Source: Pseudomonadales bacterium
Lineage (GTDB): Bacteria > Pseudomonadota > Gammaproteobacteria > Pseudomonadales > Pseudohongiellaceae
DNA length: 64,000 bases
Direction: 5' to 3'
Assembly (NCBI GenBank): GCA_012103535.1
Contig: WLWQ01000002.1
Coordinates: forward strand, 372,001 to 436,000
Shown here: positions 1 through 64,000 of the stretch, piece by piece
Layout: each line of letters opens with the position of its first letter
Numbering within the stretch: the first letter of the stretch is position 1
Notes under the pieces: generated by a model
The model's input: only the letters and a program-made list of their open reading frames with translations
The model's database searches: none
What the model was told of the DNA's origin: nothing
Position numbers and translations under genes: made by a program

Positions 1-1007
1 ATCAATGGGCGCAACAATGGACCAGTTTATATGACCTAGTTAAACCAGAGACATCGGATTTGGGCTACGATCTGAATCAGCTGGTTCAGGAAAATCTTGA
101 TAACGAAATTGAGATGGTGGAAACCGCCGAACGTTTTTTCACGTCTTTAGGATTTGAACCCTTACCGGATACATTTTGGGACCGATCGATGTTTCTCGAG
201 CCGGTTGATCATCAGGCGGTGTGCCACGCCAGTGCCTGGAGTATGGATGGGCAGGACGATCTGCGAATCAAAATGTGCATCGACATGAGCGCAGAAGATT
301 TTACAACTGTTCATCATGAGCTCGGTCATAATTTTTACCAACGTGCCTATAAAGAACAACCAGTGCTGTTTCAAGGCAGTGCCAATGACGGTTTTCACGA
401 GGCAACCGGTGACGTGATTTCACTATCGGTTACGCCACGTTACCTGGTAGACATCGGTTGGTTGGAAGAGGAACCGGGCGTCAAAGGTGACCTTGGCTAC
501 TTACTCAATCTCGCCCTGGACAAGATCGCCTTCCTGCCTTTTGCCCTGGTTGTGGATCAATGGCGCTGGCAGGTATTCAACGGCACTGTCGCCCCTGAAA
601 ATTACAATGAAGCCTGGTGGGCGTTAAGAGAAGAGTATCAAGGAATAACACCGCCAGTTGCACGCAATGAATCCCATTTCGATCCAGGTGCGAAGTACCA
701 TGTACCTGGCAACACGCCTTACATGCGTTACTTTCTAGCCTACATCCAACAGTTTCAGTTTCATCGAGCACTTTGCGATACCGCAGGGCATGACGGACCA
801 TTAAATCGATGTTCTATTTATGGCAACGAAGCTGCCGGGCAGAAACTTCAGGCAATGTTGGAAATGGGTGCAAGCAGGCCCTGGCAGGAAGCGATGGAAG
901 AGATAACCGGCCAACCTGAATTAGATGCCTCGGCGATTATCGATTATTTTGCGCCGTTGCAAATCTGGCTCGAAGAGCAGAACCAAGGTCGGCAGTGTGG
1001 TTGGTAA
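1..1007 (+). CDS. M2 family (ACE-like) zinc dipeptidyl carboxypeptidase, C-terminal part
   Basis: The gene enters from the left edge; the frame is open from base 3 without a start, so about 334 C-terminal residues are visible. The first visible residues (QWAQQW, then LYDLVKP) are typical of the M2 angiotensin-converting-enzyme family. The zinc site is clear: HHELGH (HExxH at 315-329) followed about 24 residues later by GFHEATGD, whose Glu is the third ligand in the family. These enzymes remove C-terminal dipeptides from peptides and in bacteria are usually periplasmic; the signal peptide would lie outside the window. It is convergent with ilvA, with an 8-base gap. Family assignment is secure; the substrate is unknown. 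Confidence 0.93.
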   Translation, partial: QWAQQWTSLYDLVKPETSDLGYDLNQLVQENLDNEIEMVETAERFFTSLGFEPLPDTFWDRSMFLEPVDHQAVCHASAWSMDGQDDLRIKMCIDMSAEDFTTVHHELGHNFYQRAYKEQPVLFQGSANDGFHEATGDVISLSVTPRYLVDIGWLEEEPGVKGDLGYLLNLALDKIAFLPFALVVDQWRWQVFNGTVAPENYNEAWWALREEYQGITPPVARNESHFDPGAKYHVPGNTPYMRYFLAYIQQFQFHRALCDTAGHDGPLNRCSIYGNEAAGQKLQAMLEMGASRPWQEAMEEITGQPELDASAIIDYFAPLQIWLEEQNQGRQCGW

Positions 1008-1015
1008 ACTGGGGT

Positions 1016-2218
1016 TTAGATAATCTCAGAGTTATAACCATTCTCGCGCAGAGAATTTAGAATCTTGTCGGCCTGACTGGCGTCCCGAGTTTCAACAGTA
1101 AGATAGAGATCGGCTTCTTTAACCGGGACGCTGGAGAACATGCGCTGGTGTGACACTTCTAAAATATTACCTCCCAGTTCACCGATTAGTTGAGTCACAT
1201 CCGAGAGAGTTCCGGGAGAATCAGAAATCTTGATCAAGTAGCGCACGATGCGGCCTTTGCGCACCAGCCGTCGCATAAGCACCGAAGCGAGAATACGGGA
1301 ATCGATATTTGCGCCACACAAAAGCACTGCCGTTTGTTGCCCTTTAAACAATTCAGGTTTTGTCATGACAGCGGCTAGCGAAGCGGCGCCAGCCCCTTCC
1401 GCCACCGTTTTCTCAATAGTAACTAGCAGATCAATCGCATCTTCAATCGACTCTTCACTCACGACGATAATGTCATCCACTAGTTTCTTTATAACTTGAA
1501 GAGTGAGTTCACCTGGTTGCTTTACTGCGATGCCCTCAGCGATTGTGGTACCGCCACAAGGTGTGTCAGTGCCGGTCATGGCGTTGTTAACAGATGGATA
1601 ACCCTCGACTTCGACGCCAATGATACGAATGGACGGTTTAATCTCCTTAGCGGCGATCGCTATTCCACTGATTAACCCACCGCCTCCTATCGGCACTACT
1701 ATTACTTCCAAATCAGGATTCGCTTCCATCATCTCCAAAGCAATTGTTCCCTGGCCGGCCATTATCTGTTCATCATCATAGGGATGAATAAAAGTTAAGC
1801 CTTTCGCTGCTGCTATTTCCTGTGCATGGCTCGCGGCTTCGTCCAGCGATGATCCTTCCAAGATTACTTCGGCATTAAAGTTCTGCGTGTCTTCAACTTT
1901 AACATTCGGTGTGTTCTTAGGCATGACGATAGTGGTTGGGATGCCAAGCCGTTGACCATGATAAGCCACGGCTTTTGCGTGATTGCCCGCAGACATAGCA
2001 ATCACTCCTGCCTTTTTTTGTTCATCTGAAAGTTGCAGAAGTTTGTTCAGCGCACCACGCTCTTTAAACGATGAAGTAAATTGCAGATTCTCAAACTTAA
2101 GATAGATCTCGCTCTCTAATATAGAAGAAAGAGTTTGGGATTTTTCAAAACGAGTTTCGACAACGGCAGAACGGATTCGTTCAGCTGCAGCCTGAATGTC
2201 TTTTAAGTCGATAGTCAT
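1016..2218 (-). CDS. ilvA: Threonine ammonia-lyase, medium form with one ACT domain
   Basis: A 400-residue PLP-dependent threonine deaminase converting L-threonine to 2-oxobutanoate and ammonia, the entry to isoleucine synthesis or threonine breakdown. The PLP lysine is in SSFKERGA (K52). The substrate loop SAGNHAKAVA and the glycine-rich phosphate loop PIGGGGLISG follow in family order. Residues from about 328 form one ACT domain, as in the 400-aa form, not the 500-aa two-ACT E. coli IlvA. It starts only 6 bases after the stop of the selenoprotein gene, so it is probably last in a three-gene operon. A TdcB-like catabolic role is possible. Confidence 0.93.
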   Translation of the reverse strand: MTIDLKDIQAAAERIRSAVVETRFEKSQTLSSILESEIYLKFENLQFTSSFKERGALNKLLQLSDEQKKAGVIAMSAGNHAKAVAYHGQRLGIPTTIVMPKNTPNVKVEDTQNFNAEVILEGSSLDEAASHAQEIAAAKGLTFIHPYDDEQIMAGQGTIALEMMEANPDLEVIVVPIGGGGLISGIAIAAKEIKPSIRIIGVEVEGYPSVNNAMTGTDTPCGGTTIAEGIAVKQPGELTLQVIKKLVDDIIVVSEESIEDAIDLLVTIEKTVAEGAGAASLAAVMTKPELFKGQQTAVLLCGANIDSRILASVLMRRLVRKGRIVRYLIKISDSPGTLSDVTQLIGELGGNILEVSHQRMFSSVPVKEADLYLTVETRDASQADKILNSLRENGYNSEII

Positions 2219-2224
2219 AACTGT

Positions 2225-2749
2225 TTACTTCTGAAGTATTAGCTCGTCGATGGCTTGCAGAGTCTGCTCAGCTTTCGCTGCAAGTTCATCATCTGTGGCG
2301 CTACTAACGGGATGATCGATTACAGCGAATTGATAGTTCAGTGAACCCAACACCCGGGCCATCAATTCTGCTGCGCTAATGAAATTGTTAGTCATAACAC
2401 CAAGTGCAGGTGTGCCGTTTCGTTCGCTACTGACAGCATCATGCAAACTGCACGATGAGCAACTGCCTCAGTCACCCAGGCCAGTTACCGCAAGATCCCA
2501 AGCCTGTGCTCGTTCGATAATGTCATCCTCAGCGGGGGCGCTGTAGTTCGATTTGGTTTCCCAGATGATGTCAGCAACTTTGAATTTCTCGCGCAGCAAG
2601 TTATCCAAATGTTTAAAAAAACCATCAGTTCCTTCTTTGCCGTTGGAGATAAAGCCAACGGTTTTGCCATCTAAAGTACTTAGCCGCGGGGCGAGTTCGA
2701 AATTTTCGGCTTGCAGTTCAATAGTTGGATTGAGCACCGTAAGCGCCAT
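2225..2749 (-). CDS. UGSC-family selenoprotein (in-frame UGA read as selenocysteine)
   Basis: One 174-residue protein split by an in-frame TGA at 2468-2470 (codon 94). The upstream half ends DLAVTGLGD; the same frame continues after the TGA as GSCSSCSLHDAV and runs to a TAA. The joined motif D-U-G-S-C-S-S-C is the signature of UGSC selenoproteins known from marine metagenomes. A SECIS-like hairpin follows the UGA directly. The Sec/Cys cluster suggests a redox or reductase-like active site; the segment resembles the U-G-T-C region of glycine reductase GrdB, and no function is proven. It sits 23 bases after the 348-aa gene and 6 bases before ilvA. The alternative, a nonsense mutation, would not explain the intact downstream Cys motif and hairpin. 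Start chosen at ATG 2749 (MALTVLNP). Confidence 0.9.
2432..2470 (-). promoter_or_regulatory. Bacterial SECIS element (UGA plus downstream stem-loop)
   Basis: Read on the minus strand, the UGA (2470-2468) is followed by a lower stem GGCAG/CUGUC (2467-2463 with 2436-2432), a 5-nt bulge UUGCU, and a 9-bp upper stem CAUCGUGCA/UGCAUGAUG (2457-2449 with 2445-2437) closed by GUU (2448-2446). The loop begins with G and lies 19 nt after the UGA, within the known bacterial spacing of roughly 16-37 nt. The element would bind SelB to deliver Sec-tRNA. The pairing is seen directly; SelB binding is inferred. Confidence 0.82.
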
Positions 2750-2772
2750 GGAGATAATTCCTTTATGCTGAA

Positions 2773-3819
2773 TTACACTTCACAGTCGACACAAGCACCG
2801 ATAGCTAGTGTGACTGCCTGACTCTTGGTTCCGAGCCAGGGAGGGATGATAGCGCCAAAGCCGCCGGCAGGGCCACCAGCAGCTACTACTAATAGATGAT
2901 CGGGAGAAGCCAAGGCGCAATATTCTGTATCGCCTTTGTCTCTTACTACCGAAGCTTTGCCAACAGCGGCCCATTCTTTTCGCTGAATTCGGGCTTTTTC
3001 GAAAAGGTAGTTTGCAACATCGGTCTTAGACCAGCCCGCTTGTTGCAACAGATCTCGATGTTGCTTCGGAACGACGATAGCGTAATTACCTGCCCAAATA
3101 GAGTAGCTCAGCATATTTGCTTTCATTTCCGCGGCATAAGTATCGAGAATTTCTTTCGGATCCTTGGTCCACTCATTCATTATCTGCCGAGGAGAACTGG
3201 CGGCAAAAACCGTTACGGCGGACACGTCATTTGGCAGTCCTCGAATTTCAGCTAAGGATTGCCATTCCGTGCCTTCTTCATCTTCGGCAACGCAATAACT
3301 GATCTTGCCAGGATGGCCTAATGTGGATCGATCAATCGCGCCAGGACTCACATCTAACAAATTTATCAATCCCAAGCGTATTGCACGGCCAATTACCGAT
3401 GTCGCTCTGTCGCTGCTGCCCAATACGTTAAATTCAGACTGGCATCCAATTTCTTTTCTTACCGGGCCGTTAATTACCATGAAGATGGCGCAACCCCCGG
3501 TGCTCGCAGTTGTGCCGTGCAACAAAAATTCTTCTTTCAGCAGCGCCATCCAGGCAGCAACAACCACGGGGAAATGCATCGGCAGGCAACCGGCCATTAC
3601 CGCATTAATCGCGAGCTTTTCCGCAGTGATGCTGCGCTCTCGTACTGGTTCGATCCCGATAAGCTCATCCGGCGTCATGTGCACCCAGTCCAGACAGGCC
3701 TGTATAGATTCAGGAGTGGGAGGAACCACAGGAAATCCATCAGTCCAACCGCGACTGTGATAGAACTCCTGAACGTCTTCAGTGCTTTCGAGATCGAACT
3801 GTTCAGATTGCAGATTCAT
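2773..3819 (-). CDS. Uncharacterised 348-aa protein, operon partner of the UGSC selenoprotein
   Basis: I do not recognise a characterised family. No signal peptide or membrane segment is evident, so it is probably cytoplasmic. It has an N-terminal WTDGFPVVPPTPE segment, a central TTASTGGCAIFMVINGP segment with conserved-looking glycines and Cys, and a C-terminal tail ending GACVDCEV, a CxxC placed at the very end. It lies 23 bases upstream of the selenoprotein gene on the same strand, so the two are probably translated from one mRNA and may act as a complex or redox pair. The CxxC tail could exchange disulfide or selenylsulfide with the UGSC cluster; that is inference. The start ATG at 3819 is divergent from the crotonase gene across a 185-base promoter region. 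Confidence 0.8.
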   Translation of the reverse strand: MNLQSEQFDLESTEDVQEFYHSRGWTDGFPVVPPTPESIQACLDWVHMTPDELIGIEPVRERSITAEKLAINAVMAGCLPMHFPVVVAAWMALLKEEFLLHGTTASTGGCAIFMVINGPVRKEIGCQSEFNVLGSSDRATSVIGRAIRLGLINLLDVSPGAIDRSTLGHPGKISYCVAEDEEGTEWQSLAEIRGLPNDVSAVTVFAASSPRQIMNEWTKDPKEILDTYAAEMKANMLSYSIWAGNYAIVVPKQHRDLLQQAGWSKTDVANYLFEKARIQRKEWAAVGKASVVRDKGDTEYCALASPDHLLVVAAGGPAGGFGAIIPPWLGTKSQAVTLAIGACVDCEV

Positions 3820-4004
3820 GCAGGGAGTTTAAGTATTTCTTTATCTAGTGGGAAGTTCCCTGATCTTTTATTACTATCCCATCTCACTAAATTAGAAGAA
3901 TGCAATAAAGGAAAAGTAAGGAAATGAAAGAACAGTATATACATATTGTTCTTTTGCTAAATTCATGCTCATTATTGTAATAGTAGTGAGATTTGGGAAC
4001 GGAT

Positions 4005-4805
4005 ATGAAAGAACATTATGGAGATATTAGGGTTTCTCAATTGCCCGGATTTGTCGTGCAATGTGAAATCGATCGTCCGCCAAACAACTTTTTTGATCTG
4101 GCGCTTATTCGGGATATGGCTGATTGCTTCGATGCTCTGGACGAGGATTCTAATTGCCGCGCGATTGTGATTTGTTCCAATGGTAAACATTTTTGTGCCG
4201 GGGCCAATTTCTCCACACCAGACCAGACTGCTGAAGGCGATGTTCTCGCAGCAGAGTCGGCCGACCAGCGAAATCCGATCTATCAGGAAGCCGTGCGATT
4301 GTTTGGTAACAAAAAGCCTGTTATTGCAGCAGTGCAGGGAGCCGCAGTTGGGGGTGGATTAGGCGTCGCCATGATGGCAGATTTTAGGATCGTCTGTGAC
4401 AACACCCGACTGACTGCGAATTTCGTGAAACTGGGATTTACCCCAGGATTTGGACTTACACACACGCTTCCTCGTGCAATTGGAATACAAAAATCACATT
4501 TATTGTTCTACACCGGCCGCAGAATAAACGGCGAGACTGCACTGGAATGGGGAGCTGGAGATATCTATTGCGCTGCTGAAGAAATCCGTGAAAGAGCTAT
4601 TGAGCTGGCAACAGAAATAGCGGAAAACGCACCTCTCGCTCTTATTTCCTTAAGGGAGCAACTTCGACCGGGAATTCAGGAAGCTGTGCAGGCTGCGACT
4701 GATATCGAGGGAAGCGAACAGTTCTGGCTCACCAAAACCAAAGATCATTTCGAAGGAGTTAAGGCTGTATCAGAGAGAAGAGTAGGCAATTTTCTTGCTA
4801 AGTAG
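4005..4805 (+). CDS. Enoyl-CoA hydratase/isomerase (crotonase) family protein, atypical active site
   Basis: A crotonase-fold protein of 266 residues from ATG 4005; an in-frame TTG at 3993 would add four. Family hallmarks are the CoA/oxyanion segment HFCAGANFS and GAAVGGGLGVAMMADFRI. However, the two glutamates that catalyse water addition in classical hydratases (in GGGxE and in the PE before the LGxxPG turn) are missing: here GGGLGV and NFVKLGFTPG. It is therefore unlikely to be an ordinary hydratase; isomerase, decarboxylase or thioesterase-type chemistry on an acyl-CoA is more likely. The permease gene follows 23 bases later and may be cotranscribed. Confidence 0.85.
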   Translation: MKEHYGDIRVSQLPGFVVQCEIDRPPNNFFDLALIRDMADCFDALDEDSNCRAIVICSNGKHFCAGANFSTPDQTAEGDVLAAESADQRNPIYQEAVRLFGNKKPVIAAVQGAAVGGGLGVAMMADFRIVCDNTRLTANFVKLGFTPGFGLTHTLPRAIGIQKSHLLFYTGRRINGETALEWGAGDIYCAAEEIRERAIELATEIAENAPLALISLREQLRPGIQEAVQAATDIEGSEQFWLTKTKDHFEGVKAVSERRVGNFLAK

Positions 4806-4828
4806 CCTTTCGATCAATGGAGTAGCAC

Positions 4829-6231
4829 ATGTCTGAACCTTCACAGGAATCCCGATTAATTCGCGTGCTTGGCAGGCGAGATGCGTTAGCGTTGGCCTTT
4901 GGCGCCATGATTGGGTGGAGCTGGGTGGTACTCTCTTCTACCTGGATTGAGTCTGCTGGAACCGCCGGTGCAATCGTCGCTTTTCTTATCGGTGGCGCCA
5001 TCATGTTGATCATCGGACTCACTTATGCAGAGCTCGCCTCGGCGCTACCTTTTGCCGGGGGTGAACATGTTTATAGTCATCGCGCACTAGGTGCGGGCGC
5101 TTCGTTTATTTGTACCTGGTCTATCATTCTTGGCTATGTGTCGGTAGTAACTTTCGAAGCTGTTGCTCTGCCAACGGTTTTGGATTCCATAATTCCCGGA
5201 CTCGATCAAATATATCTATGGCAAATTGCCGGATGGGATGTGTATCTGTCCTGGGTGTTGACCGGGATTGGCGGCTCGATCGCCATGACCATCTTAAACA
5301 TTCGCGGCGTGCGTATGGCTGCAATCGTTCAATCTACGGTAGTTGTCGTCATCTTGATTGTCGGTATAAGTTTTCTGTTTGGCTCTTTTTACGCGGGGGA
5401 TGTTACCAATCTCGAACCGCTGTTTAATGAAAGCTATGTAGGCGTAACACTCGTTCTAGTGATGGTGCCGTTCATGTTTGTTGGCTTCGATACCATTCCT
5501 CAAGCGGCGGAAGAGATCGATCTTCCTTTTCGAGACATTGGTGCAGTGTTAGTGCTTTCAGTAATGATGGCAATCGCCTGGTATTGTCTGATTGTTTTGG
5601 GTGTCAGCTTAATGATCAACGAAGATGAATTGGGCGGCAGTACTGTTTTAGCGGCGGAAGCAAGTTCAATTATCTATGGCGAATTCGGACGACTGGCGAT
5701 GCTCGGTGCCGGATTGGCTGGAATAATTACCAGCTGGAACGCGTTCATCGTGGGTGGCAGCAGAGCAATTTTTACCTTGGCCCGGGCAAATCTATTACCG
5801 GCGGCCTTAGGTAAGCTGCACCCAAAACATCGCACGCCTTACAACGCGATTCTCTTAATCGGTGGCTTATCAGTTATCGGGCCTTTTTCCGTAGGCCGGT
5901 TCTGGTCTGGCTGGTTGATGCTGGTGGATTGGGCATAGTCGTTGCTTATGCCATGGTGGCCTGGTCGTTTCTGGTTCTGCGCAAACGAGAACCGGAATTG
6001 GAAAGGCCGTACAAGGTTAAATTTGGAAAATTAGTAGGTTGGGCAGCGCTAATTCTATCGATAGGCTTAGGCATTCTTTACCTACCCGGCAGCCCTTCGG
6101 CGCTATTGTGGCCACAGGAATGGGCGATTGTTATTGCCTGGGCAGTCTTAGGTGGCATCCTTTATTACCTGGCAAAGAAGAAACTCGCGGCAGACGCAGA
6201 CGCCAATTCAATTAGCACTCTGGAAAGGTGA
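4829..6231 (+). pseudogene. APC-family amino acid permease, frameshifted near residue 352
   Basis: Two overlapping reading frames together give one APC-superfamily transporter of about 467 residues with roughly twelve membrane segments. The first frame (4829-5938) carries DALALAFGAMIGWSWV, where the helix-1 substrate site lies in this superfamily, and runs to LLIGGLSVIGPF. It then loses the family sequence at a run of five T (5884-5888) and stops at 5938. The correct continuation RPVLVWLVDAGGLGIVVAYA is in the other frame and runs to 6231. One missing T restores the protein. This is either a real inactivating frameshift or a homopolymer sequencing error; the absence of other lesions favours error or very recent loss. 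Confidence 0.85.
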
Positions 6232-6268
6232 TCGAAATGACGGCTGACTTTTCTGCTCAGGCTTAGAA

Positions 6269-7123
6269 TTAACTCTGCTGCTCTTGCAATGCCGCAATTC
6301 GTTTTTCGAGTGGCGGGTGACTCATTAAGAGTTGTGTCCAGGCTCGCTTCCCGGAAATACCGAAAGCCGTAAGCTGCCCTTCTAACTGACTCTCTTGTTG
6401 ATTCGACTGCAAGCGCTGTAAAGCCGCAATCATTTTTTGTCGCCCTGCCAGGTTAGCGCCACCGCTGTCTGCTCGATACTCTCGATAGCGGGAAAATCCC
6501 ATGACAATAATTGAAGCGACAATGCCGAATATCGCCTGGAACGCCATGACTGTCATAAAGTAAACGAAAAATGAATTATTTCCGCGGTTAATCATATTGG
6601 CTACGACCCGGGCGAAGAAATAGACAAAGGTATTTAGCACACCCTGAATCAGAGTCAGAGTCACCATGTCGCCATTGGCAACGTGACTCACTTCATGGCC
6701 CAACACAGCCTCCGCTTCATCGGCGGTCATGTTGCGCAGCAATCCGGTGCTGACAGCAACCAGGGCGTTATTGCGATTGGCTCCGGTGGCAAAGGCATTG
6801 ATCTCTGGCGAGTCATAAATCGCGACTTCCGGCATGCCGATACCAGCCATTTCAGCCTGGCGGCGAACGGTGTCTACCAGCCATGTCTCTTCCTGGCTTC
6901 GTGGCTGCTCAATGACATGGGCGCCTACGCTGCGCTTGGCGATCCATTTCGACATCAAAAGCGATATAAATGAGCCACCCATGCCGAAAATCGCACAGAA
7001 AAACAGGAGGCCACTATTGGAACCAATATCCAATCCCAGAACTGGCATTAGAATGGTGAGGACGACGCCCAGAACCAGAAGAATTGCGAGGTTGGTGGCT
7101 ACGAAGAGAAAAACGCGTTTCAT
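6269..7123 (-). CDS. htpX: Protease HtpX
   Basis: Inner-membrane zinc metalloprotease (M48) that degrades misfolded membrane proteins together with FtsH. The 284-residue protein starts at ATG 7123 ([14 protein letters not shown]), preceded by GGAG; an upstream in-frame ATG at 7153 lacks support. Two N-terminal membrane helices are followed by the zinc site [10 protein letters not shown], two more helices and a C-terminal [22 protein letters not shown] segment typical of HtpX. Length and order match the E. coli protein. It is convergent with the permease gene and divergent from soxC. Confidence 0.96.
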
Positions 7124-7415
7124 GGCAAACTCCGATAAGTGGTCAGTACTCAAATGATACTGATATTAGAGTAAATATGGGGGTCAATTCACCGAAATGC
7201 AATGGATTTGAAGTGCGTAATAGGTCCCAATTCATGGGGTCTGAGCGGCTGAAAAGATGCAGATAAGAAACTGATAATGTCCGTGAAACAAGGTGTTACA
7301 GCGGTCTAAAGGGCTTTTGGAATGATTGTCCTGTGGGTATACTCCCTGAAAGATCGTAGCTTTCGCTAATCCTCATAGAAGAAGGTAAATAAGGTAAAAG
7401 AATAGGAGATTACCC

Positions 7416-8663
7416 ATGGGTTCCAAGAAACAAAATCGCAGGGAATTCCTAAAGTCTGGAGCAGCCATTGCTGGCGGCGCAGCTATTGGAGCAGCTTCCA
7501 AATCGGCGAGTGCTCAGCTTGAAGGTCCAGAAGCCTATATCCGCGGTAACGATGACATGGTGGCCTATGGTTCGCGCTCGCGCTTTATCAACTCAGCAAG
7601 AATTCCTCACGGTGGGCGTCATTCCCCAGATACGTTTGGCCTGGATTTTCATATCGCCACGCCGCTCCAGGATCAATACGGTGTAATTACGCCGTCTTCG
7701 CTTTTTTACATGGGCACGACCCGCGGATCCTATTTACCGGATATCGATCCTGATAAGCACCGCCTGATGATTCATGGCCTGGTCGACAATCCATTGGTTT
7801 TCACCATGGATGAATTGAAGCGTCTGCCTTCGGTGACGCGCATGCACTTTATTGAGTGTGCCGGAAATCGCGCTAACAATCGTATGACCACTGTGCAAGA
7901 AACCCATGGTATGACCAGTAACGCCGAATGGACCGGTGTACTTTTATCTACCTTGCTGAAAGAAGCGGGAGTGAAGGAAGGTGCAGACTGGATCGTGGCG
8001 GAAGGAATTGAAGAAGTGAAAGGTGCTTCCAGTATTCCCATGACGAAAGCCATGGACGACACATTGCTCGCCTATGCCATGAACGGCGAACCAGTGCGCC
8101 CACAACAGGGATTCCCACTGCGGCTCCTGGCACCTGGCTTCGAAGGTATTTTTAACGTGAAGTGGCTGCGCCGCATCAAGGTAGTAGATCAGTACTACAT
8201 GACGTACAACGATTACGGCCATCTGACCCAGGATCCGGCGACGGCAGCTCTGGGTTACCAGATCGGGCCTAAATCCGTGATTGTGCATCCATCTGGTGGC
8301 CAGCAACTTCCAGGCACTGGCTACTATCAAGTGTCTGGCCTGGCATGGTCAGGTGGTGGCAAGGTAGATCGAGTTGAGGTGACAACCGACGGTGGTAACA
8401 CCTGGTTCGATGCGGAAATTCGCGGCGAACCTCAGCCGATGGCTCACACATTATTTGCCTTCGATTGGGAATGGGATGGCTCTGAGTGTGAATTACAATC
8501 TCGCTGCATCGATGAGATAGGCCAGATCCAGCCGTCTCGTCAGGAAATTGGCGAGTTCTGGAATTCGCCTCCGGGAGAGCGAATTCGAGTCCGGGGTCAA
8601 GACAACTCCATCCAGCCATGGCGAGTTCATTCTGATGGTAGTGTGCACAATGCGATTATTTAA
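7416..8663 (+). CDS. soxC: SoxC-like sulfite/sulfane dehydrogenase, molybdopterin subunit
   Basis: A 415-residue periplasmic molybdoenzyme of the sulfite oxidase family. The N-terminus has a Tat signal (RREFLKSG) with cleavage near SASAQ, as expected for export of a folded cofactor protein. The molybdenum-ligating cysteine is C148 in FIECAGNR, and the C-terminal third is the Mo-co dimerisation domain (VEVTTDGGNTWFDAEI). SoxC oxidises protein-bound sulfane sulfur or sulfite with a cytochrome partner. It overlaps the next gene (cytochrome c) by 14 bases. No soxXYZAB genes are in the window, so it may act as a stand-alone sulfite dehydrogenase. An AGGAG ribosome site precedes ATG 7416. Confidence 0.9.
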   Translation: MGSKKQNRREFLKSGAAIAGGAAIGAASKSASAQLEGPEAYIRGNDDMVAYGSRSRFINSARIPHGGRHSPDTFGLDFHIATPLQDQYGVITPSSLFYMGTTRGSYLPDIDPDKHRLMIHGLVDNPLVFTMDELKRLPSVTRMHFIECAGNRANNRMTTVQETHGMTSNAEWTGVLLSTLLKEAGVKEGADWIVAEGIEEVKGASSIPMTKAMDDTLLAYAMNGEPVRPQQGFPLRLLAPGFEGIFNVKWLRRIKVVDQYYMTYNDYGHLTQDPATAALGYQIGPKSVIVHPSGGQQLPGTGYYQVSGLAWSGGGKVDRVEVTTDGGNTWFDAEIRGEPQPMAHTLFAFDWEWDGSECELQSRCIDEIGQIQPSRQEIGEFWNSPPGERIRVRGQDNSIQPWRVHSDGSVHNAII

Positions 8664-9222
8664 GTTACTACTTCCATTAGTCATGCTGCTGGGTTTCGCA
8701 GCCCAAGCACAGTCGCCGACCAGCTATGGAGTTGGCAGAACGCCTACGGCAGAAGAGATTGCTGCCTGGGATATTTCTATCGCACCAACCGGTGAAGAGC
8801 TTCCAGAGGGCAGCGGGACGGCAGATCTAGGCGCCCAACTATTTCTGGAAAAAGGTTGTGCCGGTTGCCATGGTACGAATGGCACCGATGGGATCGCACC
8901 GAGATTGGTGAAAAGAGATGTGGGTGAATTAGAAAACCCCTGGGGTTATGGCAGGATTCTGCCAATCCGTTCGCCCTACGCCGCAACTGTGTGGGATTAC
9001 ATCAATCGCGGTATGCCCCTGGGCGCCGAAGGCACCTTAACTCCGGACGAGGTTTATTCCATCACGGCCTATCTGTTTTATCTAAACGGCGTGATTACTG
9101 ACGACCAGATGGTTTTGGATCAGGACACCTTGCCCAAGATTAAAATGCCAAATCAGGACAACTGGGCGCAAGTGCCCGATTGGTTTCCGAATCAACCTCG
9201 GTTGGAAGGTTACCCTTACTAG
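8650..9222 (+). CDS. Mono-haem cytochrome c, electron acceptor of the SoxC-like dehydrogenase
   Basis: A 190-residue exported cytochrome c. The start at 8650 (MRLFKLLLPLVMLLGF) gives a clean signal peptide ending AQAQ; the start lies inside the end of soxC, indicating translational coupling. One haem motif CAGCH is at residues 70-74, with a likely distal Met in the following fold (MPLGAEGTLTPDEV, typical of class I cytochromes). It probably takes electrons from the molybdenum subunit and passes them to a terminal oxidase. It corresponds to SoxD or SorB by position, but is about half the length of two-haem SoxD, so I give no symbol. A strong terminator follows. Confidence 0.88.
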   Translation: MRLFKLLLPLVMLLGFAAQAQSPTSYGVGRTPTAEEIAAWDISIAPTGEELPEGSGTADLGAQLFLEKGCAGCHGTNGTDGIAPRLVKRDVGELENPWGYGRILPIRSPYAATVWDYINRGMPLGAEGTLTPDEVYSITAYLFYLNGVITDDQMVLDQDTLPKIKMPNQDNWAQVPDWFPNQPRLEGYPY

Positions 9223-9235
9223 TTACCTGTAATAC

Positions 9236-9273
9236 AAAAAGGGTCAGAGATTAAATCTCTGGCCCTTTTTTTT
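9236..9273 (+). terminator. Rho-independent terminator after the soxC-cytochrome pair
   Basis: Inverted repeat AAAAGGGTCAGAGAT / ATCTCTGGCCCTTTT with a short loop, one G-U pair, followed by a run of T. The A-rich left flank means it can also end the minus-strand gene at 9296. Confidence 0.88.
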
Positions 9274-9295
9274 GCTTCGATTTTTTCGGTATGAC

Positions 9296-9931
9296 TTATT
9301 TGGGGACTAAAATCGTAGTTTCGGCTTTTAAGGAAAGCGCCAACTGCAAAATATGAATAATTGAAAGAGCGAGCAGTACAATGGTGTAAAACACCGGGAA
9401 AAAGAGCATATAAGAAGCGCTGTCAGAAAAATCACGGGTCCAATATCCTAGCGCGATACTCAACACCAGAAAGCCACTTGCCGTGGCGTAATAACTCACA
9501 TAAAAAGTTACCTTCGCCATATTAAACACATAAATAAATATAGCCGCGCCCAAAGCTATCATGGCGACTATCGATAGAATTCTGCCCAGACTCGCATCGT
9601 CGGAAACATCATCTATAGCTGAGTAGTAAGCAAGCCATTGCGAGACGCAAACGAAAAACACAATTGAAAAAATGATGAGCTGTGCGACACGATGGTAGGT
9701 TAGATTCCGGGGGATAAAACTAAATTTCTCTTCTTCTTCAGTAGTCATGTTTGGGTCCTCTTGCTCAAGAGTGTCGATATCAACTTCGAAAAATTCTGCA
9801 AGGGATCTTATGGATGATGGGCTAACTTTCTGTCCGCTTTCAGCCCGCTGTATCGTGCGCAGGCTTAGCCCAGATTGTTCGGCAAGCTCTTCCTGGGAAA
9901 GGCATTGCTTTTGGCGAAACGTCTTAATCAA
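9296..9931 (-). CDS. XRE-family regulator with C-terminal membrane helices
   Basis: 211 residues. Residues 1-56 form a helix-turn-helix of the XRE type (LSQEELAEQSGLSLRTIQRAESG). After a short acidic linker, residues from about 80 contain four hydrophobic helices, so the DNA-binding domain is tethered to the inner membrane. This arrangement suggests a regulator that senses a membrane or envelope signal; target genes are unknown. No obvious operon partner: the upstream gap to the left neighbour contains a terminator and the gene to the right is separate. Confidence 0.8.
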   Translation of the reverse strand: MIKTFRQKQCLSQEELAEQSGLSLRTIQRAESGQKVSPSSIRSLAEFFEVDIDTLEQEDPNMTTEEEEKFSFIPRNLTYHRVAQLIIFSIVFFVCVSQWLAYYSAIDDVSDDASLGRILSIVAMIALGAAIFIYVFNMAKVTFYVSYYATASGFLVLSIALGYWTRDFSDSASYMLFFPVFYTIVLLALSIIHILQLALSLKAETTILVPK

Positions 9932-10053
9932 GATGCAAACCTCTTTCGAATTAGTGAAATCTTAGGATCTTTGCTGAGCTGACGGTGACGTCAATGAGCC
10001 GCCAGTACTAAAATTTTGTAACTCTTGTGAAAAAATTAGCCTTATTCTCAATT

Positions 10054-10491
10054 TCAGAAGGAAGGGGTAAAAACGTAGGGCTCGAACACCATCCAGTCTG
10101 ACTCTGTATTGGTTTTTATAACCAGGCGATCGTTTTCCAGCTCATAGGTCGCAGAGAGATCCAGGTACATGATGTATCGATTAAACAGAGAAGGTTGCAC
10201 GCACAGCTTCCGTGTTGTCACCATTTCGCTGAGATTCAAACTGGTTTCATCTTGCTCCCAACTTGCGCCAGCTTGATTGCAGTCAGCCTCAATCTGTAAT
10301 CGATTATCCAGGCGGAATCGGAGCAGGTAACTTTCAGGATTGTCCGGTAAAAACTCAGTATCGTTGAAACCGTAAATAGCTACTAGCTGCCAGGAAGTAT
10401 TCTCAAGGGTGTTTTCCTGAGCGAACGTGGAATTGGCAGTGAAAATTCCAGAGACGACAATGATGAAGAATTTTTTGAGCTGGCTAGCCAT
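10054..10491 (-). CDS. Exported META-domain protein (HslJ-like)
   Basis: 145 residues with a signal peptide (cleavage near NSTFAQE) followed by one META domain. Domain hallmarks are the start ENTSWQLVAI and the pattern of short beta strands ending in a hydrophobic VFEPYVF. In characterised members META domains are found in heat-shock-linked HslJ and in secreted proteins, but the biochemical role is not known. Two cysteines (in ADCNQAG and KLCVQPS) could form a disulfide. It is on the same strand as the small gene upstream, about 21 bases away. Confidence 0.7.
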   Translation of the reverse strand: MASQLKKFFIIVVSGIFTANSTFAQENTLENTSWQLVAIYGFNDTEFLPDNPESYLLRFRLDNRLQIEADCNQAGASWEQDETSLNLSEMVTTRKLCVQPSLFNRYIMYLDLSATYELENDRLVIKTNTESDWMVFEPYVFTPSF

Positions 10492-10512
10492 AGGAGTTTA
10501 CTCGTTCTTTCT

Positions 10513-10713
10513 TTACTCTAGTCTCTTCATATAAGCAAAATTCTTAATGACGTAAACTTTTCCTTCGTCGTCTTTGACGATCCAGCCAAGTCTCTCATGG
10601 GTTTCTTCCCGGTGGGGCGCATTCTCCACTGTTCCAATCAGAGGATCTACTCCGCCTCCAAACACAACTTCTACCCTGTGGCCACGATGAATCTGTTCTG
10701 GAACCATATCCAA
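10513..10713 (-). CDS. Small conserved-looking hypothetical protein
   Basis: 66 residues, no membrane segment. The sequence has an SH3-like feel: short beta-forming stretches (RVEVVFGG, GWIVKDDEGKVYVIKN) separated by charged turns. I do not recognise the family. It lies directly upstream of the META-domain gene on the same strand, so cotranscription is likely. The start could be Met1 (10713) or Met3 (10707). Confidence 0.55.
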   Translation of the reverse strand: MDMVPEQIHRGHRVEVVFGGGVDPLIGTVENAPHREETHERLGWIVKDDEGKVYVIKNFAYMKRLE

Positions 10714-11043
10714 TATTCCTGCTGCTTATCTAACTGAATGCTATTCTTGGGATATTAGTGGGTCGAACTGAGAATTCAAGTGCTAATCAAAGTTGCTCCA
10801 CTAATTCAGGGCAACAATTCGATTCTGCCTCAGAAAGACCAAGAATGCAGCTCGCAATCGATTAGAGTGGGATTGCCAGGAAATTTCGTTGATTTTCGGG
10901 ACCGCTGGACGACAAACATAACTAATATTCTCGAAATCACTACCATTATCAGTAATCAGTCTTAACATTTACTAGTTGGCGACCATGCTTTCCGTTGATT
11001 CTATAACACGATTTTCTACTATGATTATGGCAGCCTCTGCAGG
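10714..11043. other. Intergenic region, divergent promoters expected
   Basis: About 330 bases between a minus-strand and a plus-strand gene. The short ORF inside (10780-10965) has no family features and looks fortuitous. AT-rich stretches near 10930-10980 could hold promoters, but I see no convincing operator or repeat. Confidence 0.4.
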
Positions 11044-11919
11044 ATGAAGACGGCTTTACTATGGTTTCAACGATTGTTCCTGTTCGGCAGTATCACGTTT
11101 CTGCTGTCAGTGTTGTATTTGAATCGCGAAGATATTACCGAAGTCTTCTCTCAGGCAGCGATTGCTGGAATTTTGTTGGCGAGTGGTTTATGGATATTGA
11201 CAGTCCTAATCGCGCCATCTATCGCATTCATCATACTTCGTGATCGCAATAATGAAATCAGGCTCACGACGCTTTTATCCATCTACATTAGTCGCATTCC
11301 TGCTAAATATCTGCCTGGCGGTGTTTGGCAAACCTTCGCCAGAGCCTACGATATGAATAGTTTAGGAATAAGTAGAACTGATATCGGTTTGGTTGTGTTT
11401 TATGAAAATTTTTGGACCGTATATTTGGCTTCTGTAATTTCTACTCTGGGAATATATGTACTGAACAGTAATCCGATGTATTCCAGTTTGGCATTGGCAT
11501 TATTCATAGGCAGCCTGATTGTTATTCCTATTGCTTTCGTTTTGCGAAAACAGGCTTTTGTCATTGGCAAGCTGTCCTATGTAAAACTGACAGCAATTTG
11601 CCTGTTGTTTTGGATATTTGCCGCGCTGGCATTCTTTAGCTATTTAAATTCCCTGGGAGTAATACCAGTTTCTTACGACCCGTTATTGCTCATGATTCAC
11701 TACCAATTTTCCTATGTAGTAGGTTTCGTCGCGATATTTGCACCACAAGGAGTTGGTGTCTTCGAAGCTGTTATGGTTGAATTGTCGCAGTTCGATCTAC
11801 CCGCTATTCAAGCCATGGTATTGATAGCAGGATTTCGCGTTGTAGTCTTAGTCAGTGATTTTATTGTCTGGTTCGCGTTTATACTCTTAGGCCGTTCAAG
11901 AAGTACTTCATCAGATTAG
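11044..11919 (+). CDS. Flippase-like integral membrane protein (LPG synthase TM-domain family)
   Basis: 291 residues with about eight membrane helices and the family segment PAKYLPGGVWQTFARA (compare RIPGKxxPGxVW in this family). A second conserved stretch, FAPQGVGVFEAVMV, matches the C-terminal motif of this group (xPxGlGvrE). Members are uncharacterised flippase-like proteins linked to glycan or lipid transfer. The next gene, a sugar C-methyltransferase, starts 29 bases later, supporting a role in envelope glycan assembly. No soluble catalytic domain is present. Confidence 0.78.
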   Translation: MKTALLWFQRLFLFGSITFLLSVLYLNREDITEVFSQAAIAGILLASGLWILTVLIAPSIAFIILRDRNNEIRLTTLLSIYISRIPAKYLPGGVWQTFARAYDMNSLGISRTDIGLVVFYENFWTVYLASVISTLGIYVLNSNPMYSSLALALFIGSLIVIPIAFVLRKQAFVIGKLSYVKLTAICLLFWIFAALAFFSYLNSLGVIPVSYDPLLLMIHYQFSYVVGFVAIFAPQGVGVFEAVMVELSQFDLPAIQAMVLIAGFRVVVLVSDFIVWFAFILLGRSRSTSSD

Positions 11920-11948
11920 GAATTGTTTCGACTTAAAAGGAAAAGCAC

Positions 11949-13172
11949 GTGGCTCGATGCCGAATTTGTGAAAATGACTACGCTGAGTTTATTAGCTTTG
12001 GCAATATGCCTATTGCGAATGGTTTTCTTTCATCTGAAGAATTCGAATCAGAATATTTTTTCGAGCTCAAAGTTGGTTTCTGCGCAGATTGTCAAATGGT
12101 TCAGCTCATCGATCAACCCGATCGAGAACAGATGTTTCACCAGGACTACGCCTTTTTCTCCTCTCTTTCCAGAGGACAACAAATCCACTTTCAAGCGCTA
12201 GCGGAAAAACTGTTAAGCAATTATTTAGACGGTGATTCTCCTTTCGCAGTTGAGATCGGAAGTAACGATGGCATTATGCTGCAGCATATTGCTGCCGCTG
12301 GTATCAGCCACCTTGGTGTAGAGCCCTCGGAAAACGTAGCTCGGGCTGCCCAGGAAAAAGGTGTTAATAGCGTAAGTCGATTCTTCGATGAAGAACTGGC
12401 GGCAGATGTGATTCAGAAATATGGACATGCTGACACCATCAGTTCGGCCAATGTAATTTGTCATATACCTTATATGCACTCGGTGCTCGCGGGAGTGAAA
12501 CAATTACTAAAACCGACTGGCGTCTTTATCTTTGAAGATCCTTATCTTGGCGACATTGTCGAAAAAACTTCTTACGACCAAATTTACGATGAACACGTCT
12601 TCTATTTCTCGGTAGGTTCTGTCTCGAATATGCTAACTCGGCATGGGCTCGAGCTTTTCGATGTAGAACCGCTTTCAGTGCATGGTGGATCGATGCGTTA
12701 CTACATCGCGAATCGTGGCACTCGAGAAGTTTCAACTAGAGTTGCTGAACAATTAGCCCGTGAAACCGAATTAGGATTGCACAAGATTGAAACCTATAAC
12801 AGGTTAAGAACGAATATCGAAAAATCACGAGAAGATCTAACCACACTATTACAAAAAATAGTTAAGGAGCAGGGCAGGCCAGTAATTGCTTATGGCGCAA
12901 CTTCGAAGAGTACTACGGTGCTGAATTATTGTGATTTGGGTCCGGAGTTAATCGAATTCATTAGCGACACTACGCCACTTAAACAAGGGAAGTACAGCCC
13001 GGGAATGCACATTCCAGTAAAATCACCGGATGAATTAGAAAAATCGGATCCGCAATATCTGCTTTTGTTTGCCTGGAATCACATGCAGGAAATCATGGAT
13101 AAAGAAGTGGACTTTAAAGACAAAGGTGGTCGCTGGATTGCCTATGTACCAGAGGTCGGCATTCTTACATGA
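11949..13172 (+). CDS. Sugar C-methyltransferase (zinc-finger, class I SAM type)
   Basis: 407 residues from GTG 11949. It has the three-part layout of NDP-hexose C-methyltransferases (TylC3/NovU type): an N-terminal zinc-binding domain with CRIC (residues 4-7) and CADC near 50; a SAM-binding core with VEIGSNDGIMLQHI; and a C-terminal domain with VIAYGATSKSTTVLNY. The enzyme would add a methyl branch to an NDP-keto sugar. It overlaps the downstream aminotransferase gene by 4 bases (ATGA), so the two products probably act in one branched amino-sugar pathway. Confidence 0.88.
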   Translation: MARCRICENDYAEFISFGNMPIANGFLSSEEFESEYFFELKVGFCADCQMVQLIDQPDREQMFHQDYAFFSSLSRGQQIHFQALAEKLLSNYLDGDSPFAVEIGSNDGIMLQHIAAAGISHLGVEPSENVARAAQEKGVNSVSRFFDEELAADVIQKYGHADTISSANVICHIPYMHSVLAGVKQLLKPTGVFIFEDPYLGDIVEKTSYDQIYDEHVFYFSVGSVSNMLTRHGLELFDVEPLSVHGGSMRYYIANRGTREVSTRVAEQLARETELGLHKIETYNRLRTNIEKSREDLTTLLQKIVKEQGRPVIAYGATSKSTTVLNYCDLGPELIEFISDTTPLKQGKYSPGMHIPVKSPDELEKSDPQYLLLFAWNHMQEIMDKEVDFKDKGGRWIAYVPEVGILT

Positions 13173-14263
13173 TAATTGGCAGCGATCCCAAGGCACAGTA
13201 TCTCGCTCTCAAACAGGAAATCGATCAGGCCATTGGGAATGTGCTTGCTAGCGGCCGCTATGTATTGGGCGACGAAACGAACGAATTCGAACGTGAGTTT
13301 GCTGACTATATAGGAACGGGTCATTGCATTGGTGTTGGCAACGGTACAGATGCATTGGAATTAGCCTTACGTGCATGTGGTGTAGGTCAGGGCGACGAAG
13401 TAATAACTGTATCTCATACTGCCGTCGCTACGGTTGCCGCCATTGTGCAGAGCGGCGCCACTCCAGTCTTGATTGATGTCGATCCCAACAGCTATACAAT
13501 GTCTATCGATCAGCTGGAACCCGCACTTAGCGAAAACACCAAGGCAATAATCCCAGTTCATCTCTATGGCCATCCGGCACATATGCCTGCGCTGATGAAG
13601 TTGGTCGAGGGCACGGATATCCGAGTCATTGAAGATTGTGCCCAGGCCCATGGCGCTGCGATCGAAGGAAAAAAGGTTGGAAATTTTGGCGATATCGCTT
13701 GCTTCAGTTTTTACCCTACTAAAAATCTTTCAGCCATAGGCGATGGTGGCGCTGTTACTACTTCCGACTCGGCACTGGCCAAACAGCTTAGGCTACTGCG
13801 GGAATATGGCTGGGAAGAGAGATTTCATAGTTCGCAGCTGGGGCGCAATTCGCGCCTGGATGAAATTCAGGCTGCAATATTGAGAGTAAAGTTGCGCCAC
13901 CTCGATGAATTTAATCTTGCCAGGAAAAACATTGCGAAAATTTATAACGAAAAATTGTCAGAGTTAGGGCTCGGCCTACCTAATTGCGAAGCAAGCTACG
14001 AACATGTCTATCATCAATATGTGATAAGAAGTCAAAAAAGAGATGCGCTTTTAAAGTCGCTAGGCGAAGCTAAAATCTTGGCAGGTATCCACTATCCGCT
14101 GCCAGTGCACAGACAAGCAGCTTACGCCGAAATGGCGATTATGTCCGGGGACTTATCCACTACTGATACGTTGTGTGATGAAATACTGTCCTTGCCCATC
14201 TATCCTGAATTGGGACAGCAGGTTCACGACGTCGTAGCGGGCGTAAAAGCGTTTCATCATTGA
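13169..14263 (+). CDS. DegT/DnrJ/EryC1-family sugar aminotransferase
   Basis: 364 residues. PLP-dependent enzyme that transfers an amino group to a keto-sugar nucleotide. The catalytic lysine is in FYPTKNLSAIGDGG, and RVIEDCAQAHGA contains the Asp that pairs with the PLP ring nitrogen. Start ATG at 13169 overlaps the preceding methyltransferase stop (ATGA), indicating translational coupling. The exact product (3-amino or 4-amino sugar) cannot be read from the sequence. Confidence 0.9.
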   Translation: MIIGSDPKAQYLALKQEIDQAIGNVLASGRYVLGDETNEFEREFADYIGTGHCIGVGNGTDALELALRACGVGQGDEVITVSHTAVATVAAIVQSGATPVLIDVDPNSYTMSIDQLEPALSENTKAIIPVHLYGHPAHMPALMKLVEGTDIRVIEDCAQAHGAAIEGKKVGNFGDIACFSFYPTKNLSAIGDGGAVTTSDSALAKQLRLLREYGWEERFHSSQLGRNSRLDEIQAAILRVKLRHLDEFNLARKNIAKIYNEKLSELGLGLPNCEASYEHVYHQYVIRSQKRDALLKSLGEAKILAGIHYPLPVHRQAAYAEMAIMSGDLSTTDTLCDEILSLPIYPELGQQVHDVVAGVKAFHH

Positions 14264-14350
14264 GATAGCAATCAAGAAGTGGGATTACTAGTAATTTTTC
14301 ATCTTCCCATTTTTTCGTCTTAAGATTTTGAGTTAGAGAGAATTATTGAA

Positions 14351-14968
14351 ATGAAGTTGTATGGCTATGGAACTACACCCAATCCCCGCAAGGTAAAAAT
14401 AGTCCTGGCAGAGAAAGGGATAGACTATGAAATGATCGAAGTGGATCTTTACAAAGGGGAACACAGATCTTCCGAATTTATTAAGATGAATCCAAGTGGG
14501 AAGGTTCCAGTATTGGAAACTGACGATGGCAAGTATCTCACCGAGTCAATTGCTATCTGTCGTTATCTTGAGGCTCTGCATCCTGAGCCAAATCTCTTTG
14601 GCACTGACGCCTATGAATTAGGCCTGATCGAAATGCGTAATCGACAAATTGAAACCGAATTATGGTCCCAAATTGGCACTTCCTGGAAAAATGGGCCTGT
14701 AGTAGAAAAAATGGGGCATAGAGTTGTTCCAGAGGCGAAAGAAATCAGCGACGCAAACGTGTACGCCTACTATGAGCGATTAAACGCTGAGTTGGCAGAA
14801 ACGGAGTACCTCGTTGCCGGGAGATTCACGATTGCAGATGTAACACTTATCACAGGGGTGGATTTTGCAATTCACAATTGTGCGTTGAATCCAGCAGAGT
14901 CGCTTGAAAACCTATGGCGGTGGCATAAGTTGATTACTTCTAGAGACAGTGTCGATGCCTTGGCTTAG
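14351..14968 (+). CDS. Glutathione S-transferase family protein
   Basis: 205 residues: an N-terminal thioredoxin-like domain (MKLYGYGTTPNPRKVKIVLAEKG) with the glutathione gamma-Glu site region LTESIAICRYLE, and a helical C-terminal domain (residues ~85-200, VAGRFTIADVTL). It would conjugate or otherwise use glutathione in the cytoplasm; the substrate is unknown. It stands alone with an 87-base gap from the sugar genes and its own GAGAGAATT leader. Confidence 0.86.
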   Translation: MKLYGYGTTPNPRKVKIVLAEKGIDYEMIEVDLYKGEHRSSEFIKMNPSGKVPVLETDDGKYLTESIAICRYLEALHPEPNLFGTDAYELGLIEMRNRQIETELWSQIGTSWKNGPVVEKMGHRVVPEAKEISDANVYAYYERLNAELAETEYLVAGRFTIADVTLITGVDFAIHNCALNPAESLENLWRWHKLITSRDSVDALA

Positions 14969-15095
14969 AAATAATTCAATAAACTAATAGTTATTAATTC
15001 TCCGAAAAAATCTCTCCTCTTGTTCTGGGTCAATCAGGAAATACCAAATTTCGAGTAGGCTGAAATGCAGGAAACAATTAATCTGCGGAGGTCCT

Positions 15096-15530
15096 ATGAG
15101 TAAATTAGTCGGAATTTTAAGCGCATGGATTGCATTCACTTTTACTGCCTGTAGCGATAATTCTGGCACAACTGCCGGTCAGAATGCTTCACCACCAGAT
15201 TTTGCATATGGTGAAAATTCAGAATTACGTTCGAACATGGATGAACTAGGTTTTCAGCTCGCACTCTTAGATAGAGAGTTGAGAGAGAATGAGTTTAATC
15301 AAATTGATCAACCAGAAGTCGTGTCCATTTTGCAGCAAATGGAGATGGCTGCATCGAGCTTTCAGGCGGAGGATGCAGGTGAAGGTCATGACTTCTTGCA
15401 AGAAGACCTGGCTGCTTTTCTTGATTCAATTACCGCGGCCAGGGTAGCAGCGGCAGAAAGACCGCCTCGATACTACTTAGCAGGAAGGGTTGCTGGTGGA
15501 TGCGTGAATTGTCATGATGTGAACCGGTAA
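15096..15530 (+). CDS. Mono-haem lipoprotein of a small paralogous family (copy 1)
   Basis: 144 residues. A signal peptide ends in a probable lipobox (FTFTACSD), so the protein is likely lipid-anchored. The body is helical with the conserved stretch LRSNMDELGFQLALLDREL, and the C-terminus carries GGCVNCHDV, a CxxCH haem motif. This layout (four-helix-like domain, haem at the end) recalls cytochrome c'-type folds, but no family name can be given. A clear paralog is at 25489-25941 on the other strand. GGAGG precedes the ATG. Confidence 0.75.
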   Translation: MSKLVGILSAWIAFTFTACSDNSGTTAGQNASPPDFAYGENSELRSNMDELGFQLALLDRELRENEFNQIDQPEVVSILQQMEMAASSFQAEDAGEGHDFLQEDLAAFLDSITAARVAAAERPPRYYLAGRVAGGCVNCHDVNR

Positions 15531-15594
15531 ACTAAACACGCTATTCAGGACAGGCACTATCACTCAACAAAAATGGCAGTCTCTATTAGTTTCG

Positions 15595-16233
15595 TTGCCG
15601 TTGGGTATCACCGCCTTATCTTTTCTTATCCCTGTTTTCTTCGATGGGCGAATGCTCATTGGCAGCAATCTCGATTTATTGACTACCGTCATGCAAACCG
15701 AGTGGCTGGTGATTGGCAGTGGTTTGATGTTCATGCCTTTTATTCTCATCCCAGTTGCATCCAGAGTGGGTAATCACATCAGAGCAGTTCTCTGCCTTCT
15801 CCTGACTCTAACTTTTGCCTATGGCGCTTACTCTATGAATGGCTGGACCGGAGTGCTTAGCTTTTACATTTTGCTCATCATGGGCTATGGGGGCAGTGTG
15901 CTGTTTGTGGCTGATTTGAACAAAAAAAGTTTACTCGCTATAGAGTTTCTAATCCGTTGGATAGTCTGTTTAGTAATTTTCTTCAGTCTGTTTGTCTACT
16001 TTGATCCGCCACGAAATATAGAGAACTGGCTGGGCAATACCGAATTGCTTCCCTATGGCGCGGTTTTTTTCAGTTGCCTGTTTGTACTTGAGCTGAGCCT
16101 GTATTCCTGGTCGTTCAATAAAATAAATCGAATTGTTTTTTCAAGTAACAATATTCACCGGAATGAAGACCCTGAGGCCGGAAAAATTCGCCTGGCACGA
16201 CAGCGCTTTTATGATGCTATTCGTAGAAAATAA
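15595..16233 (+). CDS. Hypothetical inner-membrane protein
   Basis: About 212 residues with five or six hydrophobic helices and a basic cytoplasmic tail (RLARQRFYDAIRRK). No ATG exists in the upstream part of the frame. TTG 15595 is the first usable start, but codons upstream (back to a TGA at 15520) also read as plausible protein, so the true start is uncertain. I do not recognise a family. A terminator follows. Confidence 0.55.
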   Translation: MPLGITALSFLIPVFFDGRMLIGSNLDLLTTVMQTEWLVIGSGLMFMPFILIPVASRVGNHIRAVLCLLLTLTFAYGAYSMNGWTGVLSFYILLIMGYGGSVLFVADLNKKSLLAIEFLIRWIVCLVIFFSLFVYFDPPRNIENWLGNTELLPYGAVFFSCLFVLELSLYSWSFNKINRIVFSSNNIHRNEDPEAGKIRLARQRFYDAIRRK

Positions 16234-16254
16234 TTCGCGTTAGTTGCGTCGGGC

Positions 16255-16277
16255 AACTGCAATAAGTGCAGTTTTTT
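16255..16277 (+). terminator. Rho-independent terminator
   Basis: Seven-base-pair stem AACTGCA/TGCAGTT with loop ATAAG followed by T. It closes the membrane-protein gene and argues against a start at GTG 16266 for the next gene. Confidence 0.75.
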
Positions 16278-16369
16278 CTGACACCTGTAAATACCTGGTC
16301 GGTGTACCATTTATTTGCAGCGATCAATATACCCATTGAGATTAGGTGTAGGCCTCAACGTAAAAATGC

Positions 16370-16402
16370 GGTAATGTACAAATATTCTTACATTACTGCA
16401 TT
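16370..16402. repeat. Small inverted repeat
   Basis: GTAATGTA and TACATTAC flank a ten-base spacer just upstream of the pentapeptide-like protein gene. It may be an operator or hairpin; no further evidence. Confidence 0.35.
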
Positions 16403-16736
16403 TTGCTGCTGCCAAGATATTTTCGTTTTCCCTGCTGTGAAACAGATTAACTCCGATACCAATTTTGTAGGCGCTCGCAAGGGTGTTACCGGCACTATTG
16501 ACGACCTGAAGAACAAACCCCCTATTCCTAAAGCCTGGTTAAAACCCTCAATTATGACGGCGGTCATCAACCGGCTAAATGCCAATCAACAGAGTCATAC
16601 TCGGATCAATCTAAACGCTATCATCTACAATAACTTCTTCGATCATGCCAACGGCCGCTATCGGGTTGTCTGGTCCAAGAACATGATCACTTCTGCAGGG
16701 GTTTCCAAAATTCAAAGAAAGGGAGCGGAGCCAGAA

Positions 16737-18344
16737 ATGGTTCTTCATCTTCGGGACGGAGAGGAGGAGCGCAACGAAAATAATCGTTGGATGCGAAAAA
16801 TCATTGAGAATCTCTTTGCTAAGGGAAGTCGGCCACAGGAATCAGTTGAGGATTTTCTCTATCTCACCTTGGTACATGAAGCCAGCGAAATCCACCTAAG
16901 AAAGCAAGCAGAGACATTAGAGCCCGATATCAAGGCAGAAGTAAGGGCGGAAATAGAAGAGGCAAAGGCCTATTTCTCATTCCCCAAAGAGAAAAGAAAA
17001 ATCTTGCTGCAGTTATATAAGATGCTGGATGAGACCGCAGATCCTCGCAAGAAAATATTCAGTCGCGAGCTTGAACTTTTCGAGAGTATAGGTGCTGAGA
17101 ATATTGGAACAATTAGTGGCTTACTTACGCTGATCGACTTCGTTTTAGAGATGCCCGACTATGTCAAAGAGTCGAATCTTTATAACGATGAAAGAACCAG
17201 ACTACAACTTGCAAGAAGTTTGTTTGTCGACATTCTTCATGACTTTGCAGGCTCTAGCCGAGCAGATAGCTGGGTGAGAGAGGTGGAGAATTCAGAAATT
17301 TTTTCAAGTGAACCAGTTAAGTATAACTACACTAAAAATTCCAAGGCGCTTAGCGAACAAGCAGAAGAAATCTTTTGTGTAGCCGCGAGAACTATCGAGA
17401 CTTTGAAAGTTAAAAGCTCAGAGCCGAACTCATTACCAAGTAAAAAAATAAAGAAACTTGTAATAGAAAGATTCAATAATCAAATTAACAAGCTGGACTC
17501 AATAAAGAGCCAACTGAAACTTAACGAAGTCTTAAGCGTACCTGCGCAACTGAGAGATGTGCTCGAAGATAACGAGCTCAATCGACACTTTTCTTACATG
17601 GATGAAGTAGGTATTTATCATTCTCTCAATCTTTCCCGATTAGACCTGCGCGGTCTGAATTTGCATTCGGGCCAGGATGAGAGAACCGATAAAGATAAGT
17701 CCCGAGAAGTCAATCAGCACAAGGACGAGCGTACTGACCTCAGAGGATCTCATATCGTTGGAAGCGATTTATCTGAACGGGCGAATTTCAGTGCGGCTCA
17801 ATTGGATTTTGTGATTGCCTGCTACTCCAATTTCAGTGAAGTTAATTTCACCCGGACCAAGGCCATTGGCATGGTTCTTTATGGCGTGAATGCCGATGAG
17901 GCGCAATTTGAACACGCAAGAATGACAGCAGTTGATGCTAGAGGAATGAGCGCGAACTTTGCTCGCATTCAGATGAAAGAAACCGATATTAACGGAATGA
18001 AAGTCTGGCAATCCGACGTGCCAAGTTGGCAAAGAGCCTATGTGGATGTTTCTGAGCAAAAAGCAGAAAAGAAAAATGATGAAGAAAGAAGCGCTGATCG
18101 TGCATCTTTAAAGGCAGAGCTCGATTTCTTAGACGACTCATTTTTGGATGATCTCGAAACCATGGAAGAAAGTGATAGCTTTCAAAGCGAAGAAAACTGG
18201 ATTGAGCTGAGGGAAATGGACGGGCAGCTCGAATTCTTAAAGGGTCGTGGCATTGTGTTCTACTCTAAAGACGAAGTTCTGGAATATAGTGACAATGCAT
18301 CGCCTGCGATTGAGGATACTTCAGCTCAGGCCAATGTCGCCTAG
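16737..18344 (+). CDS. Large hypothetical protein with pentapeptide-like repeats
   Basis: The frame is open from 16266, but the best start is ATG 16737 (MVLHLRDGEE), which has GGGAGCGGAG upstream; this gives 535 residues. Earlier ATGs at 16374 and 16554 lack a ribosome site. The N-terminal two thirds are charged and helical, with no signal peptide. From about residue 300 to 430 there is a pentapeptide-like beta-helix: LSRLDLRGLNL, TDLRGSHIVGSDLSERANF, then EVNFTRTKAIG and related A(D/N)LxG-type steps. The C-terminus is strongly acidic. Function unknown; not similar to the sugar genes around it. Confidence 0.65.
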   Translation: MVLHLRDGEEERNENNRWMRKIIENLFAKGSRPQESVEDFLYLTLVHEASEIHLRKQAETLEPDIKAEVRAEIEEAKAYFSFPKEKRKILLQLYKMLDETADPRKKIFSRELELFESIGAENIGTISGLLTLIDFVLEMPDYVKESNLYNDERTRLQLARSLFVDILHDFAGSSRADSWVREVENSEIFSSEPVKYNYTKNSKALSEQAEEIFCVAARTIETLKVKSSEPNSLPSKKIKKLVIERFNNQINKLDSIKSQLKLNEVLSVPAQLRDVLEDNELNRHFSYMDEVGIYHSLNLSRLDLRGLNLHSGQDERTDKDKSREVNQHKDERTDLRGSHIVGSDLSERANFSAAQLDFVIACYSNFSEVNFTRTKAIGMVLYGVNADEAQFEHARMTAVDARGMSANFARIQMKETDINGMKVWQSDVPSWQRAYVDVSEQKAEKKNDEERSADRASLKAELDFLDDSFLDDLETMEESDSFQSEENWIELREMDGQLEFLKGRGIVFYSKDEVLEYSDNASPAIEDTSAQANVA

Positions 18345-18919
18345 TTTGGGAATCCCCTGCATTTCCTAGTCAAACTACTCTGACCTCTTCAATACAGCTA
18401 TTATGCATATCGGTATGTTCAATAATTTCAAATTTACTAGCGACTATTTACTGTTTAGCCACACGCTTACTGCATAGAAAATTCAGAGTCTTTTGTTACT
18501 GCAGAAATTCATCTTCAGCGCATGGCGCCAGATAACAACATCTATGAATATGCGTGTCACGAAGGCAAATTTCATTCCATCGATTTTGCGCGTTGCAAGA
18601 TTGAGTGAAAATGGGGTGAATTAGTCGTCTTCTACCCTCTATTTCTTGAGGAATGCGTCAAAGAAATAGATTCCTTTCCAATGTATCCTAAGCTAAAAGA
18701 GAGCATCGCTAAAATCATTGAACAGATGCCGTAACTATTTAGCCTTGGCAAGTTATAATCAGGACATAATCCAGGCAGTCTTGTACGCTGGCACCGGTCA
18801 AGCCAAAGTGGTCAGGCTCATACAGGAGCGATACGATGTGGCTGGTAGACAGACAGTCTATGGTGTTCCAACGATACCAGAAGCTTGATCATAATTAGTT
18901 ATTAGTAGGTAATGTACGA
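18345..18919. other. Gene-poor stretch with remnants
   Basis: 575 bases without an intact gene. Besides the fragment at 18465-18734 there is another open stretch at 18736-18888, ending GRQTVYGVPTIPEA, which I cannot identify. Near 18360 is a degenerate copy of a dispersed sequence (TCCT-AGTCAAACTACTCTGACC) also seen near 26620 and 35250. Confidence 0.45.
18465..18734 (+). pseudogene. Decayed gene fragment(s) in one frame with an internal TGA
   Basis: One frame reads through 18465-18608 giving, near its end, NNIYEYACHEGKFH, then TGA (18606), and continues KWGELVVFYP to IIEQMP and TAA at 18732. The YEYACHEG piece matches the C-terminal motif YEYSCHEGNYN of the secreted 322-aa protein at 37133, so the first part looks like a remnant of that family. 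The part after TGA is unidentified. There is no start or SECIS-like hairpin to suggest a working gene. Confidence 0.5.
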
Positions 18920-20038
18920 ATGTCAGACAGGATTCACATGGCGGGGCCATGGATTACGGAGCATGAAGTCAGCGTGGTGGAAGATGCCATGCGCAATGGC
19001 TGGTATGAACATGCTTACGATTACTGTGAAAAATTTCAGGCTGAATTCGCTGTCTATCATGATCGACAGTATGGCCTGATGACTCCTAATTGCACCACTG
19101 CCATCCATCTGCTTCTGGCAGGATTGGGAGTTGGTCCTGGTGATGAAGTCATCTTACCGGAATGTACCTGGATTGCTTCCGGAGCGGGAGTCACATACCA
19201 GGGTGCTACACCGGTGTTTGCAGATATTGATCCGAATCATTGGTGTATAGATCCAGAATCTGTAGAGAAATTAATTTCACCAAAAACCAAGGCGATGATT
19301 GTTGTGGATTTATTCGGCAACATGCCGGATATGGATGCCTTGCAGGCAGTTGCAGATAAACATGGTATTTTCCTGATCGAAGATTCCGCAGAAGCGCTTG
19401 GTTCTGTTTATAAAGGAACAAGAGCCGGCAAGTTTGGTATTGGCTCTGTATTCAGTTTTCACCGCACAAAGACTCTCACTTGCGGTGAAGGCGGAATGTT
19501 ATTGCTCGATGACAAGGAATTGTATGAACGCTGCAGTATGCTGCGAGATCATGGCCGGCGCCCTGGCGGTCCGGCGTATTTCAATGAAGAAGTTACTTTT
19601 AAGTACATGCCCTTTAACGTGCAGGCTGCTCTGGCTTATGCGCAATTCCAGCGTATCGATGAGCTGGTTGGCAAAAAACAAGAGCAACTCAATCAGTACC
19701 GGGAAAAACTGTCGGATATCGATGATCTCCAGCTGAATCCTGAACCGGAGGGTGGGATCAATGGTGCCTGGATTAGTGCCGTTGTATTTGGGAAATCACA
19801 CAACATGAGTAAACACAAAGCGATTGAGGAATTGGAAAAACTGGACATACCGGCAAGACCGTTTTTCTATCCACTCTCATCACTACCTGCCTATGGTGAA
19901 ATGATCGATGAATATAAAACTCGCAATAGCATTGCTTATGATATTTCCGAGCGGGGAATCAATTTGCCAGGCGCTGCAAATTTAACCGGGGAGCAGATAG
20001 ACAAAGTCTGTGACGGAATACACCGGATCCTGACCTGA
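18920..20038 (+). CDS. DegT/DnrJ/EryC1/StrS-family sugar aminotransferase
   Basis: 372 residues, first gene of a six-gene sugar cluster. PLP lysine in FSFHRTKTLTCGEGG; ring-nitrogen Asp in FLIEDSAEALGS. It is distinct from the aminotransferase at 13169 (different active-site context), so two amino sugars or two steps are likely. The group is close to perosamine-synthase-like enzymes (GDP-4-keto-6-deoxymannose aminotransferase), but that specific call is tentative. The next gene starts 7 bases after the stop. Confidence 0.88.
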   Translation: MSDRIHMAGPWITEHEVSVVEDAMRNGWYEHAYDYCEKFQAEFAVYHDRQYGLMTPNCTTAIHLLLAGLGVGPGDEVILPECTWIASGAGVTYQGATPVFADIDPNHWCIDPESVEKLISPKTKAMIVVDLFGNMPDMDALQAVADKHGIFLIEDSAEALGSVYKGTRAGKFGIGSVFSFHRTKTLTCGEGGMLLLDDKELYERCSMLRDHGRRPGGPAYFNEEVTFKYMPFNVQAALAYAQFQRIDELVGKKQEQLNQYREKLSDIDDLQLNPEPEGGINGAWISAVVFGKSHNMSKHKAIEELEKLDIPARPFFYPLSSLPAYGEMIDEYKTRNSIAYDISERGINLPGAANLTGEQIDKVCDGIHRILT

Positions 20039-20045
20039 GCTCACC

Positions 20046-21050
20046 ATGACTGAACATCAACAAGAGAGTTTGGAAGGCAAGCAAGTGCTCATTACCGGAG
20101 GGCTTGGCTTTATTGGCAGTAATCTCGCCAGAAAATGCCTTGAAGCCGGAGCTGCAGTGACTGTCTATGACTGCCTGGATCCTCACTCCGGCGGCAATAT
20201 GAGCAATATCGATGACATCAAGGATCAGCTGACCTTAAGTGTCAACGATATCCTGAACTTTGAAAAGCTTTGTGAATCGGTCATCGACAAGGATCTGGTA
20301 GTCAATTGTGCAGCATCCACTTCACACGCATTTTCCATGCGCGAGCCCTGGGTGGATCAGGATGTGAACAGCAAGGCGGTGATAAACCTGCTGGAGGCGG
20401 TGCGTCGATTCAATCCGACGGTCAAACTCGTGCATCTGGGAACAACTACTCAGCTCGGTACTCTCAGATATGAGCCGGCTGACGAAAAGCATCCAGAATT
20501 TCCCACTGATATTTATTCGGCCAATAAAAGTGTGTCGGAAAAATACGTGCTTATCTATGCCAATTCCTACAATCTTCGGGCTACTGTATTGAGGTTGTCC
20601 AATGTCTACGGTCCCAGGGCAAGTATTCACAGCCCTGAATTTACCTTTAACAATTTCTTTCTAGGTCTAGCCATGCAGGATAAACCGATTACGGTTTATG
20701 GCGAGGGCAACCAGTTACGTAACCTTATACATGTGGACGACGTTGTCACAGCCATTGAAAAGACTTTCCTAAATCCCGACACAGACGGAGAAGTATTTTT
20801 TGTCACTGGCGATAACCATATCAGTATTGCTGGTATAGCGGCAGCTATAGTCGAGGCGGCAGGCAAGGGAGAGGTGAAGCATATTGAATGGCCGGCGGAG
20901 AGGAAGAGCACAGAATTTGGCAATGCCATCATCAGTAATGACAAACTCAAACAAGCCACTGGTTGGTTGCCATCAATAGTATTGGAAGAAGGTCTACGGG
21001 AGACAGTAGCTTTTTACAGGGACCGGCTGGACGAGTACCTGCGCAAATGA
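20046..21050 (+). CDS. NAD-dependent nucleotide-sugar epimerase/dehydratase
   Basis: 334 residues of the extended short-chain dehydrogenase family. Rossmann motif ITGGLGFIGSNLARK near the N-terminus, and the catalytic YSANK (YxxxK) near residue 158. A Gly-rich GEGNQLRNLIHVDDVV stretch is typical of sugar-binding C-terminal domains in this group. It would epimerise, dehydrate or reduce an NDP-sugar. Its stop TGA overlaps the ATG of the next epimerase. Confidence 0.88.
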   Translation: MTEHQQESLEGKQVLITGGLGFIGSNLARKCLEAGAAVTVYDCLDPHSGGNMSNIDDIKDQLTLSVNDILNFEKLCESVIDKDLVVNCAASTSHAFSMREPWVDQDVNSKAVINLLEAVRRFNPTVKLVHLGTTTQLGTLRYEPADEKHPEFPTDIYSANKSVSEKYVLIYANSYNLRATVLRLSNVYGPRASIHSPEFTFNNFFLGLAMQDKPITVYGEGNQLRNLIHVDDVVTAIEKTFLNPDTDGEVFFVTGDNHISIAGIAAAIVEAAGKGEVKHIEWPAERKSTEFGNAIISNDKLKQATGWLPSIVLEEGLRETVAFYRDRLDEYLRK

Positions 21051-21991
21051 AACTAATCATTACCGGCGCCCTTGGCCATATTGGTTCCTATACCTTGAAG
21101 CATCTGCCGGAAAGATTCCCGGAGTGTGAGATTGTGCTACTAGACAATCTGTTGACACAGCGTTTTTCATCACTGTTTGATTTGCCTGACGCCGATTACA
21201 GGTTTCATGCAGTTAATGTGCTCGATAAGGGGCTCGAGACTTATCTTGAAGGTGCAGCTGCGGTCATAAATCTGGCTGCCATTACCGACGCCGCCGGTAG
21301 TTTCGGTAATGCAGAAGAGGTTGAACATAACAACTTCAATGCAACTCAGTCTGTTGCCCAGGCCTGCATCAAAACCAATGTCCCGCTGATTCACCTATCG
21401 TCCACCAGTGTTTACGGCACAGCATCAGATACAGTGGATGAAGATTGCAGTGATGATGATCTTAATCCACAGAGCCCTTATGCAGAGTGCAAGCTGAAGG
21501 AAGAAAAGCTGTTGCAGAGGCTGGGAAAAGAGCAGGATTTGAATTTCATAGTATGCCGCTTCGGCACAATTTGTGGACCTTCTGCTGGTATGCGCTTCCA
21601 TACAGCAGTTAACAAGTTTTGCTGGCAAGCGGTGATGAACGAAAAAATTACAGTATGGAAAACCGCCCTGCACCAGAAGCGTCCGTACCTTACATTGACC
21701 GATGCCTTTCAGGCCTTTGTTTTTATCCTTGAAAACAAACTTTTTGACAGACAGATTTATAACGTACTAACAGACAATCTAACGGTGAATAACATCCTCG
21801 AGATGATTGGCACGCATGTGAAAGATCCGGAAATAGAATTCGTCGACACAGAAATCATGAACCAGTTGTCCTATGAAGTGCTGAATACCAAATTCAAAGA
21901 CCAAAGCTTCAGTAATTCCGGCAGCATCGAACAGGCGATTGCAGAAACCATTCAACTTTTAGGTGGGATCAAGAACAGTCATGGCGGATGA
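21047..21991 (+). CDS. Second NAD-dependent nucleotide-sugar epimerase/reductase
   Basis: 314 residues from ATG 21047 (MKLIITGALGHIG), which overlaps the previous stop (ATGA) and fits the Rossmann motif; a longer upstream frame from 20963 is only overlap. The catalytic YAECK (YxxxK) sits near residue 145, with the SSTSVYG serine motif before it. Not closely similar to the preceding epimerase, so the two probably act in sequence. The next gene starts inside its last codons. Confidence 0.87.
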   Translation: MKLIITGALGHIGSYTLKHLPERFPECEIVLLDNLLTQRFSSLFDLPDADYRFHAVNVLDKGLETYLEGAAAVINLAAITDAAGSFGNAEEVEHNNFNATQSVAQACIKTNVPLIHLSSTSVYGTASDTVDEDCSDDDLNPQSPYAECKLKEEKLLQRLGKEQDLNFIVCRFGTICGPSAGMRFHTAVNKFCWQAVMNEKITVWKTALHQKRPYLTLTDAFQAFVFILENKLFDRQIYNVLTDNLTVNNILEMIGTHVKDPEIEFVDTEIMNQLSYEVLNTKFKDQSFSNSGSIEQAIAETIQLLGGIKNSHGG

Positions 21992-22754
21992 GAAACAGGA
22001 ATCACCTGCAAAGAAAGTCCTGAGCAGGGAAGAATTTGCCGATCTGCAGGAGAAATGTGCAGCGGAAATGTCAGCAGACAAGGCTTTGCGCGAGGATAGT
22101 CTGGATGTGCTTATGCGTGCAGATGAACACCGTTGGATACACCAGACTACCTGGCTTGGTGAGCCCATTTTAAATCTGCCGCAAGACTTGTTTGCCCTGC
22201 AGGAAATTATCTATCGCACCAAGCCGGAGTATATTATCGAGGTAGGTGTTGCCTGGGGTGGTTCCCTGCTTTTTTACTCCACCTTAATGGAAGTACTTGG
22301 AGGCGGCGAAATCATTGGTATTGATATCTTCATCCCGGATGACCTTAAGCAGCGGCTTGGATCCTACGGTTCCTTATCTGAGCGTATCCATTTGTTGTCA
22401 GCTTCTTCTGTTGAAGAAAGTACCCTGGAAAAAGTAAAAGAGATTATCGGTGACAGCCGCAAAACCATGATCCTGCTTGATTCCCATCATACCCATGAGC
22501 ATGTGCTAAAAGAGCTAACTCTCTATTCTGAACTTGTCGGCAAAGGCTATTACCTGATTTGTGGTGACACAATTGTGGATGATATTCCCGAGCAGGCACA
22601 CCGGCAGCGTCCCTGGGGACCCGGCAACAATCCTAAAACAGCACTCAAAGAATTTCTCGCCGACAACAATCGGTTCGAGGTGGATAAAAAACTGGAGAAT
22701 AAATTGTTGTTCACCTGTAATCCGGAAGGCTACCTGGTCTGCACCCGGGATTGA
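21981..22754 (+). CDS. CmcI-type SAM methyltransferase / hydroxylase-family protein
   Basis: 257 residues from ATG 21981, inside the end of the preceding gene. It matches the cephalosporin hydroxylase (CmcI) family: IEVGVAWGGSLLFYST (SAM motif I), GGEIIGIDIFI, MILLDSHHTHEHV with the metal-binding Asp/His, and GDTIVDD. Despite the name, members are mainly O-methyltransferases acting on sugars or small molecules; given its neighbours, sugar O-methylation is the likely role. Confidence 0.82.
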   Translation: MADEKQESPAKKVLSREEFADLQEKCAAEMSADKALREDSLDVLMRADEHRWIHQTTWLGEPILNLPQDLFALQEIIYRTKPEYIIEVGVAWGGSLLFYSTLMEVLGGGEIIGIDIFIPDDLKQRLGSYGSLSERIHLLSASSVEESTLEKVKEIIGDSRKTMILLDSHHTHEHVLKELTLYSELVGKGYYLICGDTIVDDIPEQAHRQRPWGPGNNPKTALKEFLADNNRFEVDKKLENKLLFTCNPEGYLVCTRD

Positions 22755-22756
22755 CA

Positions 22757-23611
22757 ATGAATAGCAGTGCCACAGTGACCATTGGTCTGCCTGTATACAA
22801 CAATGAACGTTTTATTAGCACTATGCTCGAGTCAGTACTGGCACAGGACTATTCGGATTTTCTCCTGTTGATTTGCGATGACTGCTCCACCGATTCAACT
22901 GAAGAAATATGTCGGGAGTACGCAGACAGGGACAGGCGGATTCGTTATATCCGCAACGAGCAGAACCTGGGGCCATTGGAAAACCACAGAAAAGTCTTGG
23001 ATCTGGCAGAGTCAGAATATTTCATGTTCGCTCGGGGCCACGAAATATTACCTCAGGATTTATTTAGCTGCGCTATGAAAGTACTCAGTGAAAACAAAGA
23101 GGTAGTTCTGGCGAATGCTCCCACTCTTTGGATAGATGAGGAAGGCACGGTCCAGAATGACAAACACCTGCTGCAATATGATACTCGCAAAAATGGAATA
23201 GCCAATCGCTGCCGGAAGATTCTTCTAGGTAAATGCGAAAGTTTTTATGGTATTGGACTGACGCAACATTTTCGTTCTGTGCGAGTGTTGGAGCCAGTGG
23301 TTGGCACTGATCTGATTATGTTGATGGAAATGGGGTTGCTTGGCAGCTTCGCTGTTGTGCCCTCTGGTAACCGACTAAGAAGGCATTACTATACAGAAGA
23401 CTATGGTGAGCGGATCAAACGTCATAGCAGCGCCTTAGCGATTGATCCCGATTTTCTGGACAGGCATTTTCCAATTCTGAAAATTCCGTTTCAACTCTTG
23501 TATTCGGTTTGGCACGGCAAAATTCGATTCTATGAAAAAATTCTGGCATCGGTAGTGATCATTCTGATGTCACCTATCAAATACCTGCTCAGTATTGGAA
23601 AAACACAGTAG
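22757..23611 (+). CDS. Glycosyltransferase family 2, DxD motif not evident
   Basis: 284 residues from ATG 22757, 2 bases after the previous stop. GT-A fold start TIGLPVYNNERFI and the nucleotide site ICDDCSTDSTEEI are clear. At the usual metal-binding position, where family members have DxD or HDD, this protein has YFMFARGHEIL, with no aspartate pair. It may use an altered metal site or be inactive. A hydrophobic C-terminal segment (VVIILMSPIKYLLSI) suggests membrane association. It probably transfers the sugar made by the cluster. Confidence 0.85.
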   Translation: MNSSATVTIGLPVYNNERFISTMLESVLAQDYSDFLLLICDDCSTDSTEEICREYADRDRRIRYIRNEQNLGPLENHRKVLDLAESEYFMFARGHEILPQDLFSCAMKVLSENKEVVLANAPTLWIDEEGTVQNDKHLLQYDTRKNGIANRCRKILLGKCESFYGIGLTQHFRSVRVLEPVVGTDLIMLMEMGLLGSFAVVPSGNRLRRHYYTEDYGERIKRHSSALAIDPDFLDRHFPILKIPFQLLYSVWHGKIRFYEKILASVVIILMSPIKYLLSIGKTQ

Positions 23612-23616
23612 TAATT

Positions 23617-24354
23617 ATGGCAAAACCAAAATACTTCTATGAAGGATTCTATAAGTCATTTGCTGAGGCTGCTCCCGTTGAAAAGGGTTTCGCCGGTAAC
23701 CGCCGGCTAGAATCTCTGCAAGCAAGATTGGCATCGGTCAGGAGTGCAGACTGGGACACCCAGGAACCGCTGGACAGCACACTATTAGCAGTACTTTCCA
23801 AGGCCTTGAGTCAACATCAGCGGACTTTTCGACTCCTGGATGTGGGGGGCGGACTGGGAGCAACTTGTTTCTGGCTGTCGAAGACCCTGGGCGAAGACTT
23901 TGGTCGACTGAACTATTCTGTGCTGGATATACCTGCAGTGATCGATCATGCCAATAGCACTAACTTGCAGGAAAGTCTGGGCAATCTATCATTCCATAAG
24001 GAGTTTCCTGCCGAATCTTTTGATCTGGTCAATTTTGGTTCATCCCTGCATTACTTTGAATCGCCTGAGGTAATTATCGCAACGGCTGCAAAGACCAATG
24101 CCACACACCTGGTATTTACCCGAACGCCGGTTTGCCAAAAGGGTACCTTTGTCACTCTGCAGAATTATTATGAAAGCAGAATACCGGTGACGGTATTAGG
24201 TATCGATGATCTTAATGCCTGGTGCGGAGAATTTGGATTTACGTTGCTTTCTGAAAGCGCTTCAGCAGGCAACACTGAGCCTTTTCCTATTAGTGGGATA
24301 CCGGAAGACTATCGTCTCACCTTTGCCTCTGACCTTGTATTTGGCAAATCCTGA
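23617..24354 (+). CDS. Putative SAM-dependent methyltransferase (TIGR04325-like)
   Basis: 245 residues, 5 bases after the glycosyltransferase. SAM motif I is LLDVGGGLGATCFWL near residue 72, and motif FDLVNFGSSLHYF is at the position of the catalytic strand. The N-terminus YFYEGFYKSFAEA resembles the putative methyltransferases often found in polysaccharide clusters. Probably last gene of this cluster; the substrate is likely a glycan. Confidence 0.78.
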   Translation: MAKPKYFYEGFYKSFAEAAPVEKGFAGNRRLESLQARLASVRSADWDTQEPLDSTLLAVLSKALSQHQRTFRLLDVGGGLGATCFWLSKTLGEDFGRLNYSVLDIPAVIDHANSTNLQESLGNLSFHKEFPAESFDLVNFGSSLHYFESPEVIIATAAKTNATHLVFTRTPVCQKGTFVTLQNYYESRIPVTVLGIDDLNAWCGEFGFTLLSESASAGNTEPFPISGIPEDYRLTFASDLVFGKS

Positions 24355-24441
24355 AATTCAACTGCCCGAATTTTCTATTAGATACTCTTCTAATTCGGTT
24401 TTGGAAAAGCGGTCGGAACATTGAAATAAAATAGCAACTTA

Positions 24442-25227
24442 TTATTTTTTCTTAAAAATATAAGTTTTAATCTGAGAATAATCTTTTGTGCTCAACTTCT
24501 CTGACATTGAAAGAGCGATTTTCTGCAAAGGATGCTCGTAGTTTGGCTCTTCTTTTAAAAACTCCTTAGCAAACCTTGCATAGATAATTCTTGTAATGAA
24601 GTAAAAGTCACTTGCAAATGGATGGATATCCACGAGTTCGACATTCTTGAAATCATACTCCCTGATTCTTTCATCATCGAAGAAAAGATTATGAAATGGC
24701 GCTTCGATAGCATCTAAGTCGTACTTTACGCGCTCGGAATTTATGCAATTCTGACCACTCTGAGAACTTTCAACCAAAATCATTAAACCATTAGAGTCTA
24801 AATTAGAGCCAAAGTTGTCAATGGCCTCAATTTGAAGCTGGGTATCAATGACATTTTGTATAGCTCTTTTACTGAGAATAAAATCAAATTTCTCATCAAA
24901 TGTCGTTGGCTGTAGCTCAGTCATATCAAGTTGAAAAAACTGATCTTTTTCATTCAGTTTTTTGCTCTCACAAATAGCAATTAACTCTTCAACGAAATCT
25001 GTACCGACATATTTTTCAATTTTAAAATTGTTTCGAATTTCTTCGTATAATAATCCGTTACCACATCCTATTTCTAAAATACTCGCCCCATCGCTCAATT
25101 TAGATAAGATCTGATGCGCTTCTAAGGCGTCCAATCCTAAGTCGTTCGTACAAACTTTACCTGGTGAATTTTCTTTAAGTCGACTAACCCAAAAGTCATA
25201 GTTTTCTTTTTTGTATTTGTAATCCAT
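24442..25227 (-). CDS. Class I SAM-dependent methyltransferase, AT-rich
   Basis: 261 residues, oriented against the sugar cluster. SAM motif ILEIGCGNGLLYEE near residue 50, then FDFILSKRAIQNVID for motif IV. Composition is visibly AT-richer than the cluster (many AAA, TTT and ATT codons; Lys, Asn and Ile rich), which suggests acquisition from elsewhere. Substrate unknown; the position next to glycan genes suggests a polysaccharide or lipid target. Confidence 0.8.
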   Translation of the reverse strand: MDYKYKKENYDFWVSRLKENSPGKVCTNDLGLDALEAHQILSKLSDGASILEIGCGNGLLYEEIRNNFKIEKYVGTDFVEELIAICESKKLNEKDQFFQLDMTELQPTTFDEKFDFILSKRAIQNVIDTQLQIEAIDNFGSNLDSNGLMILVESSQSGQNCINSERVKYDLDAIEAPFHNLFFDDERIREYDFKNVELVDIHPFASDFYFITRIIYARFAKEFLKEEPNYEHPLQKIALSMSEKLSTKDYSQIKTYIFKKK

Positions 25228-25488
25228 AACAATGCAACTCCTTCAGATTGGCATGGTGGATCTGATAGCGTATTTGTGCCACAACTACTTGGAGACTTCA
25301 ATAGAAGAGCTCACATTCAGCATTTCCCGATCAGGGGTTAGCATAGACGACATTCGCTACTTAGTGGGAAAAATTAATCTGGCCCTTTTGATCGTTCGGA
25401 TTCTCGAAGGGCAGGGGAGTTGGGTTCTATTCACAATATGAAAGGTCAATCAGAAAATTCAATAGAGTCACTGAGAGTCATTTGCACC

Positions 25489-25941
25489 CTAACAATTAGA
25501 CCTGTGGCAATTCATGCAGCCGCCTGAAAGTCTTCCGGCCCAGTAGTAACGAGCCGGACTGAGCGATGCACTTATCCTTGCTTGGCGCAGGTCATCCATG
25601 AATTCGGCCATGTCGTCTTGTAGAAAAGGGTGGCTTGATCCAGCATCTCCTGCTTGCAATCTACCAGCGATGCGTTCGATGTTTCCGAGAATGCTCGTGA
25701 CTTGTTGCTGCAGTTCGGGAGGTTGATCATGTTCGGATGCCAGTGCCCGATCCAGCTGATTCAATTCAAAGCCCAATTGCTGCATGCGGGATCTAAGCAC
25801 GTCACTATCAACATAATTAAAATCGGGCGGATAGGTGAATTGGCGAAAGGATCCAGCAATGTCATTGCAAGCTGTCATGCTCAGTAACGTTACAAAAACA
25901 AGAAGTGGTTTTAAGACATCAAAGTTGAAATAATCTTTCAT
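25489..25941 (-). CDS. Mono-haem lipoprotein of a small paralogous family (copy 2)
   Basis: 150 residues with a lipoprotein signal (LLSMTACND) and a C-terminal haem motif GGCMNCHRS. It shares with copy 1 (15096) the stretches PPDFxYxxxxxLRSxMxxLGFxLxxLDR, AGDAGxxHxFLQDDMAxFxD and RYYxAGRxxGGCxNCH. This shows gene duplication and divergence. The anchored single haem suggests periplasmic electron transfer; partner unknown. Confidence 0.75.
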   Translation of the reverse strand: MKDYFNFDVLKPLLVFVTLLSMTACNDIAGSFRQFTYPPDFNYVDSDVLRSRMQQLGFELNQLDRALASEHDQPPELQQQVTSILGNIERIAGRLQAGDAGSSHPFLQDDMAEFMDDLRQARISASLSPARYYWAGRLSGGCMNCHRSNC

Positions 25942-26126
25942 CGCTATTTGCCCAATTACCTATCCCTTCCACACTACTGTTTTTACGTCACCAGTGAATT
26001 GATCTCAATCATCAATTTAATTCTCTAACAATGCGTTGCAGCCGTTCGCTATTTTTGATCTAAATCTACATGGCTCTAACACTGAAGCGTAGCCTGAAAG
26101 GATAAATCACTTTAGGAGTATCTACT

Positions 26127-26453
26127 ATGAACAAGTTTGTTTGTGTGGTGTTATTTGCGAGCCTTTCTGCGCCGTCATTCGCCGGTTTGGACGATGCTCA
26201 ACTGGATTTGGCTCTCACCGAGTTTTCTTTCGAAGTATTCGAAGGTGATCTAAAAACCTACGATAGTATTATTCTGGATATCGAGCAGAGTCCTCGAGTA
26301 TTTAAGGCTAATGGTGCATTAAAATACAGCGTAAATGATGACGGTTTTCCGGTAACGGGAACTTGTGCAATAAGTCAGGAATCGACCATCTTCTGTGCGA
26401 TAGATGCAAGCTTTGCCACACTCTACCTGGAGCTGGACGGCGAATTGAATTGA
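26127..26453 (+). CDS. Small secreted hypothetical protein, reading frame continues after TGA
   Basis: 108 residues with a clear signal peptide (MNKFVCVVLFASLSAPSFAG). The body is acidic with two cysteines (TGTCAIS, IFCAID), probably disulfide bonded in the periplasm. After the TGA at 26451 the same frame continues VYILNHADGIFISEGEVTFTSLN to a TAA at 26523, which reads like the natural end of the protein. The TGA may therefore be a recent nonsense change (for example from TGG). Family not recognised. GGAG precedes the ATG. Confidence 0.65.
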   Translation: MNKFVCVVLFASLSAPSFAGLDDAQLDLALTEFSFEVFEGDLKTYDSIILDIEQSPRVFKANGALKYSVNDDGFPVTGTCAISQESTIFCAIDASFATLYLELDGELN

Positions 26454-26663
26454 GTCTATATCCTCAATCATGCAGATGGCATCTTTATCAGCGAGGGTGA
26501 AGTAACTTTCACCAGTCTAAACTAAGCGTCGAACATCGAAAAGCTATAGGCAAATTCTGTTCTGCACTTTGAATAGCAGAAATAGCGAGAGAGGGGTCGG
26601 AGTTATTCAATTTAGGAATTGTAGTTTCCTGATAGAATTACTCTGACCCATTGCACCCAGGCT

Positions 26664-27935
26664 TTAGTCGATGATTGCCTGTTGTACTGCGTTCTCAAAA
26701 TCGCTTTGAGCGGGTCGAAAAGGCTGTTGCAGCATTATCACGGCAGTGAGCTCTTCTTTCGGGTCAGTCCAGGAGCGTGTACCAAATGCTCCACCCCAAC
26801 CGAAAGCGCCCTCGCTACGGCGTTGATTACCTGCGATTGGATCCAATGTTGTAGCGACGGTGTAACCAAATCCCTGGCCACTGACGTTACGTGAAATTCC
26901 TTGATAGAGCTCGCCAGATTGATTGCTACTCATCATTCGCACAGTGCGTGGGCTCAATAATCGATTGCCAAACAATTCGCCACCATTTACCAGCATTTGT
27001 TCAAACTTTAGATAGTCACCGGCTGTGCTGGAGAGTCCACCAGAAGCTGACCAATAATTTGTAGGTGGTCGATCGAAGAAGCGGGACATGTCGCGATCGG
27101 CAATCACCACTCGTCGGTTTTGATATTCCGGCGGTACGTTAAACCAGGTGTCATTCATTTGCAGCGGATCAAAAATGCGTTCGTTCAAAAATTCGTTGAA
27201 ATCCTGACCCGATGCTATTTCAACGATACGTGCGACAACATCCAGTCCAACTCCAGGGCTGTACGCCCAGCGCGATCCAGGTTGAAAATCCAAAGCATAG
27301 TTTGCGTACTGTGGGATTAGAGTTGCCAGGGTTGAAGCAGTGTCGCGGTCGGGACGTTGAGCATGGGCGGTACCGAGGCCACCGCTAGCGAGACCTGAAG
27401 TATGAGTTAACAGATCGTGTATCGTAATCTCCCGCTGTGCTGGGACTAATCGCAGGGGCGGGGGTTCCTCAGGGTCGACTCGATAGGGGCTGACATTTTC
27501 TTCGATGCTGTCTCTTAGAACGGCAACCTGCATGTCAGCAAATTCAGGAATGTACATCGACACCGGATCTTGTGGCCGAATCAATCCTTCTTCAATCATC
27601 ATCATGGCCGCAACGCCCAATACGGGCTTGGTAGAACTCATCATGATAAAGACTGAGTCTTCCTGCATAGCGCGATTATTGTCGACATCCAGCAAGCCAT
27701 GGGTTTCGAAGTGCACGAGCTTGCCGCGGCGAGCCACCGCAGTCACGGCACCCTGAATATCACCTGCATCCATATGTTTTTGGATTACTGTATTAATGCG
27801 CTCCAGTCTCTCTGTAGACATGCCCACTTCTTCGGCGCTGGAGGCCCAGGGGATTTCCTGTGCCGAAGTAGTGTGAATTACTAGCGTAGAGAGGAGTGCG
27901 CTGACAAAGAGTGCGGTTAGACGTCGAGTGATCAT
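26664..27935 (-). CDS. Secreted serine hydrolase of the beta-lactamase / class C PBP-like family
   Basis: 423 residues with a signal peptide ending TTSAQE. The catalytic SxxK is S100-S-T-K103 in IMMSSTKP. Later come RWAYSPGVG, at the YxN position but with Pro as third residue, and a C-terminal EGAFGWGGAFGTRSW segment at the usual HxG/KTG position. The family covers esterases, D-aminopeptidases and amidases; true beta-lactamase activity is unlikely to be inferable. Monocistronic. Confidence 0.86.
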   Translation of the reverse strand: MITRRLTALFVSALLSTLVIHTTSAQEIPWASSAEEVGMSTERLERINTVIQKHMDAGDIQGAVTAVARRGKLVHFETHGLLDVDNNRAMQEDSVFIMMSSTKPVLGVAAMMMIEEGLIRPQDPVSMYIPEFADMQVAVLRDSIEENVSPYRVDPEEPPPLRLVPAQREITIHDLLTHTSGLASGGLGTAHAQRPDRDTASTLATLIPQYANYALDFQPGSRWAYSPGVGLDVVARIVEIASGQDFNEFLNERIFDPLQMNDTWFNVPPEYQNRRVVIADRDMSRFFDRPPTNYWSASGGLSSTAGDYLKFEQMLVNGGELFGNRLLSPRTVRMMSSNQSGELYQGISRNVSGQGFGYTVATTLDPIAGNQRRSEGAFGWGGAFGTRSWTDPKEELTAVIMLQQPFRPAQSDFENAVQQAIID

Positions 27936-28059
27936 GTTGAATTCAACCCTTGTTTTTGATTGTTAGAGATTCAAGACGTCGAGATTACCTCAATCTTATG
28001 GGAAAGGGGATACGAAATTACCAGGGTTTCGATAAGTGCCTACCTAGGGAGCTGACTCA

Positions 28060-28497
28060 TTACTGCTGTTCGATCACATAGCGCAGGATCTCTACGACTT
28101 GCTCCGGTGTTTGTGCCCAGCCCATCGCGGCACCGTCTACTTCTTTAAGCGGATGAATTAGAGAATCATCGTGCAGCGTGATATAGGGTTTTCCAGCGGC
28201 AGCACATATTCCAGCATCGAAAGCTGCGTTCCATTGTTTGTATTTGTCACCGAAACGAATCACAGCAACATCACATTTTTCGATGAGCGTACGTGTACGG
28301 ATACTGTTTACCTTCGATGATTTATGATCGCGCCAAAAATTCTCCGCTTCTGTTCCAAGCACATCGCCAGCAGCGTCGCTGGCTTCATGATTGGTGACGG
28401 CCGAGGTGAAGGCGATTGGTAAGGAGCTGGCGCCTTCTATTATTTGTTCGCGCCAATCGGTGTGGATTTCTCCGGAGAGGTAGACGTTCCATTGCAT
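28060..28497 (-). CDS. YtoQ family protein
   Basis: 145 residues, cytoplasmic. The start WNVYLSGEIHTDWREQI and the internal FTSAVTNHEASDAAGD, KVNSIRTRTLIEKCDV and FGDKYKQWNAAFDAG are characteristic of the YtoQ family. It has a nucleoside 2-deoxyribosyltransferase-like Rossmann core; no biochemical role is established. Stand-alone gene. Confidence 0.88.
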   Translation of the reverse strand: MQWNVYLSGEIHTDWREQIIEGASSLPIAFTSAVTNHEASDAAGDVLGTEAENFWRDHKSSKVNSIRTRTLIEKCDVAVIRFGDKYKQWNAAFDAGICAAAGKPYITLHDDSLIHPLKEVDGAAMGWAQTPEQVVEILRYVIEQQ

Positions 28498-28644
28498 GGT
28501 TGTAAGGTTCCTTTATTGTGTGTACGCGGAAAACGCAATACTAGCGAAAAATATTTTACAGTGATATATCAGCAAAGGAATACATTTGATCAGTGCTAAA
28601 TTTACAGCCTATTTCCACTAATTCGGTGAGCCAAAAAGATTCAT

Positions 28645-29280
28645 ATGCTAAATACTTATGAACACATTATCTGGGATTGGAATGGCACATTGCTCGATGA
28701 TGTTGATCTATGTGTAGAAATCATAAACGGAATGTTAAACGAACGGGACATGCCGCAAATAAGCGTAGAAATGTATCAACATTTATTTGAGTTTCCTGTC
28801 GAAGCTTATTATCGAAAACTTGGTTTCGATTTTGTGTTTGAACCATTTGAAAAATTGGCTGGGCAATTCGTCGAAACTTACAAATCGCGAGTCCATGAAT
28901 GTAAATTGCATGCCTCATCCATAGACACACTAAACAGTGTTGCAGAGCTTGATATCTCACAATCGGTTCTTTCTTCGCTCAATCATTCCGCACTTGAAGA
29001 AGAATTGCAGCATCACAAATTGATCGACAGGTTTGAATTAGTAAGAGGGATAGATGATCATTTTGCTGCGGGAAAAATAGAAGTCGGGCGGGCGCTGGTG
29101 AAAGAATTGAGAATTGAATTGAATCGAACTGTACTAATAGGAGATACACATCATGATTTTGAAGTTGCTACAGATTTGGGAATTCCATGTATTTTAATTT
29201 CCAATGGCCATTACTCTAAAGCACGCTTAGAGAGTGCGCATGATTGTGTTATTGACTCATTGCAAGAACTTATTGATTGA
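28645..29280 (+). CDS. HAD-superfamily phosphatase (phosphoglycolate phosphatase-like)
   Basis: 211 residues. Motif I is IIWDWNGTLLDD, a variant with Asn at the third position of DxDGT that is common in one HAD subgroup. Motif II is SVLSSLNHS, the lysine of motif III lies in AAGKIEVGRALV, and motif IV is LIGDTHHDFEVA. A helical cap lies between motifs I and II. Likely a small-molecule phosphatase; substrate unknown. Monocistronic. Confidence 0.85.
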   Translation: MLNTYEHIIWDWNGTLLDDVDLCVEIINGMLNERDMPQISVEMYQHLFEFPVEAYYRKLGFDFVFEPFEKLAGQFVETYKSRVHECKLHASSIDTLNSVAELDISQSVLSSLNHSALEEELQHHKLIDRFELVRGIDDHFAAGKIEVGRALVKELRIELNRTVLIGDTHHDFEVATDLGIPCILISNGHYSKARLESAHDCVIDSLQELID

Positions 29281-29435
29281 AGGTTGTTTGTGGTGAGTTT
29301 CTAATGTTTAGTGGTAGCGTATGATATGAGAATTGCCATGTTCTACGGTTATCTCATTAGGTTTTAAGAATCTATGAAGTTTGTGGGAAAAGGTGTATAA
29401 GGAAAGTCATAGATCGATTCTGTGAGGACTGAGCA

Positions 29436-30368
29436 ATGGCTTCTACTCGAAACACCATCCTAGGTTTGCTATTCATAACGATTAGTGCGATTTCTCAGGC
29501 TGCTGAAGAATTTGAAGATTCGATACCCCTAGGAGTAGCAGAGGCACTATTTGACCTTGGGGCGGGCGAGTTCGTCGTGTACTCCGAGATAATGGACGGA
29601 TTTCCTCTGATTCAAATTCCAGATGATTTTGATGTGTTGGGAAGCACTTACTACGCGTCAGCAATGCGAGTAGCTCTCACTACCGCCCTAGCTGAAGAAG
29701 ACGCATGGGAATCATTTTCTACAATGCTACTAAGTAATAACTGGATAAATTTTCCTTCTTTTGCTCCACCTAGATTAGATCGAGGATTTGTGTCATCGAC
29801 TCCGTTTCGCACAAGTAACCGACAGTTTTGCCATGACGAATTGGGTCAACTGAGCTTCTCGTTTCGAACGCGCGAACCTCAAAATACAATCACGTTGCAT
29901 GCGCGCAATCGCTTCGATATAAATTTGCAATCTTGCGCAGATCAAATTGCCCAACAAGAAAGGATGCTCATGATGTCAGGGCGACGTACACAAGGAATAG
30001 CTGGTTATATGCCGCGAATTCAATTGCCAGAAGAAGCTCGGCAAGGAGGAAGACCTGCGTTGATGGTAGGAGGAATGTCCAGCTCCAATAATCGAGCGGA
30101 AACCGACGCTGCCATTGAAATAGATTGGGATTTAGAAGAAGTCTATCAACACTTTGCCGATCAGATTTCAGAACAAGATTGGATGCTCGACTCAGAATCT
30201 ATCGGCTCTTTAACAGCAACAGGCACTTGGACACAGGTTGTTAACCAAAACATGAATATTGTTACTCGATTTAATGTGGTGAACTCTGGTGATGATAGAT
30301 TCGATATGGAGGTAACAGTTGAAGCACCGGGAGGAAACGTTGGGGCCTGGATTGAAAGGAGTAATTAG
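29436..30368 (+). CDS. Secreted hypothetical protein; a decayed second copy is at 35.0 kb
   Basis: 310 residues with a signal peptide (cleavage near SQAAEE) and no other membrane helix, so periplasmic or outer-surface. Two cysteines (in RQFCHDE and LQSCADQ). The C-terminus NVVNSGDDRFDMEVTVEA ... GAWIERSN is matched by a fragment at 35031-35204, showing duplication. Not recognised as a known family. The next gene starts 34 bases later. Confidence 0.7.
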   Translation: MASTRNTILGLLFITISAISQAAEEFEDSIPLGVAEALFDLGAGEFVVYSEIMDGFPLIQIPDDFDVLGSTYYASAMRVALTTALAEEDAWESFSTMLLSNNWINFPSFAPPRLDRGFVSSTPFRTSNRQFCHDELGQLSFSFRTREPQNTITLHARNRFDINLQSCADQIAQQERMLMMSGRRTQGIAGYMPRIQLPEEARQGGRPALMVGGMSSSNNRAETDAAIEIDWDLEEVYQHFADQISEQDWMLDSESIGSLTATGTWTQVVNQNMNIVTRFNVVNSGDDRFDMEVTVEAPGGNVGAWIERSN

Positions 30369-30402
30369 ATTGCCTCCTTTGATTGCTTTTTAATGAATCC
30401 AA

Positions 30403-31515
30403 ATGAACCTCTTTGTAAAATACAACCTGAAAGTTTTGGCGCCGATATCGGTAGTATCGTTCGCAATTCTATTTTCCCTGTATGTCGACCGAAAACAACG
30501 CGTAGCTGGTATTCTGGTTTGCGAAAAACCCCTTGGCGAGAGGCCGGTGCTATCCGGCTTGAGTGAACAATTCGCTGAGGCAACAGAGCGTTTCGAACGA
30601 AACCTCGCGGAATCCACAACAGTGGACGACTTAGTAGTTTCAACAGTTATCTCGTCATTTCGAAATAGTGACGTGTCTTCATTAGAAACTCTTTCTGAAC
30701 TTTCCGAGCATAATCAGGATAATCAATTCGCAGCAATTCAATTGTTGAATGCCTGCAAGGAGTCGATCCATCCGTCCTGTAACAATGAAATGGTTAATCA
30801 TGCTATTGCTCTAGATGGAGAAAATGGTGCAACGTGGGCCTTGGTAGCAGGATTTCGTTATTCAAATGAAGATGCTTACGGTGCCTTGGTGGCGCTGGAG
30901 GCGGCAGTTGAAGCACCTGATTATGATGACTACTTTCAAAAAGGAATACAATTAGTTGTTAACGCATTGCCTACGGCACATGATGACTTGGCAATTCAAA
31001 TGTACATCAACGTGATCAATCATGGAATTACACTAACAGTAAATAGCTACTCCTCTCTTCTCCCTGTAGTTGCAATGTGCAGTGAGAATGTTGTTGAAAA
31101 CCAGAGACTGGTGAATGCTTGTTTGAGTTTTGGCAGAAGAGTAGAACAGCAGGCGAGCAGTCTGCTAGGAAGTGGAATGGGTCATGCTATTGAATCCACT
31201 ACCTATCAAGCACTAGGGGATGTGGCAGAGGTTCAGCGAAGAGAAGAGGAGGCGCGAAGAACCCAGAATGATCGATTTAGCGGTGATTCCAGATTGGCCT
31301 CCAACTTATTAGAATACGATGCTCAACTTTTTAGATTTTGGCTCGATCAGCTCATCCTATCAGGCGAACAAGCGGCAATGGAATCATTGGGGGAGGAAGC
31401 GAGGAGGCTATCAAGTCAATGGAATTACGATCCATGTCCAAACGTCTTATTCGGAAATCTAATTTTTACAGTAGCAGATTTTTCAAGATGGGCTTTATCG
31501 AAAGCGCGGACTTGA
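30403..31515 (+). CDS. Hypothetical protein with an N-terminal membrane anchor
   Basis: 370 residues; one N-terminal helix (VLAPISVVSFAILFSLYV) then a mostly helical body with repeated short helices (residues 90-330), recalling TPR-like solenoids, though no clean TPR consensus is visible. Family unknown. It lies in an array of secreted unknowns (29.4-32.4 kb) and may be cotranscribed with the upstream gene. Confidence 0.65.
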   Translation: MNLFVKYNLKVLAPISVVSFAILFSLYVDRKQRVAGILVCEKPLGERPVLSGLSEQFAEATERFERNLAESTTVDDLVVSTVISSFRNSDVSSLETLSELSEHNQDNQFAAIQLLNACKESIHPSCNNEMVNHAIALDGENGATWALVAGFRYSNEDAYGALVALEAAVEAPDYDDYFQKGIQLVVNALPTAHDDLAIQMYINVINHGITLTVNSYSSLLPVVAMCSENVVENQRLVNACLSFGRRVEQQASSLLGSGMGHAIESTTYQALGDVAEVQRREEEARRTQNDRFSGDSRLASNLLEYDAQLFRFWLDQLILSGEQAAMESLGEEARRLSSQWNYDPCPNVLFGNLIFTVADFSRWALSKART

Positions 31516-31697
31516 ATTTGAAATAAAGGTCATGGTTTCCGAAACCGGGAAAACGAGACTACAAAATATCGTGCGATCAGAGAGTTTTTGGACAGATATT
31601 TGTAATTTGGAGGTCTAGTTGATTGAAACGGAGATAGATAAACAGAGTCTATCTTTGAATGTATTTGTTAATCACCAAGAATTTTAGCGAGTTGTTT

Positions 31698-32447
31698 ATG
31701 CATTACCTCAATTCTTCTCGACGACACAGTTTTTACGCAGCGATGCTGTTGACGGTCATGGGCGCAGCAGCCAACGCCCAAAATGATTTCAACCTGGCAA
31801 CACTTAATCCGGGAGAGATCCTGGTGAACCTTACTGCCAACGAGCAGACTCAGGTGGAGCAGGACACGCTGCACGCACAGTTGAATTACATCACCCAAGG
31901 GCGTGACCGCGCGGCGTTGCAGGACGAGGTCAATCGGGTTATGGCAGAAGCACTGGAATTGCTGGCGGGCAGCGATATTGAATACGCCACACAAGGTTAT
32001 CAGGTTTACCCCGCCCAAACTGGTCGTCCAACACGAGGCGGTGAAGATATTACTTCATGGCGTGCACAGCAAGGCGTCTCATTGACCAGTCAGGATAGTG
32101 CAGCAGCCTTGGATCTCGTAGCGGAATTGCAAGAGCTTGGCTTGAGTATGGGCGGGCTGTACTATTCTTTGTCTCCTGGGCGACAGGAAGAAGTCGCAGA
32201 TTCATTAATGGACGCCGCTCTCAATAAAGTTCGTAATCGCGCGCAGGCTGCTGCGGCTGCAATGGGAAAACGTGATACAGAAATTATCGAGATCACAATG
32301 AACAGCAGCAACAATGGATTCTTTGGTGGTCGGGCTGCAGCCATGTCAATGAGCGCGGTGGCTATGGATGTGGCTACACCTGTAGCGGAACCTGGACTGA
32401 CAACAGTGATGTTCAATGTGTCGGCTAGAGTGATTTTGCTTCCTTAG
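31698..32447 (+). CDS. SIMPL-domain (DUF541) exported protein
   Basis: 249 residues from ATG 31698, giving a signal peptide ending ANAQ; an upstream ATG at 31659 would give an odd extension. The body (LVNLTANEQTQVEQDT, LDLVAELQELGLSMGGLYYSLS, ALNKVRNRAQAAAAAMG, FNVSARVIL) has the SIMPL/DUF541 pattern. Family members are periplasmic or outer-membrane-linked, function loosely defined (oxidative stress, oligomeric rings). Monocistronic. Confidence 0.8.
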   Translation: MHYLNSSRRHSFYAAMLLTVMGAAANAQNDFNLATLNPGEILVNLTANEQTQVEQDTLHAQLNYITQGRDRAALQDEVNRVMAEALELLAGSDIEYATQGYQVYPAQTGRPTRGGEDITSWRAQQGVSLTSQDSAAALDLVAELQELGLSMGGLYYSLSPGRQEEVADSLMDAALNKVRNRAQAAAAAMGKRDTEIIEITMNSSNNGFFGGRAAAMSMSAVAMDVATPVAEPGLTTVMFNVSARVILLP

Positions 32448-32577
32448 AAGTGATCAAATTGTTGACGACTAGAGTGTCTGGTACTAGCTTCCCTTAAATC
32501 TCTCTCTAACCCCGTTGGATGTTAAATGGTAAGTACTCGTTGTCCCTTTTCCCCCTCATAAATGGCAAAATGTCACG

Positions 32578-34938
<2,361 letters not shown>

Positions 34939-34952
34939 TTATAAACAAGTAG

Positions 34953-35020
34953 AGGGGGATAGATTTATTTATTCTCTTTACCCTTCTACCATTCTTACGA
35001 AAAAGTAAATCTGTCCCCTT
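34953..35020. repeat. REP-like inverted repeat
   Basis: AGGGGGATAGATTTA and TAAATCTGTCCCCT face each other across about 40 bases. Related half-sites occur at about 36333 and 39213, and this type (AGGGGACAGATTTA) resembles REP elements mobilised by RAYT transposases in gammaproteobacteria. It may also act as terminator for the kinase gene. Confidence 0.5.
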
Positions 35021-35030
35021 TATTGTTTCC

Positions 35031-35204
35031 GAATCTATTAAATCTTTAGCGGCGACAGGAATATGGATCCAAGTGGCTTATTAAGATGTAAGTATTTTTA
35101 CTCGCTTAAACGTTGTTAGTTCGGGTGATGAAAAGTTTGATTTATTGCTGAGTGTAGAAGCCCCTGGAGGAAATGTTGGAGGCTGGTTTGAAATAAGTAA
35201 TTAG
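35031..35204 (+). pseudogene. C-terminal fragment of a paralog of the 29436 gene
   Basis: 58 codons in one frame read ESIKSLAATGIWIQV, then TAA (35082), then IFTRLNVVSSGDEKFD and EAPGGNVGGWFEISN with a final TAG. This aligns end to end with the C-terminus of the secreted protein at 29436-30368 (SLTATGTWTQV, IVTRFNVVNSGDDRFD, EAPGGNVGAWIERSN). The internal stop and the missing 5' part show decay. Confidence 0.8.
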
Positions 35205-35315
35205 ATGAAATCAAAGGGATTAGAAACGTTTGGTATTTTCAGTTTAGTTTCCTGATTAAATTACTCTAATCTCTTTGATACAGAATCTCGTACTATTCTG
35301 CAATTCGGTGTATCG

Positions 35316-35797
35316 CTAAAATGCTGTGGCGTTATTCTGAAATTTGCTAATTTGGCCCTCAATAAATTGCGCATATTCTGCGTCAAACGCTAATCGAATA
35401 TCAGGCCATATTTCCTCAAAATAACGAGAATTCAAATCTCCGCCCGCCCCAATCGAATTCAATGCACTTTCTGGCAAAATACCTTCTTGGACAGAATAGT
35501 AAAGCCCTGCCCAGAGTCTAAGAAGAGAAACATAGAGGCTCTGCATTGTGTATTTTTCTGAAGGGCTAAGGTTCTCGATTTGAAAATCTGAACCAATTTT
35601 GTCAATGATTTGTAGAATATTCTCATTCGTTCCTGCCGCTAAATCCCATGAGCTGGCGGCTAAGTGGAATTGTTGATAAGCATCAGATCTCGCAACATTA
35701 GTATTCTGCCGTATTTCATAACCGACAAAAATTAGAGAAAGAACTAGCGAAGCTAATCCAATGTACTCAAGGATTTTTTTTGGTTGAAATTTTTCAT
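35316..35797 (-). pseudogene. Membrane-anchored hypothetical protein with N-terminal frameshift
   Basis: The frame from 35316 is open far upstream of its first ATG (35546) and reads LASLVLSLIFVGYEIRQNTNVARSDAYQQ, a membrane anchor followed by the YEIRQNT motif common in small hypothetical proteins. The natural start ATG at 35797 (MKNFNQ) is in another frame; one extra A in the run of eight (T run 35774-35781 on the plus strand) joins them into about 161 residues. This is a homopolymer frameshift, real or from sequencing. Confidence 0.65.
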
Positions 35798-35955
35798 ACT
35801 ATTCGGATTCTTTTTCTAGAAATAGATCTACGCTGAAACACAGCGTCTTTGTTAATACACTGAACACATAGCGAACAGCCGTCTTGGAACTGATTGTTTT
35901 GTTTAAGAATCATCTGCACATTAGCACTACTCAGTAGCTTCGTAAGCTCAGCCAC
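35794..35955 (-). pseudogene. Possible upstream gene remnant
   Basis: Open frame from GTG 35955 reading VAELTKLLSSANVQ then DGCSLCVQCINK, ending with a TGA that overlaps the ATG at 35797 (ATGA). The overlap suggests former translational coupling. No full-length gene exists upstream and I cannot identify the family. Confidence 0.3.
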
Positions 35956-36361
35956 TAAACTAGGACTATCGATCAGAGCAATAGTTTACGCAGAATTCTC
36001 GCAACTTCGATATTGAATCGACCTCCTAGAGATGTAGATTGTATCGGTGAATTTAAAAGTTAATCTACTTATTTCGAGTTACTCGACTCAGCTAAAGCTC
36101 CATCCTAACCGATTACAGTTCCTTTGCTATTGTTTGGCTAGAGCATCTACTTGTTGTTAAAAAGGACAAGATAGCGTCAAGATTTCTAAAGACGGCTATG
36201 AAGCCCTCATCTTCAAAATTTGACCTGCCTCTCAAGTCCAGTGTCAAAGGAATAATTGCAAATAGTGTCCCATTACAAATAATAACCTTACTAGTAGGGT
36301 CAACCACAACTTTTCGGGTGTGATCATAGGTAAAGGGGGACAGAATTATCTATTCTCTACG
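35956..36361. other. Gene-poor AT-rich stretch
   Basis: About 400 bases. A short minus-strand ORF at 36113-36307 has no family features. A half copy of the REP-like sequence (AAAGGGGGACAGAATTA) lies near 36331-36348. Nothing else is supportable. Confidence 0.4.
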
Positions 36362-36362
36362 A

Positions 36363-36390
36363 AAAAAAAGCCCGCGGAAGCGGGCTTAAG
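36363..36390 (-). terminator. Rho-independent terminator for the DUF4329-like gene
   Basis: AAGCCCGC-GGAA-GCGGGCTT hairpin with a run of A on the left, which is a T run when read from the minus strand; it sits about 65 bases after the stop of the 36453 gene. Confidence 0.85.
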
Positions 36391-36452
36391 AGGGGCACTT
36401 CTCCGAATAGCTAGCAGCCCTTCGAAGCCTTTAAAGTATTGCTTAAATCTAT

Positions 36453-36983
36453 TCAGTGAGTTTTAACTCGAATGCGTCTGCCCATTTCATCGGTGATGTG
36501 TTTTCCAATCGCACAGGCCTTACATAATCCCAATCCGAGTTGCCGTGCCGCAAAAGTGGGCAGTATTCGGTCGCCTGGTGTGAACACTTTTAGATAGCCT
36601 GTGTAGTCAGCAAGGTAGAAAGGTAGATTGAGCTGCTCTGCTGTTCGGGTATCATCTTCTGAAAAATAGCGGTGATTCGGCGAGGAATTGCCATGGGTAT
36701 GCCACAAACCAACAATCGTGCTTAGCTGAGTTTCTGTAATACGGATACTGAACGAACTGCTATACCTTTCCCCCGCTGCAACCGTGTAGCTATAACCGTC
36801 CTCATATCGATAGATGGTTCCTAAGAATTCTCTATTTTCCTGAATTGAAATTGGATTATAGATATCAACGGCCGCTCGCAAGGCAGCTAATTCGGACTCG
36901 AACTTTCCCTCAAGATTGATGGAGGCTTCTGCCGAAAGGGGAAGAAGCCAGGCGCTGGTTATTAGTAAGAGCATAGTCCCCAT
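36453..36983 (-). CDS. Exported DUF4329-like protein with JAB-type HxH site
   Basis: 176 residues with an N-terminal signal (cleavage near AEASIN). The core has ENREFLGTIYRYEDG, then VGLWHTHGNSSPNHRYFSEDD, giving Glu, HxHG and S-x-x-D in the order of JAB/MPN metalloprotease-like domains, as in DUF4329. Such domains are sometimes toxin or deubiquitinase-like; here it is an exported single-domain protein. C-terminal CKAC could bind metal or form a disulfide. Role unknown. Confidence 0.7.
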   Translation of the reverse strand: MGTMLLLITSAWLLPLSAEASINLEGKFESELAALRAAVDIYNPISIQENREFLGTIYRYEDGYSYTVAAGERYSSSFSIRITETQLSTIVGLWHTHGNSSPNHRYFSEDDTRTAEQLNLPFYLADYTGYLKVFTPGDRILPTFAARQLGLGLCKACAIGKHITDEMGRRIRVKTH

Positions 36984-37132
36984 GATTATTCCTCCCCCAC
37001 AAGTAATGCTGACTTCCTTGAATCTTTGGTTACTAAAGAAGCCCTGGATCTTTTACAGATTGATTTTGGGTAATTCATTGCACACACAACCGGAGTTTTG
37101 GAGCAGTAAAGTTGACTGTGCTGGAAAGAGAG

Positions 37133-38101
37133 CTAGTTTTGTAAAGCATTATCTTCTGATCCTTGCTTAGCTATCCTTTCCTGCTCCAAGCGCCCGCCGA
37201 GGAGTATTCCTGGCAGATTGTAGTTACCTTCATGACAACTGTATTCGTATGTCGAGTTCCCGGTTTTCCGGAAAGAGAATTCGCCACGCCAGGGTTCAGT
37301 GTAGAGTTTGGTATCCTCTATGGTGAATTGATAGAGCAGCTGTGAGTTGGAAATTCGGGTGAAGCGTTCCACCACATGGCTTTCTTCGCTTACCAGGACC
37401 GCGCGTCCAATTGACAATCGGGCGGGATCACCATTACGAAAATGAGTAGAGTTCACAACGAGCGTGTCACCCTCCCAGTTACCAATTGAATACCCTCCGT
37501 AGGATTTGTACATTCCTTTCATAGGCGTATCAGTCAGCCTGATTATTCTCGCGCCACCCGGATCTTCAGTGTAGATCGCTATGTAATTTTCGTTCTGAAC
37601 GATTCGGCGTGGCATATTACCTATAAATGGGCGCATCGGTGGAAAGCCGAAACTTCCCAGGCAACGTTCGAACAAGTTGCGTTGCTCAGGATGATCAAAT
37701 AGTTGAGTCTGGCGATTATTGTTCCAGGCAACGAGTTCAATTCCTCGTTCGCTATAGGGAATCTTGCCATCGATTGGATGGGTAACTACCGAAGTGCGGA
37801 ATTGTCCTTCTATCTGATCCAGCTCGGAAAAATCCTGAAGATAAACATCAGGATCGGCAAAATCACCTAAGTTAGCCTTTACCGATTCAATATACTTTTC
37901 GGCTTCTTCAGGTGTTGTAACCAACTCTGAAAAATTTTCTGGCCGTTCTACTGGTGTTAGGGAACCTACGAACCAATAACCCTGCAGATCGGGTTGACCA
38001 TATTCAGTTTGAGGAGCGCTGTACTGGTCAGCAAACTTCTCGGAAGCGGAAATACTTGTTGATAGCAATATAGTAATAAGCACTTGCAGAAAAATACGCA
38101 T
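37133..38101 (-). CDS. Secreted hypothetical protein of the YEYxCHEGNY family
   Basis: 322 residues with a signal peptide (ISASEK). Conserved-looking pieces are PDLQGYWFVGS, CLGSFGFPPMRPF, MKGMYKSYGGYSIGNWEGDTLVVNSTHF and YEYSCHEGNYN near the C-terminus. This large family is abundant in environmental proteobacteria without assigned function; the beta-rich sequence suggests a beta-barrel or lipocalin-like fold. A remnant of a relative lies at 18465-18608. Divergent from the HxlR regulator. Confidence 0.72.
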   Translation of the reverse strand: MRIFLQVLITILLSTSISASEKFADQYSAPQTEYGQPDLQGYWFVGSLTPVERPENFSELVTTPEEAEKYIESVKANLGDFADPDVYLQDFSELDQIEGQFRTSVVTHPIDGKIPYSERGIELVAWNNNRQTQLFDHPEQRNLFERCLGSFGFPPMRPFIGNMPRRIVQNENYIAIYTEDPGGARIIRLTDTPMKGMYKSYGGYSIGNWEGDTLVVNSTHFRNGDPARLSIGRAVLVSEESHVVERFTRISNSQLLYQFTIEDTKLYTEPWRGEFSFRKTGNSTYEYSCHEGNYNLPGILLGGRLEQERIAKQGSEDNALQN

Positions 38102-38241
38102 AGTGAATGTTCCTAAGTTAAGACTTCTCTTCAGAGGAGTAACTTTAAAAATGAAAGTGACAGGGTAAACTAGTGACTTTAATTTTGCAAGCTATTCGAA
38201 TACAATTGCTTTGTCGCGCACAGTGAGAAAGGTACCGAGGC

Positions 38242-38631
38242 ATGGCAGAAACACTGACGATTGATGACTATCAGTTTCGTTCCGGATGCTCGATAGCGCG
38301 TTCAATGGAGTTATGGGGTGATAAATGGACGCTGCTTATAGCTCGTGATCTGATGTGGCATGACAAACACACATTCAAATCACTCCAGGAGAGTAATGAG
38401 AAAATACCCACCAACATTTTAGCGGAACGCCTCCAAAGGTTGATGCATTGGGGGTTAGTCCGACGTGATCCCTACCAAGAAAATCCAGTCAGATATACCT
38501 ATCAGCTAACTGAAACTGGTAGGAGCTTAGAGCCAGTACTTCTAGAGATAATGAAATGGGGGCACGAGTATCTTGGTGGGGGCTCATTTGACCCAACTAG
38601 CGGCGATTCGATTGGTCCCTCAGATGCATGA
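38242..38631 (+). CDS. HxlR-family transcriptional regulator
   Basis: 129 residues: a winged helix-turn-helix of HxlR type with CSIARSMELWGDKWTLLIARDL, whose Cys can be a redox or aldehyde sensor in relatives, and NILAERLQRLMHWGLVRRDPY for recognition helix and wing. It is divergent from the secreted 322-aa gene, with a 140-base promoter region between them, so it may regulate that gene. Ligand unknown. Confidence 0.88.
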   Translation: MAETLTIDDYQFRSGCSIARSMELWGDKWTLLIARDLMWHDKHTFKSLQESNEKIPTNILAERLQRLMHWGLVRRDPYQENPVRYTYQLTETGRSLEPVLLEIMKWGHEYLGGGSFDPTSGDSIGPSDA

Positions 38632-38716
38632 TAAATGGTCAAGGGCTCACGGTGTTTCAATGTTGATGTTCTATTATTGGGCCTAAAATACTTTGCCCCC
38701 ATCGATTCAGTAAGCT

Positions 38717-39178
38717 TCATTCAAGCACAGTCATATCGAAATCATCGCTTATCTCGCTGTACCAGTAAGCGGGGAAAAAATAGTCATTTTCACAAAGATC
38801 TTCAATATATTCTCGAAGGCCTTCTGCATTTGGCGGTGAAGGATAGATGACCCCGATAGTCGCAAAGAGTTCATCAATTTCGTAATACTTGTACACATAG
38901 TCGAAAAGTTGTTTCTGATGCCTATATATATTTCTCCGAACATTCTTGAATTTTATCCTATCCCAATTTGTCGCTTTGATTTCGAATATTGCCACTGAAT
39001 CTCCTTCACATTTAATGAAGATGTCAATTCGGCCAGATTGTTTTTTAACAGCTGTGTAATCGACAAATGAAACAAAGCTTTCTGGAATAACTCCGCCACC
39101 CTTGGTGCCAGCTTCGAAATCACGCTGCACAATTTGATGAAATAGTTTCCCTCTTTTTAGAATTTTCGGTTCAGACAT
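38717..39178 (-). CDS. PD-(D/E)XK nuclease-like protein
   Basis: 153 residues from ATG 39178 (MSEPKILKRGK); a start at 39214 is less likely. The order of motifs fits the restriction-endonuclease fold: Glu in the first helix region, RIDIFIKCEGD (Asp), VAIFEIKATNW (E-x-K), then a basic helix RRNIYRHQKQLFDYV. The family includes nucleases and inactive DNA-binding relatives. It is an orphan with no methylase or toxin-antitoxin partner, placed between repeats, which hints at past mobility. Confidence 0.65.
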   Translation of the reverse strand: MSEPKILKRGKLFHQIVQRDFEAGTKGGGVIPESFVSFVDYTAVKKQSGRIDIFIKCEGDSVAIFEIKATNWDRIKFKNVRRNIYRHQKQLFDYVYKYYEIDELFATIGVIYPSPPNAEGLREYIEDLCENDYFFPAYWYSEISDDFDMTVLE

Positions 39179-39212
39179 GTAATATGGTGTTAGACAGAGG
39201 AAAATTAAGAAC

Positions 39213-39264
39213 AAAGGGGGTAAGAGGACAAATCCAGTACGGTATAATTACCGTGACCCCCTTT
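39213..39264. repeat. REP-like hairpin
   Basis: AAAGGGGGT and ACCCCCTTT enclose an inner GGTA-TAAT-TACC hairpin; related in sequence to the elements at 34953 and 36331. Located just upstream of the nuclease-like gene. Confidence 0.5.
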
Positions 39265-39327
39265 ATTTGCACTATTAGTTAAATATGAATTCCTCCGCCC
39301 TCTTTGTTTCAAATCCCTCCGTCCCTT

Positions 39328-39861
39328 TTATTTTTGTAATCGTTTCGAACTCTTCTCTGACCATTCTTGCAGGACTCTGGTGATATTGATTGCAAGGGTT
39401 ATCGCGAGCTGTCCGCCCAAATGCATTTCTTCTTTGGCCCGGGTTTGATATTTTTCCAATTCAGAAGTGCGTGTATTTAAGTCGTCGCTTAGTTCAGCGA
39501 GTTGTCGCGCCAACAAGCTATCGTGGCTTTCTAAAAATGACAGCCTAATAAACATAAGCTCCGGGGACTTAATAAAGTCAAGACCAGTCAACGGTTGCCG
39601 CACCCAGCCTGAGAGTACTCTCTTTCCCTGAGCACTGAGTCTATATTCATTTCTGGGTTTAATACTACCCCCGACTTTTTTGCATAAAATCAACTTTGCC
39701 TTTCGCAACTTACTTAACGCTGGATAGATAGAACCTGGGCTCGCGCTAACAGCGCCTATAGGCATATTTTTAATGGATTGACAAAGCGCATACCCGCTTT
39801 GAGGTTTGCGGCTAAGCATGCAGATAATCAAATAGCTTAATGAGGTAAGGCTTGTATTCAT
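39328..39861 (-). CDS. PadR-family transcriptional regulator
   Basis: 177 residues from ATG 39861 (MNTSLTSLSYLIICML). PadR winged helix: SGYALCQSIKN, GSIYPALSKLRKAKLI, and RNEYRLSAQGKRVL, with a helical C-terminal dimerisation domain. It is divergent from doxX, and a perfect palindrome lies between the two starts, so it probably represses itself and doxX, released by an unknown (often phenolic) ligand. Confidence 0.85.
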   Translation of the reverse strand: MNTSLTSLSYLIICMLSRKPQSGYALCQSIKNMPIGAVSASPGSIYPALSKLRKAKLILCKKVGGSIKPRNEYRLSAQGKRVLSGWVRQPLTGLDFIKSPELMFIRLSFLESHDSLLARQLAELSDDLNTRTSELEKYQTRAKEEMHLGGQLAITLAINITRVLQEWSEKSSKRLQK

Positions 39862-39873
39862 TGTTTTATTTTG

Positions 39874-39896
39874 TAATATTACGAAACGTAATATTA
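39874..39896. promoter_or_regulatory. Perfect 10+3+10 palindrome between padR and doxX, likely PadR operator
   Basis: TAATATTACG, spacer AAA, then its exact reverse complement. It sits 12 bases from the padR start and 15 from the doxX start, overlapping the place where both promoters must lie. Confidence 0.75.
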
Positions 39897-39911
39897 ATTG
39901 ATTAATCGGCC

Positions 39912-40298
39912 ATGACCAAGAATAGCTTAGAAAAAGTCGGAAAATGGGCAATAGCGATATTACTTGGATTGAGTTTCATAGCCGCTGGCTGGCCCAAGAT
40001 CATGCCATCAGAATCCATGATTCGCAGGTTTGAAAATTGGGGCTATTCAGCTGAATTCACCACATTGATTGGTATATTGGAACTGACAGCCGGAATTCTT
40101 GTTTTGCTGCCGAAGCTCGCCGCCTACGGTTCTGGAATGATTTTCATTTTAATGATTGGCGCAATTTATACTCACCTCGCCACTGGAATCGGTTCGATAC
40201 TGTTTGCTGTGATCTACTTGTTGATGGCCGCATGTTCAATCGCCCTGAACTGGCGCGACACATTGTTGATTAAAAAGCTGAAGCATAAAGAGAGTTAA
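39912..40298 (+). CDS. DoxX-family membrane protein
   Basis: 128 residues with four membrane helices (AIAILLGLSFIAAGWPKI, FTTLIGILELTAGILVLLP, YGSGMIFILMIGAIYTHL, ILFAVIYLLMAACSIAL). DoxX-like proteins are membrane partners in oxidoreductase or stress functions; no precise role. Probably controlled by the divergent PadR regulator. Confidence 0.83.
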   Translation: MTKNSLEKVGKWAIAILLGLSFIAAGWPKIMPSESMIRRFENWGYSAEFTTLIGILELTAGILVLLPKLAAYGSGMIFILMIGAIYTHLATGIGSILFAVIYLLMAACSIALNWRDTLLIKKLKHKES

Positions 40299-40377
40299 AA
40301 GGGGGTACTCACAACTTAACTGCTTAACAACTTAAGCAGATGAGTCTCAACAACTAAATAGATGAGAAACAAAAAAA

Positions 40378-40393
40378 TGGTGGGCCCACGAGG
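40378..40393. repeat. Short copy of the tRNA-Ile2 3' end
   Basis: TGGTGGGCCCACGAGG, identical to the CCA end and acceptor region of the tRNA at 43741-43817. Confidence 0.6.
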
Positions 40394-40508
40394 GTGAAAC
40401 GAGTGCTTTTGCAAAGCGCAGCTTTGTGTGAGTGTAACGATGCCAATCTATGATTGGCAGCTGGAATAGTCCTGTGAGGTCTACCACGAATGAACGCAGT
40501 GAATGAAA

Positions 40509-40553
40509 TGGTGGGCCCACGAGGACTCGAACCTCGGACCGACGGATTATGAG
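40509..40553. repeat. Direct repeat of the tRNA-Ile2 3' half (att-like)
   Basis: 45 bases identical to 43741-43785, covering CCA, acceptor 3' strand, T arm and most of the anticodon loop, then diverging. It is in the same orientation as the tRNA. Such partial copies are left when an element integrates into a tRNA gene. Confidence 0.8.
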
Positions 40554-40996
40554 GCAGTGAAACCGGTCGTTGTTTCCTTGAGTAAGCCGAAGAGTCGTAA
40601 CGAGTTTTCTTTTCCGAATTCCTGAGCATGGCCGAAACCGAACCTCTTCCGAACTTGGTTGGGGTCAGATGGTTCACCGAACTTGGCAAGTGGAAGATTC
40701 CAAACGGGTTTCGATAACCGAACACCGAACTAAAACCGAAACGAATGGGAGGGCAGCTTTCTCGACCGAGCGAAGTGGAGGGGGAGTCTGCAGAACTGAA
40801 AAACTGAAATTCTAGGGAAGGGCAGGTGTCCGCTTTCGGCCAATAGCGGACCTTTATACCGCGGACCCTTACGCCAGAATCAATGAACTACGTATTGACC
40901 AAGTAATAGTCCTTCTTGTTGTCACTAAATATCAGGTGATGAATAGGAAAAAAACGTGGCTAATAAGCCTCTCAAAGCTATTCCCTATTGCACAAA

Positions 40997-41800
40997 CTAC
41001 CGTGGAAACAAAAAAGTTAATCTGGCAGTAAATTCTGTGCCATCTGCACCAAATCTTGGAGACTCTAACCAGTGTCTGACACCAACCCTTGCCTACAGGA
41101 TTTGTGATCCAACTGTGAACATCTGTGCCACGTGAAAAATCGCAACTGTACTCGTTTCATCATTGTCCAAATCACGGGTGCTCTCTGCCTGAAGAGAAAA
41201 AGTGGTTCCAGTTGAAGCGACGTTATACGATGTAAACGGTTGAAAGTAAGCTTGGTCGATATCGCCACGGTCATCATCTCCGCCAACATCTTGCAAATAA
41301 TGAGTCAACAGACCAACTGTCCACGGACCACTTTGTTTAAGGGCTAGAGCGGTTGGCCCAAGCCCCCATTTCCCTGCACCTAGCTCATCTTCAGAGGCCG
41401 TATCAAGCAAAGCGATTGCTCCAACACCCCATATCCAGCCACCCGCTGTTGGCGCTTTGGGCGAGAAGAAAGTACTAAATGCGATATCGCCCAATCCCGA
41501 CTCTCCAAAGCCGGCAGTTGGTATATCAACTTGATCAATTAAAGGGATAATAGTTCTAGTTATGAGATTCCATTCGTCTCCGATGCTAAAAGGTAAAACC
41601 GGCGAAACCTTGAGTACCGCGACCTCTCCGTCCCCGTTAGGGCCAAACCCCCCATCAAAGTTATAATCTATAGGAACACTAATAAGGCTAGCCACTGGGT
41701 TGTTGAGCTGCTTGGCTAGCTCAGCCTGATCCTCCTGGGCCTGGGCAGTTACACTAACCACTAATAAGTATATTGCTAAAACAAAATATCGTATTTTCAA
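40997..41800 (-). pseudogene. Outer-membrane transporter-like beta-barrel protein with an amber stop near the C-terminus
   Basis: The ORF (41093-41800) gives 235 residues with a signal peptide (VTAQAQ) and a beta-rich body (VSVP, LISVPIDYNFDGGFG, GLGDIAFSTFFSP, WGLGPTALALKQSG). It stops at TAG 41093, but the same frame continues ARVGVRHW, then TEFTARLTFLFPR to a TAG at 40997, ending in Phe-Pro-Arg as intact members do. The amber codon removes the last barrel strands. Either a point mutation or suppression; function likely substrate uptake. It lies 18 bases downstream of the sulfatase gene. Confidence 0.72.
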
Positions 41801-41818
41801 TACTCCAGATACATTTTT

Positions 41819-43285
41819 TTAAAACTTGGTTACATTGGGTGCAGGGGGATTTGGATATTCTTCTAGTGTCGCCCTGTATGCGGAGACAGTCTGAAGATAG
41901 GGTCCCATTATCCACCCTCCGCCGGTAGGAGCGATATCTACTCGCTCTTTGGGGTCAGCTTCGATATTGAAAATTTGTGGAAAACCTGCGGTTTCGGTAA
42001 CAGTGCCCAGGTAACCACCAACTGCAGGATTATTGCTAGTCGGGTTAATCACCATTGGATACACCCTGAATTGGTTCCACCGAACGGCAGCTACGCGATC
42101 GCCTATAAAAGTAATCAAACTGTTGCGGTTTGAATTGTCTTGATTGCCGAGTAGAAAATCTGTTTGATCAACGCCGTCAATGGGACGATCATCAGGGACT
42201 TCAGCGCCAATGATGCTGCCCAGAGTTGGCAGGAAATCATGAATTGAAAACATTTCATTCGATTTTCCAGGATTGATTTTTCCCGGCCACCTAATCATGC
42301 CGGCCGTACGAATTGACCCTTCGTAAGCATCTCCAAGCTCTCCCCTAAATGGCCCGTTGTCTCCCTGATGCACTTCATCGATGGCCGTTGCAGTAACAGT
42401 AGCGCCATTGTCTGAGATCCAGATGACAATCGTATTGTCCTCAACGCCGGCATTTTCGATTGCCTGTAGAATTTCACCAGTACGTATATCCAATTCCACA
42501 ATACTGTCACCGTATTTTCCAGCCCCGGAAATACCTTTGAACTCATCGGCAACATCGTTAGGGAAATGAGGCCTTGTAAATCCCACCATCAAAAAGAAAG
42601 GTTCTTCTTTGTCAGCTGAATCCTCAATATATTCAATTGATTTTCTGGCAATATCACCTTCAATAATTTTCCGATACTCGAAATCATAATCGCGTACTTC
42701 TCGCGGCTCTCCCGGCCCTGTTGCTTCAAGTATTTTTGGTGATAGTGCTTCCTGAATAGTTTCTGGCGCTCCCAACTCTTCCATATTAGCAGCGTATACA
42801 ACCTGATCAGTTGTGCCTTTAAAACCGATTAACCATTGGTCAAATCCCTGGTTCTGGGGCTGACTTACAGCATTCGGCCCCAAATGCCATTTTCCAGCAT
42901 AGGCAGTGTTATAACCGACTGACTGGAACAGATGACCCAGAGTAAAGTCACCTTCATCGAGACCTCCGGCCGAACCAGGCGCGATAATTAACGACATGCC
43001 ATTACGAATTGAATACTGGCCGGTAAGCAATCCGGCACGGGAAGGAGTACAACCCGGCTCGACAAGGAACTGCGTTAACTGCAACCCTTCATTGGCGATA
43101 CTGTCTATATTGGGTGTTTGAATTCCACCACGAGTTCCCATGTTATAAGACGACAAATCTCCGAAACCCAAATTGTCGACTAACATCAGGACTACGTTTG
43201 GCTTATCGGCTCCATAAGCCAAAGAAGCCCATATAAATAGAAGTGTGAAACTTGACCATTTACCAATTAGTTTTTTGATACTCAT
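41819..43285 (-). CDS. Secreted sulfatase (type I, formylglycine)
   Basis: 488 residues with a signal peptide (SLAYGAD). Metal site DNLGFGD (D37, N38) and active-site Cys C79 in CTPSR, the C-x-P-x-R signal for formylglycine. Later PLDGVDQTDFLLG-like and KWHLGPN motifs (lysine and histidine of the active site) are present as GKWHLGPN. Likely hydrolyses sulfated glycans or sulfonates in the periplasm. No formylglycine-generating enzyme is in the window. It lies within the tRNA-bounded segment, with a remnant of a related sulfatase upstream. Confidence 0.9.
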   Translation of the reverse strand: MSIKKLIGKWSSFTLLFIWASLAYGADKPNVVLMLVDNLGFGDLSSYNMGTRGGIQTPNIDSIANEGLQLTQFLVEPGCTPSRAGLLTGQYSIRNGMSLIIAPGSAGGLDEGDFTLGHLFQSVGYNTAYAGKWHLGPNAVSQPQNQGFDQWLIGFKGTTDQVVYAANMEELGAPETIQEALSPKILEATGPGEPREVRDYDFEYRKIIEGDIARKSIEYIEDSADKEEPFFLMVGFTRPHFPNDVADEFKGISGAGKYGDSIVELDIRTGEILQAIENAGVEDNTIVIWISDNGATVTATAIDEVHQGDNGPFRGELGDAYEGSIRTAGMIRWPGKINPGKSNEMFSIHDFLPTLGSIIGAEVPDDRPIDGVDQTDFLLGNQDNSNRNSLITFIGDRVAAVRWNQFRVYPMVINPTSNNPAVGGYLGTVTETAGFPQIFNIEADPKERVDIAPTGGGWIMGPYLQTVSAYRATLEEYPNPPAPNVTKF

Positions 43286-43351
43286 AAGTGTGCCCTTGCG
43301 AACATTTAATTGTTAAGAGGATGATTTGGGGGCTAGTCCAGCTCCCAATAT

Positions 43352-43504
43352 TTATAGTTGGTAAAAAATTCTGGCTATTCGTTTATTCACTTCTGCTCTT
43401 GTTCCACCAAAGCTACCAAGATCACCATAGCCTTGGTTGTCTGTCATTATTACTACTATATTTGGTTTTTCCTGAGCGAGTACCGCAAATGATGCAAAAT
43501 ACAT
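43352..43504 (-). pseudogene. N-terminal fragment of a second sulfatase
   Basis: From ATG 43504 the frame reads [34 protein letters not shown] (positions 43370-43504), which is the signal peptide and metal-site start of a sulfatase, and stops after 50 codons. It is similar to but not identical with the neighbouring gene (PNVVLMLVDNLGFGDLSSY), so it is a different relative that lost its body, probably by deletion. Confidence 0.8.
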
Positions 43505-43740
43505 TAAACGTTACTGACAAGTTAACTCCCAATCTGTCAGAATTCCGCCAATGACTCAATCAAAAATGTACAAACGCCACAGATTTCTACCGAGAATAAT
43601 TCAATCTATCGCGTGGCTGTTCTGAAATATGTAGAGAGTAGAAATACGAAGATTTTAAGGCTTTGATGCTGGGACCAACGGACTCTCAAAACTCATAGTC
43701 CGTTATGCCAAATCGTAAGTGCAAGAAAGGAAAGGAAAAA

Positions 43741-43817
43741 TGGTGGGCCCACGAGGACTCGAACCTCGGACCGACGGATTATGAGTCCGGCGCTCTAACC
43801 AACTGAGCTATAGGCCC
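43741..43817 (-). tRNA. tRNA-Ile2 (CAU anticodon, lysidine type)
   Basis: 77 nt including encoded CCA. Acceptor GGGCCTA/TGGGCCC, D arm, anticodon loop CTCATAA, T arm GAGG-TTCGAGT-CCTC. A CAU anticodon can be Met or Ile2; here acceptor pairs C4-G69 and C5-G68, recognised by TilS, and the position beside rpoD (as E. coli ileX) favour Ile2. Confidence 0.85.
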
Positions 43818-43837
43818 CCTTTGGACTTCGCCTAAAC

Positions 43838-43928
43838 CTCGTACTCTTCGTTGTAGCACTTCTCTTCGATCGGTCACGTACCTTGTGTACGCTCCCTCAC
43901 TCAGAAAGTGCTACGCCTCGATTACGAG
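43838..43928. repeat. Nested inverted repeat between tRNA and rpoD
   Basis: Outer arms CTCGTA/TACGAG, middle arms GTAGCACTT/AAGTGCTAC, inner CGTAC/GTACG. A large structured RNA or DNA cruciform is possible; may be a transcript end or mobile repeat. Confidence 0.45.
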
Positions 43929-44012
43929 CTTCAGGCTGTGCCAAAGCCTTTCGATGAACTTTGGCATTATTCTATTCTGGGCTTGTTAATCTTTCTCTAT
44001 GCCCAAAAACAC

Positions 44013-44039
44013 CAAGGGGCGCATTATAGCGCCCCTTGT
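44013..44039 (-). terminator. Terminator of the rpsU-yqeY-dnaG-rpoD transcript
   Basis: CAAGGGGCG and CGCCCCTTG arms with an 8-base loop; read from the minus strand it is followed by T-rich GTGTTTTTGG. It lies 18 bases after the rpoD stop. Confidence 0.85.
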
Positions 44040-44056
44040 GATCTTTCCAAACTTGC

Positions 44057-45901
44057 TTACTCGTCGAGGAAGCTGCGGAGGTGATCGGAGCGGATTGGGT
44101 GGCGCAATTTGCGCAACGCCTTCGCTTCGATCTGTCGTATTCGCTCACGGGTAACGTCGAACTGCTTACCCACTTCCTCGAGGGTGTGATCGGTATTCAT
44201 GTCGATACCGAAGCGCATGCGAAGTACTTTTGCTTCTCTTGCGGTTAGTGAACCAAGTACATCCTTAGTGGCTTCACGTAGGCCTTCATCGATAGATGAA
44301 TCTACCGGTGAGTCCACGGTGGCGTCTTCGATAAAATCACCTAGATGGGAATCTTCATCGTCACCGATGGGGGTTTCCATGGAGATTGGTTCTTTCGCAA
44401 TCTTGAGTACGCGGCGGACTTTGTCTTCTGACATGTCCATACGTTCACCGAGTTCTTCGGGTGTTGGCTCTCTACCCTTTTCATGTACCATCTGGCGCGA
44501 GATTCGATTCAGTTTATTGATCGTTTCGATCATGTGAACTGGGATACGAATCGTTCTTGCCTGGTCGGCGATGGATCGAGTAATAGCCTGACGAATCCAC
44601 CAGGTGGCATAAGTCGAAAACTTATAACCACGTCGGTATTCGAATTTATCAACTGCCTTCATCAAACCAATGTTGCCTTCCTGAATTAGATCGAGGAATT
44701 GCAGACCGCGGTTTGTGTATTTCTTTGCAATTGAAATTACCAAGCGCAAGTTCGCCTCAACCATTTCTTTCTTGGCGCGACGGGATTTCGCTTCGCCAAT
44801 CGACATTTGTCGATTGATGTCTTTAATCTCGGTAACAGATAAACCAGTTTCTTCCTGTAGTAAACGAATTTTCTTCTGGGCACGAAGCACTTCAGTCTTT
44901 ACGTTTACCAGAAGCTCTGAATAGGCTTCTTTCGCTTTAATGTGCTGGTCTATCCATTTCTCATTTACCTCGCTTCCAGGGAAGGAGTTAATGAAAACTT
45001 TGCGTGGCATCTTGGCACCGCGAACGGCCAAACCCAGGATAGTTCGCTCATGTCGACGCAAGCGTGTGAGTACTGCACGGATGTGGCTAAGCAATGGATC
45101 GAATTGGCGCGGGGTTAGTTTAAAAGACTTAAACAATTCTCCCAGCTTTTCCATTTCTGCCAAGGCTTTGGCATCGGTGCGACCGCGGCGACCTACAATC
45201 GAACTGGTCTGCTCATATTGTTTACGTAATTCCGTAAAACGAATCTTTGCTTCTTCGGGATCAGGACCAACGACTTCGTCTTCATCATCATCGTCGTCGT
45301 TGGCAGCATTCGCATCGCCGGTTTTGGCAGGTTGGGCAGGTGGTGCCACCACTGGCGCGGCAACGGGAATCTCATCATCGGCAGTATCGAGATAACCAGT
45401 GATGATTTCATTGAGTCTACGTTCTTCACTATCGACTAACGCATACTCGTTAAGCACATGCTCAACTGTTCCCGGAAAGAAGGCCATGGCTTTCATCAGC
45501 TCACGCAGGCCTTCTTCGATACGCTTGGCAATTACGATCTCGCCTTCACGTGTTAATAACTCAACCGTGCCCATTTCGCGCATGTACATGCGCACTGGGT
45601 CCGTTGTTCGACCAGCTTCATTTTCTACAGCAGCGAGCGCAGCGGCAGCTTCAGCAGCAGCTACTTCATCCGCGCCCGTATCATTTTCTTCATTAAGCAA
45701 TAAGGCATCGGCATCGGGTGCTGCTTCGAACACCTTAATACCCATGTCATTAATCATTTGAATAATGTCTTCGACTTGATCTGGATCGGAAATAGATTCC
45801 GGCAGGTGATCGTTAACCTCAGCATAAGTGAGGTACGTCTGTTCCTTGCCTTTGGCGATCAATGCTTTCAGACTTGATTGTGGAGCAATAATTTCGGCCA
45901 T
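44057..45901 (-). CDS. rpoD: RNA polymerase primary sigma factor RpoD (sigma-70)
   Basis: 614 residues. Region 1.2 begins [23 protein letters not shown]; a highly acidic insert ([17 protein letters not shown]) lies in the non-conserved region; region 2 has [44 protein letters not shown]; region 4 has [27 protein letters not shown]. It recognises housekeeping promoters. It is the last gene of the classic macromolecular-synthesis group, but here a 390-base spacer with a large palindrome separates it from dnaG. Confidence 0.98.
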
Positions 45902-46014
45902 GTATTCTCGTCTTGTATCCAGCGGGACTGCTGGGGTGGATGGACAAAAGTCAGCCGGGCATTATAGCGGTGGCTGGGTACCTTGTATATTACTATCTGC
46001 TACTGGTTAGACTC

Positions 46015-46279
46015 GGGCATCTCCTAGTAGTTTCGTCACAACTCAGCGAGTTCTAAAGTGCCAAGATGTAAGGCGCGCTTCGCCGCTAAGGGTTGTTTCC
46101 TTCGCAAGAAGTGCAACGCGACAGATTGGTGCTATAGGGCTCGCCCTTCGGGGATTGCAGACGAATTCACATTCTTCGTTGCGGCTTTTCGACGTGCAGC
46201 CAGCATGCCATCAAAGCCCCGTCTCACCTGTGAATTCGTCTGCAATCCTGAGCTTTGACGAAACTACTAGGAGATGCCC
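46015..46279. mobile_element. MITE-like palindromic element between dnaG and rpoD
   Basis: A 265-base unit with perfect 24-base terminal inverted repeats (46015-46038 and 46256-46279; arms start GGGCATCTCC) and a second, inner pair of 20 bases (46152-46171 and 46229-46248; arms start GGATTGCAGA). No coding capacity. It resembles a miniature inverted-repeat element, and it may affect the dnaG-rpoD transcript. Confidence 0.65.
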
Positions 46280-46292
46280 CTATAGCGGCCAC

Positions 46293-48113
46293 TTAGTTTT
46301 GTTCTTTCGGCGCAGATACCCGGGATTTCAGCTCATCTTTTAACTGCAATAATTCCAGTTTTTTCACTATATCTGACAATATATTGTCAAGTATATGCAG
46401 AAACTCTTCCTCGACTCCTTCCTGCGGCGTGATCTTCTCATCCGTAAGTAGCTGAGTAAGCTGGTTGCCCAGGCTCGTGCCGTAACAATAGCCTAACAAG
46501 GTGAACGTCTCTGTATTGGGATCTTTCTTGACCATTTCAATGAGAGCGAGTAGCAATTTTCGACCTTCATCTTCGGCAGTGCGAAGTGGTTCGAGGTCCT
46601 GGGTAATGGACACGGCAATTTCGGGATTTCTTAATAATAGTTCTATGGCTTTGAGGCTTGCTGATTTGCGGTAAACGCCGGGTCTGACACTGGCAGGTTT
46701 TCTCGATCCCTGTGCTTGCCGATTGGCATGATGGGGAGGAGGAATATCAAGATTCGGCGTTGGCTCCTGTTTCGGTTCATTAGTCGTTAGCAGTTGATCC
46801 AATGATTCACTGCTGACCCCCAAGGTGGAAGACAATCGATCCAACATGAGTTGGGCATACACTCCCCGTGGAATTTGGCGAATGTATTTCTTTGCCAAAT
46901 TGCTAAGTCTGGCTTTTCCTTCGATGGAATTAACATCCAGATCCCGCGAAAGTTTTTCAAAGAAAAATTCTTCCAGCGGATCCGCCGCATCCAGCTCTGC
47001 GAGAAACTTATCTGTTCCGATTGCTCGTACATGACTATCAGGATCAGCACCGCTAGGTAAGAACAGAAATTTTACCTGCCGACCATCTTCCATGAGAGGA
47101 AGGGTAGTTTCCAATGCGCGCCAGGCGGCGGCGCTGCCAGCGTCATCACCGTCGAAACAGAAAATTACTTCTGATACCTGGCGAAACATGCGAGTTAAAT
47201 GTCTAGCGCTAGTGGCAGTGCCTAAGGTAGCTACCGCATTTCGAATACCCATCTGTGCGAGTGCGATAACATCCATGTAGCCTTCTACCAGCAACAACTT
47301 GCTAAATTTTTCTCCTGACTTCTTCGCTTCGTAGAGTCCGTACAGTTCAGATCCTTTATGGAAGACTGCAGTTTCAGGTGAGTTTAAATACTTGGGTTTT
47401 TCGTCATTAAGCACTCTACCACCGAAGGCGATGGTGCGACCGCGACTATCGCGAATAGGAAAGATGATGCGTTCACGAAATCGATCGTAATAGTGTCGCT
47501 CATTCGAGTCTTTAGCATCACCGGAAGACTTGTCCTGATTTCTTTCGATGATAAGACCAGCTTTAAGCAAGGATTGTTGGAGCTTGTCATCAGTACCGAC
47601 GGCGTTTAGTACATTATCCCAACCGGAGGGAGCGAAACCCAGACCAAAGTCTCGGGCAATCTCACCACTGACTCCTCGATCTTTCAAATAGGCAACCGCC
47701 TTGTTCTTATCGCCATGATGTCGAAGTTGATATTGGTAGTACTTACTGGCGAGTTCCAGCACCTCGATGATCTTGGAGTTTTCAGAACTTTTCCTTTGTT
47801 GCGCTTTGGTTTCTTCCCGTGGAACTTCCACTCCGGCATCGCGGGCAAGGGTTTCCACTGCTTCTGGAAATTCAGTCTGTTCGAAATTCATGACAAAGCC
47901 GATCGCGTTGCCACCGGCTCCGCAGCCGAAACAATAATAAAACTGACGGTCCTGGTTAACGCTAAAAGAAGGGGTTTTTTCCTGATGAAAAGGGCAACAA
48001 GCGGTGTAATTATTTCCCTGCTTTTTTAGGGGTACTCGTTTGTCGATGACTTCGACAATGTCGGTTCGATGAAGTAGATCATCGATAAAGGATTGAGGGA
48101 TAAGACCGGCCAT
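46293..48113 (-). CDS. dnaG: DNA primase
   Basis: 606 residues. CHC2-type zinc finger CCPFHQEKTPSF ... YYCFGCGAGG, TOPRIM core LLVEGYMDVIAL and FDGDDAG, and a C-terminal helicase-binding domain (about 460-606). It makes RNA primers at the replication fork with DnaB. Length is normal. It lies downstream of yqeY and rpsU on the same strand; ATG 48113. Confidence 0.98.
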   Translation of the reverse strand: MAGLIPQSFIDDLLHRTDIVEVIDKRVPLKKQGNNYTACCPFHQEKTPSFSVNQDRQFYYCFGCGAGGNAIGFVMNFEQTEFPEAVETLARDAGVEVPREETKAQQRKSSENSKIIEVLELASKYYQYQLRHHGDKNKAVAYLKDRGVSGEIARDFGLGFAPSGWDNVLNAVGTDDKLQQSLLKAGLIIERNQDKSSGDAKDSNERHYYDRFRERIIFPIRDSRGRTIAFGGRVLNDEKPKYLNSPETAVFHKGSELYGLYEAKKSGEKFSKLLLVEGYMDVIALAQMGIRNAVATLGTATSARHLTRMFRQVSEVIFCFDGDDAGSAAAWRALETTLPLMEDGRQVKFLFLPSGADPDSHVRAIGTDKFLAELDAADPLEEFFFEKLSRDLDVNSIEGKARLSNLAKKYIRQIPRGVYAQLMLDRLSSTLGVSSESLDQLLTTNEPKQEPTPNLDIPPPHHANRQAQGSRKPASVRPGVYRKSASLKAIELLLRNPEIAVSITQDLEPLRTAEDEGRKLLLALIEMVKKDPNTETFTLLGYCYGTSLGNQLTQLLTDEKITPQEGVEEEFLHILDNILSDIVKKLELLQLKDELKSRVSAPKEQN

Positions 48114-48197
48114 GAAGCCCTGTTTCTAATTCTAGCAGTGAAAAAACGAAGCAGATATTGTAGCGAATTGCGAAGCTGAGGTCTGAAGGAATTGTGG

Positions 48198-48650
48198 TTA
48201 GCTGAGGGCAGCTTTGATTTTTCCGGATACCGCTCCCATATCAGCGCGGCCAGCGACCTGGGGTTTGATGAGGCCCATTACTTTGCCCATATCCTGCATT
48301 CCCTGTGCACCTGAATCACTAAGCGCTTTGCTGATAATTGCATCGAGCTCCTCATCGCTTAAGGCTTGGGGCAAAAACTCCTGTAACACTTCGATCTCGA
48401 ATTGTTCTTGCGCAACTAATTCATCGCGACCGGCAGTTTCGAATTGTTTAATGGATTCGCGGCGCTGCTTAACCATCTTATCCAGAATAGAAGTTATCCG
48501 GGTATTATCGGGATCGATGCGCTCGTCTACTTCGACTCTTTTAATTTCCGCTAATGCCAGACGAATAGTTCCAAGACGCGCTTTATCTTTGGCGCGCATG
48601 GCATCTTTCATGGCTTCAGTTATTTGCTGTTTAAGAGGACTCTCTGACAT
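48198..48650 (-). CDS. yqeY: GatB/YqeY domain-containing protein
   Basis: 150 residues from ATG 48650 (MSESPLKQQITEAM); upstream ATG at 48686 is in the rpsU spacer and unlikely. A helical protein with FLPQALSDEELDAII and the C-terminal GRADMGAVSGKIKAAL typical of YqeY, which resembles the tail domain of amidotransferase GatB. It commonly lies between rpsU and dnaG. The exact role (tRNA-related) is unproven. Confidence 0.93.
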   Translation of the reverse strand: MSESPLKQQITEAMKDAMRAKDKARLGTIRLALAEIKRVEVDERIDPDNTRITSILDKMVKQRRESIKQFETAGRDELVAQEQFEIEVLQEFLPQALSDEELDAIISKALSDSGAQGMQDMGKVMGLIKPQVAGRADMGAVSGKIKAALS

Positions 48651-48704
48651 GAGACGCTGAACTGAATTGTAGGAGTGGCTGAACAACTTTCAGCCACGGG
48701 GGAT

Positions 48705-48920
48705 TTAATAGAATCGCTGATTCTTTCGGCTTTCGCGCTGAAGCTTTTTCAAATGACGCTTAACAGCAGCCGCAGCCTTTCGCTTCCTGACTGAAGTTGG
48801 CTTTTCATAGAATTCTCTACGACGTACTTCCGCGAGGATGCCAGCTTTTTCGCAAGAACGTTTGAATCGGCGTAGCGCCACATCAAAAGGCTCGTTCTCT
48901 TTTAGCTTGACCATTGGCAT
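48705..48920 (-). CDS. rpsU: 30S ribosomal protein S21
   Basis: 71 residues from ATG 48920 ([19 protein letters not shown]), matching the normal start of S21; a start at 48932 would add four residues. The basic tail [18 protein letters not shown] binds 16S rRNA. First gene of the rpsU-yqeY-dnaG-rpoD group; divergent from tsaD. Confidence 0.97.
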
Positions 48921-49138
48921 TGGATCAATCACCTACCTTGTATTGTGTTTGCTTTAGTTTAGCCTCACCCGTAAATATTGCCGGGAAGAGGGGTTTCAGG
49001 GGTGCGTATCTTAATGGGCAAAGGCCTGAAATGCAAAGGATTTGGGCCATTCGCCGGGGTTAATCAAGTGGATTTGGGATCTGCCGGAATTTTTGGCATG
49101 ATTGCCCTTCTTTTGCACCGAGCATCGAGTTTAAGTCA

Positions 49139-50164
49139 TTGAAAGTACTAGGTATTGAAACCTCCTGCGATGAGACCGGTATTGCTGTTTACGATAGCGA
49201 TGCGGGACTGCTGGCGGACTGTCTTTACAGTCAGGCTGATATTCACGCGAAATACGGCGGTGTTATTCCAGAATTGGCTTCTCGGGATCATATTCGAAAG
49301 ACTCTGCCCCTGGTGAAGCAGGTGCTGAATGAAGCCGGCATCAAGGCTGAAGAATTAGAGGGTGTTGCCTATACCGCGGGTCCCGGATTGGTGGGAGCGT
49401 TACTTGTCGGAGCCAGTATCGGTCGCTCGCTGGCGATGGGATTGGGGATTCCAGCGATTGGCGTGCATCATATGGAAGGGCACTTATTAGCACCAATGTT
49501 AGAGCCGGACCCGCCAGAATTTCCTTTCGTGGCCTTGCTGGTTTCAGGCGGACACACTCAGTTAGTGCGTGTGGATGGTATTGGTCAATATGAGATGCTG
49601 GGTGAATCTCTTGATGACGCCGCCGGAGAAGCTTTTGATAAAGTCGGGAAAATGCTTGGTCTGCCTTATCCCGGTGGACCCCATGTCGCCAAGCTGGCAT
49701 TGCAGGGCAACAGTGGCCGCTTCGAATTTCCTCGACCTATGACGAATAGACCAGGATTGGATTTTAGCTTTAGCGGCTTAAAGACTTTTGTCCGCAATAC
49801 CATTGCCGAACACTCCAGTGAGGGCGAATTGGAAGAGCAAACAGCGTCTGATATCGCTAAGGCCTTTGAGGAAGCCGTAGCGGGCACACTGGCAATCAAA
49901 TGTCGGCGCGCCATCGAGCATACTGGATTGGAGACTCTAATCATCGCCGGCGGAGTAAGTGCCAACCTGCATCTGCGAGAAGTCTTAGAAAATACAATGG
50001 CAAAAGTTAATGGCCGCTTGTACTACGCGCAATTTAAATTTTGCACCGACAACGGAGCAATGATTGCTTACACTGGCTGCCAGCGTCTGCTTGCCGGGCA
50101 AGAAGCCGATCTTGGCATTCATGTTCAGCCCCGTTGGTCGCTGGAAACACTTTCAGCCATTTAG
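49139..50164 (+). CDS. tsaD: tRNA N6-adenosine threonylcarbamoyltransferase TsaD
   Basis: 341 residues from TTG 49139, no ATG near. [15 protein letters not shown] at the start, [11 protein letters not shown] and [11 protein letters not shown] near residue 270 identify TsaD (Kae1/YgjD). With TsaB and TsaE it forms the t6A modification at position 37 of ANN-decoding tRNAs, including the tRNA-Ile2 in this window. The metal site is HxxxH in the HHMEGH region. Confidence 0.97.
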
Positions 50165-50192
50165 GAACCACCGCTTACCTTCAGGATTCTCC

Positions 50193-50549
50193 ATGGATAT
50201 CGTTTACATACGCGAACTAGAAGTTAGAACCATCATTGGCATCTATGAGTGGGAGCGGGAACAGAAACAAGTTGTCAGTATCAATCTGGAAATGAGCAGT
50301 GATATTCGCAAGGCGGCGGAATCCGATGCCATAGAGCACGCACTCGATTACAAAGCAGTGGCGAAACGTCTAATCGATTTTGTTGAAAACTCGCAGTTTT
50401 TTCTGGTCGAAACCCTGGCGGAAAAAATTGCCGAAATCGTACTCAATGAATTTGCTGTAGAGTGGGTTAAGTTGCAGTTGGGTAAACCAGGCGCTGTAAC
50501 AGGTTCGAAAGATGTCGGTGTTATTATCGAAAGAGGAACTCGGCCCTAG
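50193..50549 (+). CDS. folB: Dihydroneopterin aldolase
   Basis: 118 residues from ATG 50193 (MDIVYIRELEVRTIIGIYEWE). Motifs LDYKAVAKRLIDFVENSQFFLVETLAEKIAEIVL and KPGAVTGSKDVGVIIER are typical of FolB, which splits dihydroneopterin to 6-hydroxymethyl-dihydropterin in folate synthesis. It is followed at once by folK. Confidence 0.96.
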   Translation: MDIVYIRELEVRTIIGIYEWEREQKQVVSINLEMSSDIRKAAESDAIEHALDYKAVAKRLIDFVENSQFFLVETLAEKIAEIVLNEFAVEWVKLQLGKPGAVTGSKDVGVIIERGTRP

Positions 50550-50565
50550 GCCACTGGAAACTTTA

Positions 50566-51054
50566 TTGGCATATTTAATTCTTTCATTAGGCAGTAACGT
50601 CAATGCCGAGAACAATATTGGTCTCGCCATCGCAGCCCTGCGTCAGGAATATGGCGAACTTTCCTTATCTACTGTCTATGAGAGTGAAGCGGTAGGATTT
50701 AGCGGTGATAATTTTTTAAATTTAACCGCAACAGTCGAATGCAATAAGTCTCTTGCGGAAATTATTACCTATCTAAAGCAACTGGAAGATTCCTTAGGCC
50801 GTGATCGCAGTCAGACTCGATTTTCGGATCGAACTATCGACGTTGATATATTGATCTACGGAAATGAGACGGGAGAAGACTGCGGACTTTCATTACCCCG
50901 CTCGGAAATTCTTGAGAATACCTTCGTGTTAAAGCCGTTGGCAGAAATGCACCCGAATTTACAATTCCCTGATTCGGGACGAACTTACCAAGAGTTTTGG
51001 GACCAATTCGATCAGGATTCGCAAAAACTCTGGGCGACAGAAATAACTTATTAA
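50566..51054 (+). CDS. folK: 2-amino-4-hydroxy-6-hydroxymethyldihydropteridine pyrophosphokinase
   Basis: 162 residues from TTG 50566 (AYLILSLGSNVNAENN); an ATG at 50512 would overlap folB by 38 bases. Motifs LSLGSN near the start and DRTIDVDILIYG (catalytic Asp pair binding Mg) identify HPPK. It uses the product of folB to make the pyrophosphate precursor for folP. Tight linkage to folB supports a folate operon. Confidence 0.94.
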   Translation: MAYLILSLGSNVNAENNIGLAIAALRQEYGELSLSTVYESEAVGFSGDNFLNLTATVECNKSLAEIITYLKQLEDSLGRDRSQTRFSDRTIDVDILIYGNETGEDCGLSLPRSEILENTFVLKPLAEMHPNLQFPDSGRTYQEFWDQFDQDSQKLWATEITY

Positions 51055-51056
51055 GC

Positions 51057-51656
51057 TTAGCTCATTCCAATGTAGTCAGGCTGCTGTTGTATGTCACTCA
51101 ACCAACGTAAAACTGAACTGTACCCACTGAGGTCAAAACCACCTTCATCAGCAACTTGGGTATAGGCATAAAGCGAAATATCCGCGATGGTGAGTTGAGC
51201 ACCTGCCAACCACTGTGTTTGAGCTAACTGCCCATCCATAATGCCTAAGGCTTTGTGACCACCTTCCTGCTTGCCGTGATATTCAGCCTCTCTCTCCGCA
51301 GGCAAGCCTAAATATTTATTGATGTAACGCGCAGTCGCGATGAAAGGTTCGTGGCTATACTGTTCAAAAAACTGCCATTGCAAGACGCGCGCCCTGGCCA
51401 ATCTCTCGCTTGGAAGAAAGTAGGTGCCATCCGCAAGAAAGTTCAAAATGGCATTCGATTCACTCAGGAACTCGCCGTCCCCCAGGTCCAAAACAGGAAT
51501 GCGTGTGTTCGGATTCATCTTCTCGAAGTCTGTTGTATGAGTTTCGCCTGCAAGAATGTTTACGTGGATCCATTCGTGTTCGATATCAAGAAAACTCATT
51601 AAAAGTTTTATCTTGTAGCAATTGCCTGATTGGATATCTCCATAAACTTTATACAT
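51057..51656 (-). CDS. Glutathione S-transferase family protein
   Basis: 199 residues. N-terminal thioredoxin-like domain with SGNCYKIKLLMSFLDIEHEW and LSESNAILNFLADG, C-terminal helical domain with LTIADISLYAY. Cytoplasmic. It converges with folK with a 2-base gap and precedes the folM-like gene on the same strand by 25 bases. Substrate unknown; different subclass from the one at 14351. Confidence 0.87.
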   Translation of the reverse strand: MYKVYGDIQSGNCYKIKLLMSFLDIEHEWIHVNILAGETHTTDFEKMNPNTRIPVLDLGDGEFLSESNAILNFLADGTYFLPSERLARARVLQWQFFEQYSHEPFIATARYINKYLGLPAEREAEYHGKQEGGHKALGIMDGQLAQTQWLAGAQLTIADISLYAYTQVADEGGFDLSGYSSVLRWLSDIQQQPDYIGMS

Positions 51657-51681
51657 TGGGTTTTCCTCTAACTATTCTTGA

Positions 51682-52434
51682 TTAACTTAGACCGCGCCCA
51701 CCATCGACCCGGATAAGCTGTCCGGTGATATAGCTGGCGTCCGTTGCCAGGAATAAGGCCATATTGGCGATATCTTCGGGTTTGCCGAGGTGGTTTAGCG
51801 GAATTGAATTTAGTACTTTTTCCCTTAACTGCAGGACTTCGGGATCATCTTCATTTTCCAGGCGAGTCGGCCATAGTATTGCTCCTGGTGACACACCGTT
51901 GACACGAACCGTTGGTCCCAGATCTTTGGCCAAAGATTTTGTCATGGTCTTTAAAGCCGCTTTTGCCATATTGTAAATAGAATGATTTGGCAGCGGATTA
52001 TCCGCATGGGTGTCTACGACATTTACAATTGAACCTTTGTTGTTTTGCAATTCATTCGCTAAGGCCTGGCATAGGAAAAAGGCGGCTCTGACGTTGGTAT
52101 TAAACAATTGATCCCAATCGTTTTGCGTAGCAGCAGTTAAAGGAGTTGGGTAAAACAGGGAAGCATTGTTTACAAGCACATCGAGCCTACCGAAACAGGC
52201 AAGCGTTTGATCAGCAAAATCGCTGAGTGCTGATTGATCAATTAAGTTTGCGGCTACAAATTTTGCACTGCCAGAGCGAACTGAATTTAGTTGATCAACT
52301 AGTTCGCCTGCTGTGGCAATTGAATTATTAGCATGAACGACAACATCAAATCCATTAGCGTGAAAAGTCGAAGCAATGCAGGCGCCGATCCGTTTGGCCG
52401 AACCAGTAACCAATACAACTCTATTATCAGTCAT
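51682..52434 (-). CDS. folM: Short-chain reductase, probable pteridine/dihydromonapterin reductase (FolM-like)
   Basis: 250 residues. Cofactor motif TGSAKRIGACIA (TGxxxRxG of pteridine reductases), NNAS, and active-site YNMAK. The arginine after the glycine motif suits NADPH and is typical of FolM. FolM reduces dihydromonapterin or acts as alternative dihydrofolate reductase. The neighbourhood (folB, folK) supports a pterin role. It overlaps cca by 8 bases. Other short-chain reductases cannot be fully excluded. Confidence 0.8.
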   Translation of the reverse strand: MTDNRVVLVTGSAKRIGACIASTFHANGFDVVVHANNSIATAGELVDQLNSVRSGSAKFVAANLIDQSALSDFADQTLACFGRLDVLVNNASLFYPTPLTAATQNDWDQLFNTNVRAAFFLCQALANELQNNKGSIVNVVDTHADNPLPNHSIYNMAKAALKTMTKSLAKDLGPTVRVNGVSPGAILWPTRLENEDDPEVLQLREKVLNSIPLNHLGKPEDIANMALFLATDASYITGQLIRVDGGRGLS

Positions 52435-53662
52435 CGTTGCCTACCAGTTCTGCTACTTTATCTGTAACTATTTGCAGGCGTGTACTGCGAATTAGTTCTG
52501 GCGCACTTCGATTAGGATTGTCAGCAAGCAGAGCTTCTATATCTAACTGGCTAACCGCTTCCAGTACCGCGTTGAGATAGTTTCTCTGTGGATACTCGCG
52601 ATCTTCCAATCCTGTTCTTCCGCGAGCGTCTGCTTCGCAGACTAGTAAAAATTTTTCTAAGCGCTCGGGTCGGCGTAAGGAATCCAATGATTCCAGTAAG
52701 CTCAATAATGTAGAAGGCTTCAGTTGCTGCACACGATGTAATTTTGTGTGATGTTCACACACAAGAGCGGCTAATTGTGTGTGTTCGTTTGGCACTCTTA
52801 AGCGCGCGGCGATTTGTTGTTGTAGAGGCAAGCCAAGCGTTTCGTGTCCATAGTGGCTAGGCCATTTCGATTTGTCAGTGACAGCCTTGCCAACGTCATG
52901 GACCAGAGTGGCATATCTCACTGCCGCGTCGGTGGAGAGTTTCGCTACTTGTTCCAGGCACATCAGAGTATGAATTCCAGTGTCAATTTCAGGATGATAT
53001 TTTTCCGGTTGGGGTACGCCGAAGAGGGCATCAACTTCGGGTAACACTATCGCCAAGGCACCACACTGTCTTAACACTTCGATGTATTCCTGCGGAGAAG
53101 AGGTAGATAGGGCCAGTTCTGTTTCTTGCCATACGCGCTCTGCGACTAGGGTATCGAGTTCACCGCTAGCCACCATGGTTGTCATTAGTTCCATGGTTTC
53201 ATCGGCAACGGAAAATCCTTTTTGCTTAAAGCGTGCAGCAAAACGAGCAACTCGAAGGACTCTTAATGGATCTTCACTGAATGCATCCGAAACATGCCTG
53301 AGTTTTTTATCTTCAAGATCTTGCTGACCACCGTAAGGATCGAATATTTCTCCGGACTTGGATTGGGCTATGGCGTTGATGGTTAGATCGCGGCGACGCA
53401 GATCTTCATTCAGAGTTACAGTCTCTGAGGCATCGAAATCAAATCCGCTATGACCGGGAGCAATCTTTTGTTCGGTGCGTGCTAATGCATATCCTTGCTG
53501 TGTTTCGGGATGAAGAAAAACCGGAAATCCTTTGCCAACTTGTCGATAACCCAGCGCGAGCAATTCTTCGGAGCGAGCACCAACAACAACCCAGTCCTCA
53601 TCTTTGACCAGGATATCAAGCAGCTTGTCGCGGACGGCGCCGCCAACTAAATAAGTTTCCAT
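52427..53662 (-). CDS. cca: Multifunctional CCA-adding tRNA nucleotidyltransferase
   Basis: 411 residues. Head motif YLVGGAVRDKLLDI, DEDWVVVG with the catalytic carboxylates, DLRRRDLTINAIA, and a C-terminal HD domain (ATLVHDVGKAVT, VCEHHTKLH) found in the gammaproteobacterial form that repairs tRNA ends. Start ATG 53662. Overlaps the folM-like gene by 8 bases, and is followed upstream by apaH. Confidence 0.97.
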   Translation of the reverse strand: METYLVGGAVRDKLLDILVKDEDWVVVGARSEELLALGYRQVGKGFPVFLHPETQQGYALARTEQKIAPGHSGFDFDASETVTLNEDLRRRDLTINAIAQSKSGEIFDPYGGQQDLEDKKLRHVSDAFSEDPLRVLRVARFAARFKQKGFSVADETMELMTTMVASGELDTLVAERVWQETELALSTSSPQEYIEVLRQCGALAIVLPEVDALFGVPQPEKYHPEIDTGIHTLMCLEQVAKLSTDAAVRYATLVHDVGKAVTDKSKWPSHYGHETLGLPLQQQIAARLRVPNEHTQLAALVCEHHTKLHRVQQLKPSTLLSLLESLDSLRRPERLEKFLLVCEADARGRTGLEDREYPQRNYLNAVLEAVSQLDIEALLADNPNRSAPELIRSTRLQIVTDKVAELVGNDD

Positions 53663-53699
53663 CGATTGCTATCGTCTTGATTAAAAGAGCTGGGCAGGA

Positions 53700-54521
53700 T
53701 TAGTTTGCTATGGAATAGAAGCGATGATCTTCCAAGCGCATCATGGTAAGTGTTCGACCCCAGACATAGCCAGTATCCAATGCGTATACACGCTGTTTGC
53801 CGGTTTTGCCTTCGAGTGCAGCCCAGTGACCAAACAGGATTGTAGCCTTGTGAGAAATATTTTCATATTCATACCAGGGTTTAAATCCATCGGGAGCGGC
53901 GCAGAGACCCTCTTTAATATCGAGGCGCAGACTACCAATGTCATCGCAAAAGCGAATTCTGGTGAGGTAGTTGGTAATGGTTCTGAGCCGGTCATACCCA
54001 TGCAGATCTTCGTGCCAGCGGATTGGTTCGTCACCATACATATTTTTAAGAAATCCGCGAAAGTCATCGCCTTCTAAGGCGAGTTCAACTTCTGCCGCAA
54101 GATCCAAAGTTTGCTGAAGAGACCAGCAGGGTGCCACCCCGGCGTGCACCATGAGAAAATTCTCATGCCCATTCCGGGTATCGATACAATCGAAATGAAC
54201 CAAAGGTTTCTGTCGTAACCAATTGCTCAATTGGTCGCAGTCTTCAGCCGCCAGCAGTTTTGCCAGTGTGTCCTTGGTGCGAGCTGGTGCACAACCTTCG
54301 TGAATGGCAATGAAATGCAGGTCATGATTGCCCAGTACTATTTCCACTGCATCATCCATATCTTGCAGAAAGCGCAGGGTTTCCAAAGAACGAGGGCCGC
54401 GGTTAACTAAGTCGCCAACGCACCAAAGTTTATCTTGTGCAGGGGAGAACTTAACTCTTTTCAAGAGTTTCTTTAGTGGCTTATAACAGCCTTGAATGTC
54501 TCCGACGACGTAAGTACTCAT
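53700..54521 (-). CDS. apaH: Symmetrical bis(5'-nucleosyl)-tetraphosphatase ApaH
   Basis: 273 residues. Calcineurin-like phosphoesterase motifs GDIQGCYKPL, VGDLVNRGPRS and GNHDLHF. It cleaves Ap4A and related alarmones, limiting their build-up, and removes Np4-RNA caps. It lies in the conserved lptD-surA-pdxA-rsmA-apaG-apaH order; ATG 54521. Confidence 0.97.
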   Translation of the reverse strand: MSTYVVGDIQGCYKPLKKLLKRVKFSPAQDKLWCVGDLVNRGPRSLETLRFLQDMDDAVEIVLGNHDLHFIAIHEGCAPARTKDTLAKLLAAEDCDQLSNWLRQKPLVHFDCIDTRNGHENFLMVHAGVAPCWSLQQTLDLAAEVELALEGDDFRGFLKNMYGDEPIRWHEDLHGYDRLRTITNYLTRIRFCDDIGSLRLDIKEGLCAAPDGFKPWYEYENISHKATILFGHWAALEGKTGKQRVYALDTGYVWGRTLTMMRLEDHRFYSIAN

Positions 54522-54592
54522 GGTCCTGGGCGCGACTCAAAAAGGCCGCAGTATAGCACTCCTCTTAGTCAGGACTTTTACAGCCAGTTGGC

Positions 54593-54973
54593 TTAGTGAA
54601 CAGTATGGGGCAGAGAGAGTAAAAACGCGGGAATTGGAGCCTGAAACTTATCACCTGCTGCAGTTTGCATTTCATAGCTGCCATGCATGGTGCCAAACTC
54701 TGTTTCGATAACAGCGCCGCTGGTGTAATTGAAAGATTTTCCTGGAGCAATTTCTGGTTGTTGTCCGATTACACCTTCACCGACGACTTCCTCTACCTTG
54801 TTATTGTCATCGGTAATATGCCAGTGTCGGTTTAATAATTTTACCGATTCGCTTCCCTTGTTGGTAATTTCGATTGAATAGGCGAACACATAGCGATTTT
54901 TACCCGGATCAGATTGCTCGTCCAGGTATTGAGTATTTACTGCTATTTCTATGCTGTCGTTAATGCTTTCCAT
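54593..54973 (-). CDS. apaG: ApaG protein
   Basis: 126 residues of the single ApaG/DUF525 beta-sandwich domain: YSIEITNKGSESVKLLNRHWHITD, VVGEGVIGQQPEIAPGKSFNYTSG, GTMHGSYEM. Its biochemical role is undefined, but it is nearly always next to apaH and rsmA. It begins 7 bases after rsmA ends, consistent with cotranscription. Confidence 0.96.
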   Translation of the reverse strand: MESINDSIEIAVNTQYLDEQSDPGKNRYVFAYSIEITNKGSESVKLLNRHWHITDDNNKVEEVVGEGVIGQQPEIAPGKSFNYTSGAVIETEFGTMHGSYEMQTAAGDKFQAPIPAFLLSLPHTVH

Positions 54974-54979
54974 TCCTAG

Positions 54980-55798
54980 CTACTTGCTAATAGCATCGCT
55001 AATTAAGACGTAGTCAGCCAGTGATAGTTTTTCTGGCCGCAAACTTGTGTCAACGGGTAGTTCATTCAGTATTCTTTCAGAAATGATGCCTCTAAGGCTA
55101 TTTTTCAAGGTCTTTCTGCGTTGATTAAATGCGGTTCGAATCACATTTTGCAAACATTCCGGGTCTTTGGCTTCAGCTGGGAATTGGGCATGGGGTTTTA
55201 AACGAACGATGGCTGATTCTACCTTGGGTTTTGGGGTGAACGCCGAGGAAGGAACGTTGAAGAGATGTTCCACTTCACAAAAATACTGCACCATTAATCC
55301 CAACCGGCCATAGTTTTTGTCACCTACTGTTGCGTTGAGACGTTGCACCACTTCCAATTGCAACATAAATACCATATCAAGAATTAGCGGATGACTTTTT
55401 AGTAGATGAAAAATTACCGGCGTGGAAATGTTATAGGGAAGATTCCCGACGACTCTTAATGATTTCTTCTTGCTAGTTAATTCCGATAAATCGAATTTAA
55501 GTACATCCTGTTGAATAACTGAGACTGAATTTTGATCTGCGAATTCCTTTTGCAGAAAATCGGCAAGATCGCGATCCAATTCAATGCAGTCAAGTCGTGC
55601 GCCAGACTGTGCCAGCGGTGTCGTTAAAGCACCTTGTCCTGGACCTATTTCTACTAAATGATCTTCCTGCGTCGGTGCAATGCTTTCGATAATTTTTGCG
55701 ATGACGTTCTGATCGTGGAGAAAATTTTGCCCAAAGCGTTTACGAGCCTGATGGGACATTCCATTTCTTAACTTCACGTCCGCCAATTCAGGTTTCAT
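54980..55798 (-). CDS. rsmA: 16S rRNA dimethyladenosine transferase RsmA (KsgA)
   Basis: 272 residues from ATG 55798; an internal ATG at 55759 ([14 protein letters not shown]) would give the more usual start. Motifs [19 protein letters not shown] and NLPYNIST (catalytic) identify KsgA, which dimethylates two adenosines in helix 45 of 16S rRNA late in subunit assembly. Start overlaps the end of pdxA by 11 bases. Confidence 0.97.
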
Positions 55799-56783
55799 TT
55801 TTTCCCCAATGACTAATCATTTCGTTTGCCGTAGCTATGGCGTTGTAGAGACTGCCAGTATTCGCTCTACCAGTGCCGGCTAGATCCAGCGCAGTGCCAT
55901 GATCGACCGATGTTCGAATAAGCGGCAATCCCAGTGTGATGTTGCTGGCGTTGCCGAATCCTTTATATTTTAAGACCGGCAGTCCCTGATCATGATACAT
56001 GGAGAGTACTGCATCGGCGTGGTCCAGATACTTGGCAGTAAATAAGGTATCCGCAGGCAGCGGTCCGATTAAATCCATGCCAGCAGCTTGCATCTCATGC
56101 AGCACTGGCTCGATGATCTCGATTTCCTCTTTGCCTAAATGTCCGCCTTCTCCTGCATGTGGGTTTAGTCCACAGACTAAGATCGTAGGATTTTCGATGC
56201 CGAATTTTTTCTCCAGGTCTTCATGCAAAATAGTGATGATGTTTTTCAATAATTCCTGATTTATAGCTTCTGGAACTTTAACCAAGGGTAAGTGTGTTGT
56301 TACTAAGGCAACACGTAAGCCCTCGGTTGCTAACATCATTACAGTTAAGTCTTTGTTGCAGTGATCCGCTAGAAACTCGGTGTGCCCGGTAAAATCTATG
56401 CCAGCGTCATTGATGTTGCCTTTGTGGACCGGCCCGGTAACTATTGCATCCAGTTCACCGGCCAAGACTTTATCAGCAGCTATCCGCAAAGTTTCCAATA
56501 CATAACTCGCATTGCCTGTGTTCAACTCACCGGCAATAACTTCTTCCTGAGTATCTACTTGAATAATTGAAAGCTCAGCTGCCGAACTTGGCTTCGGATT
56601 CTTGCTGGAAAAAGTAGATAGAGACAGAGGAAGCTTGAGTGCCTGCGCCCGCTGCTCCAGTACGGCTTGGTCAGCAACGATAACGAGCTCGGTATCAGCA
56701 GGTGGATGCTGGGCTATTGCTATGGCGAGGTCAGGACCTATGCCGGCGGGTTCGCCTGCTGTAATGGCTATGCGATTGGTCAC
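55788..56783 (-). CDS. pdxA: 4-hydroxythreonine-4-phosphate dehydrogenase
   Basis: 331 residues. [15 protein letters not shown] at the start, [25 protein letters not shown] (metal-binding His) and [15 protein letters not shown] mark PdxA. It oxidises 4-phosphohydroxythreonine with NAD on the way to pyridoxal phosphate. Lies between surA and rsmA. Confidence 0.97.
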
Positions 56784-56804
56784 GGGTCATTAACCGATTT
56801 GCCC

Positions 56805-58109
56805 TTATTCCACGAGCTCTACAAAAGCTTCTTCGCGGATTTCGATAAGCCAATTCTGCAATTCAAGATCGAATTTGCGGTTACGCAGGGTTTGTTCCGC
56901 TTGAGAGCGAGAATACTCAACACTCAAATCCGTGTCGCGGCGGCCTAGAACTTCAGCGATGTGCCAGCCAGTTGATGATTCGAAGGGTTCACTGAGTTCG
57001 TTTTCTGCCAATACATCGATGGCCAATTCGAAATCTCTGGGCATGCCACCTTCATTTATCCAGTCCAGATCTCCGCCTGCAACGACGGTGGTGGCATCGT
57101 CTGAATGTTGTCTGGCGATTGTGGCGAAATCCTCACCGGAAAGTATGCGTTCTCTTAATTCACTAATTTCCGCGATGGTTTGGATTTCATTGCGAATCTC
57201 ATTGGGGGTCAACATGATATGCCGAATGTTGGTCTGCTTGACGATTTGTTCGGTGCCGCCACGCTTGCCTGCCAGGAAAATTACGTGATAACCGTTGCCA
57301 GCTTCTATTGGGCCTTCTACAGCACCTGAATCCATCTCCGTAACTATGCTGGAAAACAGATTCGGTAAATTTTCGGCTTTGCGCCAGCCGAAGTCAGTGC
57401 TCTCTACTGGAAAAGCATTGGCCTGTATGGCCGCAGTGCGAACTTGCAGAAAATTTTCACCCTCACTAACTCGTGCCACAATGTCGGCAGCGTACTTAAG
57501 CTTTGCATCGCGCTCTTCATCGCTGTCGCCAGCGCTGAATGGGATTAACAAGTGGTCGATGAAAAAATCAGCGGACATGACTTCCCGTCCCATTTCTGAG
57601 TTGAGAAAGTTATTGATTTCCTGATCTGTGATCGTAATACGCCGGTTAACCATTCCTCTTTGTAGTTCCTGCAGCATCATCTGGCGCCGCACCTGATCGC
57701 GAGTCTGCAAATAAACGCCGTTGTTTTCCAAGACTGCAACGTATTGATCGAAAGTCATGTCATTGTTTTCAGCCATACTGCCTAGAACTCGATTGATCAT
57801 GTCATCATCAAAACGAATGCTGACCTGCTCCGCCATTTGTAACTGGATACTTTCTATTACCAGCGCTTCCAGAACGTCTTCCCGCATTTCATCAGCAGGT
57901 GGCAGTTCCTGGCCACTTCTTTCGGCAGAACCTCTGATGTCTTCGAGCCTGAGTTCGAGTTCGCTCTGGAGCACCACGTCCTGATCTACCAGCGCAATTA
58001 CGCGGTCCAGCAATACTCGCTGAGCCAGTGCCGGTGTGCTAAGAACGAAAGCCAGCAGTGCAATAGGAAATGCCCTGGTGAGCACAAAAAATGTAGGTTT
58101 ATAAGCCAT
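56805..58109 (-). CDS. surA: Periplasmic chaperone / peptidyl-prolyl isomerase SurA
   Basis: 434 residues with a signal peptide (TPALAQR). SurA N-terminal domain begins VLLDRVIALVDQDVVLQSELE; two parvulin domains follow (about residues 180-285 and 290-390; second with GGDLDWINEGGMPRDFE). It escorts outer-membrane proteins, including LptD, to the BAM complex. It overlaps lptD by 11 bases. Confidence 0.97.
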   Translation of the reverse strand: MAYKPTFFVLTRAFPIALLAFVLSTPALAQRVLLDRVIALVDQDVVLQSELELRLEDIRGSAERSGQELPPADEMREDVLEALVIESIQLQMAEQVSIRFDDDMINRVLGSMAENNDMTFDQYVAVLENNGVYLQTRDQVRRQMMLQELQRGMVNRRITITDQEINNFLNSEMGREVMSADFFIDHLLIPFSAGDSDEERDAKLKYAADIVARVSEGENFLQVRTAAIQANAFPVESTDFGWRKAENLPNLFSSIVTEMDSGAVEGPIEAGNGYHVIFLAGKRGGTEQIVKQTNIRHIMLTPNEIRNEIQTIAEISELRERILSGEDFATIARQHSDDATTVVAGGDLDWINEGGMPRDFELAIDVLAENELSEPFESSTGWHIAEVLGRRDTDLSVEYSRSQAEQTLRNRKFDLELQNWLIEIREEAFVELVE

Positions 58110-60948
58110 AGTCAGTTTCTCTAAATCCCCAAATACTGTCTGTTAACAGATTGCTTAGACCTCCTCCTGTGAGGTTGCCAAGCCCGTTTAGAGTAAATTG
58201 GACAAAAATTCCTCGATCGGGTTCGATATTAGGAAGAAACAATTTGTCCTCGTCAACCCATTCACGCCCAATTAATCGGATCGTTGCACAACAATTAGAC
58301 CACTCAATCCCGGCAAAACTCTCAAGATTTCGGGAATTACTGTGGTCGTAATTCCAACGGGCCAGTAGCCGCCAATTCTCATTTACCGGCCACACTGCTG
58401 AAACATCGGTTTGCTTTATTCTGGGGTCAATTCCAGAGGGCAAGATGAAATTCGGTGTATTTACCAGGCTTCTGAAACGATAATCAAAGTTCACTAGATG
58501 ATCTTCATCACGGTGGTAGCGCAGTTGAACTGAGCCTTCATCTATTTCCTCAGTGTCTTCGTTCCACTGTACGTCCGTATTCAAGCGCCAGTTATCTCCC
58601 AGGGACAATGCGAGTTCTCCAGCCAGGGCAGACTTTGTGGTCAGGGGTGAGTGGCGGGGCAACCAGGTTTGTAAGGGATTAGTTAAGGTCACCAGACGGT
58701 CTTCGAAATAGCGAATCTGCCCGATACTCATGCGGGCGGTTTCCTTGCCGTCGGGATTGAGGATTCGACTGGTTAGGGCGAAAGCGGCTTGATCGGCATC
58801 GGCAATTCTATCGCCGCCACTAAATCGATCGTCCCGAAAGAGCTGGTTAAAGCTGAAATTCAGCTCTGAAGTGTCGAACAACGGTAGCGCGTTCTGGTCT
58901 TCAAAATCACTATAAAGATAGAACAGCCGTGGTTCGAGGGTTTGCCGCCAGCCATTTCCTCGAGACATGTCACGTTCGAAAACCAGACCAGCATCAGCCG
59001 AATAGATTCCTATGCCTATATCGGGATCTTCTATTGTCCCTAATGCCTGATTCTGCAATTTGTACTGTACGTGTTTGTATTTTGCATTGGTGCGTACAAA
59101 CCAACCCGGACTTTCGATCGACCATCCAATTTCAGGTTCTGCATTAAAGCGCTCGCCGTTAACCAGAGCACCATTGTCCAACTGCGTCATGGTCAACAAG
59201 GAATTATCGAGATTTCGATCAAAGGAGGTCACTTCGCCGCGAATGCCGACCCGAAAGCCTCCCCACAGATAGGCATTACTCTCGAAGTAAAACTGCGGCA
59301 AACGATCGAAAGGTTTATTGATATTCGATCTGGCGTAAAATGGATCGATGATTTCGATTCTTTGTACATTTAAGCCAGCACGCAAATAGTCAGAATTAAA
59401 ATTCACTCTGCCCTGGCGATTGAGATGAGTTCGACTGGTCAGATTTAATCCACTGCTGCCTAAATCATAAAAATAGTCTTCATCGCTTACGGCGTTGTAA
59501 TCGATAAATGTTGAGAAGTTCCTGCCTATCACGCCGCGATGTTCGAGCCCAACGAACCAACGATCTTCTACCGGTGGTGACTCGGTGCCCGGAATATTGA
59601 TTGTCGTGGGATCGTATAGCTTGTCGCCGGATAGCCCAGACAGATTCAAAGTATTCATAGACCAACTGGAGAGATAGCGCGTTTCCAATCCAACCAATGT
59701 GCCTCGGTCCGAAATTATTCGCGGTGACAAGGTGGCATCGTAATGAGGCGCTAGGTTGAAGTAATAAGGCAACTCGAAGTCAAAACCGCCGCTGCGAGTT
59801 GAGCCGGTGCTGGGTGCCAGAAAACCGGAGATCCTTTCATCGCCCAGGGGAAAGGGCATCGTTCCGGGATAATAAAAGATCGGGAAGTCACCGAGCCTCA
59901 GGCTGACATTGTCGGCATAGCCACGGTTAGCAGCTTGATCGAGGACAATGCTGTCGGCTCGCAATTTCCAGAAATTGCTGCCGGGTTCGCAGCGGCTGAA
60001 TTCACCGTTTTCAATACTTACCAAGCCTGAGTCGGCGCTGTACACAATGCTGGCGGCGTTGCCATGAGCACCGAAGTTGTGAAGAACGTATTGCGCTTCC
60101 TCTACTCGATTTATCGAATCATTGCTGTCGATATAGGCGCTAGTACCAAGCAGCAATATGCCAGGTTCACGAAACTCCACGTTGCCATCCAGCAATACGG
60201 TGTTCTCACCTCGATCGATCGTAGTTGTAGTGTCGTTTTGAATAGTGCGATAGCCCTGCTGGACTATTACATCGCCATCGATCGTGATTAAATTTTGATT
60301 GATTTGAGAGAGGCCAGTATTGGATAGAAAGGTAATTCCTGCATTTGCCGGATCGTTGGCTGGATCTAAAAGAGTCGCTGCTGGATCTATATAAGTACCG
60401 CAGCAGTTATCTGGGACTGTTGTCAGCAGCTCTTCGGTTAATTCTTCTCGCGGCACCCAATCCAACTCATATTCAGAGGTGACGGCGACGATTGGGCGCG
60501 CTTCTACTTCCGGCACTGGTTCCTGAACTGGAGCCGCGGGAACTAAGGGAAAAGCGGGTTGTTGGGTTGCGCTGGCCTGATCAGGATCTTCTAGTTCTTC
60601 GCTGCTCTCTGTGGATTCTTCTTCGGTCTCAGCTTCTGTTTCTTCTTCTGTGTCTTCTTCCAATTCCTGAGTTGGCAGTATCGGAAATTGAAAAGTTGGG
60701 CGCCGCTGTGTTTCAGCACCTCCAGGCAATACCGAGTCATCACTGTTATAGCGATTAGTGCCATCAGCTGTGTTTCTCGATTCGATTGGTCCTGTGCTCT
60801 CACAGACCCAACCGTCGCCAGCGTCATTCGGTCGACAGGTATATTGAGGAAGTTGCGCATCTGCCGATTTAGGTGAGGCAGCTAGAAATAAACCGGCTGA
60901 TATTACGAAGGCAATCTCTGATCCTAGCAGGCGTTTCTTAAATGGCAC
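58099..60948 (-). CDS. lptD: LPS-assembly protein LptD
   Basis: 949 residues with signal peptide, an unusual acidic Glu/Thr-rich linker around residues 95-125, an LptA-like jellyroll (about 200-320), and a large beta-barrel. It inserts LPS into the outer leaflet with LptE. Cysteine pairs are at the N-terminus (NCCGTY) and near the C-terminus (WSNCCAT), matching the disulfides that must form for function. Longer than E. coli LptD (784) mainly in the linker and loops. Divergent from amgK. Confidence 0.97.
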   Translation of the reverse strand: MPFKKRLLGSEIAFVISAGLFLAASPKSADAQLPQYTCRPNDAGDGWVCESTGPIESRNTADGTNRYNSDDSVLPGGAETQRRPTFQFPILPTQELEEDTEEETEAETEEESTESSEELEDPDQASATQQPAFPLVPAAPVQEPVPEVEARPIVAVTSEYELDWVPREELTEELLTTVPDNCCGTYIDPAATLLDPANDPANAGITFLSNTGLSQINQNLITIDGDVIVQQGYRTIQNDTTTTIDRGENTVLLDGNVEFREPGILLLGTSAYIDSNDSINRVEEAQYVLHNFGAHGNAASIVYSADSGLVSIENGEFSRCEPGSNFWKLRADSIVLDQAANRGYADNVSLRLGDFPIFYYPGTMPFPLGDERISGFLAPSTGSTRSGGFDFELPYYFNLAPHYDATLSPRIISDRGTLVGLETRYLSSWSMNTLNLSGLSGDKLYDPTTINIPGTESPPVEDRWFVGLEHRGVIGRNFSTFIDYNAVSDEDYFYDLGSSGLNLTSRTHLNRQGRVNFNSDYLRAGLNVQRIEIIDPFYARSNINKPFDRLPQFYFESNAYLWGGFRVGIRGEVTSFDRNLDNSLLTMTQLDNGALVNGERFNAEPEIGWSIESPGWFVRTNAKYKHVQYKLQNQALGTIEDPDIGIGIYSADAGLVFERDMSRGNGWRQTLEPRLFYLYSDFEDQNALPLFDTSELNFSFNQLFRDDRFSGGDRIADADQAAFALTSRILNPDGKETARMSIGQIRYFEDRLVTLTNPLQTWLPRHSPLTTKSALAGELALSLGDNWRLNTDVQWNEDTEEIDEGSVQLRYHRDEDHLVNFDYRFRSLVNTPNFILPSGIDPRIKQTDVSAVWPVNENWRLLARWNYDHSNSRNLESFAGIEWSNCCATIRLIGREWVDEDKLFLPNIEPDRGIFVQFTLNGLGNLTGGGLSNLLTDSIWGFRETDYGL

Positions 60949-61116
60949 GAGCTAACAATCCTGGGAAGATCAATATTTGAAAGCGTATGGAAATAAACAA
61001 TTTGTAATTAAAACCGACTTACGAGTTTAGGCACTGGTGAATCTAGTGCGCACAGGCATAATAGTTCATTGAAGTTTGAATTCAAAGCAACCGCAATTAA
61101 CCACGAAACAATATAA
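60949..61116. promoter_or_regulatory. Divergent promoter region lptD / amgK
   Basis: 168 bases between two starts; AT-rich around 60970-61010. No recognisable operator. In relatives envelope-stress sigma factors act on lptD, but no clear -35/-10 pair is visible to me. Confidence 0.4.
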
Positions 61117-62169
61117 ATGTCGGAATCTAGACAGGAAAAATTAGGGATTTGGGTATCTCAGGTGTTGAAACAGCTGCTGCCAAAGAGCAAAGGTGAAGCG
61201 GCCCTGTCTCTGGTGAGCGGTGATGCCAGTTTTCGTCGTTATTATCGCACTCGTTCTGGTGATTCTCATTTCATTGCTGTCGATGCGCCGCCAGAGCAGG
61301 AAAACTCCAAGACTTTTGTCCGCATCAGTAATCTATTTCGCGAAGCTGGGGTTTCGGCGCCAAAAGTAATATCAGTAGACTATGAGCAGGGATTCATGCT
61401 GTTGGATGATTTTGGTGATGAGCTGTATTTACATAAACTGCTGGATTTGCAATTAGAAGGAAACCATATAGAAATTAATTTTCTCTATGAATCGGCAATC
61501 GATTCGGTCTTAGATATTCAGGCTCGAGTTGATAAAGAGAGGCTTGACCCCTATGACAAAAATGAACTGCATCGAGAAATGTCTCTCTTTGAAGAGTGGT
61601 TTTGCGAAGGCTTTCTAAAACTGGAGCTCGATGAGCAAGCAAAAACACTAATTGCTGAAACACTGAAATTTTTAGAAGAGGCTGCGCTATCTCAACCGCA
61701 GGTAGCCGTTCATCGGGATTTTCATTCCCGCAATCTAATGATTCTCGATCAAGCAGAATTTGGTGAGGGGGCCAGTCCCGGTATTATCGATTTCCAGGAT
61801 GCGGTTTGCGGACCTTATACCTACGATCTCGTTTCTTTATTAAGAGACGCCTATATTCGCTGGGATTCGGAACTCGTGGATAGCTGGGCTCTCTACTACC
61901 TGGAACAGGCAAAAAGTTCCGGATTACTGGAAAATATAGAAGAAGCACAATTTCTTCGAGACTTCGACCTCATGGGGCTTCAACGGCAATTAAAGATCAT
62001 CGGGATCTTTGCCCGCCTGTGTATTAGGGATAATAAACCGCGATATTTGGCCGATATTCCTCTGGTCATTCAATATTTTTTGGAGGTAAGTCAACGCTAT
62101 ACGGAACTTAGACCATTTGTTCACTGGTTCAAGCAATCGGTGGAACCGTTAGCGGCAACCAAACTCTAA
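61117..62169 (+). CDS. amgK: N-acetylmuramate/N-acetylglucosamine kinase AmgK
   Basis: 350 residues of the aminoglycoside-phosphotransferase-like fold. VSGDASFRRYYR at the N-terminus, catalytic loop VHRDFHSRNLMIL, and metal-binding GIIDFQDAVCGPYTYDL. It phosphorylates MurNAc at the anomeric carbon, in the bypass recycling pathway that avoids fosfomycin-sensitive MurA. Next to murU, as in Pseudomonas and many gammaproteobacteria. Confidence 0.92.
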   Translation: MSESRQEKLGIWVSQVLKQLLPKSKGEAALSLVSGDASFRRYYRTRSGDSHFIAVDAPPEQENSKTFVRISNLFREAGVSAPKVISVDYEQGFMLLDDFGDELYLHKLLDLQLEGNHIEINFLYESAIDSVLDIQARVDKERLDPYDKNELHREMSLFEEWFCEGFLKLELDEQAKTLIAETLKFLEEAALSQPQVAVHRDFHSRNLMILDQAEFGEGASPGIIDFQDAVCGPYTYDLVSLLRDAYIRWDSELVDSWALYYLEQAKSSGLLENIEEAQFLRDFDLMGLQRQLKIIGIFARLCIRDNKPRYLADIPLVIQYFLEVSQRYTELRPFVHWFKQSVEPLAATKL

Positions 62170-62225
62170 CTAATACTGCGCAACGGCGAGCGAGCCTGCC
62201 GCAGCAAACACTCACTGGAATAGAA

Positions 62226-62915
62226 ATGCGCGCCATGATACTGGCGGCCGGGCTGGGCAAGCGCATGCAGCCTCTAACCGCCGACATACCAAAACCTCTG
62301 CTGAAGGTGGGGGAGAAGACCTTGATCGAATGTCAGATCGAACGGCTCATTGTGGGCGGGGTCACTGGTGTGGTGATCAATCATTTCTATTTAGGAGGGA
62401 TGATTGAAGATGCATTAGGTGATGGCTCGCAGCTAGGTATAGATATTCAGTATTCCAAGGAAGCCATCCGCCTTGAAACTGCAGGTGGAATTATTAAATC
62501 TTTGCCTAAACTTAAAGATGACAGTTTTATCGTGGTGAATGCAGATATCTGGACAGACTTTGATTTTTCGCGGCTGCAACCGATTGATGGAAAAGACCGG
62601 ATTGCCCATCTGGTATTGGTAGAGAACGCTGAACATCATCCCCACGGTGACTTTTATATCGATGAAGAGGGGAAGGTGCATGAGGATCACGAAGCTCGGG
62701 ACAAGCGCCTAACCTTTAGTGGGATAAGTGTAATGCATAAAAAGCTGTTCGAAGGTCTGCCGATTCAACCACGCTCGACAATCCCGTTGTTGCAGGACGC
62801 GATGAGCAGTGATCTGGTAAGCGGTGAGGTCCATGACGGCTTATGGATTGATGTTGGAACACCGGAAAGATTGCAGGAAGTGAATACTTTGGTCGCTCAA
62901 TCGAGTGGAGATTAA
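62226..62915 (+). CDS. murU: N-acetylmuramate alpha-1-phosphate uridylyltransferase MurU
   Basis: 229 residues. NTP-transferase motif AMILAAGLGKRMQPLTADIPKPLLKV, then VVNADIWTDFDF (metal Asp). It turns MurNAc-1-P into UDP-MurNAc, feeding peptidoglycan synthesis. It follows amgK after a 56-base gap and precedes djlA by 3 bases. ATG 62226. Confidence 0.93.
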   Translation: MRAMILAAGLGKRMQPLTADIPKPLLKVGEKTLIECQIERLIVGGVTGVVINHFYLGGMIEDALGDGSQLGIDIQYSKEAIRLETAGGIIKSLPKLKDDSFIVVNADIWTDFDFSRLQPIDGKDRIAHLVLVENAEHHPHGDFYIDEEGKVHEDHEARDKRLTFSGISVMHKKLFEGLPIQPRSTIPLLQDAMSSDLVSGEVHDGLWIDVGTPERLQEVNTLVAQSSGD

Positions 62916-62918
62916 GCC

Positions 62919-63647
62919 ATGTTGGCATTAATACTAAACCGCAATTACAAGCGTGCGATTACCAGTCGACTCAACGGCAGTAATCCCCACGCGGTTGTTC
63001 CTGATGGAGGGCGTACACAACAGCTACTGCAAATGGCTATGTTCGCGGTAATGGGCAAGGTCGCTAAAATGGATGGCCGAGTTACCAACGCCGAAGTTAA
63101 ATATGCTTCTACTATCATGCAACTTATGGGACTTAGTTCCATTGGAAGACAACAGGCGATTAACTATTTCGATCAGGGCAAACAGGCAAACACCGATGTG
63201 GTTCCTTGTGTTGCAGACTTAGCCAACTGCATTGGTAAAAATAGTGCACTGGCAAATCTCTTTCTCAAAATTCAAATCAGGAATGCCTTTGTTAAAGGCG
63301 AACTTCGTTTAAAGGAAAAAGTGTTACTCCGGGATGTGGCAGAAATGCTCGGATTTGATAAATCTGCTTTTCTCGCAATGTGTAATGAGATGCAAGGTCA
63401 TGCCGATACCAAACAGTCGAAGGCGCGAAACTTTCTGCACAACGCCTATAAGGTATTACATTTAGAACCGGACGTAGAAGATGGAGAAATTCGTCGAGCC
63501 TACTTGCGTATGATGTCTCGCTACCATCCAGACAAACTCGTGCGCGACAATCTTACTGAAGAATCACTTAAACAGGCCCAGGAAAAATCCATGGCCATAC
63601 GCACGGCCTATGAAACTGTGTGTGGCTTCCGCAAGATTCGAGCTTAG
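62919..63647 (+). CDS. djlA: DnaJ-like co-chaperone DjlA
   Basis: 242 residues: N-terminal TerB-like helical domain (MGKVAKMDGRVTNAEVKYASTIMQLMG) and C-terminal J domain with HPD in SRYHPDKLV. It stimulates DnaK. E. coli DjlA has an N-terminal membrane helix that is not clear here (residues 1-30 are only moderately hydrophobic), so this may be a soluble or shorter form. Close to murU. Confidence 0.9.
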   Translation: MLALILNRNYKRAITSRLNGSNPHAVVPDGGRTQQLLQMAMFAVMGKVAKMDGRVTNAEVKYASTIMQLMGLSSIGRQQAINYFDQGKQANTDVVPCVADLANCIGKNSALANLFLKIQIRNAFVKGELRLKEKVLLRDVAEMLGFDKSAFLAMCNEMQGHADTKQSKARNFLHNAYKVLHLEPDVEDGEIRRAYLRMMSRYHPDKLVRDNLTEESLKQAQEKSMAIRTAYETVCGFRKIRA

Positions 63648-63830
63648 TAAGCAGTCTCTCTAATCCAATTCGAGCTACTGCGGCAGTCCTCGCTACGCTC
63701 AATTGAATCAGAGAGACTGCAGCTCAAATCCAATCCGATCAACTGCTGCTGCTTCCAATTTGGTATTCAGGACAAAAACACTCTTAATCTGTACAATACC
63801 GCCACTTCTGGACTCAGGGCTTCTACCCCT

Positions 63831-64000
63831 ATGAAAGATTACTTGATAGCGCCTTCAATCTTATCGGCAGATTTCGCCCGTCTGGGGGAAGAGGTCAATG
63901 CTGTGCTCGATGCTGGTGCTGATGTTGTCCATTTTGACGTTATGGATAATCATTATGTGCCAAATCTGACCATTGGCCCCATGGTTTGCCAGGCGCTGCG
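63831..64000 (+). CDS. rpe: Ribulose-phosphate 3-epimerase, N-terminal part
   Basis: Starts at ATG 63831 and runs off the window edge after about 56 codons. [21 protein letters not shown], then [22 protein letters not shown], is the start of a TIM-barrel epimerase of the pentose phosphate and Calvin cycle routes. Only the first third is present. Confidence 0.95.

Follow-up and report, generated by a model that had tools for sequence, protein, structure and literature searches.

A UGSC-family gene with a predicted selenocysteine codon and its near-constant partner gene in a Pseudohongiellaceae bacterium

Results and discussion

Organization of the locus

The window analyzed here is a 64,000-nucleotide stretch of the genome of a Pseudomonadales bacterium of the family Pseudohongiellaceae. 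Profile matches and codon comparison identify, on its reverse strand, a predicted selenoprotein gene of the UGSC family (positions 2225-2749; 174 codons plus the stop) with one in-frame UGA (2468-2470, reverse strand), the codon of the predicted Sec94, at which the named loci that were found carry Cys. The same strand contains, past the UGA, a predicted bacterial SECIS (bSECIS) hairpin (2437-2457) consisting of a 9-bp stem with a 7-bp core (2439-2455) and the apical loop GUU. Directly upstream of the UGSC gene, also on the reverse strand, lies a gene for a 348-residue protein (2773-3819; motif GWTDGFPVVPPT), homologs of which adjoin and co-occur with UGSC and which we refer to as the partner; judging from the cysteine classes of the partners, its C-terminal CVDC (2782-2793, reverse strand) is the proposed dithiol for Sec. 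On the other side, a threonine ammonia-lyase gene (1016-2218, reverse strand) starts 6 nt past the UGSC stop and is possibly co-transcribed with UGSC; no homolog of this gene clustered in the other regions compared. Promoters and terminators were found in numbers of 4 and 1, respectively, with 4.4 and 2.5 expected. A defense role was considered and rejected, with no match in PADLOC.

The reading frame and its UGA

The list of open reading frames cuts the UGSC frame into two, of 93 (2468-2749) and 73 (2225-2446) amino acids, which the preliminary description took for a single reverse-strand frame broken only by the TGA at 2468-2470. Translation confirmed this, TGA 2470-2468 being the sole internal stop in the frame from 2749 to 2225, as did a single match to PF24696 (UGSC; positions 2-169 of 172) that spans both halves. 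In the profile search that had been suggested, the read-through protein scored 161.9 bits against PF24696 (cut-off 25) and 126.5 bits against NF041046, “UGSC family (seleno)protein” (cut-off 125). The UGSC motif recognized in the preliminary description, GLGD-U-GSCSSC, is indeed present in the joined frame (GLGD-U-GSCSSCSLHDA at U94), in agreement with the (U/C)-G-x-C pattern that carries either Sec, encoded by UGA, or Cys. The designation “hidden” applies only in part, as the family itself is named in both Pfam and NCBIfam, the cut-off of the latter being only narrowly passed.

Comparison with the relative L032 yielded 11, 8 and 42 differences at codon positions 1, 2 and 3, respectively, in 65 codons upstream of the TGA, and 15, 9 and 46 in 68 codons downstream; 

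The expectation that gene callers would truncate such proteins is borne out by the databases. Among 93 UGSC homologs (out of the 274 scored in the protein search), 60 end in GD, just before the expected Sec site, 16 have Cys at this site, 10 leave it uncovered, and 7 carry Arg, Trp, Ser or Gly, so that UGSC proteins tend to be lost by gene callers. The last seven (P0002, P0004, P0005, P0006, P0009, P0012 and P0065, of which P0012 stands for two sequences and each of the others for one) belong to the kind of homolog that, according to the preliminary description, would speak against selenocysteine; they stand against the clear exchange with Cys in 45 loci described below. Given that, in the genetic code, each of these four amino acids has a codon one base away from TGA, the respective forms are likely sequencing errors, and they may be over-represented in the database because TGA forms are cut short.

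The source genome (4.53 Mb, 97.7% complete) encodes all four components of the selenocysteine machinery that the preliminary description proposed to look for, and whose absence it named as an argument against its reading: a tRNA-Sec (62.4 bits, above the Rfam cut-off, with the anticodon tca), SelB (386.1 bits), SelA (600.8 bits) and SelD (295.8 bits). UGSC selenoproteins are also described from genomes with a CUA-anticodon tRNA-Sec (PMC5330540). A second UGSC gene of the source genome, located elsewhere (C3:1007884-1008378), has TGA at the same site. At L022 1390-3660 (reverse strand; C3:930879-931802), SelD forms the C-terminal part of a 756-residue frame, the N-terminal half of which resembles, by eye, NADH dehydrogenase; PMC2398784 names such an Ndh-SelD fusion type.

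Exchange of selenocysteine and cysteine in relatives

PF24696 was detected in 24 of 38 genomes, including the source genome. Exactly one TGA is present in 37 of the 39 PF24696-matched stretches from the 38-genome set, the other two being short, with frames of only 57 and 43 amino acids, and every one of the 31 loci retrieved from these genomes has TGA at the Sec site. A scan of named genomes, with a search pattern able to find Cys forms only, identified 45 loci in Proteobacteria, Actinomycetota and Bacteroidota with Cys (TGC or TGT) at the site. These are the Cys homologs, aligned at U94, that had been asked for, and their spread indicates that the attribution of the motif to marine selenoproteins was too narrow. 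Bradyrhizobium and Methylobacterium are examples of hosts of natural Cys forms. Positions that are invariant in an alignment of 20 UGSC sequences include U/C94, Gly95, Cys97, Asp104, His146 and Pro147; Cys100 varies across the same alignment.

SelA is encoded in 23 of 26 TGA genomes (the source genome and 22 of 25 others) vs 18 of the 47 Cys genomes, in which it scored over the cut-off (the completeness of the 45 named ones is not given), with a Fisher p of 2.8e-5 that, like the Mann-Whitney and co-occurrence figures of this work, treats related genomes as independent. Of the three TGA genomes lacking a SelA match, G016 and G023 encode a tRNA-Sec, and none over the cut-off was found in G008, which is 65% complete. 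A UGSC-like gene in genome G314 (L100, C6:12789-13246) consists of two matched pieces and has Cys at the Sec site and TGA elsewhere in the frame; no SelA over the cut-off was found in this genome, and the gene is possibly a decaying copy. Having Cys at the site, G314 was counted with the Cys genomes.

The predicted SECIS hairpin

The spacing of a bSECIS is counted from the UGA to the G of the apical loop; in the RNA fold of the window, 19 nt separate the two. The constraints given for bSECIS elements are an apical loop of 3-9 nt, an upper stem of 4-16 bp, a G at loop position 1 or 2, and a spacing of 16-37 nt (PMC13188914). The GUU loop with G in the first position, the 9-bp stem and the 19-nt distance in the window all fall within these ranges.

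The hairpin past the UGA is conserved. All seven pairs of its core form in 29 of 33 TGA loci, whereas no Cys locus, out of 47, has the full core. A motif filter kept L099, the hairpin of which forms six of the seven pairs, out of this count; L103 (a duplicate) and the short G314 piece (a fragment) were also dropped before counting. Furthermore, the Ser101 codon that supplies the G of the loop is AGT in all 29 Ser-bearing TGA loci vs one of 46 Ser-bearing Cys loci. Under synonymous recoding, TGA loci have a mean z of -1.86 and Cys loci one of -0.64 (p 2e-5; related loci treated as independent). Two stem pairs vary and yet stay paired, one of them by a two-sided change in the distant L102; the covariation score was reached by 24 of 500 shuffles, a modest level of support because the alignment contains only 15 distinct rows. 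The hairpin of the window itself is only mildly stable and its energy is unexceptional (z of -1.12 against shuffles, 26 of 200 of which fold as well; synonymous z of -1.00). In four divergent TGA loci (L033, L036, L037 and L047), this hairpin is absent.

The partner gene

No Pfam or NCBIfam family matched the partner (2773-3819) in the profile scans. A partner homolog adjoins UGSC in all 45 named Cys loci, two of these homologs being cut by the contig end (L067 and L088), and in 28 of the 31 TGA loci, or 29 when a contig-end piece in L043 is included; in the remaining two, L029 and L030, the partner is located on the same strand, at distances of 3.8 and 2.3 kb, respectively. Among 398 genomes sampled from one phylum, with up to 4 partner candidates scored per genome, UGSC was found in five, and exactly these five also yielded the partner; at all 7 UGSC matches compared in these genomes, the match ends of the two are 15-57 bases apart. 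With random placement of the four genomes besides the source one, and with relatedness ignored, the chance of this co-occurrence is 1e-9. In addition, in a single database fragment, P0070, the C-terminus of the partner is joined in frame to the N-terminus of UGSC. Judging from gene order and co-occurrence, the pairing of UGSC with the partner is near-strict. Protein searches of differing reach yielded at least 7081 partner homologs among 7998 scored vs 93 of 274 for UGSC; truncation at the TGA blunts the UGSC search, and partners without UGSC may exist.

The partners have a cysteine pair in one of two mostly exclusive places. Among 71 classed partners, an N-terminal CxxC is the sole arrangement in 38 and a C-terminal cysteine pair in 22; the two are combined in 1 and both lacking in 10, with the caveats that the frames run from stop to stop, such that a few N-terminal CxxC motifs may fall outside the true gene (L055, L059), and that some frames are cut at the 5' end; eight motif-less frames (L025, L042, L043, L044, L057, L067, L088 and L102) were left out of the classes. 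In L019, L097 and L101, the CxxC-bearing extension resembles thioredoxin at scores below the family cut-offs, namely, 23.2 bits for Thioredoxin_2 in L019 (cut-off 27) and 24.5 bits for TIGR01068 in L097 (cut-off 96.8); the extension in L068 had no match in the family scan. By clustering, a thioredoxin reductase gene is located near the pair in 3 of the 45 named loci. In L054, from Chelatococcus, this gene begins at the UGSC stop (262 bits, under the curated cut-off of 343); in L097, from Bradyrhizobium, the order by cluster, on one strand, is GntR-type regulator, thioredoxin reductase, dicarboxylate carrier, partner with the thioredoxin-like extension, and UGSC; in L085, the reductase gene is on the opposite strand.

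At the second UGSC locus of the source genome (L019 4879-6849, reverse strand; C3:1007878-1009848), UGSC is preceded by a 480-residue protein that combines a thioredoxin-like domain containing CPTC with a paralog of the window partner.

Predicted folds

The thioredoxin fold ends in a C-terminal strand-strand-helix unit, and Prx-like, Trx-like and SelW-like selenoproteins of this fold carry a redox motif, UxxC, at the N-terminal end of a helix. The AlphaFold2 model of UGSC (pLDDT 93.8, pTM 0.88) shares the position of the motif, with Sec94 (modeled as Cys) at the junction of strand 86-92 with helix 95-110 and Cys97 following three residues later, and differs from these proteins in the order of strands and helices: its elements (E30-35, H41-56, E60-65, H75-81, E86-92, H95-110, E115-120, H121-133, E142-144 and H153-171) alternate to the very end of the chain. 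We therefore predict from the model a Rossmann-like fold in which strand and helix alternate five times. A thioredoxin-like fold was suggested for UGSC in PMC2398784 and PMC13188914; if the Rossmann-like fold holds, this label should go. The partner model (pLDDT 89.2) produced no convincing match to solved structures, and in sequence searches for solved relatives, UGSC had nothing below E 0.07 and the partner no hit.

A possible two-subunit selenol reductase

The 2225-2749 gene encodes a UGSC family protein into which Sec is predicted to be inserted by UGA read-through and which likely serves as the selenol subunit of a two-subunit reductase formed with the 2773-3819 product. The best reading of the pair is, likely, a thioredoxin-fed selenol reductase of two subunits, mainly because the cysteine pair of the partner occurs in two mostly exclusive places and, additionally, because of the three loci with thioredoxin reductase. 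Under such a scheme, Sec94 would be the reactive selenol that attacks the substrate and is then released as an Se-S bond, in which the sulfur would most simply be that of the invariant Cys97. This bond would be reduced by the dithiol of the partner, which some partners would carry in an N-terminal thioredoxin-like domain and others as a C-terminal pair (CVDC here), and the dithiol would be refilled by thioredoxin reductase and NADPH.

A broader proposal, for and against which we see the case as about evenly balanced, is that UGSC, rather than being a stand-alone protein of the thioredoxin fold, is one half of an undescribed two-subunit selenoenzyme, comprising a Rossmann-like Sec subunit and an obligate partner of no known fold that brings its own exchangeable electron donor, in the form of a thioredoxin-like domain fused to it or of a cysteine pair at its C-terminus. 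Such an enzyme might correspond to the anaerobic selenocysteine reductases but tolerate oxygen, with a function in small-molecule catabolism. With a near-fixed partner and a likely electron donor, the orphan UGSC motif becomes a system that could be rebuilt in vitro.

Could the UGA be an ordinary stop, making the gene a pseudogene or the product of a nonsense mutation that encodes a 93-residue fragment? The 60 of 93 database homologs that end in GD would fit such a view, which is nevertheless highly improbable: constraint on the codons is the same on both sides of the TGA, one TGA is found again in 37 of the 39 stretches matched in 38 genomes, the genome encodes the Sec machinery, and a conserved hairpin lies past the UGA. 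Quite unlikely, too, is a stand-alone thioredoxin-like thiol peroxidase or disulfide reductase, with the partner acting elsewhere or as a chaperone. UxxC motifs are typical of thiol oxidoreductases and point in this direction, but the confident UGSC model lacks the strand-strand hairpin of the thioredoxin fold, and the near-strict pairing with the partner also argues against it.

It is possible, if doubtful, that UGSC and the partner form a substrate-specific reductase analogous to glycine, betaine or D-proline reductase, in which the selenol would cleave a C-N or C-S bond with electrons from thioredoxin. GrdB and PrdB, of the glycine/sarcosine/betaine and D-proline reductases, have a UxxC with selenocysteine placed between strand and helix, an arrangement that they share with the UGSC model, and receive electrons from thioredoxin. 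A TGA-bearing GrdB/PrdB-like family in relatives has a similar local pattern (strand, UxxC, helix, G-I, (F/H)P), and in five Bacteroidota, a gene for a beta-keto acid cleavage enzyme directly precedes the UGSC-partner pair. No significant sequence or profile relation to UGSC was found, however: when UGSC was considered as a stripped-down GrdB/PrdB (selenoprotein B), profile comparison gave probabilities of 2.6% (P 0.017) and 1.2%, with 0.2% for unrelated control profiles, and a Pfam scan of P0001 to E 10 detected no match to PF07355 (GrdB/PrdB). In the alignment of the UGSC profile with the GrdB-like one (built from 19 of 120 listed homologs and the query), the conserved helix and G-x-P segments are in register, but the GrdB-like Sec falls on Cys97, not on Sec94. 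Given the weak profile probability and the shift of Sec by three residues, we leave GrdB/PrdB as an analogy to the proposed two-subunit reductase.

Relation to the published UGSC family

The UGSC family was in print by 2008 (PMC2398784), where it ranks as one of the major selenoprotein families in aquatic metagenomes, with 255 Sec forms, and it is also treated in PMC9312934, PMC5029168, PMC7539508 and PMC5330540; the window selenoprotein is, therefore, a further member of a known family. It resembles the family known from the Global Ocean Sampling survey (NF041046/PF24696) in the whole-frame profile match, the U/C-G-S-C motif, the UGA at the Sec position and the existence of Cys homologs, and itself shows no difference. 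The function of such proteins is still described as largely uncharacterized in a 2026 review (PMC13188914). No partner gene of UGSC is named in the titles and abstract openings of the open-access papers on UGSC that were searched, and in the passages considered, there is no mention of the pairing, the two cysteine arrangements of the partner or a Rossmann-like model, save for the fusion of UGSC to a domain named Unknown_1 (PMC2398784), possibly, though not necessarily, the partner family. The near-obligate partner and the fold may thus be parts that a specialist has not seen.

Other recurring neighbors

Across 67 clustered regions, the partner, some loci of which were clustered under an antisense frame (cluster 2), is the only general neighbor of UGSC. 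By family names taken from scans of one to three members per cluster, other neighbors recur in fewer regions: thiolase in 9, amino-acid permease in 8, parts of a LIV-type transporter in 7, enoyl-CoA hydratase in 6, and beta-keto acid cleavage enzyme and CoA-transferase III in 5 each. In some loci, these neighbors suggest, inconsistently, catabolism of small organic or acyl-CoA compounds. In the five Bacteroidota (L086 and L090-L093), beta-keto acid cleavage enzyme, partner with the thioredoxin-like extension and UGSC follow each other in this order, with a prolyl-oligopeptidase-like gene after UGSC in four of the five and with genes for an AraC regulator, 3-hydroxyacyl-CoA dehydrogenase and a permease in divergent orientation (families assigned from scans of single cluster members, mostly from L086); this arrangement is a clade-specific catabolic cluster.

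PF07355 was not found in the source genome. In relatives, the GrdB/PrdB-like gene (PF07355, 20-27 bits) is split by one TGA in the context VLVPL-TGA-PVCHQTV, at 1447-2325 of L104 (forward strand) and also in L105, L106 and L107, and likely encodes a further selenoprotein.
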